A stretch of DNA of 64,000 bases. Source: an uncultured Bacteroidaceae bacterium. GTDB taxonomy: Bacteria > Bacteroidota > Bacteroidia > Bacteroidales > Bacteroidaceae. The stretch is taken from positions 1 to 64,000 of the forward strand of contig CAJOCU010000004.1 of the NCBI GenBank assembly GCA_905233765.1, given 5' to 3'. This document shows, piece after piece, positions 1 through 64,000 of this stretch (position 1 is its first letter; each line of letters opens with the position of its first letter). The notes beneath the pieces were generated by a model. The model saw only the letters and a list, made by a program, of their open reading frames with translations. It had not been told where the DNA came from and ran no database searches. The position numbers and the translations under genes are program-made.

Positions 1-3000
1 CCGCGGCACTCGCCATTGATGAACGCCGCCACCTCTGCATCGGCTATCGGCTCGCCGTCCTTCTCCAGCGTGGCGAGGATGGTCATGTTGTCGGGATAGT
101 GGTTGATGTTCTCCACCGTCCAGTGCCATTCGTCGTTAGCAGGAACTCTGCGGGCACGGACAGAGGCTGTCATGGTCTGCTTCGGATAGTGGAATGTCTT
201 GACATTTGTGGCCTTCGAGTGGTAGAGGTAGCCATCGCCAGGCTTGATTTCCTGCAGCTGTCCTTCCCACATATAGCCATTGTACTCAGCAAAGCTGGTG
301 CGGTTCTTCACCATATCACCCTTTTCAGGGCTCAGGTCGGCGAAGGCCTCGTTAGGCGACATCACATAGCGTGCCAGCGAACCTATCCAGTTCCATTCCG
401 GCGCAATGGTCTGTGGTGTATTATCCAAGTCTATCAGCATACCAATCCGGCTGAAGGAATAGCCATCATTCATGCGTACCTTATACATCTTACCCACCTC
501 TATGTTGCGCAACGAACCATCAAGTTTGTCACGGTTCTTAGTAGGCTTGGCAAAGTAGTTGTGCTCCTTCACCTCCTCAAGATATGGCAGGATGCTCTCT
601 TCGAAGACAGAAGCAATCTCCCATTTCTCTCCATCGCCAGGCTTCAGATACAGGGACATCCAGTTCCAGCCCTTGTTCAGTTCGCGACGCTGCTGCACCA
701 GTTCAGAAGACACAAAGAAGACAGGATGATCATAGCTGCCGTAGCTGGCATTGTCCTGGAATTCAATGGAGCCCGTCACCTCTCCGCCAGGCAACTGACA
801 ATCCACCAGCGGATAGACTGTGCCTGTCGAGCTGTCGTAAAGCTGGAAGATGACTTTGTGTTCATACTCATAGCTGGCGTGTGGATCGGGTTTCTCGATG
901 GGGTTGCCATAGATGACCATGCTGACATAGTAGGCGTCGCGCGTGGGGATGTATTCAGGATGGGCCACACCGATGCAGTTGCCCCACAGGTCGAAGGCAC
1001 CGATCTTCGAGTCTTCATACTCCAGAATCTTGCTGCCGACAAAGATTTGTCCGGTCATGGTCATGGTACTGTTGTAGTTGCTCTCGTCAACTTCCCAGTT
1101 AGGAGCATCACCCATCACAATAAGGTTGAGACGCTGCGAACGCGTGATGTTCAGACGGTCCTTGACATAGAGATATGTAGTATAACGTCCGATGGGCACG
1201 TTGGCAGCGATGGTGAAGGTCACCGTCTTGCCCGCTGGGCCTACCGTACCGTTCTGTTCGCTCACGGAAAGCCACTTCGGCAGGTTAACGAACTCGAAGC
1301 TTTCCTCGATATTGCTTTCCGAGCGGAGGAACACGTTGAAGGTCTGCTTCACGTCGCGCGGCTTGCTGATTTCGGTTTCTTCGAGTGTCACGCTCAGGGT
1401 GGAGAAGTCGCAGTGAAGCGTCCACTCCACAGGTTCGGACACGTTGCCCGAAAGGTCTTTCACGTTGGCGACGCGGAAGGTGAAGTCGCTACCATCCATA
1501 CGTGGCAGGATGTCGTCGGGCAGTGAGAAGTAGATGCTGCGCTCAGAAGCGGTAAAGTTGTACTCCGTGGCATCCAGACGCATGCGCTGCGAGATGGGCA
1601 GCAGGGCGGGCGACGAAGCACTCAGATTATGCTCTTTGTCCACACCCGATGCCGTGAGCTTCGACACCTTCTTATCGCCGAAGTTATAGATGGAGAATTC
1701 GGTGGTCACCGTTCCTGACATCGTGCGATGTATCGACTCGAAGGGGAAGTAGCCTATCAGTCCGGCATAGGTAGAGTCGAGGCGCTCGTGGCGGCGGTCG
1801 GCAATGTTCTTGCTCTCCAGTGCCGCATTCCAGATGCGCACGTCGTCAATGCTGCCGGCAAAGCCGCGGCCCACATAGAGATTTGAGCCAGCCAGTGCCG
1901 GTATGCTCGATTCGGGCAGTGTCTTCACAGCCTCGCCGTCCACATAAGTGATGGCTGACGAGCCGCGGCGCACGTTCAGTGCCAGGTGGTGCCAGTTATT
2001 GTCTATCAGGTTCTGTTCACTCAGCACTTCGTCGTCCAGTGTCACCTCGTAGCTCTCCACACCCTGCTCGTCCATGTGGCGCTGATAGCTCTTTACGGTC
2101 AGCTTGCTGTCCTTGAATCCCAGGCGCAGGCAGTTGGGCAGTTCGAAGAGTGCCGCATTGTTGTTGTCCTGTCCGTCAGCGTGGAACCACAGTTCCAAGG
2201 CGTAGTTGTCGGTGGTCTGCGGTGCGAAGGTCGAGATGTCGATGTCCAGCATTTCCTCGGCAGTCAGTTTGGCGGCGCGGTTGTCGTTGTTGATGTACCA
2301 GCTCTCGGCGCTCATCGTCATGTCGCGCGAGTGGGCCTTGTCGTTCACGGTCTTTCCGTAGCCCTCGTCCATGTGCCAGTAGCCTACCAGTCCGGGCATG
2401 TAGGCAGCCTTCGACTTCTCGCGGTCAGCATACAACTTTTGTACGTCGCGGGTATCGTTCCATAGCGTCAGGTCGCGCATGCGACCCTTCATCTTCGGTC
2501 CGCCCACAACCAGCCTGCCTCGCAGGTTGATGTCATTGGTGGGCGCGTCTTTCAGGATATCAACGGGACTGTCGTGGTCGGCATCGGCATAGATGGCGCT
2601 CAGCGTACCCTTGTCGTTCGAGTCGTTGTGCTTGTAGCTCAATGCCAGGTATATCCACTTGTCGGCAGGCAGCTGTACATTCGATGCTACGATATGCGAG
2701 GCGTCGGAGCCGCCCACACGTACCTTGGCAATGCCGTTCTCCGTGAAGAGTGACAGCTGGTTGGCGTCGGTACCTACGCTGACAATGTTGCCGTCAGCCT
2801 GGCGGTAGAGCCACATATCCATGGCAATGTCGGTGTTGTCGAGCAGGAAGCTGGCCTGTGTGCCTATCTGGTTGCCGTCCAGTTGCAGTGCCACATCGGG
2901 ATTGGTGGTCTTGTCGCCACTGAAGGCGGTATTGTTCAAGTCACCCGTAATGGTGAAGTTGTCGCTCTGGCTCAGCGCATTCACGTTGATGGCCTCGTTG

Positions 3001-6000
3001 AAGTTCACGTGGATGTCGTTGCGGTTGATGAAGTTGACCGTGCCGATGGGCGACGTAGAGCCAAGCACCTTCGGACCCTTGATGTCCTGGGTAATCTCGA
3101 TGGCTGGTGTCTCGAAGGTCAATTCCTGAGGACCATACATACCGAAGGTCTGTGCCTGCAACTCGAAGACGCCGTCCTCGGGGAAGGCCACCACGGTGGT
3201 AAATGGATCGGTGCTGGGCAGCGGCTCCAGGCCCTGCTCGGGTGTCTCGCCACTCTTCACCATCTGCCAAGCCTTGGCGACGGTCCACGAGCTGTAGCCC
3301 TTGCGACGGTAGCGCACGCGTACACCCTTCAGTCCGCTGTCCGTGCGGTCCAGATTGGCCAGTGTCACCACAAGACCCTTGTGTTCCGCATAGTCATACG
3401 AGTTGACGGTGGTGTGCGATACAGACATCTCGACAGGTGTCGAGGCTGGGATGAAGTGTACGCTGATGAGTGCCGGCTGGCTGACGGTCGAAGTATCCTT
3501 GCCCGACTTGAACACCAGCTTCAGGTTCTCGTAGTCGTTGATGGTGCGGTCGCTCTGCGATACCAGTAGCGTCTTCTCAATGCTCTCGCCACCCTTCAAC
3601 TTGAACTTGCGGCCTTCCTTGCCGTTGCTCAGCAGTGTGCCGTCCATCATCAGCTTGGCACCGTTAGGATTGCTGCCGTCCTTACACTCCAGCACGTATT
3701 CGCAGGTGGTGTTCGTCTCGCTGGCGTTCGAGAGCTGCAGCTTGAACTGCGCTGCCGAACCCGACGGTACATTGGTCACAATGGCATCGCTCACCAGACG
3801 CATCTCGGGTTTCTCCACGCGCATGGTAGCCTCGTCGAGCTTCACCCCTGTCAAGTGGTATTTCGTATAGGTCGCACCCTCGTAGGGGTTGCTGGTCTGT
3901 CCGCCAAGCGTGCGGAAGATGGGACCCCACGTTCTGGGCGACTGATAGACGTTCACCGACAGGGCGGTGGTAGGCTCGGCGTCGCTGATGGTCCAGTCGA
4001 TAGCCTTCGTCACCGTAGTCGTGGTGTCACTACTGTGCTGCGTGCCGGTTTTCTCGTTATGAAGGATGGTGGCATAGTCACCTAACTCGTTAATCAAAAG
4101 ACCGGCATTCGTCTCGCTGTTGATGATGGTCGTATAGTCGAAGGTGGTACTTGCCGTTTTCTTCTGCGTGAATGCCGAAGTGTGGGTGATGCTGGTACCG
4201 CCGGCTATGCTGTAGTTCTTCTCCAGATAAGTGCCCTCGTTGCCAAAGGCCGCCAGCTTGTCTTCCTCGTTCTTGGCTATCCACTGCTGCCAGACGTATA
4301 TCTGGTTCAGACAGTATTGGATGGAATCGACTGACCTTTCTGCTTTCTCCGCATCGCTTCTGCCGTCGCGGATACGATAGCTGGGCCATCCCTTCGCGGC
4401 TTTGCGCTCCTCATCGGTAAAGGCCTTGTCGGCATTGCTCAGACCAAAGCGTGCGTCGCCTTCCTTATACTTGGTATAGTATGTCACCTGACCACTGATA
4501 ATCTTGGCCTCGTCGTCGTTGAGCGGGTCGTTGACGGTTACCAGCAGGTTCTTGACCGCCTGTTTCCAGTTAGGTATCAGCGTCTTTTCGATATAGCCCT
4601 GCGAATAGACAAAGGTGGTCGAGAATTCACGGCCGACACAGAGTGCAGGCTTCTTATCAATCTTGTTCGAACCGTCCGTCTGCTTATAGACACCGATACG
4701 GTCGCCCCTGCCGAAGAGCATATTGGTGGCGCGGCCTATATAGGTGTCGCCGTCGTTCTGGGTAAAGGTACCTCCCGAGGGCGTCGTCATCTTCTCCTTC
4801 ACCTGGTAGCTCTGGGCCGAGCCTGTCACTCTGGTGGTATCCATGACATGGTTTTTACCGTTCTTCGTATTGGCCATAACGCGGAATTCGGTCAAACCAA
4901 GCACATCTTTCAACTTGGGGCCTACGCTGGCGTAGTTACCTCCTCCGTAGCTCCCTGCATCATGGTCTTTGTAACCTTCAGAGGTACAACGCACGGAATC
5001 TACAGTCCAGGAGGCAACACCTCTGCTGCCGGGCGGGCGGCGCAAAACCATATCCACAAAGTCGGGTGCCTTGGTGATATAGTTGGTGCCGGTAAGCACA
5101 CCACCCAGCACAATCATCTCCAGCGCATTCTGGGTCGTCGTGTTCTTATTGGGTGCCTGCCATACCGTGGTGCGGTTGCCTACGGTGACACTGATGTTCA
5201 GATTGCGCAGGTAGTTACCCACCACGTTAGGATAGCCAGCCGCGAAGCTGTATTCCAAATCGCCGTCCTTGTCAGGCTGGGCCTTGATGGTGTGTGACTG
5301 ATAGACTTTGCCTGGCTCAAACGTCTCGCCATTCTCCGCCATAGATGCACAGGCTACGGAAGTCGAGGCGCTGGCCTCGTTGTTGATGTAAATCTCAGCA
5401 TCCTCGGGAATCTCCTCTAACACTTCCTTGGTGTCCACATTGTAGTTGCTCTCCTTCACGTGGATGGTCATCGTATAGGTCTCATCCTGCAAGAACAGCG
5501 GATAGCCGAAAGCATAGCTGAAGGAGTTGCCGCTATAGTTCACGGCATTCACCTTTTCTTTGGTGTTGTCCAGTTTTATCGCCTCCACCTGCTCTTCGCC
5601 GAAGGCGTCCTTGTCCTTGGCGCCACTCTGCGCTACCGTGATTTCCACATTGTTGCGCAGCTGGTGCACGAACTTGGCAGTATACTGGTAAACCTGCTTG
5701 GTGCCGTTTTCGTTCAGCGTATCGGCCTTTAGGGCTTTCTCCGAGGCAAGGCTGGCATTGATCATGGGCAGGTTGTTGGTGAAGAAGGGCAGGTTGTTAT
5801 AGCGTGCCTGGTCGCCCGTCGCATCGTTGGGGAATCGGATGCTCTCCACCTTGTAGTTCAGCGGCGGCAGCAGGGCAGAGAATTCGCCCGTCTTGGCGTC
5901 GGTCTTAATATATATATAATGTGTATTCTGATTGTCGGTGTCCGTGCCTGCTCCACGATATGCGGTACTGGCAATGCTGGGGGTAGCGCTGGCCACGTTG

Positions 6001-9000
6001 ATGGGCGTGGTGCCAAAGTTACCCTCACCCTGGTCGTTCACCACATAGTTGAACGAGCTGTTGGCTTCGCGACCTAGGCTCAGTTTCAGCTCAGCCTGTC
6101 CGATGCGGTTCACGCTGCGTCCGAAGCCCAAGGGTGCGTCCTTGTCGGCAAAGCCGCTGTTGATGCGGCCAGTAACGTTCACCAGCGTATGGTCGAAGAA
6201 GTTCACCACCTCGGGCTTGTTAAAGTTATAGGTATCCTTCTCGCTTTGTGGGAAGGCGTCGAGCTTGTGGCCTTCGCGGTAAGCTTCGATGCGGTGGTTG
6301 CCGATGGGCACGCTGATTTCGTATTTTCCTTCCGTATCGGTCATGATGGGACCGTGTTTGCCCTCTACAAACTCACCATCCACCTTGAACCGTACGCTAT
6401 CGACGGGGATGTTGGTATTCTCATAGAATATCTGACCCTTGACAACGAATGCCGACTTGTCGCTGAAGTCGTAGTTGTTCTGCGTCAGCGAGTTGGCACT
6501 GATATATGCCGTCCTGCTCAGCGGTTCGAAGCTGTGAACGCCCTTGGTTGGCGTGATGGTATAGCTGGTGCCGGAACCAGTGAACGGAATGCCTCGGATG
6601 ACGTAGTTACCCTGGTCGTCGGTCACACCGTAGCGCGACAGCTGCTCCGTGGTGGGAATCAGCTTCGAGGCCTGGATGTTATCACCCACCGTGGCGTGGC
6701 GACCGTTGGGATAGTCGTTGGTGCAAGAGGCGTCGAAGGCCAGATGGCCGACGGACTCGTTCAGCGGCCAGTAGATTTGCAGCCCTTTTTCATATCCGCT
6801 CAGCGTGCGGTCGTTGTAGTTTTTCTCCTCCTTGGCGTTCAGCACGTGGTCCCAGACGCGAACCTCCGAGAGGTTACCGCGGAAGGCGGTCTCGTTGGTA
6901 GCATCCCAGGCTCCGCCGACAGAGAACTCGAAAATATAGTCGTCGTAAAGATTGTCCCCCTCAGGTAATGTTGCCACTTCCTTAGCCAGTGTCTCTACCA
7001 CGATATCCCAACCCCTAACCGTTCCATCTTTGCTTTTTAAATATTCTGCATCTACCTTAGAAGCGGGATCTACATCAAACGGAACTTGTTTCAGTACTGT
7101 GATTTCCTCGCTTAAATCATACGTTGATTCTGGACCAATGGACGTTTTCGATGTCGAGGTCTGCTCTCCGACCTTCACAGTCAGATTGCCCTGGTCGTCT
7201 TTCAGCAGGTTGAGCAGTGAGAACTCGTTGGCAGGAAGCGTGATGCCTAAGTCGTACTTTTCGCGTCCGTAAACCGTATGGTATGACTTTATGAGCGAAT
7301 GATCGGTGACAGGCTGCCTTTTGATAAAGAAGTAAATTCCCAATTCACCTTGTATTGTACCATATGTAGTGAAAACTCTACCCTCGGTGAAACCATCTTG
7401 TTTCCATTGTCTGGTGAAGGACCAAACGTCATGTTCAATATCGTCTATATTATAAAGATTATAATCATGACCGCCAATATTGATGGTAGATTCCGTCCCT
7501 TGATATTGATTATGATGCACTATCACCGCCCTGACTAATGGCTTTTCAGTATAGCAGGTTGCCACCTTATAGGTGTTGGAGTACTCTGACTTCATCTGCA
7601 ACCTGAAGGTCTTGTTGTCAGCAGCAGTGGCATCCTTCTCCAACAGGAAATGGCCCATGCCTGGTATGGTGCCCAGAATGCCCTTGTTCATCACCGAATC
7701 GGGACATACGAACATCTGGACGGTGTTGGCCTTCTTGAATAACTTGGCGTTGGCGGTGTTGTCTGCATTCCAATAGATACCCCTTGAGACTCCTTCCACC
7801 TGCTTGGAATAGCCGTCGGTGGCGTTGTCGCCGCTGGCATCCAGCGTGACGCGTACATTATCTACCGCACTGTTGCCGTTGGCGTAGGTGATGCGGCCCG
7901 CGATGGTTCCCGTAGTCTGGCAAAAACCGACATCCGTCATGCTGCTGGGCTTGTTGGTGTTGGCAGCCAAGGCACCGGAATAGGCCATGACGCGATAGTC
8001 ATAGTAGAAACCCGGGTTGGCGGAATTGTCCTGCCAGGTATAGTTGTCGGCAGTACCGCTGGTGGTGTGGATGTCCTGCCAGGCATCATCGTCCTCGCCA
8101 ACAATGCGGCGGGCGATGACGAAATTGGTATTGGCAGTACCCGACTGGTCGGCCTTCCACTGCAGGACAACACCCTTCTGGTGGGTTCCTTTCGAACAAG
8201 TGAACCCTTCGACGGTCGTTCCGGAGATCAGTCCGCATTCGGTGGCGTCGCTCTCATACACGTTCTCGCCCGAATTGAGCGAGATAACCACCTTGTAGCG
8301 ATAGCGGTCCAGGTTGCTGGTGGCCGTCTCGTCTACATAGTTAACCACCTCGCCTGGGTCCAGCTCGGGCTTGGCTTCGAAGGTTCCTATTTCTTTCCAG
8401 TTGTTGTTGCCGGCATCGCAACGCTGTATAGAGCCTTTCGGATTGCAGTCCTTCGGTATTCGCGAGTAGCTGATGTTCAGCTTCACCTTCTTCTCGACCG
8501 TGGAGTCCTGCGCAGCAGGATTAACCTTGACGTAAGGTTCGGTGCTGATGCAACTCTCCGTCACATTGCTGCCCAGCGAGTTCAGCACATCGTCAGTGAT
8601 AGAGGCGGTAGGTGTGCTGGCAACCCATTCGTCGGGAATGTTCACCACGCGGTATTTGTAATACTGGTTGTAGGAGACACCTCCGTTGTCGGTGAAGTTC
8701 ATCGTACCTGTGGTGACGGCCGTCTTCAGATGGCCGCGCAGCGACCAGCCTTCGCCGCTAAGGGGCTCGCCGGTCTTGTCGGTCTTGATGCGGTAGATGT
8801 AGGGCTTCGAGTTGGCGATGTATTTATAGCTGTCGCCATACTGCTGTACACCCGTCCAGTGCAACGAAATCTTCTTGCCAAACTGGTCGAAGCTGCCCGA
8901 CACGCTGCCCGGCACAGGCACACTCGGATAGGCATTCGACTTGTTGAAGGTGGTTGTCTTATGGTAGTAATAGCCCTCATTGTGCTTGTCCTTGTACTTG

Positions 9001-9845
9001 TCTATATTAGATTTATACACATCGTGGGCCTCGATATCCATATCGACACGCTTGTAGTTTCCCACCTTCTCGGGAATCTTAATAGTTTGGCTCACCGCCT
9101 GTATGGAACACTCCACAGAGTCGCGTGCAGAGATGGTGGTATTGTCGAAAAGGGTGTAGGTTGATTTCACGATATACCAGCCTATGTGCTTCTGGTCCAT
9201 CTTGACCTTCTCCTCGCTACAATTGTTTGTGGGCAAAGCAGGTGTCTTAAACGTGAAGTTCTTTGCGTCAGTACGCGTAATCTCATAGTTGCCGGCATTG
9301 AGCGCATTGCGACCCAGGTCGCCCGTGCAGTCAAGCCAACCGAGTTTCTTATAGTCCCAACTGGATTCAGTGTCTCGTTGCGCATAGTACACTATGTACC
9401 ATTTCTTTCCTGCCATCTCTGGGCCCCAATAGATAGAGAGTTCTGCTTGCGGATAGTCGTAGTCCTTCTGCTTGAAGATGGAATATTCTCTCAACGTATG
9501 GTCCAGTTTGGTATAGTTAAAATTGTCCAGAATCACCGTGGCACCTTCCATGAGTGATTGGGCCTTGATTCTGTGCGTGGGAAGGCCGTTACCGTCTTGG
9601 TCAAAGGTGTAAACCCTGGCAATGTCAATATAATCGCTTTCCCAAACATCATCATTGGCATAAGCCCTGATATAGCCGTCTTTCATCCACGTATCGCGAC
9701 CCACAAGGTCGGCCACCAGCAACTTAACCGTGAAGTGGTCAGTGTGAGTTTCTATATTGAAATAGCCACTCCCTATTAACCAATCGGCCTTTACGGTCTG
9801 CGACGACAGCAACATCGCAGAAATTAATACTAATAAAAATCTCAT
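1..9845 (-). CDS. Giant LamG/Fn3/carboxypeptidase-regulatory surface protein, 3' end outside window
   Basis: The frame opens at the ATG at 9843-9845 and no stop was met on reading it to base 1, so at least 3,281 codons lie here and the C-terminus is missing. The first 20 residues form a signal peptide (MRFLLVLISAMLLSSQTVKA). In order I see: fibronectin-III-like segments (about residues 300-640); a carboxypeptidase-regulatory-like beta domain (about 645-680, TGTIAGRITYANG); a LamG-type jellyroll ending near 1020 (SEVRVWDHVLN, LQIYWPLNE); more regulatory-like domains (about 1075-1220, FVVKGQIFYENTNIPVDSV); a long unassigned middle; two LamG jellyrolls (about 2315-2498 and 2525-2700, GSIDDVRIWNAALES); an Ig-like segment; and two copies of a module with W..Y..TM and an AFI.GECRG-like core (near 2910 and 3235). 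Family knowledge suggests an exported adhesin or glycan-binding protein. Type IX secretion cannot be confirmed without the C-terminus. Confidence 0.9.
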   Translation of the reverse strand, partial: MRFLLVLISAMLLSSQTVKADWLIGSGYFNIETHTDHFTVKLLVADLVGRDTWMKDGYIRAYANDDVWESDYIDIARVYTFDQDGNGLPTHRIKAQSLMEGATVILDNFNYTKLDHTLREYSIFKQKDYDYPQAELSIYWGPEMAGKKWYIVYYAQRDTESSWDYKKLGWLDCTGDLGRNALNAGNYEITRTDAKNFTFKTPALPTNNCSEEKVKMDQKHIGWYIVKSTYTLFDNTTISARDSVECSIQAVSQTIKIPEKVGNYKRVDMDIEAHDVYKSNIDKYKDKHNEGYYYHKTTTFNKSNAYPSVPVPGSVSGSFDQFGKKISLHWTGVQQYGDSYKYIANSKPYIYRIKTDKTGEPLSGEGWSLRGHLKTAVTTGTMNFTDNGGVSYNQYYKYRVVNIPDEWVASTPTASITDDVLNSLGSNVTESCISTEPYVKVNPAAQDSTVEKKVKLNISYSRIPKDCNPKGSIQRCDAGNNNWKEIGTFEAKPELDPGEVVNYVDETATSNLDRYRYKVVISLNSGENVYESDATECGLISGTTVEGFTCSKGTHQKGVVLQWKADQSGTANTNFVIARRIVGEDDDAWQDIHTTSGTADNYTWQDNSANPGFYYDYRVMAYSGALAANTNKPSSMTDVGFCQTTGTIAGRITYANGNSAVDNVRVTLDASGDNATDGYSKQVEGVSRGIYWNADNTANAKLFKKANTVQMFVCPDSVMNKGILGTIPGMGHFLLEKDATAADNKTFRLQMKSEYSNTYKVATCYTEKPLVRAVIVHHNQYQGTESTINIGGHDYNLYNIDDIEHDVWSFTRQWKQDGFTEGRVFTTYGTIQGELGIYFFIKRQPVTDHSLIKSYHTVYGREKYDLGITLPANEFSLLNLLKDDQGNLTVKVGEQTSTSKTSIGPESTYDLSEEITVLKQVPFDVDPASKVDAEYLKSKDGTVRGWDIVVETLAKEVATLPEGDNLYDDYIFEFSVGGAWDATNETAFRGNLSEVRVWDHVLNAKEEKNYNDRTLSGYEKGLQIYWPLNESVGHLAFDASCTNDYPNGRHATVGDNIQASKLIPTTEQLSRYGVTDDQGNYVIRGIPFTGSGTSYTITPTKGVHSFEPLSRTAYISANSLTQNNYDFSDKSAFVVKGQIFYENTNIPVDSVRFKVDGEFVEGKHGPIMTDTEGKYEISVPIGNHRIEAYREGHKLDAFPQSEKDTYNFNKPEVVNFFDHTLVNVTGRINSGFADKDAPLGFGRSVNRIGQAELKLSLGREANSSFNYVVNDQGEGNFGTTPINVASATPSIASTAYRGAGTDTDNQNTHYIYIKTDAKTGEFSALLPPLNYKVESIRFPNDATGDQARYNNLPFFTNNLPMINASLASEKALKADTLNENGTKQVYQYTAKFVHQLRNNVEITVAQSGAKDKDAFGEEQVEAIKLDNTKEKVNAVNYSGNSFSYAFGYPLFLQDETYTMTIHVKESNYNVDTKEVLEEIPEDAEIYINNEASASTSVACASMAENGETFEPGKVYQSHTIKAQPDKDGDLEYSFAAGYPNVVGNYLRNLNISVTVGNRTTVWQAPNKNTTTQNALEMIVLGGVLTGTNYITKAPDFVDMVLRRPPGSRGVASWTVDSVRCTSEGYKDHDAGSYGGGNYASVGPKLKDVLGLTEFRVMANTKNGKNHVMDTTRVTGSAQSYQVKEKMTTPSGGTFTQNDGDTYIGRATNMLFGRGDRIGVYKQTDGSNKIDKKPALCVGREFSTTFVYSQGYIEKTLIPNWKQAVKNLLVTVNDPLNDDEAKIISGQVTYYTKYKEGDARFGLSNADKAFTDEERKAAKGWPSYRIRDGRSDAEKAERSVDSIQYCLNQIYVWQQWIAKNEEDKLAAFGNEGTYLEKNYSIAGGTSITHTSAFTQKKTASTTFDYTTIINSETNAGLLINELGDYATILHNEKTGTQHSSDTTTTVTKAIDWTISDAEPTTALSVNVYQSPRTWGPIFRTLGGQTSNPYEGATYTKYHLTGVKLDEATMRVEKPEMRLVSDAIVTNVPSGSAAQFKLQLSNASETNTTCEYVLECKDGSNPNGAKLMMDGTLLSNGKEGRKFKLKGGESIEKTLLVSQSDRTINDYENLKLVFKSGKDTSTVSQPALISVHFIPASTPVEMSVSHTTVNSYDYAEHKGLVVTLANLDRTDSGLKGVRVRYRRKGYSSWTVAKAWQMVKSGETPEQGLEPLPSTDPFTTVVAFPEDGVFELQAQTFGMYGPQELTFETPAIEITQDIKGPKVLGSTSPIGTVNFINRNDIHVNFNEAINVNALSQSDNFTITGDLNNTAFSGDKTTNPDVALQLDGNQIGTQASFLLDNTDIAMDMWLYRQADGNIVSVGTDANQLSLFTENGIAKVRVGGSDASHIVASNVQLPADKWIYLALSYKHNDSNDKGTLSAIYADADHDSPVDILKDAPTNDINLRGRLVVGGPKMKGRMRDLTLWNDTRDVQKLYADREKSKAAYMPGLVGYWHMDEGYGKTVNDKAHSRDMTMSAESWYINNDNRAAKLTAEEMLDIDISTFAPQTTDNYALELWFHADGQDNNNAALFELPNCLRLGFKDSKLTVKSYQRHMDEQGVESYEVTLDDEVLSEQNLIDNNWHHLALNVRRGSSAITYVDGEAVKTLPESSIPALAGSNLYVGRGFAGSIDDVRIWNAALESKNIADRRHERLDSTYAGLIGYFPFESIHRTMSGTVTTEFSIYNFGDKKVSKLTASGVDKEHNLSASSPALLPISQRMRLDATEYNFTASERSIYFSLPDDILPRMDGSDFTFRVANVKDLSGNVSEPVEWTLHCDFSTLSVTLEETEISKPRDVKQTFNVFLRSESNIEESFEFVNLPKWLSVSEQNGTVGPAGKTVTFTIAANVPIGRYTTYLYVKDRLNITRSQRLNLIVMGDAPNWEVDESNYNSTMTMTGQIFVGSKILEYEDSKIGAFDLWGNCIGVAHPEYIPTRDAYYVSMVIYGNPIEKPDPHASYEYEHKVIFQLYDSSTGTVYPLVDCQLPGGEVTGSIEFQDNASYGSYDHPVFFVSSELVQQRRELNKGWNWMSLYLKPGDGEKWEIASVFEESILPYLEEVKEHNYFAKPTKNRDKLDGSLRNIEVGKMYKVRMNDGYSFSRIGMLIDLDNTPQTIAPEWNWIGSLARYVMSPNEAFADLSPEKGDMVKNRTSFAEYNGYMWEGQLQEIKPGDGYLYHSKATNVKTFHYPKQTMTASVRARRVPANDEWHWTVENINHYPDNMTILATLEKDGEPIADAEVAAFINGECR

Positions 9846-9876
9846 AATTAATTCTATTATGGTTTATATTTTGGCT

Positions 9877-9907
9877 CAAAAGTACTCAAAATAATCGATA
9901 CATTCAA
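9877..9907 (-). promoter_or_regulatory. Promoter for giant surface-protein gene
   Basis: On the minus strand TACTTTTG (9877-9884) matches the Bacteroidota -7 box TAnnTTTG. A -33 TTG (9905-9907) lies 20 bases upstream. This leaves a 5' leader of roughly 30 nt before the ATG at 9845. A second TATCTTTG overlaps the -33 element (9905-9912) and could be an alternative box. Confidence 0.65.
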
Positions 9908-9931
9908 AGATAATAGCGTCGCGAGCAAAGA

Positions 9932-9965
9932 TTTTGCATTAGCTGAGACTTTTTGCATTAGCTGA
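9932..9965. promoter_or_regulatory. Pair of 15-bp direct repeats between divergent genes
   Basis: TTTTGCATTAGCTGA occurs exactly twice, at 9932-9946 and 9951-9965, with starts 19 bp apart. It sits upstream of both the giant surface-protein gene and the AraC-type regulator. AraC-family proteins commonly bind direct repeats on one face of the helix, so an operator for the neighbouring regulator is a reasonable inference. Confidence 0.45.
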
Positions 9966-10105
9966 AAGTCGTACAGCCCACAAATTTGCTCATTGACGTG
10001 TTTCCAAACGCCGTTTGCGATTTTTCAACATCGGGAAACGCCGATGAAATGGGGGAAAATAAAACTTTTTTGGAGAAAATTCGCCCGATTTCACTGAAAA
10101 AGTAG

Positions 10106-10113
10106 TAATTTTG
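10106..10113 (+). promoter_or_regulatory. -7 box for the AraC-type regulator
   Basis: TAATTTTG matches TAnnTTTG 30 bases before the ATG at 10144. It argues against the TTG at 10111 as a start, because that codon lies inside the box. No well-spaced -33 TTG is seen. Confidence 0.5.
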
Positions 10114-10143
10114 CACGCAAGAAGCGTACGTAAAAAGAAAGAT

Positions 10144-11283
10144 ATGCCTGAACAGATAACTCCATTGTCGATATTGTATCTCCTGCTCCACGGTGCAGGA
10201 ACTGCCGTGGCCACCGTGCTGTGCCTCTACCTGCTGTTGTGTCGGGGAAAGGCTATCGCGCCCAACATCACGCCGCCCGCACGGCTGCGCCGCTGGGCAG
10301 CAGCATTATTCGGCATCATGGCCTTGGCCCACGTCTGGTGGATACTGTTCTATACGTACTCGGACGACACCAGCTCGGTGATTTACGGGCTGCTCGTCGC
10401 TATAGACTGTATGGCACTGCCTTTCGTCTTCGTCGGCACGCTGCTGGCCATGCTGCAGGACCGCCGCCGACCGCTGTGGCCCATTGTAGTCGTTATAACG
10501 CCCTGTGCGGTGATTGCAGTGCTGCAGATAGCCCTGCCATCCATTGACCTCACAACCCCGAACAAGGTCTATGGGCTGTTCCTCGCCGTAGGCTTTATTA
10601 TATATATGGTGGTGGCTGTGAGACAATATGGGCGGTGGCTTCGTGACAACTACGCCGACCTGGAGCACAAGGAGGTGTGGTTCAGCCTGACGATGCTTAT
10701 CGGCCTTGTACTACTGATCATGAGTTATGAATATACCGACAACTACGTGATGTCCACCATCGCCCACCTTGCCGGATTCCCGCTGGCGGGTCTCCTGCTG
10801 TGGCGCGTGGAGACATTGAAAGACCTGAGCATCGAGAGCCATGCCCCTGCCAGCGAGCTCCCCAGCAAAGCTTGCCCAAGCGAGCACCCTGTTATGGCGC
10901 CTTGTGAAGCAAAGAACCCCTCCACCAAGGGCACGGCTTCCCATATCGGCCAACTGCTGGCGAAGCACTGCGAGGAAACACAGCTCTACCTGCAGACGGA
11001 TCTGACCTTGTCGCAACTCTCGGCAGCCGTGGGTGTGAACCGCTACTATCTCAGCCAGTATTTCGCCAGTCAGGATACAAGCTATTATGCATACATCCAT
11101 GACCTCCGCATCCGTCACTTCGTAGCCCGCTACCGCGAACTTGCCGCTGCACATGAGCCCGTTGTCGCCCAGCAGCTGGCCCAGGAGAGCGGCTACCACA
11201 GCTACAGCACCTTCAGCACCGCCTTCAAGCAGCGCATGCAAAAGAGCGTCGCCGCCTGGATGCGCGAAGAGCAATTGACATGA
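10144..11283 (+). CDS. Membrane-anchored AraC-family transcriptional regulator
   Basis: The 379-residue protein has two parts. The N-terminal ~210 residues contain about six hydrophobic segments (for example ILYLLLHGAGTAVATVLCLY and MLIGLVLLIMSYEYT). The C-terminal ~110 residues form an AraC-type double helix-turn-helix (LTLSQLSAAVGVNRYYLSQYF then QLAQESGYHSYSTFSTAFKQ). A hydrophilic linker of about 60 residues joins them. The family binds DNA; this membrane-tethered architecture is common in Bacteroidota and suggests sensing of an envelope or external signal. The start is the ATG at 10144, preceded by AAAAAGAAAG; an upstream TTG at 10111 overlaps the -7 box and is rejected. It is divergent from the giant surface-protein gene, and paired direct repeats lie between them, so control of that gene or of itself is a reasonable inference. 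The ligand is unknown. Confidence 0.9.
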   Translation: MPEQITPLSILYLLLHGAGTAVATVLCLYLLLCRGKAIAPNITPPARLRRWAAALFGIMALAHVWWILFYTYSDDTSSVIYGLLVAIDCMALPFVFVGTLLAMLQDRRRPLWPIVVVITPCAVIAVLQIALPSIDLTTPNKVYGLFLAVGFIIYMVVAVRQYGRWLRDNYADLEHKEVWFSLTMLIGLVLLIMSYEYTDNYVMSTIAHLAGFPLAGLLLWRVETLKDLSIESHAPASELPSKACPSEHPVMAPCEAKNPSTKGTASHIGQLLAKHCEETQLYLQTDLTLSQLSAAVGVNRYYLSQYFASQDTSYYAYIHDLRIRHFVARYRELAAAHEPVVAQQLAQESGYHSYSTFSTAFKQRMQKSVAAWMREEQLT

Positions 11284-11305
11284 AAAAATTGAGGGCCTCG
11301 CTCAT

Positions 11306-12535
11306 TTAGTCCTTCTTCTTTGCGAAGTTCACCAGCAGGAAGCTGGGGTGGCAGCGGAAGTAGATGCCGAAGGAGAAGTTGTTAGAGAAGGTGGAGGGGA
11401 GTATGCTTCCATCGGTTTTTTGCAGCTCTCCGGCGTAGAGGGGATAAGCATCGACCTTGGCTCCGAGGATATAGTTCTTGGCAAAGGTGTGGCTCCACTC
11501 GACACCGACGTGGGGCGTGAGCATACTGCTGAAGCGCGCGCCCTGATGCTTCAGCGACATGGTGCTGTAGAACGGGGCACCATACAACGACACGTAGTCG
11601 CGGGCATAGAACAGTCCCACAAAGGCACGGAAGTCACGGGCGAAGTCGGCAGCGACCGTGCAGGAACCGGCCACACCGAAATCGAAGGGCCACAGATGGC
11701 CACTCTGCTGCCAGCAGGCCAAAGCCGCCACCTCGGCAGTGAGACTGCGAAGGACGCGACGGCCGGTGTTCCATTGCAGGCCCAGGCCCACGGCACCATT
11801 GGTGATGGTCTGCACGCCCAGATCGGTCACGTCCTGCTCGCCACCACGGTGCTGGATGAGGATGTCGATGGGGATGTACCAGTTTAATGTTGAGAGTTGA
11901 GAGTTTAAAGCAACTTTCTGGTGGATGCCGACGGTGAAGGCTTCCTGATGGTCGTCCTCCTCGAAGATGTAGCTCTGCCAGTTGATCCAGGCGTCCAGCT
12001 TGTAGCACGGCAGATCCAAAAGCAGCTGGAAACCCATCTCGGGGTCTTGCGTCAGGTTGATCTCGGGATTCATCAGGGGGTCCATCACGCGGTGGTTGGC
12101 ACCTCCATAGATATCGCCCAGCACGAAGGTGAGGTTCTTCAGGTGGGCTTGCGCACGGAAGAAGGGCAGGATGTGGAAGCCGCGCTGGTACTGACCGCCC
12201 TTCCAGGTGCCGATGTCGTGATAGACGTAGCAGGGGTATTTGTTGGCGCCGTTATAGATGAGGGCGTGACAACCTGCTTCGAGCCGGATGAACGAGAACG
12301 GTTGCCACAACAGCTTCGGCTGCACCCATAGCCCCGGCAGGGAATAGCCCTTGGCCTGCTCGCCATCGAACTCGTTGTCCTTGAAGAACGAGATGTTGTC
12401 TAGCGCAAAATGGAGCTTGCCCGTGGCGGCTGAGTCCAAGGGTATCTCGGAGGCCGCCATCCGATAGGCGAGGTCCTGTGCCTGCGAGTGCAGTGCAAAG
12501 GCTATGAAGCACGCTATGACGAACGGTTTTTGCAT
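11306..12535 (-). CDS. Predicted outer-membrane beta-barrel protein (unknown family)
   Basis: The 409-residue protein has a clear signal peptide (MQKPFVIACFIAFALHSQAQ). The rest consists of alternating aromatic/polar beta strands that usually mark a barrel (for example LNWYIPIDILIQHRG, NNFSFGIYFRCHPSFLLVNF). I do not recognise a named family. Around residues 205-217 the motif LNSQLSTLN is encoded by the short tandem repeat found in many gene junctions of this window, so the repeat seems to have inserted in frame, probably in a loop. The gene converges on the AraC regulator (22 bases between stops). It has its own -7 box and is divergent from nth. Function unknown; the outer-membrane location is inferred. 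Confidence 0.8.
   Translation of the reverse strand: MQKPFVIACFIAFALHSQAQDLAYRMAASEIPLDSAATGKLHFALDNISFFKDNEFDGEQAKGYSLPGLWVQPKLLWQPFSFIRLEAGCHALIYNGANKYPCYVYHDIGTWKGGQYQRGFHILPFFRAQAHLKNLTFVLGDIYGGANHRVMDPLMNPEINLTQDPEMGFQLLLDLPCYKLDAWINWQSYIFEEDDHQEAFTVGIHQKVALNSQLSTLNWYIPIDILIQHRGGEQDVTDLGVQTITNGAVGLGLQWNTGRRVLRSLTAEVAALACWQQSGHLWPFDFGVAGSCTVAADFARDFRAFVGLFYARDYVSLYGAPFYSTMSLKHQGARFSSMLTPHVGVEWSHTFAKNYILGAKVDAYPLYAGELQKTDGSILPSTFSNNFSFGIYFRCHPSFLLVNFAKKKD
11882..11910. repeat. In-frame copy of the GTTGAGA-type short repeat
   Basis: AGTTTAATGTTGAGAGTTG and following bases match the repeats seen between genes elsewhere, but here they lie inside the beta-barrel gene and are translated on the minus strand as LNSQLSTLN without breaking the frame. 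Confidence 0.75.
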
Positions 12536-12555
12536 GTAAGAGGCTTTTGATGGTG

Positions 12556-12563
12556 CAAAAGTA
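12556..12563 (-). promoter_or_regulatory. -7 box for the outer-membrane protein gene
   Basis: Minus-strand TACTTTTG lies 20 bases upstream of the ATG at 12535. The expected -33 position falls inside the GTTTAAT tandem repeat. Confidence 0.55.
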
Positions 12564-12570
12564 CAAAAAA

Positions 12571-12602
12571 GTTTAATGTTTAATGTTTAATGTTTAATGT
12601 TT
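12571..12602. repeat. GTTTAAT x4 tandem repeat between divergent promoters
   Basis: Four perfect 7-bp GTTTAAT units plus a partial fifth fill the space between two opposing -7 boxes (12556-12563 minus, 12607-12614 plus). The -33 regions of both promoters lie in or beside it. Confidence 0.85.
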
Positions 12603-12606
12603 TTCG

Positions 12607-12614
12607 TACTTTTG
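12607..12614 (+). promoter_or_regulatory. -7 box for nth
   Basis: TACTTTTG lies 19 bases before the nth ATG at 12634. The purine-rich AAAAGGACAAGAG between them could serve as ribosome-binding region. Confidence 0.6.
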
Positions 12615-12633
12615 CACTCAAAAGGACAAGAGA

Positions 12634-13275
12634 ATGACGAAGAAACAGAGATACGAAGCAGTGATTGCCTATTTCGAGGAGACAATGCCAGAGGCAGAGA
12701 CGGAGTTGCACTTTGCGAATGACTTCCAGCTGCTGGTGGCGGTGATGCTGAGCGCCCAATGCACAGACAAGCGTGTGAACATGGTGACGCCGGCGCTCTT
12801 CGACGCCTTCCCAACGGTGGAGGCGATGGCTGCGGCCACGGAGGACGAGGTGCTGGCCTATGTGAAGAGTGTCTCCTACCCCAACTCCAAAGCCAAGCAC
12901 TTAGTGGAGACCGCCCGCCAGCTGGTGGAGCGCTTCAGCGGCGAGGTTCCAGGGACGCTGGAGGAGCTGACGTCGCTGCCGGGCGTAGGCCGTAAGACGG
13001 CGAACGTGGTGATGAGTGTAGCGTTCGGACAGGCGCGTATGGCTGTTGACACTCATGTGTTCCGCGTCAGCCATCGCATCGGGCTGGTCGGCGAGAAGGC
13101 GAAGACGCCGCTGGCCGTGGAGTTGGAGCTCATGAAGCACTTCCCCGAGGCCATCATCCCCAAGGCCCACCACTGGCTGATCCTGCACGGACGCTATGTC
13201 TGCACAGCGCTGAAACCGCATTGCATGGAGTGCGGGTTGCAGTCCTCGTGCGTGTACTATAATAAAAAGTCTTAA
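12634..13275 (+). CDS. nth: Endonuclease III (DNA N-glycosylase/AP lyase)
   Basis: The 213-residue protein is a normal-length endonuclease III, which excises oxidised pyrimidines in base-excision repair. The helix-hairpin-helix is LPGVGRKTANVV, whose Lys is the Schiff-base nucleophile. The GPD-loop aspartate is in VDTHVFRVSHRIGL. The C-terminal [4Fe-4S] motif is C-x6-C-x2-C-x5-C (CTALKPHCMECGLQSSC). The start at 12634 follows the -7 box and a purine-rich leader. The gene stands alone, with a separate promoter for pgk downstream. Confidence 0.97.
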   Translation: MTKKQRYEAVIAYFEETMPEAETELHFANDFQLLVAVMLSAQCTDKRVNMVTPALFDAFPTVEAMAAATEDEVLAYVKSVSYPNSKAKHLVETARQLVERFSGEVPGTLEELTSLPGVGRKTANVVMSVAFGQARMAVDTHVFRVSHRIGLVGEKAKTPLAVELELMKHFPEAIIPKAHHWLILHGRYVCTALKPHCMECGLQSSCVYYNKKS

Positions 13276-13279
13276 TTCC

Positions 13280-13310
13280 TTGCTCACCTCGAAATAATGG
13301 TGTACATTTG
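13280..13310 (+). promoter_or_regulatory. Promoter for pgk
   Basis: A -33 TTG (13280-13282) and a -7 box TACATTTG (13303-13310) are 20 bases apart, the best-spaced pair seen upstream of a housekeeping gene here. The leader to the pgk ATG is about 65 nt and rich in AAACTTTAAAC-type repeats. Confidence 0.7.
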
Positions 13311-13320
13311 CACACGATTT

Positions 13321-13378
13321 GAGACTCTTGAACTCTTGAACAATTCACATTAAACTATAAACTTTAAACATTCAACCA
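13321..13378. repeat. Degenerate short repeats in the pgk leader
   Basis: CTTGAACTCTTGAAC followed by TTAAACTATAAACTTTAAAC forms a run of 7-8-bp units directly before the pgk start. It belongs to the interspersed repeat family of this window. Confidence 0.6.
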
Positions 13379-13381
13379 CAA

Positions 13382-14650
13382 ATGACTATCAACGACTACA
13401 AATTCGCTGGCAAGAAAGCCATCGTGCGTGTTGACTTCAATGTGCCCCTCGACGGCAACGGTAACATCACCGACGATACCCGCATCCGCGGTGCCCTGCC
13501 CACCCTGAAGAAGATCCTCGGCGACGGCGGCGCCCTCATCATCATGTCCCACATGGGTAAGCCCAAGGGCAAGGTGAACCCCAAACTCTCGCTGCAGCAG
13601 ATTGTTCCCGCCGTGAGCAAGGCTCTCGGTGTGGAAGTGAAGTTCGCTCCCGACTGCGCCAAGGCTGCCGATCAGGCTGCTGCCCTGAAGCCTGGTGAGG
13701 TGCTGCTGCTGGAGAACCTCCGCTACTATCCCGAAGAGGAAGGCAAGCCTGTGGGCATCGACAAGGAAGATCCCGCTTACGACGCTGCCAAGAAGGCCAT
13801 GAAGGAGAGCCAGAAGGAGTTCGCAAAGACGCTGGCCAGCTACGCTGACTGCTATGTGATGGACGCTTTCGGCACGGCTCACCGTCGCCACGCCAGCACC
13901 GCTGTCATCGCTGACTACTTCGATGCCGACAACAAGATGCTCGGCCTCCTCATGGAGAAGGAAGTGACTGCCGTTGACAACGTGCTCAGCAACATCAAGC
14001 GCCCCTTCGTGGCTATCATGGGCGGCTCCAAGGTGAGCACCAAGATCGGCATCATCGAAAACCTGCTGGGCAAAGTCGATAAGCTCATCCTCTGCGGCGG
14101 CATGACCTACACCTTCATGAAGGCTCACGGCGGCGAGATCGGCGACTCCATCGTGGAGCTGGACAAGCTGGATGTGGCCCTCAACATCGAGGAGATGGCC
14201 AAGAAGAACGGCGTGGAGCTCGTGCTGGCCGAGGACAGCGTGGCCTGCACAGGTTACGACTTCGCCACCTTCAGCGTGAAGCCCGGTGCTCAGATCAAGA
14301 CCTTCCCCAGCAACGCTATCGAAGCTGGTTGGGACGGCCTCGACGTAGGTCCCAAGAGCCAGGCTAAGTTCGCCAAGGCTATCGATGGCGCCAAGACCAT
14401 CCTGTGGAACGGTCCTGCCGGCTGCTTCGAGTGCGACGACTTCTGCGCTGGTTCCCGCGCTGTAGGTGAGGCTGTGGCCAAGGCAACTGCCGAGGGTGCT
14501 TTCTCCCTCATCGGCGGCGGCGACAGCATCGCTTGCGTCCACAAGTTCGGCCTTGAGGACAAGGTCAGCTACATCTCCACTGGCGGCGGCGCCCTCCTCG
14601 AAGCCATCGAGGGCAAGGTGCTCCCCGGCGTAGCTGCTATCAAGGGCTAA
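13382..14650 (+). CDS. pgk: Phosphoglycerate kinase
   Basis: The 422-residue protein catalyses the ATP-forming step of glycolysis (1,3-bisphosphoglycerate + ADP to 3-phosphoglycerate + ATP) in the cytosol. Recognisable segments are the N-terminal substrate loop [20 protein letters not shown], the basic substrate patch [15 protein letters not shown], the hinge/nucleotide segment [13 protein letters not shown], and the C-terminal nucleotide motifs [10 protein letters not shown] and [14 protein letters not shown]. The start is the ATG at 13382 after an A-rich leader. The codon choice is strongly biased to C-ending codons, as expected for a highly expressed gene. A hairpin terminator follows at 14681-14714. 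Confidence 0.98.
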
Positions 14651-14680
14651 AGAATCGTTTAACGCTTAGACGTTTAACTC

Positions 14681-14714
14681 AAGAGGGCAGTAGTGATTGT
14701 GCTGCTGCCCTCTT
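14681..14714 (+). terminator. Rho-independent terminator after pgk
   Basis: AAGAGGGCAG (14681-14690) pairs with CTGCCCTCTT (14705-14714), and TTTATATTT follows. The next gene starts only 10 bases later, so some read-through into the lipoprotein gene is possible. Confidence 0.75.
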
Positions 14715-14723
14715 TTATATTTC

Positions 14724-15683
14724 ATGAAGCAACTCCTGTTCATACTCCTTACCGCCATTTGCCTTGCTTCTTGCCACTCCTCTCCCACCCTCTCTCCCGA
14801 TGAAGAGGCACGGCGCGACTCGACTGCGTTGCACGTAGCACTGATGCCCGTCCACGATTGCATCCCGGCTTACTATGCCCTGCGCATGGGCATCTATGAT
14901 CGTCTCGGCCTCGACCTGCGCATTCTGACACTTCAGGCGCAGCTCGACACCGACACCGCCCTGATGCGCGGACGTGCGGAGCTTGTCTACAGCGACCTGG
15001 CACGAGCCATCTTCATGCAACAGGACACCACCGCCCTGCGCGCCGTAGCGGCCACCGAGGGTGAGTTGCAGCTCATCACCGCCCGCCGAGGCCGCGTGCG
15101 ACAACTCAAGCAATTGCATGAGCGGATGGTAGCCGTGGCGCGCCACAGCATCACCGACTACTGGAGCGACCGCCTCACGGACACCGCACAGATGACCCGC
15201 GCCGAAATTTTCCGCCCGCAGATCAACGATGTGCGCATCCGCACGGATATGCTCTGCAACGGCACGATGGACGCCGCCTTCTTACCCATCCCCTATGCCC
15301 AAGAAGCACTGTTGCGCGGCAACAACTCCAACTTCACCACCCGCCAACTGGCACCGCGTCTCACCGCTTTTGTCGCCGCAGAGACAGCCATTAGAGACAG
15401 CGCGCGTCTGCGCCAGCTCCGTCTCTTCTTCCAAGGCTACGACGAAGCCGTAGAAGCGCTCAACAAGGGGGGGGACCACGACACGCTGATGGTGCTCTGC
15501 AAGGAACTGTTCCTAACGCCCGACACGCTGATTGACACGCTCCTGCGCGCGATGCCACGATACACGCTCGTCGCCGAGCCTCAACGCAGCGATGCCGAGG
15601 CGGCCCTGCAATGGCTGAAGACACGCGGCAAGGCCAAGAAGGGCTACTCCACCGACAGCCTCATCTATACGCTGAAACACTAA
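14724..15683 (+). CDS. NMT1/THI5-like solute-binding lipoprotein
   Basis: The 319-residue protein begins MKQLLFILLTAICLASC, a signal peptide ending in a lipobox (LASC, Cys17), so it should be a lipoprotein. The mature part resembles the periplasmic binding fold of NMT1/THI5-like proteins (LHVALMPVHDCIPAYYALRM, then GIYDRLGLDLRIL). That family usually feeds ABC transporters, but no permease or ATPase gene is adjacent. The start at ATG 14724 is chosen over an upstream in-frame GTG because it begins the signal peptide. It is followed within 26 bases by the helical-repeat gene, so the two are probably cotranscribed. The substrate is unknown. Confidence 0.8.
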   Translation: MKQLLFILLTAICLASCHSSPTLSPDEEARRDSTALHVALMPVHDCIPAYYALRMGIYDRLGLDLRILTLQAQLDTDTALMRGRAELVYSDLARAIFMQQDTTALRAVAATEGELQLITARRGRVRQLKQLHERMVAVARHSITDYWSDRLTDTAQMTRAEIFRPQINDVRIRTDMLCNGTMDAAFLPIPYAQEALLRGNNSNFTTRQLAPRLTAFVAAETAIRDSARLRQLRLFFQGYDEAVEALNKGGDHDTLMVLCKELFLTPDTLIDTLLRAMPRYTLVAEPQRSDAEAALQWLKTRGKAKKGYSTDSLIYTLKH

Positions 15684-15709
15684 TTTCCCCCTCTCCACAG
15701 GAACTTTCT

Positions 15710-17947
15710 ATGGACCTCAAAGCATTCACGAAGATATACACCGAGGCCGAGGAAGCTATCGCCGAACATCGCTTCTTCGATACCCTCTCGCTCTGCGAAG
15801 CCATCCTCAAAGACACAGAATACACAGCCGTGCTCGAGGAGATTGAGCAGATGCGAGCGGACTACGGTCGGCTCCTGCAAGAGATGCCCACCCTGAGCCA
15901 CGAAGCGCGTGCCGGGCAGTCCAACGAGCACTTCCGCAGTGCCATAGGCCTACTGCAGACGGCTCGCGACCTCTGGAACCAGGAACATCCCGAGACGGAA
16001 TATGCGCACGTCTCCAGAGAAATGATGAAATACGAGGAGAACGACCTCCTCGACCAGCTCCACAGCATCACCAAGGCACCGATGTTCACCCCGGCATACC
16101 ACGCCGCCCTCGATGCAGCCTTCGTACTCCTCTGGTGCACCACGGTGAATCCAGAGGCCGTGCCAATGATGTCCATCGCCCTGCAGACGTCCGACAGCTT
16201 CGCACGCCGCACCCTCGTGGGGGCTTTGATGCTGGCGCTGCTGGAGCGATTCTCTACGGAGAAGCTGCAACTGCTGCTGGCAATCGGCAAGCACAACCCC
16301 GCGGACAGCGAGGCCGACGCCGCCGACATGGAAGCGCGCGTCGCCGTGGCGCTGACCATCGTCTATCAACGCTATCAGGTATTCTTCAACTACCACACCG
16401 CCGAGGCTGCACAACTGCGCGCCTTCTTCGCTGATCCCGCCCGGCAGCACCTCTTACCCGAACTCCTGTTGGCCTTCACCAGCCAGTCGCTCGTGGAGCG
16501 CATCGGTGTTCGCATCGACGACATCAGCTCAATCATCGCCAAAGCCTTTGAGAAGCAACAACCCCACCTGGGGCCCTCCGACGAGGATCTCCAGCAGGCA
16601 AAGAAAGACGGCAAGCCCATCGTGCAATTCCGACAGGTCATCCTCGATGAAAGCACCAACGAACGCCTCTGGGACCAACTCTCCGACCACGCCCGCAAGA
16701 TGGATGAGATGCGCCAGGCCGACCTCGACATTAACTACTCCAGCTTCCAGCACCTGAAGTCATTCGATTTCTTCAGCCACAGCGCCCACTGGTTCTATCC
16801 CTTCAGCACACAAGTGCCCAAGATGCAAGAAGCCCTCACGCGCGCCAACGGCAAGCCCGACCGGGCCTCGCTCTCCGTCATGGAAGCCAGCCGCTTCTGC
16901 GCCAACGACTGCTACTCGTATGCCTGCATGGTCGGACATATGCGTTCAAAAGGGAACAACATCATGACCGACGCGCTCGGAGAACAGATGGAAGAGATGG
17001 AAGAGGCGATGGCGGAGTTCAGTAACGAGGAAGCGGAAACCAAGAAGCGCCTGAATATCTTTGCCGACTACGTACAGTGTATCTATCGCTTCTATCATCG
17101 TAAGGAACGAGTCAAGGATTATCTCTACCGTCCGTTTGCCGCCGACGCACGTACACCTATCCCCCTGCTTCCGCTCTTCGAGGGTCTGTTTACCGGTAGC
17201 GAAACCTTCCAGCCCTGCATCGACAACGCTATCAACCTGGGCGCCCACGAACTGGCTATCGTCTTGATTGATTATGTCACCGAGCACTTCGGCACCGACG
17301 GCAACCTGCTTTACGCCCGCGGCTATGCACTGATGCAGCTGCACCAGTGGCAGCGCGCACTCTCTGCCTTCCAGCAACTGCTGCTCATCGATGAGCATCC
17401 GCAGGCGGAGCTCTGCATGGCGCGCTGCTTCGAGGCACAGGCCCAGTGGGACCGCGCCCTGCCCTATCTGCTGCGCGAGGAGGAACGTTGCGCCGAAAAC
17501 AACAATGCCGAAGCTGCCAGCATCATTGAAGAAACCGGACGCTGCCTCATCGAGCTACAACGCTGGGACGAAGCCATCCAACGCTTCTTCCGCCTGGAGT
17601 TCATGGAACGACACCTGAACGTGGCGCGTCGCGCCATCGGCTGGTGCTCCATTCATCAAGGGAAATACGAACGGGCTACCACCTACTACCGACAACTCAT
17701 CGACCTGCACAAGGCTACATGGGAAGACCGCCTCAACCTGGGGCACGCCCTCTGGCTGCAAGGGCTCACGGCGCAAGCCATCGACGCCTACCGCGACTCC
17801 CTGTCGGTGTTCAACCATACAAAAAAGGAGCTGCGACAGCAGTTCCGCCATTGGACCGAAGCGTTTCAGGAAGACGCCCGCACACTACTCGCCGCACATT
17901 TCGATGCGACAGACTGCGGACTGATGGTTGACGCGGTGACGAACTAG
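15710..17947 (+). CDS. Large TPR-like helical-repeat protein, function unknown
   Basis: The 745-residue protein lacks a signal peptide and is predicted cytosolic. The C-terminal third (about residues 520-720) shows tetratricopeptide-like repeats (LLYARGYALMQLHQWQRALS, AELCMARCFEAQAQWDRALP, ATTYYRQLIDLHKATWEDR). The N-terminal two thirds are helical and acidic without a family I can name. The start is the ATG at 15710 with AGGAA 7 bases upstream; the longer frame into the preceding gene is not credible. It probably forms a two-gene unit with the upstream lipoprotein, and its stop overlaps the convergent cardiolipin synthase stop inside a CTAG. A scaffold role is an inference only. Confidence 0.8.
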   Translation: MDLKAFTKIYTEAEEAIAEHRFFDTLSLCEAILKDTEYTAVLEEIEQMRADYGRLLQEMPTLSHEARAGQSNEHFRSAIGLLQTARDLWNQEHPETEYAHVSREMMKYEENDLLDQLHSITKAPMFTPAYHAALDAAFVLLWCTTVNPEAVPMMSIALQTSDSFARRTLVGALMLALLERFSTEKLQLLLAIGKHNPADSEADAADMEARVAVALTIVYQRYQVFFNYHTAEAAQLRAFFADPARQHLLPELLLAFTSQSLVERIGVRIDDISSIIAKAFEKQQPHLGPSDEDLQQAKKDGKPIVQFRQVILDESTNERLWDQLSDHARKMDEMRQADLDINYSSFQHLKSFDFFSHSAHWFYPFSTQVPKMQEALTRANGKPDRASLSVMEASRFCANDCYSYACMVGHMRSKGNNIMTDALGEQMEEMEEAMAEFSNEEAETKKRLNIFADYVQCIYRFYHRKERVKDYLYRPFAADARTPIPLLPLFEGLFTGSETFQPCIDNAINLGAHELAIVLIDYVTEHFGTDGNLLYARGYALMQLHQWQRALSAFQQLLLIDEHPQAELCMARCFEAQAQWDRALPYLLREEERCAENNNAEAASIIEETGRCLIELQRWDEAIQRFFRLEFMERHLNVARRAIGWCSIHQGKYERATTYYRQLIDLHKATWEDRLNLGHALWLQGLTAQAIDAYRDSLSVFNHTKKELRQQFRHWTEAFQEDARTLLAAHFDATDCGLMVDAVTN

Positions 17948-19296
17948 AAGAAACCGCGGAAGAGGCTGAAGAAACGGCCTGTCAGGCGGTGCCCGAAGTT
18001 GAACTGCTTGCGGTAGTCCTCGGCGTGGAACACCGTGCAATGGCGCTTGTCCATCTCAAAGATGCGCTGCAGCTCACCCGTCGTCTCGCGATCCAGGATA
18101 AAACTGTTCACCTCGTAGTCGTAGAGAAAGCTGCGACCGTCCATATTCGTGCTGCCAATGGTGCAGAAGCGACCGTCGATCATCATCACCTTGGAATGGT
18201 GGAAACCTGTCTGGTTGTAATAGACCTCTGCGCCGCGCTTCGCCAGACGTTTCATCTCCAGCGCCACCACATCCGGGGTGATGGGTACATCGCTCTTAGC
18301 CGATACCATAATCTCTACCCGCACACCACGTTGCAGCGCACGGCGCAACGCGCGACGCACACTCTTGACATTTGTGGGATAGGGATTGACAATCTGAATA
18401 TGCTCCTGGGCGGCGTCGATGGCGGCCACATAAGCTTTCCGCATGTGCTTCGGAGTCTCAAGAGGACGGCGATCCACCACACCTATCACCTTCTGTCCTG
18501 CCGACGAGGCACGATCGGGAAGCAAATGGAACTCCTCACGCGGACGCGCCAGTGATACGATTCCTGAGAACACCTCACCAGGGGCCGGCTTGCAATCGGT
18601 ATAGCGCTCGTTCAGGAGCACCTCGCCCGTCTGCTGCCACCACATCCGCGCAAAGATGGCCTCGTACTGCGCCACCACATCTCCCGTCAGTTCCATATGC
18701 ATATCGCGCCACTCGCCGTACTCGGGGCGTCCGTTGATGTAGTAGTCCGCCACATTCATGCCACCCGCATAGCACACAGCGCCGTCAATGACCACGATCT
18801 TGCGGTGGTCGCGGTGGTAAGCATGGTTGATCCAGGGGAACTTGATGGGATCGAACTCCTCCACCTGAATGCCCAACGCGCGGATAGCCCGCAGGTGCTT
18901 GTTCTTCAGCGGCGAGTCGTTGCTGCTGTTGCCGAAGCTATCAAACATCGCGCGCACTTCCACGCCCTCCTTCACCTTCTCGCCAAGGAGCATGAACAGC
19001 GCCCTTCCGATGCTGTCGTTGCGGAAATTGAAGTATTCAAGATGCACATAGCGCTTTGCCTGCCGGATGGCAGCGAACATCGCATTGAACTTATCCTTGC
19101 CCGTGTGCAGCAGCACAACGGTGTTGTTCGATGTGAACTCCACATCCAACTCCTCTTCCAGCACCTTGCGCAGCACCTCCTCAGAAGGTGTCTGACTGGG
19201 CAATGGCGGCAGCGAAGAATGACCAATAAAGCGTTCCTCCAAATCCTCTGCCAACATGCAGAGCGGCAGGAGCAAGAGTAAAAAAAGCAGAATCAT
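17944..19296 (-). CDS. cls: Cardiolipin synthase (phospholipase D family)
   Basis: The 450-residue protein carries two HKD active-site motifs: HRKIVVIDG followed by GGMN, and HSKVMMIDG followed by GSTN. These define bacterial cardiolipin synthases, which join two phosphatidylglycerols at the membrane. The N-terminus from ATG 19296 is a single hydrophobic segment (MILLFLLLLLPLCMLAED), shorter than the two transmembrane helices of E. coli ClsA, so it may be a cleaved signal or single anchor. An upstream TTG at 19362 would overlap kdsD and is less likely. The gene lies 40 bases downstream of kdsD in the same direction, placing cardiolipin and KDO synthesis in one envelope-lipid unit. Confidence 0.92.
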   Translation of the reverse strand: MILLFLLLLLPLCMLAEDLEERFIGHSSLPPLPSQTPSEEVLRKVLEEELDVEFTSNNTVVLLHTGKDKFNAMFAAIRQAKRYVHLEYFNFRNDSIGRALFMLLGEKVKEGVEVRAMFDSFGNSSNDSPLKNKHLRAIRALGIQVEEFDPIKFPWINHAYHRDHRKIVVIDGAVCYAGGMNVADYYINGRPEYGEWRDMHMELTGDVVAQYEAIFARMWWQQTGEVLLNERYTDCKPAPGEVFSGIVSLARPREEFHLLPDRASSAGQKVIGVVDRRPLETPKHMRKAYVAAIDAAQEHIQIVNPYPTNVKSVRRALRRALQRGVRVEIMVSAKSDVPITPDVVALEMKRLAKRGAEVYYNQTGFHHSKVMMIDGRFCTIGSTNMDGRSFLYDYEVNSFILDRETTGELQRIFEMDKRHCTVFHAEDYRKQFNFGHRLTGRFFSLFRGFF

Positions 19297-19336
19297 TTTC
19301 GACGTCTCCACGCTGTTATCCTTCTCTGTGTTTGTA

Positions 19337-20305
19337 TTACAACATACAACTGAACGAGTCAACGATGCCTATGAGATGGCGCTGCTGGTCGGTCACGAGC
19401 ACCGCGTGAATCTTGTTCTTTTGCATCAGATGTTGTATCTCGCTAATCTTCATATCTTCCGGAACGCATTTCGGAGTCCCTGTCATCACATCGCCCACCG
19501 TCACATTGAAGAAGTCGTGCTTCAGCCGCTCCATCGCACGGCGCACGTCGCCGTCGGTGATAATACCCGCAACCCTGTCATCCACCACCGCCACCACGAG
19601 TCCGAGTCGCGAGCGGCTCACGCTGATGACGGCCTCGCTCAGCGGCATCGATATGGACACCGTGGGCAGGTCCTCTGTGCGCATCACATCGCGCGCTGTC
19701 GTCAGCAACCGGCGTCCCAGCGAACCGCCAGGATGGAACTGAGCGTAGTCGCGCGCCTCGAAATGACGTTCCTCCATCAGCGCCACGGCCAGCGCATCGC
19801 CCAGCGCCAACTGCGCCGTCGTGCTGCTCGTGGGAGCCAGGTTCAGGGGGCATGCCTCGTGAGCCACGTGAAGCAGGATATGGACATCGGCGTGGCGCGC
19901 CAGCAGCGAGTCGGCATTTCCTGAGATGCCGATAATCGACACATGACGCTCCTTCAACGAGGGGATAATGCGCAGCAGTTCATCAGTCATACCACTGTTG
20001 CTCAAAGCCACCACCACATCACCCCTAGCTACCATGCCAAGATCGCCGTGGAAGGCATCCAAGGGATTCAAGTAGAACGAGGGAGTGCCGGTGCTAGCCA
20101 GCGTGGCAGCAATCTTCGCACCGATGTGGCCGCTCTTGCCGACGCCCGTCACCACTACCTTACCCGTGCACTGAAGAATCAGCGCCACAGCGCGGTCGAA
20201 GGTCTCGTCCAGCTGTGGGATGGTTTGCAGAATGGCCTCCGCCTCGTCACGCAGACAGCGGACGGCGACATCTCTCACCTGTTGTGACACATTCTTATCT
20301 TTCAT
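19337..20305 (-). CDS. kdsD: D-arabinose-5-phosphate isomerase, KpsF/GutQ family
   Basis: The 322-residue protein converts ribulose 5-phosphate to arabinose 5-phosphate, the first step to KDO. It has an N-terminal SIS domain (about 35-170; VVVTGVGKSGHIGAKIAATL, VVALSNSGMTDE, where many homologues have SNSGET) and two C-terminal CBS domains (about 205-320; DVMRTEDLPTV, DVMTGTPKCV). Its ATG overlaps the kdsA stop in an ATGA, so the two are translationally coupled. Pairing with kdsA strongly supports the KDO assignment over a sugar-alcohol role. Confidence 0.95.
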   Translation of the reverse strand: MKDKNVSQQVRDVAVRCLRDEAEAILQTIPQLDETFDRAVALILQCTGKVVVTGVGKSGHIGAKIAATLASTGTPSFYLNPLDAFHGDLGMVARGDVVVALSNSGMTDELLRIIPSLKERHVSIIGISGNADSLLARHADVHILLHVAHEACPLNLAPTSSTTAQLALGDALAVALMEERHFEARDYAQFHPGGSLGRRLLTTARDVMRTEDLPTVSISMPLSEAVISVSRSRLGLVVAVVDDRVAGIITDGDVRRAMERLKHDFFNVTVGDVMTGTPKCVPEDMKISEIQHLMQKNKIHAVLVTDQQRHLIGIVDSFSCML

Positions 20306-21054
20306 AACAATCCCTTGATAACAGTTTCCAAATCTTCCAGCCTCAACATATTAGGCCCGTCGCTCAGCGCATGGTCCGGGTCGGGATGTGTCTCGAAGAA
20401 ATAACCCGTCGCGCCAAAGGCTTTGGCGGCCAATGCCATCGACGGCACGAATTCACGGTTTCCCCCCGTCTTGCCACAGGCAGCACCAGGTCGTTGCACA
20501 CTGTGCGTGCAGTCCATGATGACACGCGGCGTGAAGGCCAGCATATCAGCGATATTCCTGAAATCCACCACGAGGTTGTTGTAGCCGAACGAATTGCCGC
20601 GCTCGGTTAGCCACACCTCTGTGGCGCCGCTCTCGCGCGCCTTCTCCACCGGATAGCGCATATCCTGTCCCGACAGGAACTGCGCCTTCTTGATATTCAC
20701 CACCTTCCCCGTCTGCGACGCAGCCACCAAAAGGTCCGTCTGGCGACACAGGAAAGCGGGAATCTGCAACACATCAACCACCTCAGCCGCAGGCGCTGCC
20801 TGCCACGCCTCGTGAATATCCGTGAGCAGTCGCAGTCCGAATTTCGCCTTCACATCGGCCAACATCTGCAGGCCTTTCTCCAGGCCCGGGCCACGGAAGG
20901 AGCTGATACTGGTGCGATTGGCCTTGTCGAACGAGGCCTTGAAGTAGATATCCAGATGATATTGTTCCTGCAAGCGAAGAAGTTCCGCAGCAACGACATC
21001 GAGAACATCTGTGCTCTCAATGACACAGGGGCCGGCTATGAAGAGAGGGGACAT
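20302..21054 (-). CDS. kdsA: 3-deoxy-8-phosphooctulonate (KDO-8-P) synthase
   Basis: The 250-residue enzyme condenses phosphoenolpyruvate with arabinose 5-phosphate to KDO-8-phosphate for lipopolysaccharide core synthesis. Signature stretches are FIAGPCVIES, YFKASFDKANRTS and FRGPGLEKGLQ near the N-terminus, and MDCTHSVQRPG and FFETHPDPDHALSDGPNM near the C-terminus. The start is ATG 21054, which begins directly before the conserved barrel strand. The longer frame upstream runs through the repeat-rich leader and would add an unrelated 41-residue extension, so it is rejected. It has its own -7 box and is first in the kdsA-kdsD-cls run. Confidence 0.96.
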   Translation of the reverse strand: MSPLFIAGPCVIESTDVLDVVAAELLRLQEQYHLDIYFKASFDKANRTSISSFRGPGLEKGLQMLADVKAKFGLRLLTDIHEAWQAAPAAEVVDVLQIPAFLCRQTDLLVAASQTGKVVNIKKAQFLSGQDMRYPVEKARESGATEVWLTERGNSFGYNNLVVDFRNIADMLAFTPRVIMDCTHSVQRPGAACGKTGGNREFVPSMALAAKAFGATGYFFETHPDPDHALSDGPNMLRLEDLETVIKGLL

Positions 21055-21090
21055 TAGAGTTGATTGTTGAAAGTTGAGAGTTCTTGAAGG
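21055..21090. repeat. Short repeat in the kdsA leader
   Basis: GTTGATTGTTGAAAGTTGAG and following bases lie immediately upstream of the kdsA ATG. If translated they give RTLNFQQSTL, like the inserts seen inside other proteins here. Confidence 0.65.
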
Positions 21091-21146
21091 GTCAAGCGAG
21101 CGAGCTCGAGCGAAGGGGTGAGGGGGAGCGCACTCCTTTTGGAGCG

Positions 21147-21154
21147 CAAAAATA
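21147..21154 (-). promoter_or_regulatory. -7 box for kdsA
   Basis: Minus-strand TATTTTTG fits TAnnTTTG and would give a leader of about 85 nt before the kdsA ATG at 21054. Confidence 0.5.
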
Positions 21155-21228
21155 AGCGATTTTGTGCGCTTAAACAAGTTTTCACGTAAAAAAGCACCTT
21201 TTAAGCCGGATATTTGGATAAAAAGCAG

Positions 21229-21236
21229 TACTTTTG
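21229..21236 (+). promoter_or_regulatory. -7 box for the MaoC-dapA pair
   Basis: TACTTTTG lies about 90 bases before the ATG at 21326. The leader contains TTAAACTTTAAACTTTAAT repeats (21257-21298). Confidence 0.6.
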
Positions 21237-21256
21237 CAGCGATTTTGAAAAGACAT

Positions 21257-21298
21257 TCAACTTTAAGCTCTAAACATTAAACTTTAAACTTTAATCTC
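21257..21298. repeat. AAACTTTAAAC-type repeats in the MaoC gene leader
   Basis: CATTCAACTTTAAGC, AAACATTAAAC and TTTAAACTTTAATC follow each other just upstream of the gene. The arrangement matches the pgk leader closely. Confidence 0.6.
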
Positions 21299-21325
21299 AA
21301 AACAACCGGCTCTGCCCGTACACAT

Positions 21326-21796
21326 ATGTCCCCTGTTATCATCAACTGCTACGAAGACTTCGAAGCACTCCTCGGCAAGGAGATAGGCATTAGCGACTAC
21401 GTTCAGGTCAACCAAGACCGCATTAACCTCTTCGCCGATGCGACCCTCGACCACCAATGGATCCATGTCGATGAGGAGCGCTGCAAAACCGAGAGCCCCT
21501 TCCACCAGACCATTGCCCACGGCTACCTCACCCTCTCTCTCCTGCCCTACCTCTGGGATCAGATCATTCAGGTCAACAACCTGGAGCGTCTTGTCAACTA
21601 CGGTATGGACAAGATGAAGTTCGGCCAGCCCGTGCTCTCTGGACAGAGCGTGCGCATGACGACCCACTTGGAAGCCCTCGCCAACCTGCGTGGCGCCATC
21701 CGCATGAGCATCCACTTCACCATCGATATCAAGGAGACTGGCAAGACCGCCCTCGAGGGCGTTGCCACTTTCATCTACTTCTTCAAGAAAAACTAG
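21326..21796 (+). CDS. MaoC-like (R)-enoyl-CoA hydratase family protein
   Basis: The 156-residue single hot-dog protein carries the hydratase-2 motif (FADATLDHQWIHVDEERC then FHQTIAHGYLTLSL), with the conserved Asp and His that hydrate trans-2-enoyl-CoA. Length is normal for single-domain MaoC proteins. The physiological substrate cannot be read from the sequence. The gene is followed after 7 bases by dapA and shares its promoter, though no metabolic link is obvious. Confidence 0.88.
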   Translation: MSPVIINCYEDFEALLGKEIGISDYVQVNQDRINLFADATLDHQWIHVDEERCKTESPFHQTIAHGYLTLSLLPYLWDQIIQVNNLERLVNYGMDKMKFGQPVLSGQSVRMTTHLEALANLRGAIRMSIHFTIDIKETGKTALEGVATFIYFFKKN

Positions 21797-21803
21797 TCAA
21801 CGC

Positions 21804-22694
21804 ATGCATAATAAATTCCGCGGACTGGGCATCGCCCTCATCACCCCCTTCAAGACCGACGGCAGCATCGATGAAGAAGCACTCATCAAGCTCGTAGAGT
21901 TCCAGATCAAAGGTGGCGCCGACTTCCTCTGCATTATGGGAACCACTGCCGAGACTCCGTGCCTCACGCCCGATGAGAAACGCTGGCTCAAGGAGACGCT
22001 CGTAGAGCGCGTCGCCGGTCGTGTGCCCCTGCTCATGGGCTGTGGCGGCAACAACACCGCTGCCGTCGTCCATGAACTGCAGACGACCGACTGGACAGGC
22101 ATCGACGGTGTCCTCAGCGTCTGTCCGATGTACAACAAACCGTCGCAGGAAGGCCTCTACCAGCATTTCCGCGCCATCGCCGAGGCATCACCCGTGCCCG
22201 TCGTATTATACAATGTACCAGGGCGCACAGGTGTGAACATGACCGCCGAGACGACCCTGCGCCTGGCGCGCGACTTCGAGAACATCGTGGCCATCAAGGA
22301 AGCCAGCGGCAACATCACACAGATGGACGATATCATCAAAAACAAGCCCGAGGGCTTCGATGTTATCTCCGGCGACGATGGCATCACCTTCCCACTCATC
22401 ACCCTCGGTGCCGTAGGTGTCATCAGCGTCATCGGCAACGCGCTGCCGCGCGAGTTCTCGCGCATGGTTCGCCTCGCCCTTCGCGGCGAGTATGCCTCCG
22501 CCCTCCACATCCACCACAAATTCGCCGAGCTCTTCAAACTTCTCTTCGTAGATGGTAACCCCGCCGGCGTCAAAGCGATGCTCCACGCCATGGGGATGAT
22601 CGAGAACCAGTTGCGACTGCCCCTCGTGCCCACACGACTCACCACCATGGAGCAGATCTCCAACATCCTACACGAACTACACATCAAATATTAA
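21804..22694 (+). CDS. dapA: 4-hydroxy-tetrahydrodipicolinate synthase
   Basis: The 296-residue (beta/alpha)8 aldolase condenses pyruvate with aspartate semialdehyde, the first committed step of lysine/diaminopimelate synthesis. Visible motifs are GTTAETPCL (substrate loop), YNVPGRTGVN (catalytic Tyr and Arg) and IVAIKEASGN (Schiff-base Lys). The start is ATG 21804; a longer in-frame start lies inside the preceding gene. A strong hairpin terminator follows directly. Confidence 0.96.
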   Translation: MHNKFRGLGIALITPFKTDGSIDEEALIKLVEFQIKGGADFLCIMGTTAETPCLTPDEKRWLKETLVERVAGRVPLLMGCGGNNTAAVVHELQTTDWTGIDGVLSVCPMYNKPSQEGLYQHFRAIAEASPVPVVLYNVPGRTGVNMTAETTLRLARDFENIVAIKEASGNITQMDDIIKNKPEGFDVISGDDGITFPLITLGAVGVISVIGNALPREFSRMVRLALRGEYASALHIHHKFAELFKLLFVDGNPAGVKAMLHAMGMIENQLRLPLVPTRLTTMEQISNILHELHIKY

Positions 22695-22734
22695 CAAAGA
22701 ATGGCGCCCCGTTTCCGAGGCGCCATTCTTTGTT
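22693..22734. terminator. Bidirectional terminator between dapA and small lipoprotein gene
   Basis: AACAAAGAATGGCGCC (22693-22708) and GGCGCCATTCTTTGTT (22719-22734) form a perfect 16-bp stem with a 10-nt loop. It lies between two convergent stops and can serve both strands. Confidence 0.9.
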
Positions 22735-22745
22735 ATTCTGCTTTT

Positions 22746-23096
22746 TTACTCTGCTTTGGGGCGCTTGAACACAAAGTTCACAGCTATCGCACGAACGTTG
22801 TCGCGGATACCATTTACGTAGGCATTGCTACCGAAATTAGGGTGTGCAGTGCCTATCTCAGTGTAGGCGCTCACCAGTTCCCAGCCGTCAGCACCCATAC
22901 GGTTGAGCATTCGGGTCTGGTCGCCGAAGTCGAGATTGCCGAATTCGGGTTTATCCTCAGTCGGATGGCCTGGGATGGTGACGACCTTATATTCCCACGT
23001 CTGTGAGGCCTGAGTGACCTCATCCGCCGAGCCGCAAGCCACGAGCATGACAGCGGCACAGAGGGCCAGAGAGAGTGCTTTCAGTATGTGCTGCAT
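22746..23096 (-). CDS. Small lipoprotein, DUF4177-like
   Basis: The 116-residue protein has a lipoprotein signal ending LVAC (MQHILKALSLALCAAVMLVA then Cys21). The mature part has the pattern WEYKVV ... LNRMGADGWELVSA, which resembles DUF4177-type small domains; I am not certain of that assignment. It lies 6 bases after the methylmalonyl-CoA epimerase stop in the same direction, so it is probably its operon partner. Function unknown. Confidence 0.7.
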   Translation of the reverse strand: MQHILKALSLALCAAVMLVACGSADEVTQASQTWEYKVVTIPGHPTEDKPEFGNLDFGDQTRMLNRMGADGWELVSAYTEIGTAHPNFGSNAYVNGIRDNVRAIAVNFVFKRPKAE

Positions 23097-23102
23097 AAGG
23101 CC

Positions 23103-23516
23103 TTATTTCTTGGGGTCCTCGCACAGCTCTGTGAGAATACCCACAGTGCTCTTGGGATGCAGGAAAGCAATCTGGAGACCGTCGGCACCCTTGCGGGGAG
23201 CTTTGTCGATGAGACGGATGCCTTTGCCGTCGCACTCGGCGAGTGCCTCAGCGACACCGTCTTCGATGCAGAAGGCCACGTGGTGGATGCCACGACCGCC
23301 ATTGTCAAGGTACTTCTGCACGGTGCTCTCAGGGCTCGTGGGCTCCAGAAGTTCGAGCTTCACCTCGCCGACTTGCAGGAATGCGGTCTTCACCTTCTGG
23401 TCCTCAACGACCTCGGTCTTATAGCACTTCAGACCCAGTACATTCTCGAAATAAGGCAGCACTTCGTCAATGCTCTGCACGGCGATGCCCAGATGTTCAA
23501 TCTTTGAAATCTTCAT
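23103..23516 (-). CDS. mce: Methylmalonyl-CoA epimerase
   Basis: The 137-residue VOC-fold protein interconverts (S)- and (R)-methylmalonyl-CoA in the propionate/succinate pathway. The expected metal-ligand positions are present: His8 (KIEHLGIAV), His in GIHHVAFCIED, and Glu in ILTELCE. Length is typical. No mutase or carboxylase gene is nearby, as is common. It is expressed from its own promoter at 23561-23590. Confidence 0.92.
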   Translation of the reverse strand: MKISKIEHLGIAVQSIDEVLPYFENVLGLKCYKTEVVEDQKVKTAFLQVGEVKLELLEPTSPESTVQKYLDNGGRGIHHVAFCIEDGVAEALAECDGKGIRLIDKAPRKGADGLQIAFLHPKSTVGILTELCEDPKK

Positions 23517-23560
23517 GATGTTTGATGTTTTTTATGAATGAATAAAAACGTTTTCGCCTG

Positions 23561-23590
23561 CAAAGTTAGCGCTTTTTGACGAACGCGCAA
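23561..23590 (-). promoter_or_regulatory. Promoter for mce
   Basis: Minus-strand TAACTTTG (23561-23568) with a -33 TTG (23588-23590) 19 bases upstream. The leader to the ATG is about 40 nt. Confidence 0.65.
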
Positions 23591-23620
23591 AGGAAACGAA
23601 CAAAAAACGCAGCGCACCGC

Positions 23621-26059
23621 TTAGAATTCCACAAGAATGCGCCCGTTAATCAAGCGCCCGGTGAGGTAGTTAGGGATGGCGTACTGCTGGTTCGTAATGT
23701 CGGTTATCCAGAGGTAGGAGGCGACATTGTTCAATCCCAGCACATTGAAGCAGTCCACGCCCAGCCACACATTGCGAAGGTAGCGCAGGAAGGGCTTACG
23801 GTTATGGCGGTCTTCGTTCTTGAACAGTCGATAGCTCATTCCGATGTCGGCACGGCGGTAGGCGGGAGCCCGGAATACCATCTTCTCTAGACCCGAGTGA
23901 GGCGGACCAAAGGGAAGACCGCCGGCAAAGGCCATCTTCAGCGTCATCTTCCAGCGTTCGGTGCCAGGGAAGTAGTCCGAGAAGAAGAAATTCACGGCCC
24001 AGCGATGGTCCGTAGGTTGTGGTATCGTCTTGCCATTGAGGTTCATCGAGGCTTTCATCAGCGAGAACGATATCCACGAGTCGGTGCCCGGCACAAACTC
24101 ACCATAGACCTTGAAGTCGGCACCCACGACATAGCCCGAGGCTTCGTTACGACCGTAATAGACAACCTTCACGTTATCGACATTGTAGGGGTTCAGCCGA
24201 TCCTGCAGTTTGTAATAGAACTCGGTCGTGAACTTAAACGGCCTACCGGCCACGCGAAACTTATACTCACCGCCCAACACCACCTGGAAGGAACGCTGAC
24301 TTTGGATGTCCTTGTTCAGGGCGACGATGGTAGCGCCGTCGCGTGTCGTGGTGTCACGGAGCTCCTTGTAGAAGGGGGCCTGGTAGTACAAGCCTGTCGC
24401 CAGACGGAAGGTGAAATTGTCGTTCTTCGCTGGCACGAAACCGACGCTAGCGCGGGGTGAGAAGAGCGTCTCTTTGTTCCAAGACCAATAGCTTAATCGT
24501 ACGCCACCGTTAACTGATATAGTTCCTATTCCCAACTCCTTACGCCATGTATCTTGAACATATGCTTCAAGACGGTGCGAGGAAATTTCCTGCTTGCTCT
24601 TCAGGTTGTAGATGAGCTCCAAACGGTCGCCGTAATGAGGCATCGAATAGCCTGCGGAATCACGAAACTCCCACTCGCGGCTGTTCTCGCTAATACGTTC
24701 ATGCTTGTAGAGCAGCCCCGCCTGCAGGTGGTTCTCCCGCGGTTTGAAGTCATAGACAGCACGCACGGTCTGGGTGTGCGACGTGAGCAGGTTGCGCGCG
24801 TGTTCCATATAGGTTCCTACGCCAAGCTGCTCGCTGGTGTTGGTGTCATCGAGCCAGTACTGTCCCTGAATATCGTAGGTCTCGCGTTCCTTGGTGGTGA
24901 AGGCGGAGGCACCGAGCGTCAGCGACGAGCGCTGCCCGAACTTCTTCGTGAGCGAGACGGCGGCGAACATCGTTCGGAACAGGTCCTGTTCTTCGCCGTC
25001 GAAATAGACGCGGAAGCTCTTCACATCCTCCATCGTGCCGAAGTTCGTCTCGCGGTCTTTGGGTTTGAAGCGGTAGTTGTTACGCGAGATATATCCAATG
25101 GCATCGAGCGTCCAGTCCTTCGTGGGCTGCCACGAGAGATAGGCTTGGTAGTCGATGAACGTAGGGTCATACTCGCCATTGGTCTGCAGCGAGCCCAGCA
25201 GATAACGGTTCGACTTGAAACGAAAGCCCTGCGAGAAGGAGACCTTACCCACGCGGAAACCGTCATAGACACTGGCACCCAGGAGGCTGGCATTGACAGA
25301 GCCCTCGTGGCGCTCCGGACGCTTATAGGTGATGTCGAGCACCGATGACATACGGTCGCCATACTTTGCCTCGAAACCGCCAGCGGAGAACTGTACACGT
25401 TCCACCATATCGGAGTTGATGACCGAGAGGCCCTCCTGCTGACCGCTGGAGACGAGCATCGGACGGTAGATCTCTACGCCGTTCACATAGACGCAGTTCT
25501 CGTCGAAGGAACCGCCACGGACGTTGTACTGGCTGGAGAGCTCATTGTGCGAGGAGACGCCTGCCTGCGTGGCCACGAGTTCCTCTACGGCATTGCCTGT
25601 GGTCGAGGGCATCCGCTTCAGGTCCTTAATGGTGAGCTCCTGCGTGGAGCCCATCTGCCGCCGCACCTCGCTGACAACCACCTCGCCCATCTCGGTCCCC
25701 GAGGAGCGCATCGTGACGTTCCAGGTGAGTTTGCCCTGTGGGCGGACGAGCGCCTTCTGCTTCTTCTCGTAGCCGATCAATGAATAGCTGATCACGATAG
25801 AGTCTGCGGGCTGGAAATCAAAGGCATACTTCCCGTCGAGACCCGTCACCGTGCCAGCGACCTGTCCCACGACCTTCACCGCCACAAAGGGCAGCGGTTT
25901 CTGGTCTTCATCCACCACACGCCCACTGATGGAGCACGTCGTAGCGGGTGCTACGACAACAGTATCCGTTGTCGCAGGAGGAACCTGATCGTTTGTTTCC
26001 TGAGCGGCAACAGCATTCGGGAGGAACGCTGCCAAAAAGTATAATAGACGCTTACTCAC
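23621..26059 (-). CDS. TonB-dependent outer-membrane receptor with N-terminal regulatory-like domain
   Basis: The 812-residue protein has a signal peptide (MSKRLLYFLAAFLPNAVAAQ), a carboxypeptidase-regulatory-like domain (about 42-118; ISGRVVDEDQKPLPFVAVKV), a TonB plug (about 125-245; VEELVATQAGVSSHNELSS, YNVRGGSFDENCVYVNGVEI), and a C-terminal 22-strand-type barrel. It should take up a substrate across the outer membrane, powered by TonB-ExbBD. No SusD partner is adjacent, so it is not a classical SusCD pair and the ligand is unknown. It is the last gene of the long minus-strand run, 29 bases after the phosphoethanolamine-transferase-like gene. Confidence 0.9.
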   Translation of the reverse strand: MSKRLLYFLAAFLPNAVAAQETNDQVPPATTDTVVVAPATTCSISGRVVDEDQKPLPFVAVKVVGQVAGTVTGLDGKYAFDFQPADSIVISYSLIGYEKKQKALVRPQGKLTWNVTMRSSGTEMGEVVVSEVRRQMGSTQELTIKDLKRMPSTTGNAVEELVATQAGVSSHNELSSQYNVRGGSFDENCVYVNGVEIYRPMLVSSGQQEGLSVINSDMVERVQFSAGGFEAKYGDRMSSVLDITYKRPERHEGSVNASLLGASVYDGFRVGKVSFSQGFRFKSNRYLLGSLQTNGEYDPTFIDYQAYLSWQPTKDWTLDAIGYISRNNYRFKPKDRETNFGTMEDVKSFRVYFDGEEQDLFRTMFAAVSLTKKFGQRSSLTLGASAFTTKERETYDIQGQYWLDDTNTSEQLGVGTYMEHARNLLTSHTQTVRAVYDFKPRENHLQAGLLYKHERISENSREWEFRDSAGYSMPHYGDRLELIYNLKSKQEISSHRLEAYVQDTWRKELGIGTISVNGGVRLSYWSWNKETLFSPRASVGFVPAKNDNFTFRLATGLYYQAPFYKELRDTTTRDGATIVALNKDIQSQRSFQVVLGGEYKFRVAGRPFKFTTEFYYKLQDRLNPYNVDNVKVVYYGRNEASGYVVGADFKVYGEFVPGTDSWISFSLMKASMNLNGKTIPQPTDHRWAVNFFFSDYFPGTERWKMTLKMAFAGGLPFGPPHSGLEKMVFRAPAYRRADIGMSYRLFKNEDRHNRKPFLRYLRNVWLGVDCFNVLGLNNVASYLWITDITNQQYAIPNYLTGRLINGRILVEF

Positions 26060-26088
26060 ACTATTATAAAAACGATGTAACGGCCATA

Positions 26089-27864
26089 TTATTGTTTAGA
26101 GCGACCGCTATCATCACCTATGATTGCATCATAATCGCGTTCTCCGCGTAGCAAGCGCTTTCGCGAAACATCATAAGCGCTGTCCAGTATGTCCAGCCGG
26201 GGATCATAAAACTTGCAGTAGATACCCCCGAGCCGCAATAGTGTATGTGCCAAAGCATCAGTCATATACCGTGTGTCAGCCATCCGACGAATACGGAGCC
26301 ACTGCTGAGGATGCGACTGCTGGTAGCGTTCGGTGGCATAGAACCATAGCGGGATCTCAAACTGAGGACCGATTTCCTCCGGCGACCAACCCAGCGTGCG
26401 ACCATAGCTCTGAAGACCATGATCGAAGACCAGTTCGCCATGATCCGGCACGTGAATGATGATAGCATTTTTGTCCTGAAAGCGCTGGACGATTGCCGAT
26501 ATAATACCATCCACATAACGGATGGCATTATCGTAGTCCGACAGGATCTGCCGCTGCGCATCGCTGAGGTCGGGGCGCGCATAGTCGCAGGGGTGAAAGT
26601 ATTCGTGCGACTGTGGGTAGCGAGCAGAGAAGTCGAAGTGCATCGCCTTGAAATGGAAGATGACCAATTCACGCGACGACTGTGACGGCAGCGCCTGCAG
26701 GGAATCGTAATCGTCTAACAGAGCGCCATCGTACTCGTGCAAGGTGGTGTTGCGATGAGTGAATTGGGATTCGCTCATGCGTTCATTGTTCATGAACAAG
26801 TCCTCACCGAAGTTGCTGAAACTACGACTGCGGTCGAGGACATATTGGTTGCTGAGGAACGAAACATTGTAGCCCGCCGCCTTAAACAACTGTGTGAACA
26901 ATGGTTCATCGTACCAAGCCCCTTGATGGCCGTATGCAAACGTGGAGAATACATGCTGGAAACTCTCGCAGGTGACATTCCATGGCGAGACCGCATTGGT
27001 GAAAGGGACCATCCGTCCCTGCCCTATCCACTGTTGCTCACAGGGGGTCGTGGCCTTGTCATAGCCGAAGAACGTCGCATGGCTGCGATTGAAGCTCTCG
27101 CCGATAATGAGCACAATGGTGGACGAGTCGGTGCTGCAGCTATCAACGCTGATCTCATCCAATATGTCGTTGAGACGACGGACCGCCTGGGCATTCTGTG
27201 AATGTTCCGAAATCGCAAACACGACCCGATACAGAGGGATGTAGTCGCGCGTGGGAGGGTTAATATCACACGTCGCTTGGGTCTCCAGCTCGTTCTGCTG
27301 GAGTAGGATGCGATGATAGACATAATGCTTGTTCTCCCAGGAAAGGCAGACGGCTGTAGCAAGAACAACGCCCGTCAGAACGCTTAGCAGCCGCGAGTAG
27401 CGATGAAGGACCATGGAGACACCTTTCAGAATCCGCCGCCGCAGTTTGAAGGAAGTGTATAGGAGTATCTGCAAGAAGAGCAGCAAGAGCAGCGGCGTGC
27501 AACGCGAGATCAGGAGGTCTGGAGTCAGATAGGTGGCGAGCGCCTCACCGGTTTCCTGCGGATTAGACTGCAGGAAGATGGTATAGAGCATAGGAGTTAA
27601 GGGCGTGTGGGCCTGTTCGTAACACACCAAATCAACAGCGGCCACCAGATAAGCCACAACGGCGATAACCGTCTGAAAGCCAATGCGCAATCTACGGGGC
27701 AGAAGCGCCAGAAGAAGCACGACAACGTAGAGGTCAAGAAACAACTCAAACAGACCTATCAGACGGCTGCCGTTCCAGGGTTCTGTGACGACGCAGTAGG
27801 CGCCCAAGACATACATCAAGCAGAAGAACAGAACGCTGCGACGGATAGGTCTTATGATGAACAT
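26089..27864 (-). CDS. Phosphoethanolamine transferase-like membrane enzyme (EptA/sulfatase fold)
   Basis: The 591-residue protein has four to five transmembrane helices in the first ~175 residues and a periplasmic alkaline-phosphatase/sulfatase-fold domain from about 245. Metal and catalytic landmarks are IIGESFNRSHATFFGY (Glu256), SPWNVTCESFQHVFS (Thr298, in the place of the EptA nucleophile), and HVPDHGELVFDHG near the C-terminus. The family transfers phosphoethanolamine to lipid A or other glycans. The nucleophile segment differs from the usual enterobacterial form, so the acceptor is uncertain. It sits 12 bases downstream of the kinase-RapZ fusion and upstream of the TonB receptor. Confidence 0.82.
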   Translation of the reverse strand: MFIIRPIRRSVLFFCLMYVLGAYCVVTEPWNGSRLIGLFELFLDLYVVVLLLALLPRRLRIGFQTVIAVVAYLVAAVDLVCYEQAHTPLTPMLYTIFLQSNPQETGEALATYLTPDLLISRCTPLLLLLFLQILLYTSFKLRRRILKGVSMVLHRYSRLLSVLTGVVLATAVCLSWENKHYVYHRILLQQNELETQATCDINPPTRDYIPLYRVVFAISEHSQNAQAVRRLNDILDEISVDSCSTDSSTIVLIIGESFNRSHATFFGYDKATTPCEQQWIGQGRMVPFTNAVSPWNVTCESFQHVFSTFAYGHQGAWYDEPLFTQLFKAAGYNVSFLSNQYVLDRSRSFSNFGEDLFMNNERMSESQFTHRNTTLHEYDGALLDDYDSLQALPSQSSRELVIFHFKAMHFDFSARYPQSHEYFHPCDYARPDLSDAQRQILSDYDNAIRYVDGIISAIVQRFQDKNAIIIHVPDHGELVFDHGLQSYGRTLGWSPEEIGPQFEIPLWFYATERYQQSHPQQWLRIRRMADTRYMTDALAHTLLRLGGIYCKFYDPRLDILDSAYDVSRKRLLRGERDYDAIIGDDSGRSKQ

Positions 27865-27876
27865 TGTGCCTTTTTA

Positions 27877-29346
27877 TTATTGTGCTGGCAGGAGTGTATG
27901 GATGCCTTGCTCGCGGTGCGTCAGGTCGATGGCGATACCGTATTTCTTGTGCAGGTGTTCGGCCAGGTGTTGTGCGCAATAGACGGAGCGGTGCTGACCG
28001 CCTGTGCAGCCGAAGGAGAACATCAGGTCGGTGAAGCCGCGCTGCAGGTAGCGCTCCACATGAGCGTCCGCCAGACGATAGACGCTGTCGAGGAAGGTGA
28101 GAATCTCGCCGTCGTCCTCCAGGAACTTGATGACGGGCTTGTCCAACCCCGTGAGCTGCTTATAAGGCTCATAGCGACCAGGGTTGTGTGTCGAACGGCA
28201 GTCGAAGACATAGCCGCCGCCATTGCCCGAGGTATCCTCTGGGATGCCGCGCTTGTAAGAAAAAGAGAATATACGAACACGTAGCGTTCTATTATCTGCT
28301 AAAAAGCGCTGTTTTTCAACGGATAACAGAACGTTCTCCAGCACCTTTCGCAGCTCCGGATAGGGGCAGGAGCCCTCTTCCTTCAGCAACTCACGCAGGT
28401 TCTCCAGAGCGGGCGGGATGCTGTCGAGGAAGTGCTGCTTACGCTCGAAATAGCCGCGGAAACCGTAGGCACCGAGGACTTGAAGGAGGCGGAAGAGGAC
28501 AAAAGAGTTGAGAGTTGAGAGTTGAAAGTTGAAAGTTGAACTTCCAAGTACCTCATCGAGGCTCTTGCGATAGACGTCGATGAGCTCCTCGCGCAGCTCC
28601 TGGGGATAGCGGGCAGATGCCTGCCAGAGGAAGCTGGCGAGGTCGTAGTAGATGGGGCCGCGTCGGCCACCCTGGAAATCAATAAAGAAGGGAGTTCCGT
28701 CGGCATCCAGCATCACATTGCGCGCCTGGAAGTCGCGGTATAGGAAAGTGGAGAGTGGAGAGTGGAGAGTGGAGAGAAGGTCCTTCGCCAGCTGGCGGAA
28801 GTCCTGCTCCAGCCGCAACTCGTGGAAATCAACGCCGGTAGCCTTCAGGAAGCAGTATTTGAAGTAGTTGAGGTCGAACATCACATTCGTCTCATCCATG
28901 GCCTCCTGAGGGTAGCAGACAGAGAAGTCCAGCCCTTGTGCGCCCAGGATCTGCAGACGCGGCAGCTCCGCGATCGTACGACGTAGCAACGCACGCTCCT
29001 CCTCGCCATACACGCCGCCAGCCTCGCGGGCAGGGCGCAGGGCATCGAAGAGGGAGCGCGTGCCGAGGTCCTCCTGCAGATAGCACATTTCATCCTCGGC
29101 CACAGCCAGCACACGCGGCACCGAGAGTCCTTTCTCGAGGAAATGGCGCGCCAGTGTGATGAAGGCGTGATTCTCTTCGTAGGACGTGCCTCGAACACCA
29201 ATCACACTAGTGCCGTCGGGCGCGAAAAGGCGGACATACTGACGGTTGGAACCGGAGCCGCTGATGGCTTCCACGCGTTGGGGAGCCACGTCGGCATAGT
29301 CGATATAGAGACGGAGCAGGTCGGGGTGCAAGTCTTTAGTTTCCAT
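27877..29346 (-). CDS. Fusion of AmgK-like sugar kinase and RapZ C-terminal domain
   Basis: The 489-residue protein joins two domains. Residues ~15-330 are an aminoglycoside-phosphotransferase-fold kinase of the AmgK (N-acetylmuramate/N-acetylglucosamine kinase) type. Its catalytic loop is FLYRDFQARNVMLDADG and its Mg-binding motif is FIDFQGGRRGPIYYD. Residues ~356-489 match the C-terminal domain of RapZ (GNGGGYVFDCRSTHNPGRY, FGCTGGQHRSVYCAQHLAEH). In E. coli that domain binds glucosamine 6-phosphate and small RNAs controlling GlmS; there the Walker-type N-terminal domain is different. Two in-frame inserts (about 191-203 LLSTLHSPLSTF and 267-281 STFNFQLSTLNSF) are encoded by short tandem repeats. 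It overlaps the upstream permease gene by 11 bases. A link of amino-sugar recycling to sensing is an inference. Confidence 0.88.
   Translation of the reverse strand: METKDLHPDLLRLYIDYADVAPQRVEAISGSGSNRQYVRLFAPDGTSVIGVRGTSYEENHAFITLARHFLEKGLSVPRVLAVAEDEMCYLQEDLGTRSLFDALRPAREAGGVYGEEERALLRRTIAELPRLQILGAQGLDFSVCYPQEAMDETNVMFDLNYFKYCFLKATGVDFHELRLEQDFRQLAKDLLSTLHSPLSTFLYRDFQARNVMLDADGTPFFIDFQGGRRGPIYYDLASFLWQASARYPQELREELIDVYRKSLDEVLGSSTFNFQLSTLNSFVLFRLLQVLGAYGFRGYFERKQHFLDSIPPALENLRELLKEEGSCPYPELRKVLENVLLSVEKQRFLADNRTLRVRIFSFSYKRGIPEDTSGNGGGYVFDCRSTHNPGRYEPYKQLTGLDKPVIKFLEDDGEILTFLDSVYRLADAHVERYLQRGFTDLMFSFGCTGGQHRSVYCAQHLAEHLHKKYGIAIDLTHREQGIHTLLPAQ
28504..28542. repeat. In-frame AGTTGAGAG/AAGTTGAAAG repeat inside the kinase-RapZ gene
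   Basis: Five 8-bp units (AGAGTTGA, then AAAGTTGA variants) lie inside the reading frame between the kinase core and RapZ domain. On the minus strand they encode STFNFQLSTLNS. Confidence 0.8.
28746..28777. repeat. In-frame AGTGGAGAG repeat inside the kinase-RapZ gene
   Basis: Four 8-bp AGTGGAGA units lie just before the kinase catalytic loop and are translated as LLSTLHSPLST. This is a second, diverged copy of the repeat in the same gene. Confidence 0.75.
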
Positions 29347-30574
29347 TGAGGGTGCTGTATAAGCCTCGTTTGAACGTCTTGGGAGAACGTGGTGTGAGGC
29401 GGTTGATCTTGCGGCGGATAGCCACGATGTTGGAGAAGGAGACGATCACGAAGAGGGCAAAGCCGATGAGGACAGTCATCGCCACAGGCCCCTCAACGAG
29501 AGTGGGGAACATCTCCCACAGACGGTCGAGGTAGAGCCCCCTGATCCAGAACAGCAAGACGAAGGAGAGCAGCAGCACCAGGGCGTTGAGTCCCACGGTG
29601 AGCAGCTGGTAGGGACGCGACACACGCGCCGGCGAGTAGCCGATGAGGACCAGGTTCTGCAACTTGTCTGCGTTCTTCTGCACGAGCAGGAAGATACTAA
29701 GCATCAGGATATAGAACGAGAGCACGCTGATGAGCAGCCCCACGCCCATGACAATCGCAGATACGACCTTCAGGAAGTAGGTGGCACGTCCGGCCTCGAG
29801 GCTGTTGTCCTCCAGCTCATAGCCCCGTTCCTGGACGTAGCGCGCGATGGCGTCGTCGGCAGGATTCTTCACCTCCACAATCAGTCGTGTAGGCGCGGCT
29901 GCGGCTGTGGGCGCCAGCTCCTGGTTGCTCCGTCGCATGAACGACTCCGGCACGAGGACGGTGTTCAGGCGTGTGCTGAAGCCCACGACCTGCCCTTTCA
30001 TGTGGCGCTCCACCCCACCCTCGCCCCGCAACCGCAGGTCAAGTTGTATCATCGAGACAACGCCCTCGGAGAGTTTCGGCAGCGAACGTGTCTGCGCGAA
30101 ACCGAAGTTGTAGATGGCCAGATAGGAACGAGGCAGGATGATAGGGACTATCTCCGGCGCCACGGTGGGCCATTGCACGTCCACGAAAACATCGGGGACG
30201 CTCTCGAAGAACATATCCGTGCCGACGCCCATCCCTCCCATCGACAGGGAACCATAGACCTGGTACTGCGATGCGGTGAACGCGCCAACACGCTGCGTGA
30301 AGCCCTGGCCTTCAAGGTCGCGGATATCGGCCTCCGTGAAGGTCTGTGCCTCGCCGCCCAGCGTGGAGGCCGCAGAGATATGCTTGGAGAGAATGATATA
30401 GGTGTTCTTCATCACCCCGTCCTCGCCGGAGAAGGCCGGAACGACATCCTCGTAGAACTGCAAGGACAACAGCACGATCAACATCCCAAGCAGGTTGGCA
30501 AAGAAGAAACCTGCGAGCTGACCTATGCTGACGTGCTGGCGAAGAAGGCGCCACACCAGAAGAGAAGAAGACAT
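29336..30574 (-). CDS. ABC transporter permease, FtsX/MacB-like
   Basis: The 412-residue protein has one N-terminal transmembrane helix (LAGFFFANLLGMLIVLLSLQ), a ~230-residue periplasmic domain, and three C-terminal helices (AIVMGVGLLISVLSFYILML, LNALVLLLSFVLLFWIRGLY, AMTVLIGFALFVIVSFSNIV). This is the FtsX/MacB topology of mechanotransmission-type ABC permeases, which drive periplasmic work rather than classical import. Its ATPase gene is immediately upstream (45-base gap filled by short repeats). It overlaps the kinase-RapZ start by 11 bases, implying coupled translation. Substrate or partner unknown. Confidence 0.85.
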   Translation of the reverse strand: MSSSLLVWRLLRQHVSIGQLAGFFFANLLGMLIVLLSLQFYEDVVPAFSGEDGVMKNTYIILSKHISAASTLGGEAQTFTEADIRDLEGQGFTQRVGAFTASQYQVYGSLSMGGMGVGTDMFFESVPDVFVDVQWPTVAPEIVPIILPRSYLAIYNFGFAQTRSLPKLSEGVVSMIQLDLRLRGEGGVERHMKGQVVGFSTRLNTVLVPESFMRRSNQELAPTAAAAPTRLIVEVKNPADDAIARYVQERGYELEDNSLEAGRATYFLKVVSAIVMGVGLLISVLSFYILMLSIFLLVQKNADKLQNLVLIGYSPARVSRPYQLLTVGLNALVLLLSFVLLFWIRGLYLDRLWEMFPTLVEGPVAMTVLIGFALFVIVSFSNIVAIRRKINRLTPRSPKTFKRGLYSTLNGN

Positions 30575-30579
30575 GGATC

Positions 30580-30615
30580 GATTTACTATTTAACGATTTA
30601 CTATTTACAATGTAT
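30580..30615. repeat. TTTACTATTTAACGA-type repeat between ABC genes
   Basis: ATTTACTATTTAACG followed by ATTTACTATTTACAATG occupies the short gap between the ATPase and permease genes. It is another member of the interspersed junction repeats. Confidence 0.5.
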
Positions 30616-30619
30616 GGGC

Positions 30620-31264
30620 TTAGAGCTTGAACGTGCTGTCGTAGGGCAGATGCATGTGGTGACCGATGCTGGTGATGATAGCGCCAGCGCCCTGCCGCCG
30701 CACCTCCTCCATCATCAGTTCCCCCAGCACCTGACTGTTCTCATCGTCCAGATGGCTGACGGGCTCGTCGGCCAGCAGGAAATCGAAGGGCTGACAGAGG
30801 GCGCGGATGAGCGCCACGCGCTGCTGCTGTCCGATGCTCATGTGGGCCAGTTTCACGTTGCATTTGTCGCCGATACCCAGCCTGTCGAACCAACCCCGCA
30901 GTTCAGCATCATTCTTGTGGTGCGTCAGCTGATTCTTGATCTGCACGTTCTCCCAGGCCGTCAGCTCGGGGAAGAGGCGCAGCTCCTGGAACATCGTGCT
31001 GAGCGAGCGCTGCCGTGCAACGGTCCAGTCATAAGTGCACATCTCGCGGATATCGCGTCCGTCGAAACTGATGGTGCCGTCGTAGTCCTGGCGATAGCCG
31101 ATCAGGTAGCTGCACAACGACGACTTGCCCGTGCCGGAAGCGGCCTCTACCAGGTAGAGATGTCCGCGCTCGAGCGTGACATCCTGATGCCAGATATCCG
31201 ACTGGATGTCTGAGCGGTTGCGGAAGACGCGCGGAAGCGTGTTATTGAGAGCTATTGTATTCAT
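30620..31264 (-). CDS. ABC transporter ATP-binding protein
   Basis: The 214-residue cytosolic ATPase has Walker A EAASGTGKSS, Q-loop FQELRLFPE, signature MSIGQQQR (in place of LSGGQ), Walker B FDFLLADEP, D-loop VSHLDDE and H-loop IITSIGHH. It resembles LolD/MacB/FtsE-type ATPases and should energise the permease encoded next. Its ATG overlaps the stop of the DUF4836 gene in ATGA. The two atypical motifs (EAASGTGK and MSIGQ) still keep the catalytic residues. Confidence 0.92.
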   Translation of the reverse strand: MNTIALNNTLPRVFRNRSDIQSDIWHQDVTLERGHLYLVEAASGTGKSSLCSYLIGYRQDYDGTISFDGRDIREMCTYDWTVARQRSLSTMFQELRLFPELTAWENVQIKNQLTHHKNDAELRGWFDRLGIGDKCNVKLAHMSIGQQQRVALIRALCQPFDFLLADEPVSHLDDENSQVLGELMMEEVRRQGAGAIITSIGHHMHLPYDSTFKL

Positions 31265-32730
31265 TTCAGCAGCAGTGATTTGGCGAGGTTCTTGCCTTCG
31301 GGCGCCAGGAGCGTCATCTCGAAGCTGCCCGGTTCCTTCATCTCTATATTCATACGCTGGAAGAGGCGGAGCTTGCCCAGAAGGTTATCCCCACCAAACA
31401 GCCGTCCGACGGCTGCCAACGGCCGCATATCCAGCGTCACAAAGAGGCGTGTGTCACAGATGTCATCGCGTTCCTCCTCCAGGAAGCGGTTCACCTCCAG
31501 CGCGCGTTCCACCGTTCCCAGGTCGTGCGTGGAAGCAGCGTACAAGACATCGTCGCTCGCTCCGAACCACGCCGTCATCCCGTTCGCGGTGAGGCAGAAG
31601 CCCTCTCCCTCCGCCGTGAGACCGTAGGCCGACTGCTTGGCGGCGCTCTGCAGCCAGTAGTCTCGCTGTTCGAGGAAGTCCATATTCTTCAATTCCGCCA
31701 TCAGTCGCACAGACGGCTGCTGACTCCATCCCAGCAGGAAAGCCAGGTCGGTCAGTTCAAGCGTCACGTCGCCATTGATGGCCATCAGCATCTGATCTGC
31801 ATCCACCATCATGTTCAGTCCCAGCAGCGCCGTGCGCACATCCGGATGCTGTCGCAGCAGTTCCACGAGCTTGGTGCCTTCCATATTGCACGCCATCCAC
31901 AGCAGTCCGCTGGAATGAGCGCGTTCGATGAGCGAGCCCTCGATGGGTCGCAGCAGGTCGTCCAGGCGCTGCAGCCGTTCCTTCACATCGGGGCGTTCCG
32001 TGATGAGGTCTGCGTCGATATCGACCCTATTCTCATCGGCGTCGATGCCCAGCAGCAGTTGCACATCGTTCAGCTGCTCCACATTCAGCGCCTTGCACAG
32101 CTCGTCGCGCCAGTCGGCAGGGATCAGCTGTGCGTCGGCGATGACCGTCAGCGGTTCGTCCTGTTCCGTCAGCTTGCTGAAGACGGGCAACTGCATCCCG
32201 CTGTCATCGTAGTCTTGTTCCATGAGGCGGACCATCTGCGACCGCAGCTGATCCTGTGCGCTCCCCACGGCAGGGCCCATCAGCATCACCTTGGAGTTGT
32301 CGATGCAGAGCAGCCACTGCTGCGCCACCGTCGCCCAAGCGTAGCCGCGCTGATGTGTGAGTTCCGATACACTTCCGCGTTCATGCAAACGTGTGAGCAG
32401 CGTCTCCAGGTTATCCTTATCGCTCACGACAGACACCGCGCCGAAGTTACCCTCCTGCGTGGCGAAGCCATAGATCGGCTGCCGCAGGTCCAGTCCCAGC
32501 TCACGCAGATCGACCTCCATCTGGAGCAGTCGATTCACAAACTGCTGCTGTTCCTGCAGACTGAGGTCTGCCTCCGTCGCGAGTTTCCTCAGGTCGAACA
32601 TCGCAATGGCTCGCGCATCTTTGGGGATGGTGTTGCCGTGGGTGTTCCTATGTCCCCAGATGGAGGCCATCACCGCTGCCGCGATGCCTATGACCACCAC
32701 TGAGAGTAGGATGAGATATTTCTTTTTCAT
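31261..32730 (-). CDS. DUF4836-like membrane-anchored protein
   Basis: The 489-residue protein begins with a single hydrophobic anchor (KYLILLSVVVIGIAAAVMA) and then IPKDARAIAMFDLRKLATEA, which is characteristic of the Bacteroidota DUF4836 family of unknown function. The remainder consists of repeated alpha/beta segments (TRLFVTLDMRPLAAVGRL near the end). It lies 14 bases after rsmE and overlaps the ABC ATPase by ATGA. The tight coupling suggests that it works with the ABC system, perhaps in the periplasm; that is an inference. Confidence 0.8.
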   Translation of the reverse strand: MKKKYLILLSVVVIGIAAAVMASIWGHRNTHGNTIPKDARAIAMFDLRKLATEADLSLQEQQQFVNRLLQMEVDLRELGLDLRQPIYGFATQEGNFGAVSVVSDKDNLETLLTRLHERGSVSELTHQRGYAWATVAQQWLLCIDNSKVMLMGPAVGSAQDQLRSQMVRLMEQDYDDSGMQLPVFSKLTEQDEPLTVIADAQLIPADWRDELCKALNVEQLNDVQLLLGIDADENRVDIDADLITERPDVKERLQRLDDLLRPIEGSLIERAHSSGLLWMACNMEGTKLVELLRQHPDVRTALLGLNMMVDADQMLMAINGDVTLELTDLAFLLGWSQQPSVRLMAELKNMDFLEQRDYWLQSAAKQSAYGLTAEGEGFCLTANGMTAWFGASDDVLYAASTHDLGTVERALEVNRFLEEERDDICDTRLFVTLDMRPLAAVGRLFGGDNLLGKLRLFQRMNIEMKEPGSFEMTLLAPEGKNLAKSLLLK

Positions 32731-32744
32731 AGATGATGATGTTT

Positions 32745-33464
32745 CTATCGGTTGGCCAGACGCATCATGTGAACGGCCACGAGTGCTGCCGTCTCAGTGC
32801 GCAGGCGACTGGTTCCCAGCGAGATGGAGCGGAAGCCTACAGCCTCCGCCTCCCTCACCTCCTCGATGGAGAAATCCCCTTCGGGGCCGATGAGGACAAG
32901 GGCGGGCATCTGCGGTTGAAGGATATCTAACAGAAAAGGAGCAGGCCCGCCCCCCGCGTCTGTGTGACAATGTGCAATAAATCGTTGTTCCGGCAGATCC
33001 TTGCGCTGGATGAAGCGCTTGAATGGTGTCATCTCGTCGAGCACAGGTTTCCATGCTTTGCGGCTCTGCTTCATTGCTGAGACGAGAATCTTGTCCAGGC
33101 GGTCCGTCTTCACCACGCGACGCTCCGAGAAGCGGCAGTCGAGCAGCGACAGCCGGTCCATCCCCACTTCGGTGGCTTTCTCCGCCAGCCATTCCATGCG
33201 GTCCATATTCTTTGTGGGCGCCACGGCCAGGTGGATCGTACCCGTCCATTCGGGCTGTTGCGGCTCGCGCGATTCGATGCGGTAGCGGCAATGATGACCT
33301 CCGGCCTCGGTGATGACAGCGCGGTAGAAGGTGCCGCAGCCGTCCATCAGCCATATCTCGTCGCCCATCTGCAGACGCAGCACACGCAGCGCGTGGCCAG
33401 CCTCCTCAGCAGGCAGCTCGCCCGACTCCGGTGTCGGATGGTAGAAGAAGCGCTGTTCCTTCAT
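32745..33464 (-). CDS. rsmE: 16S rRNA m3U1498 methyltransferase
   Basis: The 239-residue protein is an RsmE-type SPOUT methyltransferase. It has an N-terminal PUA-like part (FFYHPTPESGELPAEEAGHA, HALRVLRLQMGDEIWL) and the C-terminal knot motifs LIGPEGDFSIEEV and ISLGTSRLRTETAAL that bind S-adenosylmethionine. It methylates U1498 of 16S rRNA. Its ATG overlaps the stop of the upstream bifunctional-nuclease-like gene. Confidence 0.96.
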   Translation of the reverse strand: MKEQRFFYHPTPESGELPAEEAGHALRVLRLQMGDEIWLMDGCGTFYRAVITEAGGHHCRYRIESREPQQPEWTGTIHLAVAPTKNMDRMEWLAEKATEVGMDRLSLLDCRFSERRVVKTDRLDKILVSAMKQSRKAWKPVLDEMTPFKRFIQRKDLPEQRFIAHCHTDAGGGPAPFLLDILQPQMPALVLIGPEGDFSIEEVREAEAVGFRSISLGTSRLRTETAALVAVHMMRLANR

Positions 33465-34057
33465 GATGCTGCGGCGTCCCCCTCGTTGGTTTCCTGCGTC
33501 TCCTGCTGCGGCGTGCGCTTGGCCAGCTCATCGCGCAGGTGCGATGCAACCTCGTAGTTCTCGCTCTCCACGGCGTGCTTCAGGGCATCCTCCAGCATCT
33601 GGCGCGTCAGCGTGTTGATATTGATGGCGAAGGTGTTCTCGCCGGTCTTCTTCATATATTGTGCCGCCATCAGCTCTTCCTCAATCATGATTGGGCAGAC
33701 GGCTGTTGTTGCCAGGATGAGTCCGTCGGTAGCCTGACAGAAATCGACGGCCTTCTCCTCGCCTTCGCGTTCGGCCACGATGCGGCAGAAGAACATCGCA
33801 TCCTTGATGGTCGTCAGCTCGACATACTTCAGATGGACGCCGAACTTCAGCATCAACAGGTGCGAGGCGTCAGCCACCGATGCCGCCACGGGCATCGGAA
33901 GGGGCACCTTCGAGCGCATCATCAGCGTCAGCGCGCGGCGTGTGGACATCATTATAGGCAATATCCTGTCCCCGCCCTTCTCCTTCAGCAGGAGCATCGA
34001 GCGGTCGCTATCTGTGGCCGTCCCCGCCACAGCATGTATTTCCAGTTCTATCTGCAA
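33461..34057 (-). CDS. Bifunctional nuclease-family (DUF151) protein with UVR motif
   Basis: The 198-residue protein has a DUF151/BFN domain (about 1-140; LEIHAVAGT, LLLKEKGGDRILPIMMSTRR, FGVHLKYVELTTIKDAMFF). A short UVR-like helical motif follows (about 155-182; LEDALKHAVESENYEVASHL), then an acidic tail. BFN proteins in plants were reported to have DNase/RNase activity; the bacterial role is unclear. It is cotranscribed with rsmE by an ATGA overlap. Confidence 0.88.
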   Translation of the reverse strand: MQIELEIHAVAGTATDSDRSMLLLKEKGGDRILPIMMSTRRALTLMMRSKVPLPMPVAASVADASHLLMLKFGVHLKYVELTTIKDAMFFCRIVAEREGEEKAVDFCQATDGLILATTAVCPIMIEEELMAAQYMKKTGENTFAININTLTRQMLEDALKHAVESENYEVASHLRDELAKRTPQQETQETNEGDAAAS

Positions 34058-34062
34058 TGCTT

Positions 34063-34091
34063 GTTTAAAGTTTAAGGTTTAAGGTTTAAGT
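34063..34091. repeat. GTTTAAGG tandem repeat at nupG-BFN junction
   Basis: TTTAAAGTTTAAGG and two further GTTTAAGG units lie in the 21-base gap between the two genes and enter the last codons of the transporter gene (encoding KKLKP). Confidence 0.7.
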
Positions 34092-35350
34092 TTCTTGCCT
34101 TCTTTAAACAGGACCGCGAAGAGGATGGCGACGACGAGCGCGTAGGCTGCGAAGATATACCACGAAGTCTGCCAGCCTGCAATCACCTCCTCGCCCGTAG
34201 CACCTGCGAGCTGCGGGAAGAAGACATAGTGGTTCAGCACCTGCTGCGCCAGCTGTGTGCCGATGAAGGCACCCAGGCCGTTGGTCATCATCATGAACAG
34301 GCCCTGCGCGCTGGAGCGGATGCTCTCGTCCGTCTCCTGGTTCACGAACAGCGAACCCGAGATATTGAAGAAGTCGAAGGCCACGCCATAGACAATCATC
34401 GACAGGATGAAGAGCCACACGCCATCGCCCGGGTTACCCATTCCGAAGAAGCCGAAGCGCAGCACCCATGCCAGCAGCGCGATGAGCACCACCTTCTTGA
34501 TGCCGAAGCGCGAGAGGAAGAACGGAATCAGCAGGATGCACAACGTCTCGCTCATCTGCGACAGCGAGATAAGGATGTTGGCGTGCTGCACGCCGAAAGT
34601 GTCCGCATAGGCGGGAATCTCGCCAAATGCCGTGATGAAGGGATTCGCGAAGCCATTCGTGATCTGCAGGCACACGCCCAGCAGCATCGCGAAGATGAAG
34701 AACATCGCCATGCGAGGGTTCAGGAACAGCTTGAAGGCGTTCAGACCGAGGGCCTCGGCCAGCGACTTCTTCTCGCCTTTCTGCACCTTCATCCGCGGCA
34801 TCGTCAGAGAGTACGCCGCCATCACGATGCTCAGTGCGCCACTCACCATCCACTGTCCGGGTGTAGGCTGCAGGCCCGTCAGATCCACGGCCCACATCGT
34901 CAGGATGAATCCCACCGTTCCCCATACGCGGATGGGCGGGAACGCCTTCACAGAGTCGTAGCCGGCCCCTTCCAGAGCCGAGTAGCAGACGGAATAGCTC
35001 AGCGCTATCGTAGGCATAAAGAACGCCACCGACAGCGAGTAGAGCGTGAAGAGCGGAGCGAACTGCACAGCATCGCCAGCCTGGTAAGCGTAGGCCGAAG
35101 CGCCCATCATAAACAAGCCCGCCAGCGCGTGGCAGAGGCTCAGCACCCGCTGCCCCTCCATCCACCGGTCGGCCAGCATCCCCATGAGGGCCGGCATAAA
35201 GATCGACACCATTCCCTGCATGGCATAGAACCAGCCGATATTCGTGGCCAGTCCGGCGCCAGCCAGATATGTGCCCATAGAAGTCAGGTAAGCGCCCCAG
35301 ACGGCGAATTCCAGGAAGTTAAGTGCCGTAAGTCGTATTTTCAGATTCAT
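34079..35350 (-). CDS. Nucleoside permease, MFS NupG/NHS-like
   Basis: The 423-residue protein has twelve hydrophobic segments and the NHS-family start LKIRLTALNFLEFAVWGAYL, plus the conserved PPIRVWGTVGFIL. Members import nucleosides with protons across the inner membrane. The start is the ATG at 35350. A GTG at 35380 is in frame but lies at the edge of the -7 box (35380-35387), so it cannot be in the transcript. The last residues (KKLKP) are encoded by a GTTTAAGG repeat. It opens the nine-gene minus-strand run. Confidence 0.9.
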   Translation of the reverse strand: MNLKIRLTALNFLEFAVWGAYLTSMGTYLAGAGLATNIGWFYAMQGMVSIFMPALMGMLADRWMEGQRVLSLCHALAGLFMMGASAYAYQAGDAVQFAPLFTLYSLSVAFFMPTIALSYSVCYSALEGAGYDSVKAFPPIRVWGTVGFILTMWAVDLTGLQPTPGQWMVSGALSIVMAAYSLTMPRMKVQKGEKKSLAEALGLNAFKLFLNPRMAMFFIFAMLLGVCLQITNGFANPFITAFGEIPAYADTFGVQHANILISLSQMSETLCILLIPFFLSRFGIKKVVLIALLAWVLRFGFFGMGNPGDGVWLFILSMIVYGVAFDFFNISGSLFVNQETDESIRSSAQGLFMMMTNGLGAFIGTQLAQQVLNHYVFFPQLAGATGEEVIAGWQTSWYIFAAYALVVAILFAVLFKEGKKLKP

Positions 35351-35379
35351 TTTCTTAGGATGTGATATTGTTTTCGGCA

Positions 35380-35387
35380 CAAAAGTA
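35380..35387 (-). promoter_or_regulatory. -7 box for the nupG-like gene and downstream run
   Basis: Minus-strand TACTTTTG lies 30 bases before the ATG at 35350 and fixes that start. No clear -33 TTG is present; the upstream stretch is a run of AAAATTAAAAGAG repeats (35394-35430). Confidence 0.6.
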
Positions 35388-35720
35388 CAACTATTAATTA
35401 AAAGAGAAAAATTAAAAGAGAAAAATTAAACTTTTTTGGTGGCTCAAGACACACCGCACCCCGCAACTCCTTCGAGTGCGGGGCGCGCTATCCACTATTG
35501 TTGTTATAAATTTGAGTTTGTTAGTATATATAATATAAGGTACGCGCGTCACGCGCGAGGGGCATAATGGCTCACAAAGGGCCACAAAACCCAAAAATCG
35601 GTGCAACAGTACAAAATAAATGAAAAGTGAGGAAGAGAAATGGTAAAAAAATGAAAGAATTATGGAAAAAAGAGCTGCAAACGACGCACACCGCCGTAAA
35701 ACCTCCGCGTCATTGCGCCC

Positions 35721-35743
35721 TCTGCGGCGAAATGAATACACAC
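35721..35743 (+). repeat. 23-bp repeat, copy 1
   Basis: The sequence TCTGCGGCGAAATGAATA and five further bases is identical to 39873-39895 in the same orientation. The two copies flank the secreted-protein locus, 4.15 kb apart. Confidence 0.85.
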
Positions 35744-35839
35744 CCTTTGTGCTCATAATCCTTTTATTTTGTCTGCGAAGTTAGAGAGTTCTTTTGAGAA
35801 CGACCAAAAGATTCGCTGTTTTTGACTGCCCCTAAAAAA

Positions 35840-35867
35840 ATGTCCCGCGCTTCACAGCGCAGGACAT
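35840..35867 (-). terminator. Terminator of the small-peptide gene
   Basis: ATGTCC and GCGCT pair with AGCGC and GGACAT across a TCAC loop. On the minus strand the stem is followed by seven T residues, the pattern of an intrinsic terminator for transcripts arriving from 35970. Confidence 0.85.
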
Positions 35868-35969
35868 CGGCATTAACAATAAATTAATAACTAACAATCC
35901 AGGGGAAGCCCCCTAGGTTGCGGGGTCAAGTCCCCCCCCGCCACCGTCGGCGGTGGGAGACCTATGCGT

Positions 35970-36125
35970 TTATTCTTCGTCGCCCCAAATGTCCCAATCA
36001 TTGGACTCTTTGGTGAGGACATCATTCGTAGTAGCGTTGCCCTCAACGATAGAAAGGGCTAACATGTTTTCGAGCTGTATGCGATGAAGGGTCAGCTCCG
36101 GTTTCATATATACTTTCTTATTCAT
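35970..36125 (-). CDS. 51-residue MxKPE-type small peptide
   Basis: This 51-codon frame runs from ATG 36125 to TAA at 35970. The product starts MNKKVYMKPELTLHRIQLEN and ends in an acidic, Trp-containing tail (NDWDIWGDEE). Short proteins beginning MKK.YxKPE, with a hydrophobic ML segment in the middle, are common in Bacteroidota, often next to genes for secreted proteins; their function is unknown to me. It lies downstream of the 1,087-residue secreted protein on the same strand and upstream of a good terminator. The 18-bp hairpin between them could allow differential expression. Confidence 0.7.
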   Translation of the reverse strand: MNKKVYMKPELTLHRIQLENMLALSIVEGNATTNDVLTKESNDWDIWGDEE

Positions 36126-36157
36126 TGTCGTAATATTATTAATGTATTATCTATCTT

Positions 36158-36197
36158 CCCGCAGGTATCCCTCCCCGACGGGAGGGATACCTGCGGG
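36158..36197 (-). terminator. Perfect 18-bp hairpin between secreted-protein and peptide genes
   Basis: CCCGCAGGTATCCCTCCC (36158-36175) and its exact complement (36180-36197) are separated by CGAC. It lies 12 bases after the stop of the 1,087-residue protein. No T-run follows on the minus strand, so it may protect the 3' end or attenuate rather than terminate fully. Confidence 0.65.
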
Positions 36198-36209
36198 CTG
36201 TGTGAATCT

Positions 36210-39200
36210 TTACTTAACAAGTACTTTCTGACCGTTCACGATATTCATGCCCTTCTGGAGCTTGCTCATCTTGCGACCGGCAATGTCGTAGATCTCGCCA
36301 GCCTGCAGGCCTGTGAGGACATTCTGGATGCCAGTAGCTTCATCGAAGAAGAAGGCACTAGCTTTCACACCGCCACCACTAAGTGTCATATAAGCACGGT
36401 TTGCACCAACGGTGGGAGATGCTTTAGATGTATCTACCAGATAGAAACCTACCTTACTGTTGTTGTTCTGGAGAACATAGCTTCCATTAGGAGCAGAAGT
36501 GCTTTCGTAAACACCAGTCAATAGACCTTCGGTAGGAGTTCCATCAACTTTCTTATCATAGAATGTTTGATTAACCACAGATTCACAGAAGAGGACAACA
36601 GGGGTATTATCATCAATAGTTCCAGTGGCTACCTCAGTCATTTCAAGTATAGCGCCATCAATATCATCAACTGTATATGCAGTTACGCCATCGGGAATCT
36701 CGACATCGAACGGAGCCACGAAGGTTGCATACTGAGCATCGGTAATGGTCATATTGGCAGCATCGAGCTTAGTGTATGTAATGTCACGCCAACTGAGCCA
36801 GTGGACGTTAGAACCACTTCCACCAGTCTTGATAGAAATAGTTAAAGTACCATCTGTCACCATACCGCGTGCGGTAAAGCGTCCAATACGCATGGCATGA
36901 TCATCATCGTAATAGCCACCGGTAATTGCGTCGCCATTCATAATACTTACTGCATTTCCATCGTTAACAGACATTGTGAGTTCATTGTTACTGCCGAAGT
37001 TGGCATCTGTCCTACGCTGTACACGAGCCCAAATCTCAACCTCATAACAACCATTTTCCAGACCTGTCAATGTTGCAGATTTCGTCGTATTTAGAGGTAA
37101 ATTTTCTGTGTTCCCAACATACCATTCAAAGAACGGAACTGAGAACCCGGTGCCATCTTCATCACCTTCTATTGACCATGTGTTGATGTAGGGCGCATCC
37201 CACCAATTTTCATGAGTCTTGCTCCAAGCGCTTGTGATGTATGCACCTGCTGCACCTTCATCAGCGATAGCATGCCATCCTGATACAGTTGTAGCCAAAG
37301 TGGTGATTTCAGTAACAACTTCTGCATCTGTAAAGGTAACATCTGTCCAACCAGATGTTGCAGCATCAATTTCATCCTGGAATGCCGTAGTTGCAGCGGC
37401 AGTCACGAAGTTATTGGCAGTCTTTACAGCTACAGCCTTGTCAATAGCAGTCTTTAAAGTAGCATAGTTAGCGACAGAAAGTTCTGCTGCACTAATAGCA
37501 GCGACAAGGGTATTGTAGTTTGTCAAATTCTTGTTTGCAAGGAATGCCGTTTCTGCAGCATCCTGAGCAGCAGACTTTGCTGGATCCATCTTACCTGTAG
37601 CCTTAGTATAGGTCAAGTCTTCAACACTACCAATATAAGTCAGTCTGAAGTTATCAAAGGCAATCCAGCTTGATCCGGCACCTGTACAAACAGCCTCAAA
37701 ACCTATGTTGATTGATGCTTTGTCAGCAATTTCAAAAGTCAGGGTATATTCGTTTTGACTATCAGCAATGGTAATTGCCTCTTCATTTGAATTGGCAAAT
37801 AACTTCGCTGAGGTTACACCACGAGCTAATGCACGGAGTTGAAGTGTATATATACCTGCAGGAAGTGCACCGATGGTCTGCGAAACGCTCTTTGTGCCAT
37901 TAGGCTGCCAATATTCTGCATATTTACTTCCTGTTTTGCTGAAAGAGGTGTTATTTTGAGAGACTATTCCACCAACATTTGTCCAGCCAGTTAAATCGCT
38001 CTCAAACGAAGGATTCACAATAAGTGATGTCAAACTTACATTTGTTCCACCAGCAATAGTAGATACGGCTGTATTGTAAGTCGTCTTTGCAGCAACTGCA
38101 GCAGTAGCGGCAGCATTGGCAGCAGTCAAATTTGCGATAGCTGTGTTCAATTCGCCCTGTGTTGCAGAACCCGTATCAAGTGTATTGTCGGAAATTGCTG
38201 TCTGGAGCGTACTCCAATCTGAAGCAAACATGGTACTTTCTGAGAATGCTTCTGCTGTCGCCATTACAGCATCGTATTCGGCAATGAGGTCAGCCAAATT
38301 CACAGTTGTACGAACAAGTGACTGAATCTGAATCAGATGCCATTCCGTTTGATTAGCCTTTTCAATGGCAAGACCTATCTTCATCGTACCATCATCAACT
38401 TCTACATCACTAATCGTGTATATCTTAGGACCGCCGTTTGAGTCATATCCAGGTCCGCGACGGGCATTAATCTTAGTCGAGAGTTTGTATTTACCTTCTG
38501 CGAAAACAGATACAGCGTCACCTGCATCGGCAGTCAAACTAGCACCATTGTTGTTCCACTCGTTTTGCGACATTGCATAAACAGCAACCTCGTATATTCC
38601 GTTTGTAAGACCAGTGACTGTTTGATAAAGGATATCTCCAACGGCAGAAGTACCATACTTGGCAGGTATTCCCAACGAACGACCATCTCTAGTACTTAAC
38701 GATTTTGATTGGTATTCGGACGCTCCAGTCCACTCAGCCTGAGCATTTCCGGTACTGACTTTATCCGTGCAGTCTGTGAAATCATTATGAGCAAAGATTT
38801 TTACGTTATCCACAAAGAGGTGAGGCATATCACCAGAACCACCAGGACCTACATAGCCCATGGAGATTTTACCTGAAGTTGCGCTCGCAAGACTGAAAGA
38901 AACGGCAACAGTTGTCCACTGACCAATTGCAAATGTGGTAGCAGGTGAATAATAATCATCTCCCTCATCTGCATCAAAACCAAACAAATTGGTTGTGATA
39001 AATTTACCACTAGTATTACCTGTCGTAGCATTATACACTTGGAACTTTATAGTATAGTTACCTGCGGCTAAAGTTACAGCTTGTGTATATTGAATACGAT
39101 TGCCCCACACGGCACAAAGACCAGCTGCGTTACCGGCATCACCATTAGAATCTGTAGCAGGAGCAGTATAGCCAGAGCCACAAAGCCAAGGCGTTCCACC

Positions 39201-39473
39201 ATAAGCAAACAAGGCACCAGCTAAGCCACAATTATCATACGTGTCTGCAGTTGTACCTACACTGGCATTGGTCCAATTGTCAATTTCCTGTGCACCATAA
39301 TAGGTTGTGCTGTTATCGGCCATGTCTTTTCCATAAGTACAAACATGGTTGTCAATAGGTGTTCCTGTGGCAAAATTCGCATTCGTCAAATACGTAGTCG
39401 TAACATCCGTTTGCGCCCACGAACCGATTGAGCACAATAGTGCCACAATCGCGAAAAGTAATTTTCTTTTCAT
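36210..39473 (-). CDS. Large secreted protein with Prevotella-type C-terminal sorting tail
   Basis: The 1,087-residue protein has a signal peptide (MKRKLLFAIVALLCSIGSWA). It contains carbohydrate-binding-like beta-sandwich segments (about 60-235, 240-390, 480-620, 770-910). These alternate with Ala-rich helical segments resembling FIVAR repeats (about 395-470 and 630-760; AIANLTAANAAATAAVAAKT). The final 40 residues (LQAGEIYDIAGRKMSKLQKG then NIVNGQKVLVK) match the C-terminal sorting domain recognised by type IX secretion in Prevotella. It is therefore probably exported and attached to the surface; a glycan-binding role is inferred. Base composition is AT-richer than its neighbours. The start is ATG 39473, about 305 nt downstream of its promoter. 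Confidence 0.88.
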   Translation of the reverse strand: MKRKLLFAIVALLCSIGSWAQTDVTTTYLTNANFATGTPIDNHVCTYGKDMADNSTTYYGAQEIDNWTNASVGTTADTYDNCGLAGALFAYGGTPWLCGSGYTAPATDSNGDAGNAAGLCAVWGNRIQYTQAVTLAAGNYTIKFQVYNATTGNTSGKFITTNLFGFDADEGDDYYSPATTFAIGQWTTVAVSFSLASATSGKISMGYVGPGGSGDMPHLFVDNVKIFAHNDFTDCTDKVSTGNAQAEWTGASEYQSKSLSTRDGRSLGIPAKYGTSAVGDILYQTVTGLTNGIYEVAVYAMSQNEWNNNGASLTADAGDAVSVFAEGKYKLSTKINARRGPGYDSNGGPKIYTISDVEVDDGTMKIGLAIEKANQTEWHLIQIQSLVRTTVNLADLIAEYDAVMATAEAFSESTMFASDWSTLQTAISDNTLDTGSATQGELNTAIANLTAANAAATAAVAAKTTYNTAVSTIAGGTNVSLTSLIVNPSFESDLTGWTNVGGIVSQNNTSFSKTGSKYAEYWQPNGTKSVSQTIGALPAGIYTLQLRALARGVTSAKLFANSNEEAITIADSQNEYTLTFEIADKASINIGFEAVCTGAGSSWIAFDNFRLTYIGSVEDLTYTKATGKMDPAKSAAQDAAETAFLANKNLTNYNTLVAAISAAELSVANYATLKTAIDKAVAVKTANNFVTAAATTAFQDEIDAATSGWTDVTFTDAEVVTEITTLATTVSGWHAIADEGAAGAYITSAWSKTHENWWDAPYINTWSIEGDEDGTGFSVPFFEWYVGNTENLPLNTTKSATLTGLENGCYEVEIWARVQRRTDANFGSNNELTMSVNDGNAVSIMNGDAITGGYYDDDHAMRIGRFTARGMVTDGTLTISIKTGGSGSNVHWLSWRDITYTKLDAANMTITDAQYATFVAPFDVEIPDGVTAYTVDDIDGAILEMTEVATGTIDDNTPVVLFCESVVNQTFYDKKVDGTPTEGLLTGVYESTSAPNGSYVLQNNNSKVGFYLVDTSKASPTVGANRAYMTLSGGGVKASAFFFDEATGIQNVLTGLQAGEIYDIAGRKMSKLQKGMNIVNGQKVLVK

Positions 39474-39609
39474 TGTTTGTTAAATTAGTTAGTTGTTATT
39501 ATGTTAACTATATCTTTCCTACAATCATTCTGGAAAGGTTGCACTAACAACTAGCCTGAGGGTGCTCGACGCTACGAGACGCGGGGGCATAGAAAAAGCG
39601 CAGACCTGC

Positions 39610-39739
39610 CATATCTCTGCCAGGCCTACCACAGCCTCATACACTTATGGAGAAGTCCACGCTTGTGCGTAGTCTCATTAGTGTATGATTTTAAGCTCGT
39701 TAACTCTCTTATCGAGGTGGTAGTTCGGCAGAGAATATG
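39610..39739 (-). ncRNA. Candidate structured 5' leader RNA (three-way junction)
   Basis: On the minus strand, within the ~305-nt leader of the secreted-protein gene, four stems nest. The closing stem pairs GGCAGAGATATG (complement of 39610-39621) with CATATTCTCTGCC (complement of 39727-39739) with one bulge. A second stem pairs 39626-39632 with 39717-39723. Inside them two arms branch: 39637-39645 with 39680-39688 (inner ACGC/GCGT at 39659-39670), and a short CTCG/CGAG arm (39696-39699 with 39713-39716). This looks like a cis-regulatory RNA; I cannot match it to a known riboswitch class. Confidence 0.55.
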
Positions 39740-39785
39740 AGCAAATAAATGTACGCAATCCACCCATTAAGGGCAAAATGCGCTG

Positions 39786-39793
39786 CAAAGATA
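39786..39793 (-). promoter_or_regulatory. -7 box for the secreted-protein gene
   Basis: Minus-strand TATCTTTG would start transcription near 39780, giving a leader of about 305 nt that contains the structured element. No other -7 box nearer the ATG at 39473 was seen. Confidence 0.6.
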
Positions 39794-39872
39794 GGGAAAA
39801 GAATTAAAAGAGAAGAAAAAAAGAGGGAAAAAAATCAAAAAACAAAAAATATAGCCCGTAAAGTTATATTTC

Positions 39873-39895
39873 TCTGCGGCGAAATGAATACACAC
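39873..39895 (+). repeat. 23-bp repeat, copy 2
   Basis: Identical to 35721-35743. It is followed by AACGCAAAGAGCGCAGAGG (39915-39933), an inverted relative of the CTCCGCGTCATTGCGCCCTC that precedes copy 1. Confidence 0.85.
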
Positions 39896-39940
39896 GCAGC
39901 TGAGTGATTATTAGAACGCAAAGAGCGCAGAGGAGCAAGA

Positions 39941-40642
39941 TTATTTGAGGGTTCGGGCGGAGAGCCAGCGGTCGAAGGCGGAGCGGTAGTTGTCACCGAT
40001 GGGCAGGTCGGCGCCATCGTCGAGGATGATGTGGCCCTTGGAGACCTCAGCAACATGGCGGAGGTTGATGATATGGGAGCGATGGACACGCAGGAACTCG
40101 CGCGGAGGCATCTCCTCCTCGATGTGCTTCATAGACATCAGGGTGGTCAGGGGACGCGGATGACCCTCGACATAGATGCGGAGGTACTCGCCCATGGCCT
40201 GGATGCGGATGATGTCGGCAGTCGAGACGGCGATGGAGCGATGGTCGGCACGGATATAGATGGTAGGGAACTGCAGGCGCTGACGTACACGCTCCAGCGC
40301 ACGGCCGAAGTCGGCGAAGCTGAAGGGCTTCAACAGATAATCGACAGCGGAGACCTTGAAACCCTCGACGGCATACTCGGAATAGGCGGTGGTGAATACG
40401 ATGAGGGGCGTGCGGAACTCGGAGGTGTGCTCGGAGAGCTGACGCACGAAGTCCATGCCGTTGAGGTCGGGCATATTGATGTCGCAGAAGAGGACATCGA
40501 CGGGTTCGGCAGCCAAGATATCCTGAGCCTCCACAGCGCTGCGGCACTCGGCAACGAGCTGGAGGTCGGGGACACGCTGGATATAGGATACAATCTGGCG
40601 CAGGGCCAGGGGTTCATCATCAATGGCTAGGACGCGAAGCAT
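39941..40642 (-). CDS. LytTR-family response regulator
   Basis: The 233-residue protein has a receiver domain (1-118; AIDDEPLALRQI, phospho-acceptor Asp54 in FCDINMPDLNG, Lys105 in LLKPFSF) and a C-terminal LytTR DNA-binding domain (about 130-232; REFLRVHRSHIINLRHVAEV). The family binds imperfect direct repeats and activates transcription after phosphorylation. The gene overlaps the 3' end of the sensor kinase gene by 16 bases, so the pair is coupled. Its targets are not visible; the neighbouring secreted-protein locus is one candidate. Confidence 0.94.
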   Translation of the reverse strand: MLRVLAIDDEPLALRQIVSYIQRVPDLQLVAECRSAVEAQDILAAEPVDVLFCDINMPDLNGMDFVRQLSEHTSEFRTPLIVFTTAYSEYAVEGFKVSAVDYLLKPFSFADFGRALERVRQRLQFPTIYIRADHRSIAVSTADIIRIQAMGEYLRIYVEGHPRPLTTLMSMKHIEEEMPPREFLRVHRSHIINLRHVAEVSKGHIILDDGADLPIGDNYRSAFDRWLSARTLK

Positions 40643-41763
40643 GGTGTGTTGAGGTGGACGGTGAAGGTGGTGGGGGATTCTGTGATGTCGAGGGTGTAGT
40701 CGCCGGGGAAGAGGAGGTCGAGGCGCTGGCGCACATTGCGCAGCCCTAGCCCACCCTCGCCGGCAGCCTCGGCAGCGACAGGATGACGGCTGTTGACGCA
40801 GGTGAAGAGCAGGCGACCGTCCTGGGCGCTGAACGAGACATGGACGAAGGAGGCGTGCTGATAGCTGACACCGTGCTTGAAGGCATTCTCCACAAAGGTG
40901 GCGTAGAGCAACGGCGGTACGGTGGCGGCAGGCAGGGGCGAGGGGACATCGAAACGGATATCCACCGGGTCGGTGTAACGGATCTGCATCAGGGCGATGT
41001 AGTGGCCAAGGAATTCCACCTCGCGGGCAAGGGGCACTGCTTGGTGATCGCCCTCATAGAGGGTATAACGCAGGAGCCGCGAGAGTTCGACGATGGCATT
41101 CTGCGCCTGCTCGGGTTGGATGTCGATGAGGGCGTGGATGTTGTTGAGCGTGTTCATCAGGAAGTGGGGGTTGACCTGATACTGCAGGTAGGCCAGCTGC
41201 TGACGGATGCGCTCGCGCTCACGCTCTTTGTCGCGCTGCTCCTCCTCGAGATGACGGAAATAGTACTTCACGCCGAGGTTCATCCCGAACATGAGGACGA
41301 GGATGATGACGGCACCGATGTCGTGCTGACCAAAGAGCAACGGAGGACCGGGACGTTTGCCAGGGGCTCCATCGCGCAGCTCATGCATCGGGGGCCGCGC
41401 CGGAGGAGCATCGAGTTGCTCGGACATCGGGGGGCGGTCGGCAGCGTCGAAGGGGCGAGGACGGGCAGGACGCTGGGTGCACTGATAGACGGCGAACACG
41501 ATCACCAATGCGGTGACGCTGAAGAAATAATAGCTACGCTTCTGGCGGCGGAGCAGCAAGGGCGCCAGCAGCCAGTTGTGGATCACGAAGAGGAGGGCAA
41601 ACGGCCACATCCGCTGCCATACGGCCCAGACCTCGCGCCACTCGAAGGTGGCAGCATCGTGCACAAGGAGCTGCGACCACGCTGCAATCACAGGTGTCAG
41701 CGCCAGCAGCAACCACAAAGCGGCATAGACGAGGTTCTCGGCACGGAAGATTCGTTGTTTCAC
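40627..41763 (-). CDS. LytS/YehU-type sensor histidine kinase
   Basis: The 378-residue inner-membrane protein has about four transmembrane helices (near 15-35, 55-75, 80-100, 150-170) and a short coiled stretch. The His_kinase domain follows (LAYLQYQVNPHFLMNTLNNI, His200), with an HATPase domain (FVENAFKHGVSYQ, GLGLRNVRQRLDLLFPGDY). The start is GTG 41763: the -7 box at 41768-41775 excludes all upstream in-frame starts, and the next ATG lies well inside the membrane domain. The transcript would then be nearly leaderless. It phosphorylates the LytTR regulator encoded next. Confidence 0.9.
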   Translation of the reverse strand: MKQRIFRAENLVYAALWLLLALTPVIAAWSQLLVHDAATFEWREVWAVWQRMWPFALLFVIHNWLLAPLLLRRQKRSYYFFSVTALVIVFAVYQCTQRPARPRPFDAADRPPMSEQLDAPPARPPMHELRDGAPGKRPGPPLLFGQHDIGAVIILVLMFGMNLGVKYYFRHLEEEQRDKERERERIRQQLAYLQYQVNPHFLMNTLNNIHALIDIQPEQAQNAIVELSRLLRYTLYEGDHQAVPLAREVEFLGHYIALMQIRYTDPVDIRFDVPSPLPAATVPPLLYATFVENAFKHGVSYQHASFVHVSFSAQDGRLLFTCVNSRHPVAAEAAGEGGLGLRNVRQRLDLLFPGDYTLDITESPTTFTVHLNTPCFAS

Positions 41764-41767
41764 GGTG

Positions 41768-41775
41768 CAAAGATA
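41768..41775 (-). promoter_or_regulatory. -7 box for sensor kinase operon
   Basis: Minus-strand TATCTTTG lies only 4 bases before the GTG at 41763. Transcription should begin within a few bases of the start codon. Confidence 0.6.
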
Positions 41776-41883
41776 GGGAAAATAAGATGAAACGTGCAAC
41801 TTTTTCCGACGAAGAGTGGGCCTTTCATCATGAACCATGCATTTTTCAGCATCAAACCGAACGCTTATCCCACAAACTTTTCT

Positions 41884-41891
41884 TACCTTTG
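41884..41891 (+). promoter_or_regulatory. -7 box for the DUF4494 gene
   Basis: TACCTTTG lies 29 bases before the ATG at 41921. The leader holds a short AAACTATAAAAT stretch and no strong -33 TTG. Confidence 0.55.
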
Positions 41892-41920
41892 CAGCCGAGA
41901 AACATTAAACTATAAAATAA

Positions 41921-42367
41921 ATGAACAGCGAATGGTTTGAATGTAAGGTCCGCTTCGACAAGACGTTGGAGACGGGACTGTTGAAAAAAGTGACAGAGAC
42001 ATACATGGTAGATGCCCTCAGCTTCACAGAGGCCGAGCGCCGCTTCATCGAGGAGATGACGCCCTACATCAGCGGCGAATTCACTGTGACCGATATAAAA
42101 CGCGCGCGCGTTACCTATATATTTGAGAGCGAGGATGCCGCCGCTGACCGATGGTTCAAGGCCAAGGTGGCCTACATCACCCTCGACGAGAAGAGCGGTG
42201 CCGAGAAACGCACCAACCAGACGATGCTGGTGCAGGCAACGGATTTCCGCAATGCGGTGAAGGTGCTGGACAAGAACATGGAGGGCACACTCGGCGACTG
42301 GGCAATCGTGAGTATCGCCGAGACCCCCGTCATGGACGTGTTCCACTATAAAAAGGTTGAGGGATGA
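41921..42367 (+). CDS. DUF4494-like protein
   Basis: The 148-residue cytosolic protein begins NSEWFECKVRFDKTLETGLL and continues with KVTETYMVDALSFTEAERRF, the pattern I associate with DUF4494, a Bacteroidota family of unknown function. It is an alpha/beta protein without signal or membrane segments. It is followed after 68 bases of short repeats by yggS, in the same direction. Confidence 0.8.
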   Translation: MNSEWFECKVRFDKTLETGLLKKVTETYMVDALSFTEAERRFIEEMTPYISGEFTVTDIKRARVTYIFESEDAAADRWFKAKVAYITLDEKSGAEKRTNQTMLVQATDFRNAVKVLDKNMEGTLGDWAIVSIAETPVMDVFHYKKVEG

Positions 42368-42432
42368 GGGTTGAGGGTTGAGGGTCTTAAACCTCTTAAA
42401 CCTCTTAAAGGTTAATCGCTAAACGTTAAACG
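42359..42432. repeat. Short repeats between the DUF4494 gene and yggS
   Basis: GAGGGTTGAGGGTTGAGGG is followed by CTTAAACCTCTTAAACCTC and AACGTTAAACG. Two repeat subtypes (GGTTGAGG and CTTAAACC) are joined here. Confidence 0.75.
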
Positions 42433-42435
42433 AAA

Positions 42436-43122
42436 ATGATCTCTGACGAGATACAGCGAATTACGGCACAGCTGCCTGAAGGCGTCAGGCTGGTGGCCGT
42501 GTCGAAGTTTCATCCGGCCGAGGCCATCCGCGAGGCCTGCGGCGCAGGACAGCGCGTGTTCGGCGAGAGCCACGCCCAGGAGCTGCAGCGCAAGCACGAG
42601 GAACTGGCCGATATCGAGGGGCTGGAATGGCACTTCATCGGCCATCTGCAGACGAACAAGGTGAAGTACATCGCGCCCTATGTGTCGCTCATCCACGCCG
42701 CCGACTCCCCTCGCCTACTGACCGAAATCAACAAGCAGGCAGAGAGATGCGGTCGCACCATCCCCTGTCTCCTGCAGCTGCACGTGGCTCAGGAAGAGAC
42801 GAAGTTCGGTTTCACGCCCGAGGAAGCACAGGCTTATCTGGACAGCGGCGAATGGCAAGCGCTCGGGCACGTTCGTCTGGCCGGCGTGATGGCGATGGCC
42901 TCGAACACCGACGACGAGCACCGCATCCGCGAGGACTTCCGTCGCGCCCGCCGCTTCTTCGAGCAGGCACAGACGTACTTCCCCAGCCCGGCGGAGGGAG
43001 ATAAGGCAGGGGGCTTCACGGAACTCTCGATGGGGATGAGCGACGACTGGCATATCGCCATCGACGAAGGCTCGACACTCATCCGCATCGGCACACAAAT
43101 CTTCGGCGAAAGGCAGTACTAA
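42436..43122 (+). CDS. yggS: YggS/PLPBP-family pyridoxal-phosphate homeostasis protein
   Basis: The 228-residue protein is a single-domain alanine-racemase-fold PLP-binding protein. PLP Lys is in RLVAVSKFHP; other motifs are FGESHAQELQRKHEEL, WHFIGHLQTNKVKYI, LLQLHVAQEETKFGF and LSMGMSDDWHIAIDEGSTLI. It helps to balance vitamin B6 and amino/keto acids rather than acting as an enzyme. A hairpin terminator follows at 43145-43183. Confidence 0.95.
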   Translation: MISDEIQRITAQLPEGVRLVAVSKFHPAEAIREACGAGQRVFGESHAQELQRKHEELADIEGLEWHFIGHLQTNKVKYIAPYVSLIHAADSPRLLTEINKQAERCGRTIPCLLQLHVAQEETKFGFTPEEAQAYLDSGEWQALGHVRLAGVMAMASNTDDEHRIREDFRRARRFFEQAQTYFPSPAEGDKAGGFTELSMGMSDDWHIAIDEGSTLIRIGTQIFGERQY

Positions 43123-43144
43123 GACCGCGAATTTCGGTAAGTTT

Positions 43145-43183
43145 CCAAAAAAGACAATTCCACCTCGGGATTGTCCTTTTTGG
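43145..43183 (+). terminator. Terminator after yggS
   Basis: CCAAAAAAGACAATTCC pairs with GGGATTGTCCTTTTTGG around an ACCTC loop. The U-rich right arm fits an intrinsic terminator. Confidence 0.75.
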
Positions 43184-43234
43184 TAGAGATGAGGGAATTT
43201 TGGTCGTTTGAAAAGCATTTTTTGCACAGAATAT

Positions 43235-43265
43235 TTGCAAGTGTGCAAAAAACACCCTACCTTTG
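43235..43265 (+). promoter_or_regulatory. Promoter for the tandem acyl-CoA synthetases
   Basis: -33 TTG (43235-43237) and -7 TACCTTTG (43258-43265) are separated by 20 bases. The leader to ATG 43297 is about 27 nt. Confidence 0.7.
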
Positions 43266-43296
43266 CACAGATTTTGAAAATTTGTGCAACGCAATT

Positions 43297-44976
43297 ATGG
43301 AATGTCCAAGCTTTAACGCCCGTCTGCAAGAGAGCATCCAACAGAATTGGGATTTGGATGCACTGTCGGACTACGGCGCCCAAACATTTCGCTACAAGGA
43401 CGTAGCGCGTATCATTGAAAAACTACATATTATCCTGGAAGCTTCCGGCGTGCAACACGGTGACAAGGTGGCCATCTGCGGCCGCAACACCGCGCGCTGG
43501 GGTATCGCCTTCCTGGCTACGCTGACCTACGGTGCCGTAGCCGTTCCCATCCTGCATGAGTTCCACCCCGAGCAGATCCACGACATCGTGAACCACTCGG
43601 ATGCCAAGTTGCTCTTCGTAGGCGACCAGATATGGCCGCAGCTCGACATCGAGAAGATGCCGGGACTGGAAGGTGTCTTCGCCAACTCCACAGACGAATA
43701 CCGCATCCTGCATGGTCGCACCGAGAAAGTGACCTACGCCCGCGAGAACCTCAACCGCCTCTTCGGCGAGCGATTCCCCATGAATTTCCGCGCGCGCGAT
43801 ATACAATATTATAAGGATAGCCCCGAGGAGATGGCCGTGCTCAACTACACGAGCGGCACGACCTCGAACTCCAAGGGCGTGATGATCCCCTTCCGCGCGC
43901 TATGGAGCAATGTGGAATTTGCCAGCCAGGTGTATGACGAGCATGTGAAGCCCGGCGATAATGTGGTCAGCATCCTGCCGACCGCACATATGTACGGCAT
44001 GGCCTTCGAGTTCCTTTATGAGATGACGCGCGGTGCCCACGTGACATTCCTGGGCAAGACACCCTCCCCCACTGTGATGCTGCGCGCCTTCGAGGAGCTG
44101 AAGCCGAAAGTGGTCATCGCGGTGCCCCTGCTCATCGAGAAGATTGTGCGCAAGGCCATCTTCCCCAAGATCAACGCTCCCGCCATCCGTCTGGCGCTGA
44201 TGACGCCGCTGCTGCGCGACCGCATCAAGATGAACATCCGCCGCAAGATGCAGAAGGCCTTCGGCGATAACTTCTTCGAGATCATCGTGGGCGGTGCTGC
44301 TATGAACCAGGACATCGAGATCTTCCTGAAGGGTATCGGCTTCAACTACACCATCGGCTACGGCGCTACCGAGTGTGCCCCCATCATCTGCTACGCTCCC
44401 TGGACCGAATTCGTGCAGGGTTCCTGCGGCAAGGCCGCTCCCCGCATGGAAGTGCGCATCGACAGCCGCGACCCGCAGAACGTGCCTGGCGAGATTCTCG
44501 CCCGCGGCATGAACGTGATGCTGGGCTACTACAAGAACGAGGAGGCCACCGCTGCCACGCTCGACAAGGAGGGCTGGTACCACACTGGCGACCTGGGGGT
44601 GATGGATGCCGAGGGCAACGTCTTCATCAAGGGGCGCTCCAAGAATATGCTTCTGGGTGCCAACGGACAGAACATCTACCCCGAGGAGATCGAGGACAAA
44701 CTCTCGTCGCTGCCCTACGTCACCGAGTGCGTCGTCATCCAGAAGGGCGAACAGCTCTACGGTCTCGTCTATACCGACCCCGATGAGCTGCGCAAGGGCG
44801 CCATCAGCCGCAACGGTTTGGAGGCTCAGATGGAAGTGAACAGAACGGAACTCAACAAGATTGTTCCGGCCTACGCACGCCTGCACGCCATCAAGCTCAT
44901 GGACGAGGAATTCGAGAAAACGCCCAAGAAGAGCATCAAACGCTACAAGTATATGGATTATTCGGTTGAGAGTTGA
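43297..44976 (+). CDS. Long-chain acyl-CoA synthetase (AMP-forming), copy 1
   Basis: The 559-residue protein activates fatty acids to acyl-CoA through an acyl-adenylate. Motifs are the P-loop YTSGTTSNSKGVM, the A5 region GYGATECAPI, WYHTGDLGVMD and KNMLLGANGQNIYPEEIEDK. The C-terminal catalytic Lys region is FEKTPKKSIKRYKY. The start is ATG 43297; a longer frame upstream overlaps the promoter. It is highly similar to the next gene throughout. The final residues VES and the stop codon are encoded by the GTTGAGA repeat that fills the junction. Confidence 0.93.
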   Translation: MECPSFNARLQESIQQNWDLDALSDYGAQTFRYKDVARIIEKLHIILEASGVQHGDKVAICGRNTARWGIAFLATLTYGAVAVPILHEFHPEQIHDIVNHSDAKLLFVGDQIWPQLDIEKMPGLEGVFANSTDEYRILHGRTEKVTYARENLNRLFGERFPMNFRARDIQYYKDSPEEMAVLNYTSGTTSNSKGVMIPFRALWSNVEFASQVYDEHVKPGDNVVSILPTAHMYGMAFEFLYEMTRGAHVTFLGKTPSPTVMLRAFEELKPKVVIAVPLLIEKIVRKAIFPKINAPAIRLALMTPLLRDRIKMNIRRKMQKAFGDNFFEIIVGGAAMNQDIEIFLKGIGFNYTIGYGATECAPIICYAPWTEFVQGSCGKAAPRMEVRIDSRDPQNVPGEILARGMNVMLGYYKNEEATAATLDKEGWYHTGDLGVMDAEGNVFIKGRSKNMLLGANGQNIYPEEIEDKLSSLPYVTECVVIQKGEQLYGLVYTDPDELRKGAISRNGLEAQMEVNRTELNKIVPAYARLHAIKLMDEEFEKTPKKSIKRYKYMDYSVES

Positions 44977-45000
44977 GAGTTGAGAGTTTAGAGAATTAAA
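44964..45000. repeat. GAGAGTTG repeat at the junction of the synthetase pair
   Basis: GGTTGAGAGTTGAGAGTTGA and following bases supply the stop codon of copy 1 and most of the leader of copy 2. Confidence 0.75.
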
Positions 45001-45016
45001 ATATTAAAGATATAAA

Positions 45017-46690
45017 GTGGAAGCACAAAGTTTTAACCGCTGCATACAAGAGAGTCTGCAGAAACACTGGGACCTCGACGGCCTCACCGACTATGGTGTA
45101 CAGACCTTCCAGAACAAGGACGTAGCCCGCGTCATCGAGAAACTACACATCATCCTCGAAGCCTCCGGCGTAAAGCCTGGCGACAAAGTTGCCATCTGCG
45201 GCCGCAACAGCGCTCGCTGGGGCATCGCCTTCCTGGCGACCCTCACCTACGGTGCCGTAGCAGTGCCCATCCTGCATGAGTTCCACCCCGAGCAGATCCA
45301 CGACATCGTGAACCACTCGGAGTCGAAGCTCCTCTTCGTGGGCGATCAGGTGTGGCCGAAGCTCGATGCCTCCAAGATGCCGAATCTCGAAGGCATCTTC
45401 TGCAACTCCAACGAAGAATACTCGCTGCTCTGCGGCCGCACAGAGAAAGTGCGCTATGCCCGTGAGAACCTCAACCGTCTCTTCGGCGAGAAGTACCCCA
45501 TGAACTTCCGCAAGCAGCACATCAACTACTACAAGGACAGCCCCGACGAGCTCGCCATCATCAACTACACCAGCGGCACCACGTCCAACTCCAAGGGCGT
45601 GATGATCCCCTATCGTGCGCTGTGGAGCAACTATGTCTTCGCTGTCGATACGCTGGGCACACAGATGGGCCCCGGCGACAAGATGCTCGCCATGCTCCCC
45701 ATGGCCCATATGTACGGTATGGCCTTCGAGTTCATCTATGAATTCCTGCATGGCCTCCATGTCCACTTCCTCGCCAAGACACCGTCGCCCGCCGTGCTCC
45801 TCTCGGCCTTTGCCGACCTGAAGCCGCGCCTTGTCGTGGCCGTGCCGCTGATTATCGAGAAGATCGTGCGCAAAGCCGTGATGCCGAAACTGCAGACGCC
45901 TGCCATCAAGATTGCCCTGCACACCCCCTTCCTGCGCGACCGCGTGAAAGCCGAGGTGCGCCACAAGCTGCAGCAGGCCTTCGGCGGCAACTTCATCGAG
46001 ATCATCGTCGGCGGTGCAGCCTTCAGTCAGGACATCGAGGCCGTGCTCCACGATATCGGCTTCAACTACACCGTGGGCTATGGCACCACCGAGTGCGCCC
46101 CCATCGTGGGCTATGCCGGTTGGGAGACCTTCAAGCCCGCCTCCTGCGGACGCCCTGCACCCCGCATGGAAGTGCGCATCGACAGCCCCGACCCACAGCA
46201 CGTGATTGGCGAGATTCTCACCCGTGGCATGAATGTCATGCTGGGCTACTACAAGAACGAGGAAGCCACCGCCGCCGTGCTTGACAAAGACGGCTGGTAC
46301 CACACCGGCGACCTGGGTGTGATGGACGCCGAGGGCAACATCTTCATCAAAGGCCGCTCCAAGAACATGCTCCTGGGTGCCAACGGCCAGAACATCTACC
46401 CCGAGGAGATTGAGGACAAGCTCGGCGCACTGCCCTTCGTCAGCGAGTGCGTTGTCATCCAGAAAGGCGAGCACCTCTATGGCCTCGTCTATGCCGACCC
46501 CGAGGAAGTGAAGGCCGGTGGCCTGTCCGAAGCCATGCTGGAAGCACAGATGGAGGAGAACCGCCAGCAGCTGAACCAGATTGTTCCCACCTATGCCCGA
46601 CTGCACGCCATCAAGCTCGTGCCCGAGGAGTTCGAAAAGACACCCAAGCGCAGCATCAAACGCTACAAATATTTGAATTACCCAGTATAA
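45017..46690 (+). CDS. Long-chain acyl-CoA synthetase (AMP-forming), copy 2
   Basis: The 557-residue protein is a tandem paralogue of the preceding gene. It shares long identical stretches such as AVPILHEFHPEQIHDIVNHS and KNMLLGANGQNIYPEEIEDK, and keeps the P-loop YTSGTTSNSKGVM and GYGTTECAPI. The start is GTG 45017 (EAQSFNRCIQESLQKHWD), aligned with the start of copy 1. It lies 40 bases downstream and is probably cotranscribed. Differences cluster in the acyl-binding half, so a different chain preference is possible but not shown. Confidence 0.93.
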   Translation: MEAQSFNRCIQESLQKHWDLDGLTDYGVQTFQNKDVARVIEKLHIILEASGVKPGDKVAICGRNSARWGIAFLATLTYGAVAVPILHEFHPEQIHDIVNHSESKLLFVGDQVWPKLDASKMPNLEGIFCNSNEEYSLLCGRTEKVRYARENLNRLFGEKYPMNFRKQHINYYKDSPDELAIINYTSGTTSNSKGVMIPYRALWSNYVFAVDTLGTQMGPGDKMLAMLPMAHMYGMAFEFIYEFLHGLHVHFLAKTPSPAVLLSAFADLKPRLVVAVPLIIEKIVRKAVMPKLQTPAIKIALHTPFLRDRVKAEVRHKLQQAFGGNFIEIIVGGAAFSQDIEAVLHDIGFNYTVGYGTTECAPIVGYAGWETFKPASCGRPAPRMEVRIDSPDPQHVIGEILTRGMNVMLGYYKNEEATAAVLDKDGWYHTGDLGVMDAEGNIFIKGRSKNMLLGANGQNIYPEEIEDKLGALPFVSECVVIQKGEHLYGLVYADPEEVKAGGLSEAMLEAQMEENRQQLNQIVPTYARLHAIKLVPEEFEKTPKRSIKRYKYLNYPV

Positions 46691-46695
46691 AAGCA

Positions 46696-46730
46696 ATCAG
46701 CCCTGCCAACCGGCAGGGCTGATGTTTTTT
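46696..46730. terminator. Terminator between acyl-CoA synthetase and ligA
   Basis: ATCAGCCCTGCC and GGCAGGGCTGAT form a 12-bp stem with an AACC loop, followed by a G and eight T residues on the plus strand. It sits between two convergent genes. Confidence 0.9.
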
Positions 46731-48749
<2,019 letters not shown>

Positions 48750-48763
48750 TTAGATTTTCCCTG

Positions 48764-48771
48764 CAAAGGTA
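48764..48771 (-). promoter_or_regulatory. -7 box for ligA
   Basis: Minus-strand TACCTTTG lies 26 bases upstream of the ligA ATG at 48737. Confidence 0.6.
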
Positions 48772-48824
48772 AGCATAAAAAATGAAAGACTTGAAAGAAA
48801 GACGAAAAAATGAACCTCAAGGTA

Positions 48825-48855
48825 TTGCTGAAGTGAGGAAAATGCATTACCTTTG
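48825..48855 (+). promoter_or_regulatory. Promoter for the SNF2 helicase gene
   Basis: -33 TTG (48825-48827) and -7 TACCTTTG (48848-48855) with a 20-base spacer, 30 bases before ATG 48886. Confidence 0.7.
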
Positions 48856-48885
48856 CACCGCCAACGTACGGCGACGACATATAAC

Positions 48886-51800
48886 ATGAGTGTGATTCAA
48901 CAACTTTTGGCAACGCTAAAGCCTGCAACACAGAAGCTTGCTTGCCTCTACGCATATATCGGGCAGGACCTCTCAGACGACGACCGGACGCAACTCAGCG
49001 TTCATGGTGCTTGCATGTTGGGAGAGCTGCCTCTGTTGACGAACGAGCTGATCAAAGAGGGGATTGTGGTCCACGAGCCCGCCACGCATTTCGCGCCGCA
49101 GCGCGAACTCATCCGCCCGCGCTACTACGGCGAGGTGATGCGGTTCTGCCTGAACGAGCACCCCGAGTGGTTCCAGGAATTCGACGAATGGCCACTGACG
49201 CGCTACCCCGACTTTGACCAGTTGCAGCGCGCCATCCGCATCTGCCAAACCGGCAAGCGGCCTCAGCCGATTGTGCTCAATGGCACCATACCTCCTTATC
49301 TGCTCAGTCTTGTCGATGACCGCCGCTTTGAGCCCCTGGTCACGATGATTCGCGATGTGGATTTCCCAGCCTTCATCACTGCCGTCATTCGCAAATGGAT
49401 GAAGGAGGACTTCCCAGACCCCGAAGAGATGATTAAGCGGCAGCTGGGATTGCGCAAGTTCGACAACACAGATGCCGACATCCGGGAGATGCGGGCACTG
49501 GTGAACTACTTCTTCTTTGTGTGCAAGGGTCAGTACACGCCCCCCACAAGCATCCGCATGACGCCCTCGGAGTTCCTCTCCAAAGGTGTTCACGCGATGG
49601 CTCAAGGCAAGAGCGACCTGGCGCTGAAGGTGTTCGGCGATGCCATCAACCTGCGCCTGTCCAAGAACAAAAACGCAGCTCCCTACCCCACTGACACCAT
49701 CGCCGCCTTCTACTGGGTCATCGCACTATGGACCAGTAAACAGAACGACGCCCGCAAGACGCTCGCAGCATTTGCAGCTCATGCTCGCGAAGAAGGCCTT
49801 TACCGTCTGGGCGCCGCGGCACTCCTGGCTGACACCCTTGCCAACCCACTCCAGCGAATGGATATGGACCTGCTGGCCCGACTCATTAATCCCGAAGCGC
49901 CCACCGATCGCGAGTTCATCCTCACGCAGCGGATGGCGATGCTCCTGGGAGCCAACCTCGCCGGCATGCCCTTGAACCCCGACACGTTCCAGCCGCAATC
50001 CGCTTTCCTGCGTCATGAGGCTGCCGCACATATCACGCTCGAGAAGTACGAGAAGAAGACGCTCACCAGCAGCTTCGGCAATAAGCCCATCTCCGCCTTT
50101 GCCAAGGCCAAAGACCCATGGGAGCTGATGCTCGACCGTCTCATCGCCACCGAGAGCCGCAACCAAAGTGCTGACGACGAAGGTGAGCACCGCGTGATGT
50201 ACACAATCATGAGCGATGGTGAGAGCGTGGAGCTGCGCGAACAGAACCGCCTGAAGGACGGACGCTGGGGCAGCGGCAAGCAACTGCCGTGGAACCGCTT
50301 CATCAGCGGCACAGAGCCCTTCATGGACCGCACGGACCAAGCCGTCGTGGCCGATGTGCGTTTCCTGGGTGCCTCGCGCCTCACCGTAGGTATTATCCTG
50401 CCACATCTCGTAGGCTCTGACCGCGTTTACACGGGTGAGCAGACGCCCTTCCGACGCGTGACCATCGAGGAGCAGAAGCCCTACGTCATTCTGGAGCGCA
50501 CGCCGGAAGGCGGTTTCCACCTGCAGTCGAACGTCATCTTCCAGGACCTGCTCTCGCAGAACAATGTCTATCACCGCAACACGGCAATGCACTATGTCTA
50601 TTTCCCGATGAACGACCGCGAACGCAGTGTGCTGCAAGAGCTGCTCTCTGTGACCGACTTCCCGCCCGAAGCCGAAGAGAAGCTGGCCAAGCTGCTGCCG
50701 CTCATCGCACAGACAACAGATATCCATAGCGACCTCATCCCTGATGAGAAAGAACTGGACACGCTGGAGGCTCAAACCAATATCCTCGTGCGCCTGACCC
50801 CAGACCCCACGACCCAGACGATGTTCGATGCCTACATCCTCGTGCGACCACTCATCGGCGGCAAGATAGCGCTGCCACCCGCACAGGGAGACGCTGTCAT
50901 CATCGACCAGAACGAGACCTCGGGACGTGTTCGCATTGAGCGCGATATGGAAGGCGAGGCGCGCAACCTGACCCTCCTGCTGCAGTACTGCCAGGAGCAC
51001 TACATCGAGCTGACCGAAAACCTCAGTGCACACCTGACCACACCGCAGGTCCTCGATATGCTGGCCTTCATCAGCAGCCATCCCGACATGAGCGCCGTGG
51101 AATGGCCTGAAGGCGAACGCCTGAGGATGCGCTCCACACAGCGCGGTGACTGGAATCTGTCACTCGCACAACACGGACGCTGGTTCGAGATCGAAGGCGA
51201 CGTCCGCCTCGACGACAACTCGGTGCTCACCGCCCAGCAACTGCTCTCGGCCCTGGCCAGCAGCCACGGCGGCTACGTACAGCTGCAGAACGGCGACTAC
51301 CTATGGCTCTCGGAGAGGCTGCGTCATCAGCTCGATGCACTCGAGAGCCTCACCACCATTGAGAACAACCGCCCTGCCGTTTCTGCCCTGCAGTCAAGTC
51401 TGCTCGCAGAACTTGTCCACGGCGACATCGACATCCGCCACGACGAGGAGCTCTTCCAACTCAAGGACCGCATCCGCAAGGCTGACGCGTTCACCCCGGA
51501 CCCGCCAACGACGCTGCAAGCAACCCTGCGCCCCTATCAGGTCGAGGGTTTCCATTGGATGATGCGTCTGGGTGTATGGGGTGCCGGTGCCTGCCTGGCC
51601 GACGACATGGGCTTGGGTAAGACCGTGCAGACGATTGCCTTCCTGCTGGCCCACGCTCACGAAGGTCCCGCCCTCGTTATTGCCCCCGCCAGCGTCGTGC
51701 CCAACTGGCGCAATGAGCTGGAGCGCTTCGCACCCACGCTCAAGGCTTATGTCCTCAGCGACTACTTCGAGCGGCAACGTGTCATCGAGGAAGCTGCCAA

Positions 51801-52893
51801 CGGCGATGTCGTCATTATCACCTATGGCATTATGGTCCCGCTGCAGGAGATGATGGCCGGCAAGAAATGGAACACGGCAGTGCTCGACGAAGCACACACC
51901 ATCAAGAACCGAGGCACGAAGACGAGTGCGGCCTGTATGCAGATACAAGCCGACCACCGCATCATCCTCACAGGAACGCCCGTGCAGAACCACCTCGGCG
52001 AGCTCTGGAACCTGTTCCAGTTCATCAACCCCGGCCTGCTCGGCAGCTATGAGCAGTTCCACCAGAAATATATCTTCCCCATTGAAAGCCTCCAGGACAC
52101 GGAACGCCAGCAACAGCTGCAAACCCTCGTGTCCCCCTTCATGCTACGCCGCACCAAGCAGGCCGTGGCGAAGGAACTGCCCGAGAAGACCGAGATTACC
52201 ATCAATGTGGAGCTCACCGATGATGAGATGGCCTACTACGAAGTCATCCGCCGCGAGGCCGAGCAGCGCTTCAAGGAAGAAGGCGACCAACTCACCATCA
52301 ATGCCCTGTCCGAGCTCACGCGCCTGCGCCGCACGGCCTGCTCGCCGGAGCTGACCAACGCCGCGTGGAGCGACGGTTCCAGCAAGGTCAACGCCTTCAT
52401 GGAACTCGCGCAGAACATCATCGATGGCGGCCACAGCGTCCTCGTCTTCAGTCAGTTCACCTCGTTCTTGAAGATCGTAGCGCAGGCGCTCCAGAACGCC
52501 CGTCTGCCGTTCCTCTATCTCGACGGCAGCCTCACGATCAAACAACGCGAGCAGGTTGTGGCCGACTTCCAGAAAGGCAAGAGCCCCATCTTCCTCATCA
52601 GCCTCAAAGCTGGTGGCGTGGGACTGAACCTGACAGCTGCCAACTACGTCATCCACCTCGACCCCTGGTGGAACCCCGCCATCGAGCAGCAGGCCACCGA
52701 CCGCGCCTACCGCATCGGTCAGACGCAAGCCGTCACGGTCTATCACCTGATCAGCCACCACACCATCGAAGAGAAGATCCTGCGCCTGCACGAGAGCAAG
52801 CGCGCCCTCTCGGACAGCATTCTCGAAGGCGCCGACAAGAACTTCAAACTCACAGCTCAGGAGATGCTCGAGATGCTCTCCAATCAGTGGTAA
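48886..52893 (+). CDS. SNF2-family DEAD/DEAH-box helicase with large N-terminal region
   Basis: The 1,335-residue protein has a C-terminal SNF2 ATPase core (about 870-1330). Its motifs are ADDMGLGKTVQTIAF (I), LDEAHTIKN (II, DEAH), ILTGTPVQNHLGELWNLFQF (III), LISLKAGGVGLNLTAANYVI (V) and QQATDRAYRIGQTQAVTVYH (VI). Bacterial relatives (RapA/HepA-like and others) translocate on DNA and remodel nucleoprotein. The first ~860 residues have no domain I can name. The start ATG 48886 is 30 bases after the -7 box; the upstream in-frame start lies within the box. It ends 48 bases before trmD, with a repeat-filled gap. Confidence 0.93.
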   Translation: MSVIQQLLATLKPATQKLACLYAYIGQDLSDDDRTQLSVHGACMLGELPLLTNELIKEGIVVHEPATHFAPQRELIRPRYYGEVMRFCLNEHPEWFQEFDEWPLTRYPDFDQLQRAIRICQTGKRPQPIVLNGTIPPYLLSLVDDRRFEPLVTMIRDVDFPAFITAVIRKWMKEDFPDPEEMIKRQLGLRKFDNTDADIREMRALVNYFFFVCKGQYTPPTSIRMTPSEFLSKGVHAMAQGKSDLALKVFGDAINLRLSKNKNAAPYPTDTIAAFYWVIALWTSKQNDARKTLAAFAAHAREEGLYRLGAAALLADTLANPLQRMDMDLLARLINPEAPTDREFILTQRMAMLLGANLAGMPLNPDTFQPQSAFLRHEAAAHITLEKYEKKTLTSSFGNKPISAFAKAKDPWELMLDRLIATESRNQSADDEGEHRVMYTIMSDGESVELREQNRLKDGRWGSGKQLPWNRFISGTEPFMDRTDQAVVADVRFLGASRLTVGIILPHLVGSDRVYTGEQTPFRRVTIEEQKPYVILERTPEGGFHLQSNVIFQDLLSQNNVYHRNTAMHYVYFPMNDRERSVLQELLSVTDFPPEAEEKLAKLLPLIAQTTDIHSDLIPDEKELDTLEAQTNILVRLTPDPTTQTMFDAYILVRPLIGGKIALPPAQGDAVIIDQNETSGRVRIERDMEGEARNLTLLLQYCQEHYIELTENLSAHLTTPQVLDMLAFISSHPDMSAVEWPEGERLRMRSTQRGDWNLSLAQHGRWFEIEGDVRLDDNSVLTAQQLLSALASSHGGYVQLQNGDYLWLSERLRHQLDALESLTTIENNRPAVSALQSSLLAELVHGDIDIRHDEELFQLKDRIRKADAFTPDPPTTLQATLRPYQVEGFHWMMRLGVWGAGACLADDMGLGKTVQTIAFLLAHAHEGPALVIAPASVVPNWRNELERFAPTLKAYVLSDYFERQRVIEEAANGDVVIITYGIMVPLQEMMAGKKWNTAVLDEAHTIKNRGTKTSAACMQIQADHRIILTGTPVQNHLGELWNLFQFINPGLLGSYEQFHQKYIFPIESLQDTERQQQLQTLVSPFMLRRTKQAVAKELPEKTEITINVELTDDEMAYYEVIRREAEQRFKEEGDQLTINALSELTRLRRTACSPELTNAAWSDGSSKVNAFMELAQNIIDGGHSVLVFSQFTSFLKIVAQALQNARLPFLYLDGSLTIKQREQVVADFQKGKSPIFLISLKAGGVGLNLTAANYVIHLDPWWNPAIEQQATDRAYRIGQTQAVTVYHLISHHTIEEKILRLHESKRALSDSILEGADKNFKLTAQEMLEMLSNQW

Positions 52894-52898
52894 GGGGT

Positions 52899-52941
52899 AT
52901 AGTTTATAGTTTAAAGTTTAAGGTTTAAGGTTTAAAGGTTA
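52899..52941. repeat. AGTTTAAGG tandem repeats before trmD
   Basis: TATAGTTTATAGTTTAAAG is followed by GTTTAAGGTTTAAGG and GTTTAAAGG. They fill the whole gap between the helicase stop and the trmD start. Confidence 0.8.
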
Positions 52942-53646
52942 ATGAGAATAGATATCATCACTGTCATCCCACAGCTCATCGAGGGTTTCCTCGAAGAGAG
53001 CATCCTGGGACGCGCCCAGAAGAAAGGGCTCGTGGAAATCCATCTGCACAACCTCCGCGACTACGCCGTGCGCAAAGACCGTCGCATCGACGACTACCCC
53101 TTCGGCGGCTTCGCCGGAATGGTCATGCAGTGTGAGCCCATCGACCGCTGCATCAGCGCCCTTACCGCCGAGCGCCACTACGACCAGATAATCTTCACCA
53201 CGCCCGATGGTGAGCAGTTCGACCAGCCGATGGCCAACGAGCTGTCGCTCTGCGAGAACATCATCATCCTCTGTGGCCATTACAAGGGAATCGACTACCG
53301 CATCCGCGAACACCTGATTACCAAGGAAGTGAGCATCGGTGACTATGTTCTCACGGGTGGTGAGCTGGCCGCCGCCGTCATGACCGACGCCATCGTACGC
53401 ATCGTTCCCGGCGTTATTGGCGACGAGCAGAGCGCGCTCTCCGACTCGTTCCAGGACAATCTGCTGGCAGCCCCCGTCTATACGCGTCCCGCCGACTACA
53501 AGGGCTGGCGTGTGCCCGAGATTCTGCTTTCTGGTCATGAAGCAAAGATCAAGGAGTGGGAGTTGCAACAAAGTCTTGAACGCACAAAACGATTGCGGCC
53601 AGACCTGCTGAAGAATGAGGAATGTGGAGTGAAGAATGAAGGGTGA
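52942..53646 (+). CDS. trmD: tRNA (guanine37-N1)-methyltransferase
   Basis: The 234-residue SPOUT methyltransferase methylates G37 next to the anticodon and prevents frameshifting. Signatures are [15 protein letters not shown] at the start, [16 protein letters not shown], the knot motifs [12 protein letters not shown] and [14 protein letters not shown], and [20 protein letters not shown]. The normal C-terminus (KRLRPDLL) is followed by [11 protein letters not shown], encoded by a GAATGAGGAATG-like repeat that seems to have replaced the original stop. The core is intact, so activity is expected. Confidence 0.96.
53614..53645. repeat. GAATGAGGAATG repeat forming the trmD 3' end
   Basis: AAGAATGAGGAATGTGGAG and GTGAAGAATGAAGGG encode the extra C-terminal residues of TrmD. 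Confidence 0.6.
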
Positions 53647-53755
53647 TTATTAAAAATGTGTTTGACGAAAGGCTCTGCGTGTTAAATAATCCCAAGAAAC
53701 GCCCTCCTACCCCATCTTTCAACTTTCCTCTTTCCACTTTCCACTTCAAAAATTC

Positions 53756-53763
53756 TATCTTTG
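53756..53763 (+). promoter_or_regulatory. -7 box for the zeta-like kinase gene
   Basis: TATCTTTG lies 27 bases before ATG 53790. A CTTTCCACTTTCCAC repeat (53728-53745) occupies the -33 region. Confidence 0.55.
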
Positions 53764-53789
53764 CACCATAGTAACCCAAAAGAACCGTC

Positions 53790-54398
53790 ATGCCAGATAA
53801 AAAAGACAGGCTACATCTCTATATCATCGCCGGCTGCAACGGTGCGGGTAAGACGACCGCATCCTTCACCGTCTTGCCCGAGATGCTCAACTGCCGCGAG
53901 TTTGTCAATGCCGACGAGATTGCCAAGGGTCTCTCGCCCTTCAATCCCGAAGGGGTGGCCATCCAGGCAGGACGCCTGATGATTGACCGAATCATTCATT
54001 TGCTGAAGGAGGGCGAGACCTTTGCGTTTGAGACGACCCTGGCCACCCGCTCCTACGTGAATCTTATCCAACGAGCCCAGAAGCGCGGCTACTTCGTGAC
54101 GCTGCTCTTCTTCTCGCTCTCCAGTGCCGAGCAGGCCATTGCCCGCGTGGCAAAACGTGTCAGCCTCGGCGGTCACAACATCCCCACAGATGTCATCCTG
54201 CGCCGCTATGAAGCCGGCTTGCAGAACTTCTTCCAACTCTACACCCCCATTTGCGATTACTGGACGCTCTATGACAATTCCAACATCCCGGGCGAGAAGA
54301 TTGCCTACGGATGGAAGGACGAACGCGTCAGTGTTGTAGATAAGGAAAAATACGATCGTTTCTATTCATTATACGCAAAAGCCGAAGACCATGAGTGA
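53790..54398 (+). CDS. Zeta-toxin-like P-loop kinase
   Basis: The 202-residue protein carries a Walker A motif IIAGCNGAGKTTAS (Lys21), FVNADEIAKGLSP (Asp42), FAFETTLATRSY and a lid-like RVAKRVSLGGHNIPTDVIL with RRY. This matches zeta-toxin-family kinases, which in characterised members phosphorylate UDP-N-acetylglucosamine. Chromosomal relatives in Bacteroidota are often uncharacterised. No epsilon-antitoxin homologue precedes it; instead a 51-codon frame overlaps its 3' end by 8 bases. Toxin function is unproven. Confidence 0.85.
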   Translation: MPDKKDRLHLYIIAGCNGAGKTTASFTVLPEMLNCREFVNADEIAKGLSPFNPEGVAIQAGRLMIDRIIHLLKEGETFAFETTLATRSYVNLIQRAQKRGYFVTLLFFSLSSAEQAIARVAKRVSLGGHNIPTDVILRRYEAGLQNFFQLYTPICDYWTLYDNSNIPGEKIAYGWKDERVSVVDKEKYDRFYSLYAKAEDHE

Positions 54399-54546
54399 CC
54401 GAGAAATCAAAGAAATGCAGCAGCGCATCGACAAAGGTATCCTGCTGGCACAGGAACGGCTCGTGGAACGCTCACGGCTCTTCCATTCAACCCTTGTTGT
54501 CAATCGCGGCGGACACGTCGTAGAACTCCTCCCCGAAGAACTCTAA
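54391..54546 (+). CDS. 51-residue partner of the zeta-like kinase
   Basis: This frame starts at ATG 54391 inside the last codons of the kinase gene and ends at TAA 54544-54546. The product has a helical N-terminal half (SDREIKEMQQRIDKGILLAQ) and a short strand-like C-terminal half (STLVVNRGGHVVELLPEEL). The 8-base overlap, shared promoter and common terminator argue that it is a real gene. A toxin-first antitoxin arrangement is plausible. I do not recognise a family with certainty. Confidence 0.7.
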   Translation: MSDREIKEMQQRIDKGILLAQERLVERSRLFHSTLVVNRGGHVVELLPEEL

Positions 54547-54548
54547 GA

Positions 54549-54580
54549 AAAAGGGCTATCGCAGTTGCGATAGCCTTTTG
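54549..54580 (+). terminator. Terminator of the zeta-like gene pair
   Basis: GGCTATCGCA (54554-54563) and TGCGATAGCC (54566-54575) pair, flanked by AAAAG and CTTTT, followed by GCTTTTT. The facing gene ends at 54591, so it may serve both directions. Confidence 0.85.
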
Positions 54581-54590
54581 CTTTTTACAA

Positions 54591-56318
54591 TCAAATCACC
54601 TCGATGCCCATCTTCTCACACAACTGAAGGCTGAGCTCCTTGAGTTTGAATTTCTGGATCTTGCCTGAGCCCGTGAGGGGGAACTCATCGACGAAGAAGA
54701 CGTACTTGGGAATCTTGTAGCGCGAGATCTTGCCCTTGCAGAAGTCGCGGACGTCCTCGGGTTCCATCGTAGCGCCGGGCTGCAGGATGATGAAGGCGCC
54801 GACCTCCTCGCCGTATTTCTTCGAGGGCACAGCGGCCACCTGCACGTCCTTGATGCCGGGCATCTGATAGAGGAATTCCTCTATCTCGCGCGGATAGACG
54901 TTCTCGCCGCCACGGATGATCATATCCTTGATGCGGCCGGTGATGCGGTAGAAGCCGTTCTCGTCCTTCACGCCCAGGTCTCCGGAGTGGAGGAAACCGT
55001 TCTTGTCGATGACCTCGGCGGTGGCGGTGGGGTTCTTGTAGTAGCCCTTCATGACGTTGAAACCGCGGCAGCACATCTCGCCCTGCACGCCTACGGGACA
55101 TTCCTCGCCCGTTTCGGGGTCGAGGACTTTCACCTCCACGAAGGGATAGTCGCGGCCCACGGTGGTGCAGCGCTGCTCGAAGCTGTCGTTGAGGCAGGTC
55201 TGCGTCATTCCCGGCGACGACTCGGTGAGACCATAGACGCTGGTAATGGTCATGAACATCTTCTCCGACACACGCTTCATCAGCTCCACAGGACAGAGGC
55301 TGCCGGCCATGATGCCCGTGCGGAGGCTGGACATGTCGAACATGGAGAACATGGGATGGTCGAGCTCGGCGATGAACATCGTGGGCACACCATAGACGGC
55401 GGTGCAGCGCTCCTTGTGGATGGAGGCGAGCACGACGAGCGGGTCGAACTTCTCCACCATCACCTCGGTGCAGCCGTGCGTGAGGCAGTTCATGGTGGCC
55501 AGAACGACGCCGAAGCAGTGGAAGAGCGGCACGCAGACGCAGAGCTTGTCGTCCTGCGTGAAACCCATATTCTCGCCCGTGAAGTAGCCGTCGTTGGCAA
55601 TGTTGAAGTGCGTCAGCATCACACCTTTGGGGAAGCCCGTGGTGCCGCTGGTGTACTGCATGTTGCAAACGTCGTGGCAGCTGACGTTGCGCTTCATATC
55701 AAGGAGCACTTCGTCGTCGATGTTCTGTCCCAGGAGCAGCAGTTCGGCGGTGTTGTACATTCCGCGGTACTTCTCCATGCCGATATAGACGACGTTCTTG
55801 AGATGTGGGAAGCGCTTGCTCTGCAGGCGTCCGCGCTCGCACTGGCGCAGCTCGGGGAGCATTGTGTAGGTCATCTCCACGTAGTCGCACTCCCATGTGC
55901 CGTTGGTGATGCAGAGCGTGTGCATGTCGGAGTCCTCGCAGAGGTACTCCAGCTCGTGCTGCTTGTAGTTGGTGTTCACGGTCACAAGGACGGCACCGAT
56001 CTTTGCGGTGGCATAGAGGAAGGTGAGCCAGTCGGGGACGTTGGTGGCCCAGATGCCGACGTTGCTGCCCTTCTTGACACCGATGGAGATGAGGCCCTTG
56101 GCCAGGTTATCTACGCGCTCGTTGAACTGCTTCCACGTGAAGCGGAGGTCGCGGTCGCTATATACGATGTATTCCTTGTCGGGCGTCGTCTCGGCCCAGT
56201 GCTCGAGCCATTGACCGAGGGTGCGCTCGTAGAGCTGATAACCCTCGGAACCCGTCTCGGCGGGATAGGTCCTGTCAGGCAGCGGTCTGCCTGCCATATC
56301 TAATTTAACGTTGCTCAT
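54591..56318 (-). CDS. AMP-forming acyl-CoA synthetase
   Basis: The 575-residue adenylate-forming enzyme has the P-loop [16 protein letters not shown]5 motif [45 protein letters not shown] and the catalytic Lys in [14 protein letters not shown]. It resembles medium/long-chain fatty acyl-CoA synthetases and is only distantly related to the tandem pair at 43297-46690. The gene begins 3 bases after the stop of a cupin-containing regulator, so the two form an operon and the regulator may respond to its substrate or product. Confidence 0.92.
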
Positions 56319-56321
56319 TGT

Positions 56322-56900
56322 TTAGAACGGAATATAAACGACGGCGAGAATCTTGGCGGCTTTGCCGGTGGCACCGTGGACGTGGTGCTCCACGATGGAG
56401 TCATAGAAGATGCTGTCGCCTTCGCCCAGCGTGTAAGCGGTTTTGCCATAGGAAATCTCCACCTCGCCGGAGAGGACATAGATGAACTCCTCGCCCTCGT
56501 GGGCCGACAGCTTGAAGTTCTTCTCCTCGGAGGGCTGGATGTCAATGACGAAAGGCTCCATGTGGCGCCCGGCCTTCTGTTTGGCCAGCGAGTGGTACTC
56601 CATGTTCTTGCGGGCATCGACGGCATCGTTGGAGAAGCTGATGCTGCCTGTGCGCTCAGCAGCGCGGCACACCACGGGACCCAACTCATCGCTGTCATCG
56701 AGGAACGTTCCCAGACGCACACCCAAGGCACGCGCAATCTTGATCAGCGGGCCCAGCGAGGGCAGGAACTGGTCATTCTCAATGGATTGGATTTGTTCGA
56801 CCGAGAGACCGCTACGTTCGGCAATCTCCTCAACAGAGATGTTCTTCGTCTCCCGAAGGCCTTTAATCTTGTTACCTACAACAGAGTGATGAGTGGACAT
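56322..56900 (-). CDS. XRE-family regulator with C-terminal cupin domain
   Basis: The 192-residue protein has an N-terminal helix-turn-helix (about 12-66; GLRETKNISVEEIAERSGLS, VEQIQSIENDQF) and a C-terminal cupin (about 115-192; EFIYVLSGEVEISYGKTAYT, DSIFYDSIVEHHVHG). Such two-domain regulators bind a small ligand in the cupin and often control an adjacent catabolic enzyme. The start is ATG 56900; upstream in-frame codons run into the -7 box. It precedes the acyl-CoA synthetase by 3 bases. Confidence 0.93.
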   Translation of the reverse strand: MSTHHSVVGNKIKGLRETKNISVEEIAERSGLSVEQIQSIENDQFLPSLGPLIKIARALGVRLGTFLDDSDELGPVVCRAAERTGSISFSNDAVDARKNMEYHSLAKQKAGRHMEPFVIDIQPSEEKNFKLSAHEGEEFIYVLSGEVEISYGKTAYTLGEGDSIFYDSIVEHHVHGATGKAAKILAVVYIPF

Positions 56901-56940
56901 AAGACTGAAGATTTTGATGTTAACGCTTGTGTTTCGGGCG

Positions 56941-56948
56941 CAAAGGTA
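56941..56948 (-). promoter_or_regulatory. -7 box for the regulator-synthetase operon
   Basis: Minus-strand TACCTTTG, 40 bases before ATG 56900. No good -33 TTG is visible, which would fit an activated or repressed promoter. Confidence 0.55.
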
Positions 56949-56973
56949 CACTTTTCTACGGAAACAGCGGCAC

Positions 56974-56996
56974 ATTGGTGACTTTTTTTCACCAAT
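56974..56996. promoter_or_regulatory. Palindrome upstream of the cupin regulator
   Basis: ATTGGTGA (56974-56981) and TCACCAAT (56989-56996) form a perfect inverted repeat with a T-rich 7-base spacer, starting 26 bases upstream of the -7 box. It may be an operator for the regulator or a weak terminator for pyrD, which ends 30 bases away. Confidence 0.5.
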
Positions 56997-57025
56997 ACAC
57001 CTGAAAAACCGACGAATGTCAAGCC

Positions 57026-57940
57026 TTAATGCGCTGCTCCTATCAAATCGTGCACGCTGGCGATGCCGTGCCGCTGGAGATAGTCCTCGATGCCGCGGAC
57101 GACTTTCACCGTCACGGCAGGGTCGATGAAGTTGGCCGTGCCGATCTCGATGGCGGTGGCCCCGGCGAGGATGAACTCGATGGCATCGGTGGCGTTCATG
57201 ATACCGCCTAAGCCCACGATGGGAATCTTCACGGCATCATAGACCTGCCATACCATGCGCAGTGCCACGGGCTTCACGGCAGGGCCGGAGAGTCCGCCCG
57301 TGCCGATGCTGAGGACGGGCTTGCGGCGTTCGGCATCGATGGCCATTCCCATGAGCGTGTTGATGAGCGAGACGGCATCGGCACCCTCGGCCTCCACGGC
57401 GCGGGCGATGTCGGCGATGCTGGTCACATTGGGTGAGAGTTTCACTATCAGGGTCTTGGGATAGACGGCACGGACGGCACGGACCACGCTGGCAGCGCCC
57501 TCACAGGTGACGCCGAAGGCCATGCCGCCCTGCTTCACGTTGGGGCATGAGATGTTGAGTTCGATGGCGGGGATGTCATCGAGCTCCGCGATGCGACGGG
57601 CACATTCGGCATAGGTCTCCACGCTGTGGCCGCTGACGTTGACGAGCACGGCGGTGTCCAGTTTCCGCACCTCGGGGTAGATGTGCTCGCAGAAGTAATC
57701 CACGCCCTTGTTCTGCAGCCCCACGCAGTTGAGCATCCCCTGTGCGGTCTCTGCCATGCGAGGATACGGATTGCCCTCGCGCGGCTCCAACGTGGTGCCC
57801 TTGACGATGATGCCGCCCAGCTGCGACAAATCCACGAAGTCAGCGAACTCCAGGCCGTAGCCGAACGTGCCGGAAGCGGTCAGAACGGGGTTCTTCAAGT
57901 TCAGGGAGCCTATTCTTGTTCTTAAATCAATCTTTTCCAT
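57026..57940 (-). CDS. pyrD: Dihydroorotate dehydrogenase, class 1B catalytic subunit
   Basis: The 304-residue FMN enzyme oxidises dihydroorotate to orotate in pyrimidine synthesis. Motifs are [36 protein letters not shown], the catalytic Cys in ELNISCPNV, and [20 protein letters not shown] with AIEIGTANF for FMN binding. The active-site Cys and the adjacent pyrK define class 1B, which uses NAD+ through PyrK. The start is ATG 57940, overlapping the pyrK stop by one base (TAATG); a GTG two codons upstream is less likely. Confidence 0.97.
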
Positions 57941-58707
57941 TACCACTTCAATTTTTCAACGTTAAACACCGGCCCCTCCTTGCACACACAGAGATGCCCG
58001 TCCACGGTGTCCTCGACACAGCAGAGACAGGCGCCAAGGCCGCAGGCCATCAGGTTCTCGAGCGACGCCTCGCAGGCGATGCCTTTCTCGCGGGCCAGAC
58101 GGGCAACAGCCACCATCATGGGCTTGGGGCCACAGGTGCAGATGCGCTCGAAGCCGTCCTGCTGCCAGATGCTGTGCTGCGTCACGAAACCGCGCTCGCC
58201 GGCACTGCCGTCCTCTGTGGTCAGATAGACATCGCCGAGGGCACGGAAGCGGTCCAGCTGCATCAGGTCATCGGCCGTGCGACCGCCCAGCAGGAATGCG
58301 GGCTTGCTGCCCAGTGTCACCAGCTCCTGACCCAGATACAGCAGCGGTGCCGTGCCTACGCCGCCGCCCACCAGCAGGTAACGACGGTCAGCCTCCATCG
58401 TGAAGCCGTTGCCCAGCGGGGCTACGATGTTCACCACATCGCCCTCCTTGAGCAAGGACATCGCGCGTGTCCCCTCTCCCACCACGTGCACGAGCAGCCA
58501 CAGCTCGTTGGCCGCACGATCCACGAGGTTGATGCTGATGGGACGGCGCAGGAAGGTCTGCGGCGACCCGTCCACGCGCACCTCCACGAACTGCCCCGGC
58601 TGCATCGCGGGCAGCGGAGCCGAGGGGTCGGTGAGTTGCAGCAGCACGTAGCCTGGCCGCGGCTCTGTGATGTGCCGCACGACCAGATCCAAGATATATT
58701 TCTTCAT
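57940..58707 (-). CDS. pyrK: Dihydroorotate dehydrogenase electron-transfer subunit
   Basis: The 255-residue FAD/[2Fe-2S] protein passes electrons from PyrD to NAD+. It has an FAD-binding barrel ([20 protein letters not shown]), a NAD-binding part ([29 protein letters not shown]) and a C-terminal cluster (four Cys within [20 protein letters not shown]). The start is ATG 58707. The in-frame extension upstream passes through the -7 box and is rejected. Confidence 0.97.
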
Positions 58708-58741
58708 TGTTTCTCTTTGATAAATCTTAATAAGTTGGCCA

Positions 58742-58749
58742 CAAAGGTA
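58742..58749 (-). promoter_or_regulatory. -7 box for pyrK-pyrD
   Basis: Minus-strand TACCTTTG lies 34 bases before ATG 58707. It is divergent from the LolA-like gene promoter. Confidence 0.6.
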
Positions 58750-58800
58750 GTGAAAACTTTCGCGCATATCATCGTTTTCACGTTAAAAAAAGTTAGACTA

Positions 58801-58832
58801 TTGTGCCATTTGCAAACGATAGGCTATCTTTG
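58801..58832 (+). promoter_or_regulatory. Promoter for the LolA-like gene
   Basis: -33 TTG (58801-58803) and -7 TATCTTTG (58825-58832), 21 bases apart. ATG 58880 follows after about 47 nt. Confidence 0.65.
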
Positions 58833-58879
58833 CAGTCTAAATCAACAAAACGCACCTGGTGCAACAAAAACACACTCTT

Positions 58880-59509
58880 ATGCGCAAACTTCTTATCACA
58901 CTTTTTGCCCTTTCGCTACTTTCCCTGAATGGTATGGCCCAAAGCGCCCGTAAGGTGCTGGACACCACCGCATCGCGCCTCACCAAACAAGGCGGCGTAA
59001 TGGCGCAGTTCAAAGCCACGCAATACGACGGCAGCGCCCCCAAAAGCGAGACCACCGGCGACATCCAGATGAACGGCCGCAGCTTCGTCATCTCCACCAA
59101 TGAGCTGACCACCTGGTACGATGGCAAGACCCAATGGAGCATGATGAAGGGCAGCAACGAAGTAAACGTCTCCGAACCCGACGAGGACGACCTCGCAGAG
59201 CTGAATCCCGCCGTGCTGGTGAACATCTACAAACGCGGTTTCAACTACAACATGAAGAAATCCACGTTGCGCAACCGCCCCACCTTCGTCGTACACCTGT
59301 GGCCCAAGTACAAGGGCACCGACTACTCCGATATCCTCATCGACATCGACCAGAGCACCTACAACCCCCTCTGCATCCGCGCCAAGCGCGAGGGCAACTG
59401 GGTTCGGCTTTCCATCCTGACGTTCCAGAACGGTTTCGTGTTCCCCGCCAACACCTTCACCTTCCCCAAACAGAACTATCCCAACGTCGAAGTCATCGAC
59501 CTGCGATAA
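58880..59509 (+). CDS. LolA-like periplasmic lipoprotein carrier
   Basis: The 209-residue protein has a signal peptide (MRKLLITLFALSLLSLNGMA) and a LolA-like beta half-barrel (ARKVLDTTASRLTKQGGVMA, FVISTNELTTWYDGKTQWSM, EVNVSEPDEDDLAELNPAVL). LolA carries lipoproteins from the inner to the outer membrane. Sequence conservation of LolA is weak across phyla, so the assignment rests on this pattern and on length. The start is ATG 58880 rather than the GTG at 58859. A 110-bp repeat array separates it from trxB. Confidence 0.85.
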   Translation: MRKLLITLFALSLLSLNGMAQSARKVLDTTASRLTKQGGVMAQFKATQYDGSAPKSETTGDIQMNGRSFVISTNELTTWYDGKTQWSMMKGSNEVNVSEPDEDDLAELNPAVLVNIYKRGFNYNMKKSTLRNRPTFVVHLWPKYKGTDYSDILIDIDQSTYNPLCIRAKREGNWVRLSILTFQNGFVFPANTFTFPKQNYPNVEVIDLR

Positions 59510-59512
59510 CCC

Positions 59513-59622
59513 TTAAACCCTTGAACTCTTTGAACCCTTAAACCCTTGAACCTCTTGAACCCTTAAACCCTTGAACCTCTTGAACCCTTGAACCCTTGAA
59601 CCTCTTGAACCCTTAAACTCCA
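59513..59622. repeat. 110-bp array of CCCTTGAA/CCCTTAAA/CTCTTGAA units
   Basis: About thirteen 8-9-bp units (CCCTTAAA, CCCTTGAA, CTCTTGAA in varying order) run from the LolA-like stop almost to the trxB ATG. This is the longest uninterrupted example of the interspersed junction repeats in the window. Confidence 0.9.
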
Positions 59623-59626
59623 AACA

Positions 59627-60559
59627 ATGGAACATCATAAGCTCCTCATCCTCGGCAGCGGCCCTGCAGGCTACACGGCTGCCATCTACGCCGGCCGCTC
59701 CGGCCTCACCCCCGTATTGTATGAAGGTCTCCAGCCCGGCGGCCAGCTCACTACCACCACCGAAGTGGAGAACTTCCCCGGTTTCCCCGAGGGCATCGAC
59801 GCCAACGAGCTGATGGACAACCTGCGCAGCCAGGCCGAGCGCTTCGGCTGTCAGTTCCGCTCCGCTATGGCCATCAAGACCGACCTCAGCCAGGCCCCCT
59901 ATCACCTCTGGTTCGACGATGACAGCGAGGTCACCTGCGACGCCCTCATCATCGCCACGGGCGCCAGCGCCAAGTACCTTGGTCTGGCCGATGAAGAGAA
60001 ATACCGCGGACAGGGCGTCTCGGCCTGTGCCACCTGCGACGGGTTCTTCTACCGCAAGAAGACCGTGGCCGTTGTGGGCGGCGGCGATACCGCCTGCGAG
60101 GAGGCCTCCTACCTGGCCGGCCTCGCCTCCAAGGTCTATCTCATCGTACGCAAGCCCTACCTGCGTGCCACACAGATTATGCAGGAGCGCGTATTGAACA
60201 ACCCGAAAATCGAAGTGCTTTTCGAGCATAACACCGTGGGCCTCTTCGGCGAGAACGGCGTAGAAGGAGCACATGTCGTCTATCGCAAGGGCGAGGCCGA
60301 CGAGCGCCGCTATGACATCGCCATCGACGGCTTCTTCCTCGCCATTGGCCATCGGCCCAACTCCGACATCTTCCGTCCGTGGGTGAAGACCGACGAAACA
60401 GGCTACATCCTCACCGAGGGCGACTCGCCCCGCACCGGCATCCCCGGCGTATTCGCCGCCGGCGACGTGGCCGACCCGCACTACCGCCAGGGTGTCGTTG
60501 CTGCCGGCTCGGGCGCCAAAGCAGCCATCGAGGCAGAGCGCTATCTCGCCACTCTTTAA
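59627..60559 (+). CDS. trxB: Thioredoxin-disulfide reductase
   Basis: The 310-residue FAD/NADPH enzyme reduces thioredoxin. It has the FAD-binding LLILGSGPAGYTAAIYAGRS, the redox-active CATC in VSACATCDGFFYRK, the NADPH-binding VAVVGGGDTACEEASYL, and the C-terminal FAD motif GVFAAGDVADPHYRQ. Length is typical of low-molecular-weight TrxB. The start ATG 59627 is preceded only by the repeat array, so its ribosome-binding site and any promoter lie within or before the repeats. Confidence 0.97.
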   Translation: MEHHKLLILGSGPAGYTAAIYAGRSGLTPVLYEGLQPGGQLTTTTEVENFPGFPEGIDANELMDNLRSQAERFGCQFRSAMAIKTDLSQAPYHLWFDDDSEVTCDALIIATGASAKYLGLADEEKYRGQGVSACATCDGFFYRKKTVAVVGGGDTACEEASYLAGLASKVYLIVRKPYLRATQIMQERVLNNPKIEVLFEHNTVGLFGENGVEGAHVVYRKGEADERRYDIAIDGFFLAIGHRPNSDIFRPWVKTDETGYILTEGDSPRTGIPGVFAAGDVADPHYRQGVVAAGSGAKAAIEAERYLATL

Positions 60560-60566
60560 GACAACA

Positions 60567-60597
60567 GATATTCCAGGAGTCCTGCTTCTGGAATATC
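60567..60597 (+). terminator. Hairpin between trxB and the glycosidase gene
   Basis: GATATTCCAG pairs with CTGGAATATC around an 11-base spacer, 7 bases after the trxB stop. Only a short T-run follows, so it is a weak terminator or a 3'-protecting stem. Confidence 0.6.
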
Positions 60598-60624
60598 CGT
60601 TTCTACACTTCACACAAAATAATC

Positions 60625-63036
60625 ATGAAACACCTTTTCTCTTTTCTACTCTTGGGATTGGCAGCTCTTTCCGCCTCCGCCCAACCGGACTTCGGTCAAG
60701 CCCGCCTGCTGAACGATGGCTGGCGGTTCCGTTTGGGTGATGATAGCGCCGCCATTGCGCGCGACTACGACGACCGCCAATGGCAACGCGTACAACTGCC
60801 CCACGACTGGAGCGTCGCACAGCCGATGTCCCCCGACTGCGGTTCCTGCCAGGGCTACCTCCCCGGCGGCATCGGATGGTATCGCCGCACGCTCACGGTG
60901 AGCGCCGACGACCTCGCCGACGGTCGCAAGCTCTACATCTATTTCGAGGGTGTCTATAACCGCTCCTCCGTCTATGTCAACGGTCATCTGCTCGGCTACC
61001 GTCCCAGCGGATTCGCCTCGTTCCTCTACGACCTCACACCGCACCTCCGAGCCGACCAGGAGAATGTTTTGGCCGTGCGCGTTGACCACTCGTGCCAGAA
61101 CGACTCGCGCTGGTACACAGGCTCCGGCATCTATCGTCCCGTGTGGCTCGTCAGTGCTCCAGCCACCCATCTGGCCTTGTGGAGTACGTCTTATAAAGTA
61201 AAGATTCCCAGTGTAAAGAAGGCCGTGATTGAAGTAAAGGTGGAAGCTCCACTCCTCACCCATCCCGTCAGGGAGGGGAACTTTTCACTTGCCATTGAGA
61301 TTCTTGATGCTGACGAAAAAGTCGTCGCCACCAAGCGCAGCCCCCTCCCCGCCGAAGGGGTCGGGGGTGGGTCTTTCTCCATCTCCTCTCCAAAGCTCTG
61401 GACCCTCACCTCGCCCTACCTATATAAGATACGCACGCGCCTGATGGAAGACGACCACGAGGTGGACCGCTCCGAGGTGCCCCTTGGACTGCGAACCACC
61501 GCGTTCTCCCCCGAGAAGGGCTTTGCCCTCAATGGGCAGTGGATGAAGGTCAAGGGCGTCTGCCTGCACGACGATGCCGGAGCCCTCGGCACCGCCGTTC
61601 CCGCTGCCGTGTGGAAGCAGCGCCTGACAGCCCTCAAGCGCCTCGGCGTCAACGCCATCCGCATGAGCCACAACCCACACGCCCCGGCCCTTTACGCACT
61701 CTGCGACACACTCGGTCTGCTCGTCATGGACGAAGCCAGCGACGAATGGGAGTTCCCCAAGCGCAAGTGGCTGAAAGGCTGGAACCAAGGCAAGCCCGGC
61801 TTCGAAGGCACCTACGACTACTTCGAGGAATGGATCGACCGCGACGTAGCCGATATGGTGCGCCGCGACCGCTGCCACCCCAGCATCTTCCTCTGGAGCA
61901 TCGGCAACGAAGTCGATTACCCCAACGATCCCTACTCCCACCCCGTGCTCAACGGCAACGGCAGCGACTTCACACAGCCGGCCTATGGCGGCTACAAACC
62001 CGAGCAGCCCAATGCCGAGCGCATCGGCATCATCGCCCAGCGTCTGGCCAAGATTGTGCGCAGCCTCGATGACTCGCGTGCCGTCACAGGCGCCCTCGCC
62101 GGTGTCGTCATGAGCAATGAGACAGCCTACCCCGAGGCTGTGGACGTCGTGGGCTACAACTACACCGAGAGCCGCTATACCACCGACCATCAGCGCTATC
62201 CGCAGCGCGTCATCTACGGCAGCGAGAACCGCCACGACCTCCCCGCGTGGAAAGCCGTCCGCGACAACGAGCACATCTTCGGACAGTTCCTGTGGACAGG
62301 TATCGACTATCTCGGCGAGAGCGGCCCCTGGCCAGCACGTGGCTCCACCGCAGGGTTGCTGGACCTCGCCGGCAACGTGAAACCCCTCGGGCACTACCGC
62401 GCCGCGCTGTGGGCCGAGCAGCCTGTGTGCTATATCGGCACCACACCCCTCATGCAACCCAATGGTCGTCGCAACCGTAACCGCAACTGGGTCTCCCCCT
62501 ACGCTCCCGCCGTCTGGAACTATGAGGACGGCCAGCGCGTCCGCGTCGTCTGCTACACCAACGCTCCGTCTGCACGTCTGCTGCTGAACAACACTCCCAT
62601 AGGCGGCGACCCCAAGCGCGACGAAGACACCGACATCCTCTACTGGGACATCGACTATCAGTCCGGAACGTTGCGCTGCGAAGCCACCAACGGCGCCACC
62701 TCCACGATCACCACCTGCGGACGTCCTTATGCCCTGCGCGCTACCCTCGACCCCACCGCATCGGCGTCCGGCGACGTCGTCCTCATCCATATCGAGGTCG
62801 TTGACGAAGACGGCAACTTCGTACCGCTGGCCGACAATGACATCACCTGCCACATCGACGGTATCTCACGTCTGCTCGGCTTGGAGAACGGCGACATCAG
62901 CGACACCTCCAACAAAACCGACCGCCACGAACGCGCCCACGCCGGCCGCCTCCTGGCCTACATCACCCGAGGCAACGCCACCATCCGCTTCACCTCTCCC
63001 CTCCTCCGCCCAGCCGAAGTGAGCGTGTCCCATTAG
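60625..63036 (+). CDS. Glycoside hydrolase family 2 (beta-galactosidase-like), secreted
   Basis: The 803-residue protein has a signal peptide (MKHLFSFLLLGLAALSASAQ). The GH2 order follows: sugar-binding jellyroll (about 25-190; LPHDWSVAQPM, GWYRRTLTVS, GVYNRSSVYVNGHLLGYRPS), Ig-like domain, and TIM barrel (about 300-600; VKGVCLHDDAGALG, AIRMSHNPHAPALYALCDTL). The acid/base is Glu429 (SIGNEVDYPND) and the nucleophile Glu534 (YGSENRHDLPAW). C-terminal Ig-like domains (RVVCYTNAPSARLLLNNTPI) complete it. It probably cleaves beta-galactosides or related sugars in the periplasm. No SusCD pair is adjacent, so it is not in a classical polysaccharide-utilisation locus within this window. Confidence 0.93.
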   Translation: MKHLFSFLLLGLAALSASAQPDFGQARLLNDGWRFRLGDDSAAIARDYDDRQWQRVQLPHDWSVAQPMSPDCGSCQGYLPGGIGWYRRTLTVSADDLADGRKLYIYFEGVYNRSSVYVNGHLLGYRPSGFASFLYDLTPHLRADQENVLAVRVDHSCQNDSRWYTGSGIYRPVWLVSAPATHLALWSTSYKVKIPSVKKAVIEVKVEAPLLTHPVREGNFSLAIEILDADEKVVATKRSPLPAEGVGGGSFSISSPKLWTLTSPYLYKIRTRLMEDDHEVDRSEVPLGLRTTAFSPEKGFALNGQWMKVKGVCLHDDAGALGTAVPAAVWKQRLTALKRLGVNAIRMSHNPHAPALYALCDTLGLLVMDEASDEWEFPKRKWLKGWNQGKPGFEGTYDYFEEWIDRDVADMVRRDRCHPSIFLWSIGNEVDYPNDPYSHPVLNGNGSDFTQPAYGGYKPEQPNAERIGIIAQRLAKIVRSLDDSRAVTGALAGVVMSNETAYPEAVDVVGYNYTESRYTTDHQRYPQRVIYGSENRHDLPAWKAVRDNEHIFGQFLWTGIDYLGESGPWPARGSTAGLLDLAGNVKPLGHYRAALWAEQPVCYIGTTPLMQPNGRRNRNRNWVSPYAPAVWNYEDGQRVRVVCYTNAPSARLLLNNTPIGGDPKRDEDTDILYWDIDYQSGTLRCEATNGATSTITTCGRPYALRATLDPTASASGDVVLIHIEVVDEDGNFVPLADNDITCHIDGISRLLGLENGDISDTSNKTDRHERAHAGRLLAYITRGNATIRFTSPLLRPAEVSVSH

Positions 63037-63069
63037 TAGATTTCTACAAAGCTTCAAGCTTTATCATCG

Positions 63070-63255
63070 TTTCTCACAGGTGAGAAAGATTTTTCTCATG
63101 CGTGATAAACTTTTTTCTCACGCGTGATAAAGATTTTTCTCACGTGAGAAAAATTTGTCCCATGCGTGGTACAAAACATAAGACCACGGTCTTACGGCTC
63201 GAGGACCGCGGTCTTATGGCCGGAGGACCATGGTATTCTAATTCAAGGACCGGCC
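63070..63255. repeat. Array of nine palindromes with 21-22-bp spacing
   Basis: Dyad centres fall at 63078.5, 63100.5, 63122.5, 63143.5, 63164.5, 63186.5, 63208.5, 63229.5 and 63251.5. The first five units share TTTCTCA.GnG.TGAnAAA or its TTTGT.CCA variant; unit 4 (63133-63154) is a perfect 22-bp palindrome with core CTCACGTGAG. The last four share a GGACC/GGTCTT core (TAAGACCACGGTCTTA, GACCGCGGTC, ACCATGGT, ACCGGCC). Two more palindromes (GTAGATTTCTAC at 63036-63047, AAAGCTTCAAGCTTT at 63048-63062) precede it out of phase. Confidence 0.85.
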
Positions 63256-63301
63256 TACCCTCCCCCATCCTATTCTGTGTGAATCGTCAAAAAAGCGTTC
63301 C

Positions 63302-63398
63302 AACCTACACCTTTTCACCCAACCTTCACCCGAACCTACACCCACTTATCCATCTCATATTCTGACATTTCACTATCAAAGGTGTAGGTATGTAGGTT
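63302..63398. repeat. AACCTACACC iteron-like repeats with an inverted copy
   Basis: AACCTACACC occurs at 63302-63311 and 63333-63342, with a variant AACCTTCACC between them. GGTGTAGGTATGTAGGTT at 63381-63398 is the inverted counterpart. The elements could form a long-range hairpin or be binding sites. Confidence 0.7.
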
Positions 63399-63495
63399 AT
63401 TTGGAGAAAATTTACGCGCGCGTGTTTCACCCGCGAACCTTATTTATATATTCCCTCCTTTCCGGAGGGTTCGTAGGGTTTTTCGCAAAAGTTTT

Positions 63496-63583
63496 TTCAA
63501 AACAGTTAGCACATGTCACTTTTTTGACTGATTGAAGTGCCCCCAAAAGTTGAACTGTAGTGATATGTGCTAACTATTTTGAA
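63496..63583. mobile_element. 88-bp inverted-repeat element (MITE-like or long hairpin)
   Basis: Two 25-base arms (63496-63520 and 63559-63583; core AGTTAGCACAT/ATGTGCTAACT) match at 23 positions and enclose 38 bases. The loop contains GAAGTGCCCCCAAAAGTTGA, which resembles terminal sequences of IS3-family elements as I remember them. No transposase gene is present. It could be a miniature element, an IS relic, or simply a strong hairpin. Confidence 0.5.
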
Positions 63584-63604
63584 TAAAAAAATTTTTATTT
63601 TGAC

Positions 63605-63633
63605 TTGACATAAAGAAATAATCGCTATCTTTG
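63605..63633 (+). promoter_or_regulatory. Strong promoter for the terminal structured RNA
   Basis: -33 TTG (63605-63607) and -7 TATCTTTG (63626-63633), 18 bases apart, in an AT-rich context. The transcript should begin near 63638-63640, inside the palindrome GTGCCCGAAAGGGCAC (63633-63648). Confidence 0.7.
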
Positions 63634-63637
63634 TGCC

Positions 63638-64000
63638 CGAAAGGGCACGAATCGAGTAAAAAAACGATGGGAAAACCTCAGCGGAGGGGCCTGATCAATC
63701 TTAATGGGAATCATAGCGTTTGTGCTATATTCGATGATGTCCAAGAACCTAGGAAATTCATAAGACATCCAATGTAACGAATAAGTGCCGACGTCTACGC
63801 GATAGCGTGGACTGGACTTATCTACATGGATGGGTTTTCCTAGGACCTTTGGACATCGATAAGAGCGGTTCACGCTCTTATTGTGTCCAAAGGTTCTATG
63901 TTGAGAACCCATTATCATTCGAATAGAGGTCCATTCGCTTTAAAGCTATATGCGTAAATGGATTTTTTATCAAAGAATTACAATCTGTCAACAACCCACG
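63638..64000 (+). ncRNA. Highly structured, apparently non-coding RNA, 3' end outside window
   Basis: Downstream of the promoter at least six stems can form. They include CCTC/GAGG (63676-63687) and GAAT-ATAGC/GCTAT-ATTC (63708-63732). A long arm pairs 63736-63800 with 63805-63857 through CCTAGGAAA/TTTCCTAGG, CATCCA-TGTA/TACATGGATG, ATAAGT/ACTTAT and GTCTACGC/GCGTGGAC. A 19-bp hairpin spans 63846-63893 (CCTTTGGACA/TGTCCAAAGG plus ATAAGAGCG/CGCTCTTAT), and GGTTCT/AGAACC closes at 63892-63909. The segment near 63847-63857 is shared by the long arm and the 19-bp hairpin, so they exclude each other. Only a 36-codon frame (ATG 63667) is present. The family is unknown to me. Confidence 0.55.

What the first reader, a model, noticed from the sequence alone, without database searches (positions are those of the whole stretch)
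63070..63255. Nine palindromes phased at two helical turns
Dyad centres are spaced 22, 22, 21, 21, 22, 22, 21 and 22 bp (mean about 21.6), so every centre falls on nearly the same face of the helix. The units belong to two sequence classes (CTCACGTGAG-like, then GGACCNGGTCTT-like), yet the spacing is unbroken across the change. That points to selection on geometry and symmetry, as for cooperative binding of a dimeric protein (partition site, nucleoid or silencing site, transposition or recombination scaffold), rather than to simple duplication. I know of no named element with this design.
Basis: partly seen in the sequence, partly recalled or inferred. Interest (0 to 1): 0.85.

Follow-up and report, generated by a model that had tools for sequence, protein, structure and literature searches.

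The report
Palindrome arrays locked at 22 bases
Gut and rumen bacteria of the Bacteroides group carry many short runs of DNA palindromes set 22 bases apart; the palindrome letters differ from species to species while symmetry and spacing stay, which looks like an undescribed kind of mark on the chromosome.

Summary
The run is real: eight clear palindromes (centre spacing 22,22,21,21,22,22,22; the ninth is weak), score 44.8 against at most 18.1 in 40 shuffles. It is one copy of a dispersed class. The host genome holds many such arrays, and unrelated words on the same 22-bp step occur in congeners, another genus of the family and Bacteroides. Other periods give at most two chains, 200 kb of E. 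coli none. Bacteroides sp. Marseille-P3684 has 167 AAGTATNATACTT units, 19 of 29 listed groups being threes. Orthologous units show 16 changes on both arms that keep pairing, 3.5 by shuffle; 38 one-arm changes make or break a pair. In cobB the word differs between four species at one register. Spacers show no such symmetry. Arm mismatches show no G.U bias. RAYT transposase and extra ParB copies do not track the arrays. Best reading: dispersed binding platforms for an unknown dimeric DNA-binding protein, one dimer per two turns; the protein is inferred, not found. A selfish repeat is the main rival.

The parts
63067..63241 (.). Phased palindrome array, eight clear units
   Evidence: Chain score 44.8, shuffle maximum 18.1; dyad centres
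63070..63087 (.). Unit 1, TTTCTCACA.GGTGAGAAA, centre 63078/79
63092..63109 (.). Unit 2, TTTCTCATG.CGTGATAAA, centre 63100/01
63114..63131 (.). Unit 3, TTTCTCACG.CGTGATAAA, centre 63122/23
63135..63152 (.). Unit 4, TTTTCTCAC.GTGAGAAAA, centre 63143/44
63156..63173 (.). Unit 5, TGTCCCATG.CGTGGTACA, centre 63164/65
63178..63195 (.). Unit 6, ATAAGACCA.CGGTCTTAC, centre 63186/87 (first of three AAGACC-class units)
63200..63217 (.). Unit 7, CGAGGACCG.CGGTCTTAT, centre 63208/09
63222..63239 (.). Unit 8, GGAGGACCA.TGGTATTCT, centre 63230/31
63245..63261 (.).
60625..63036 (+). Upstream gene, glycoside hydrolase (GH2-like by my own reading, not by a call); the array lies after its stop
   Evidence: reading frame; relatives; no array visible after it in 8 congeners

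Best explanation
The array is one copy of a dispersed class of mostly intergenic repeats in this genus and other Bacteroidaceae. Each copy is a run of palindromes on a 22-bp lattice, often with a core of three. Shown by sequence: the lattice, the dyads, word sets that differ by species, and change of words with register kept. Inferred: each palindrome is the site of a dimeric DNA-binding protein, one dimer every two turns on one face of the helix, neighbours touching so that a short run makes a cooperative platform. What the platform does is least certain; its place after genes, in Bacteroides often between convergent genes, suggests chromosome organisation or a barrier rather than promoter control.
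For: Period: 6 chains of three or more units at 22 bp and at most 2 at any other period from 16 to 44 in 857 kb of loci chosen without regard to arrays; 3 against at most 1 in 374 kb of congeners without AAGACC hits; none in 200 kb of E. coli. Steps are 22.0 in 416 of 478. Symmetry belongs to unit centres: innermost pair complementary in 55% against 27% expected although not used for detection, spacer midpoints 41% against 37%. Orthologous units: 16 compensated double changes, shuffle mean 3.5, 0 of 2000 shuffles reach 16. Word replaced at one register in cobB. Centre letters differ by species. Groups of three: 19 of 29 in Bacteroides, 16 of 21 here. No G.U excess in the arms.
Against: No reader protein was found and binding was not tested. 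Several unrelated words in one genome are hard for one protein. In the same orthologue set 38 cells show a one-arm change that makes or breaks a pair. Copying of cassettes explains part of the species uniformity. Three is not the commonest run length in G119, where 11 of 19 runs have two. Neighbour genes show no common theme. The constant step could come from unit duplication alone.
Confidence: 0.45

Rival explanations
1. Selfish or passive dispersed repeats (MITE, REP or Rickettsia-palindromic-element like): some enzyme copies short cassettes with palindromic ends and the host gains nothing. Species words are the copies active in that lineage.
For: In G119 a cassette of three different units recurs with different flanks; I read all three in at least 6 of 20 stretches, some of which also share longer flanks. 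Arrays lie mostly outside genes or in linkers. The window copy is lineage-specific as far as 8 congeners show.
Against: No full-length RAYT in the eight genomes with ten or more pair-pattern hits. At orthologous sites the words change in place and follow the species while the spacers stay similar. The step is the same for unrelated words in other genera.
Confidence: 0.3
2. Mutation alone: hairpin-templated repair makes imperfect palindromes perfect and 22-bp slippage multiplies them; no reader and no transposase.
For: Unit number changes in whole 22-bp steps between orthologues (G107 three, G149 one); arrays of 7 and 17 nearly identical units; flanks of one Bacteroides copy mirror each other more than flanks of different copies.
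Against: Does not explain a constant 22-bp step across genera nor centre letters shared genome-wide within a species. Spacers of one array are not mirrored, 0.38 against 0.54 for random spacer pairs, and spacer midpoints are not dyads.
Confidence: 0.15
3. The arrays act as strings of RNA hairpins (terminators, processing or stability elements).
For: The window array folds well as RNA, z -9.9; 50 of 96 arrays lie 3' of one gene and 16 between convergent genes.
Against: Any palindrome folds. G.T mismatches (35) do not exceed A.C mismatches (48) in the arms on the sense strand (at the innermost pair they do slightly, 31 to 23). The innermost pairs, which an RNA loop cannot form, are still complementary above expectation. 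27 of 96 arrays are 3' of neither neighbour.
Confidence: 0.05
4. ParB-family partition sites (parS or sopC like).
For: Recalled, from no call: chromosomal parS and F-plasmid sopC share TCAC/GTGA and GACC/GGTC cores with two of the words.
Against: ParB_N is found in 136 of 139 genomes of the genus, usually once, whether or not AAGACC arrays are present; seven of the eight array-rich genomes have one match and G150 three. Dozens of scattered sites and several words per genome do not look like one parS.
Confidence: 0.03

Closest known systems
REP / BIME / REPIN elements (GTAG and CGTC families; PMC3733652, abstract and passages seen)
   Same: Short dispersed palindromes, mostly downstream of genes and between convergent genes, sometimes inside genes; species-specific families; CGTC families are reported from Bacteroidetes too
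   Different: REPs are defined by a sequence with a GTAG or CGTC tag at one end and, for GTAG, by RAYT transposases. Here neither tag exceeds control tetramers, full-length RAYT is absent from array-rich genomes, and a fixed 22-bp lattice joins different words
Rickettsia palindromic elements (PMC10969869, passages seen)
   Same: Palindromic repeats that can sit in frame inside unrelated genes
   Different: RPEs are about 150 bp and notable for lying in genes; only 3 of 96 arrays here lie inside long reading frames, and the unit is 22 bp
Dispersed bacterial satellites (PMC6749651, abstract and two sections read)
   Same: Tandem repeats of one family at scattered intergenic places
   Different: [quoted passage not shown] palindromic 22-bp units with changing words are not mentioned there
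Tandem operator lattices such as MetJ met boxes or plasmid iterons (recalled, no call)
   Same: Adjacent sites on one helical face bound by dimers that touch: what this may work like
   Different: One word, one protein and few sites there; here many words, scattered sites and mixed ordinary neighbours

Membership tests
REP/REPIN | GTAG or CGTC tag beside the palindrome | tested here: not met
   GTAG beside 45 and CGTC beside 52 of 605 units; four control tetramers 29-52
REP/REPIN | RAYT (Y1 transposase) gene in the genome | tested here: not met
   Of the eight genomes with ten or more pair-pattern hits, G119, G121 and G150 have no PF01797 match and G000, G107, G118, G143 and G149 only partial ones of about 30-50 positions, E 7e-5 to 8e-4, some just over the cut-off
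Rickettsia palindromic element | Single palindrome of about 150 bp, often in frame in genes | tested here: not met
   Units of 22 bp; 3 of 96 arrays inside long reading frames
MITE | Terminal inverted repeats and target-site duplication at a clean insertion | tested here: inconclusive
   Inverted flanks around some Bacteroides cores; no clean empty site was found among the orthologues compared
ParB partition sites | A ParB copy that binds the palindromes | not testable with these tools
   Copy number shows no expansion with arrays; binding cannot be tested here
Plasmid iterons | Direct repeats beside a replication initiator gene | tested here: not met
   18 neighbour proteins scanned with Pfam: no replication initiator; one VapE-like protein
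Conserved structured RNA families | Match over the gathering score | tested here: not met
   19 Rfam matches, all below their gathering scores
Dimeric-protein binding lattice (proposed) | A protein bound once per 22-bp unit with cooperativity | not testable with these tools
   Needs binding data

The most novel reading that the evidence does not exclude
Bacteroidaceae chromosomes carry a period-locked dyad mark: what is conserved is not a sequence but two-fold symmetry every 22 bp, usually in short runs, with species-specific and co-evolving words. A fast-evolving reader, or a family of readers, assembles on it and organises the chromosome. I know of no bacterial element defined by symmetry and step instead of sequence.
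Probability: 0.33. Interest if true: 0.92.

Novelty: new variant of a known kind. Interest (0 to 1): 0.77.

Why it matters
Sequence-based repeat finders will not group these arrays, because their words are unrelated between genera. If something reads them, the genus offers many natural experiments in how a DNA-binding protein and its genome-wide sites change together. If nothing reads them, they are a clear case of palindromes kept by mutation or copying at a fixed step. Either outcome can be tested in Bacteroides, where one genome has 167 units of a single word.

Tried and rejected
Chance: rejected. Rfam: only sub-threshold matches, mostly microRNA families, which palindromes attract. Phages: no similar record at E 1e-5; no viral contig with two exact AAGACC units. 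RNA hairpins, ParB and RAYT: see the rivals. Spacers as second dyads: they look palindromic (GGCC) but do not covary, 0.41 against 0.37. Orthologue of the window array: none visible after the same gene in 8 congeners, one of which (G107) ends soon after the gene. Papers: searches listed no such element; opened were PMC5771137 (passages), PMC3733652 (abstract and passages), PMC10969869 (passages) and PMC6749651 (abstract and two sections). Only open papers are held.

Full report
Observation. The window array has eight clear palindromes, with centres at 63078.5, 63100.5, 63122.5, 63143.5, 63164.5, 63186.5, 63208.5 and 63230.5. A chain score that rewards palindromic arms and a step near 22 bp gives 44.8; forty dinucleotide shuffles of the whole window reach at most 18.1, and the next best real chain in the window is 15.3.

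Not a single site. BLAST with the array finds 48 matches at E <= 10 in its own genome of 2.63 Mb, itself and reverse-strand matches included. In the window and 20 stretches taken around such matches, 17 arrays of three or more units pass score 16; 5 of the 20 stretches hold none that passes. Several words share one lattice: AAGACC/GGTCTT, TTTCTCAC/GTGAGAAA, GTTCCATG/CATGGAAC, TTCGGTCG/CGACCGAA, TTACCATG/CATGGTAA and others. Class changes do not break the step. When 21-23 bp is allowed, 416 of 478 steps in 127 distinct arrays from the loci scanned are exactly 22 (the score mildly favours 22, and many of these loci were fetched because they hold arrays).

Wider than the word. The AAGACC pair pattern occurs in 21 of 139 genomes of the genus, this one included, with no hit of the reversed control in any listed, and in none of 392 genomes of other genera of the order. 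The lattice itself occurs elsewhere with unrelated words. In 80 loci (857 kb) fetched only because they encode a relative of the upstream gene, chains of three or more units number 6 at 22 bp and at most 2 at any other period from 16 to 44; 22 is also the commonest tandem-repeat period there, 24 of 227 arrays. In 20 stretches (374 kb) of congeners without AAGACC hits there are 3 at 22 bp and at most 1 at any other period; ten rounds of shuffling give 1 in all. In 340 kb of five genomes from other genera of the family there are 2 at 22 bp, one of them clear (TGTATTTAGCCTACATAC, four units, L415), and 1 at 17 bp. In 258 kb of other families there is one borderline AT-rich chain at 22 bp and one at 19 bp. 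In 200 kb of E. coli there is none at 22 bp.

Bacteroides. In Bacteroides sp. Marseille-P3684, held as one contig of 3.7 Mb, AAGTATNATACTT occurs 167 times on the forward strand and the reversed control once. Among the 100 units listed, 19 of 29 groups have three units, and 69 of 71 steps within groups are 22. One array has 7 units and one 17, with nearly identical spacers. Of 18 arrays placed among genes (20 stretches, two of which hold only a single unit), 9 lie between convergent genes, 8 between co-directional genes and 1 between divergent genes. In several, a second word (CAAACA/TGTTTG) continues the lattice on one or both sides. Flanks of one copy mirror each other more than flanks of different copies, for example 0.57, 0.57 and 0.65 against 0.39, 0.47 and 0.48 in the second to fourth 11-base bins; spacers do not, 0.38 against 0.54.

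Symmetry kept while letters change. A three-unit array lies in frame in a sulfatase gene at the same site in five genomes (G107, G149, G143, G118 and this one); in G118 it has decayed, and G112 and G121 lack it. Its centres follow each species: AT three times in G107, GC, AC, GC in G149. Spacers are nearly alike in G107, G149 and G143. In cobB, three units sit at the same codon of the linker in this genome (TTTCCCACGCATGGGAAA), G149 (AAGACCACGGTCTT), G112 (GTCTCACCCGTGGTAC) and G121 (AAGATGCAGGTCTT). Of the 29 of 61 genomes with a cobB match, 10 have the gene split in two at that point, and others are fused there with other or no repeats. The alignment runs through a poorly conserved stretch, so one codon of error is possible, and independent insertion at a permissive junction is not excluded. 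Over 14 sets of orthologous units aligned by eye (203 cells), 16 pairs changed on both arms and stayed complementary; shuffled arms give 3.5 on average and 0 of 2000 shuffles reach 16. In the same cells 38 one-arm changes make or break a pair. Species pairs within a set are not independent. I left out G118 in the sulfatase (decayed), this genome and G112 in cobB (words not alignable), and four further orthologous loci that I did not align.

DNA rather than RNA. With arrays detected without the inner two pairs (30 arrays, 128 units), the innermost pair is complementary in 55% of units (27% expected from composition) and the next in 73% (53% expected). Spacer midpoints give 41% against 37%. On the sense strand of 214 oriented units, G.T mismatches in the arms (35) do not exceed A.C (48); at the innermost pair they are 31 to 23. 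Of 96 arrays, 50 lie 3' of one gene, 16 between convergent genes, 27 neither, and 3 inside long reading frames, by a simple frame finder.

Species word sets. Among exact AAGACCNNGGTCTT units in the loci scanned, the centre NN (strands pooled) is TA in 16 of 16 in G119; AC 17, GC 12 and AT 1 of 30 in G149; AT 6, AA 1 and AC 1 of 8 in G107; AA 13, AT 9 and AC 1 of 23 in G118; AC 10, GC 6, AT 3 and TA 1 of 20 here. The listings agree (one search is cut short); G143 is mixed. Runs of three are commonest here (16 of 21), in G149 (9 of 20), G107 (5 of 13) and G118 (7 of 20), but in G119 runs of two are (11 of 19). In G119 a cassette of three different units recurs in at least 6 of 20 stretches by my reading, so copying within a genome occurs.

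Mechanism. Symmetry at unit centres, a fixed two-turn step, a frequent run length of three and joint change of both arms fit best a dimeric reader that needs neighbours. The weak point is the number of words in one genome. A selfish repeat, or palindromes corrected by template switching, explain parts; neither explains the constant step across genera. Full-length RAYT, ParB expansion, REP end tags and a common neighbour gene (18 proteins) were looked for and not found.

Noticed in passing
window 63259-63440; L009 2703-2840; L011 2149-2260: A module with AACCTACACC-type repeats and a CACACAGAATAGG-like stretch lies beside the array at three places in this genome.
   Followed up: partly
window 63492-63587: A 29-bp inverted repeat, 90% complementary, with a 38-base loop; possibly the end of a mobile element.
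   Followed up: no
L200, L202-L207, L212-L215 (cobB loci): cobB is one gene in some congeners and two adjacent or overlapping genes in 10 of 29, split exactly where the arrays sit in others.
   Followed up: partly
L193, L194 (cobB linker): A different repeat (CCCTCCTTGGGAGGGG-like) occupies the same cobB linker in two congeners; L196 has a 20-base inverted repeat there.
   Followed up: no
L029 1232-1490; L032 near 1560-1720: Non-palindromic 22-bp tandem repeats lie directly beside palindromic ones, so the 22-bp step is not limited to palindromes.
   Followed up: partly
L175 8950-9450 (G119): A long array whose words shift gradually (AGGTTAAGTTAACCT, AAGTTAACTTAACCT, AAGTAATATTAACCT, AGGAATAGTATCCCT) beside the AAGACC cassette.
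   Followed up: no
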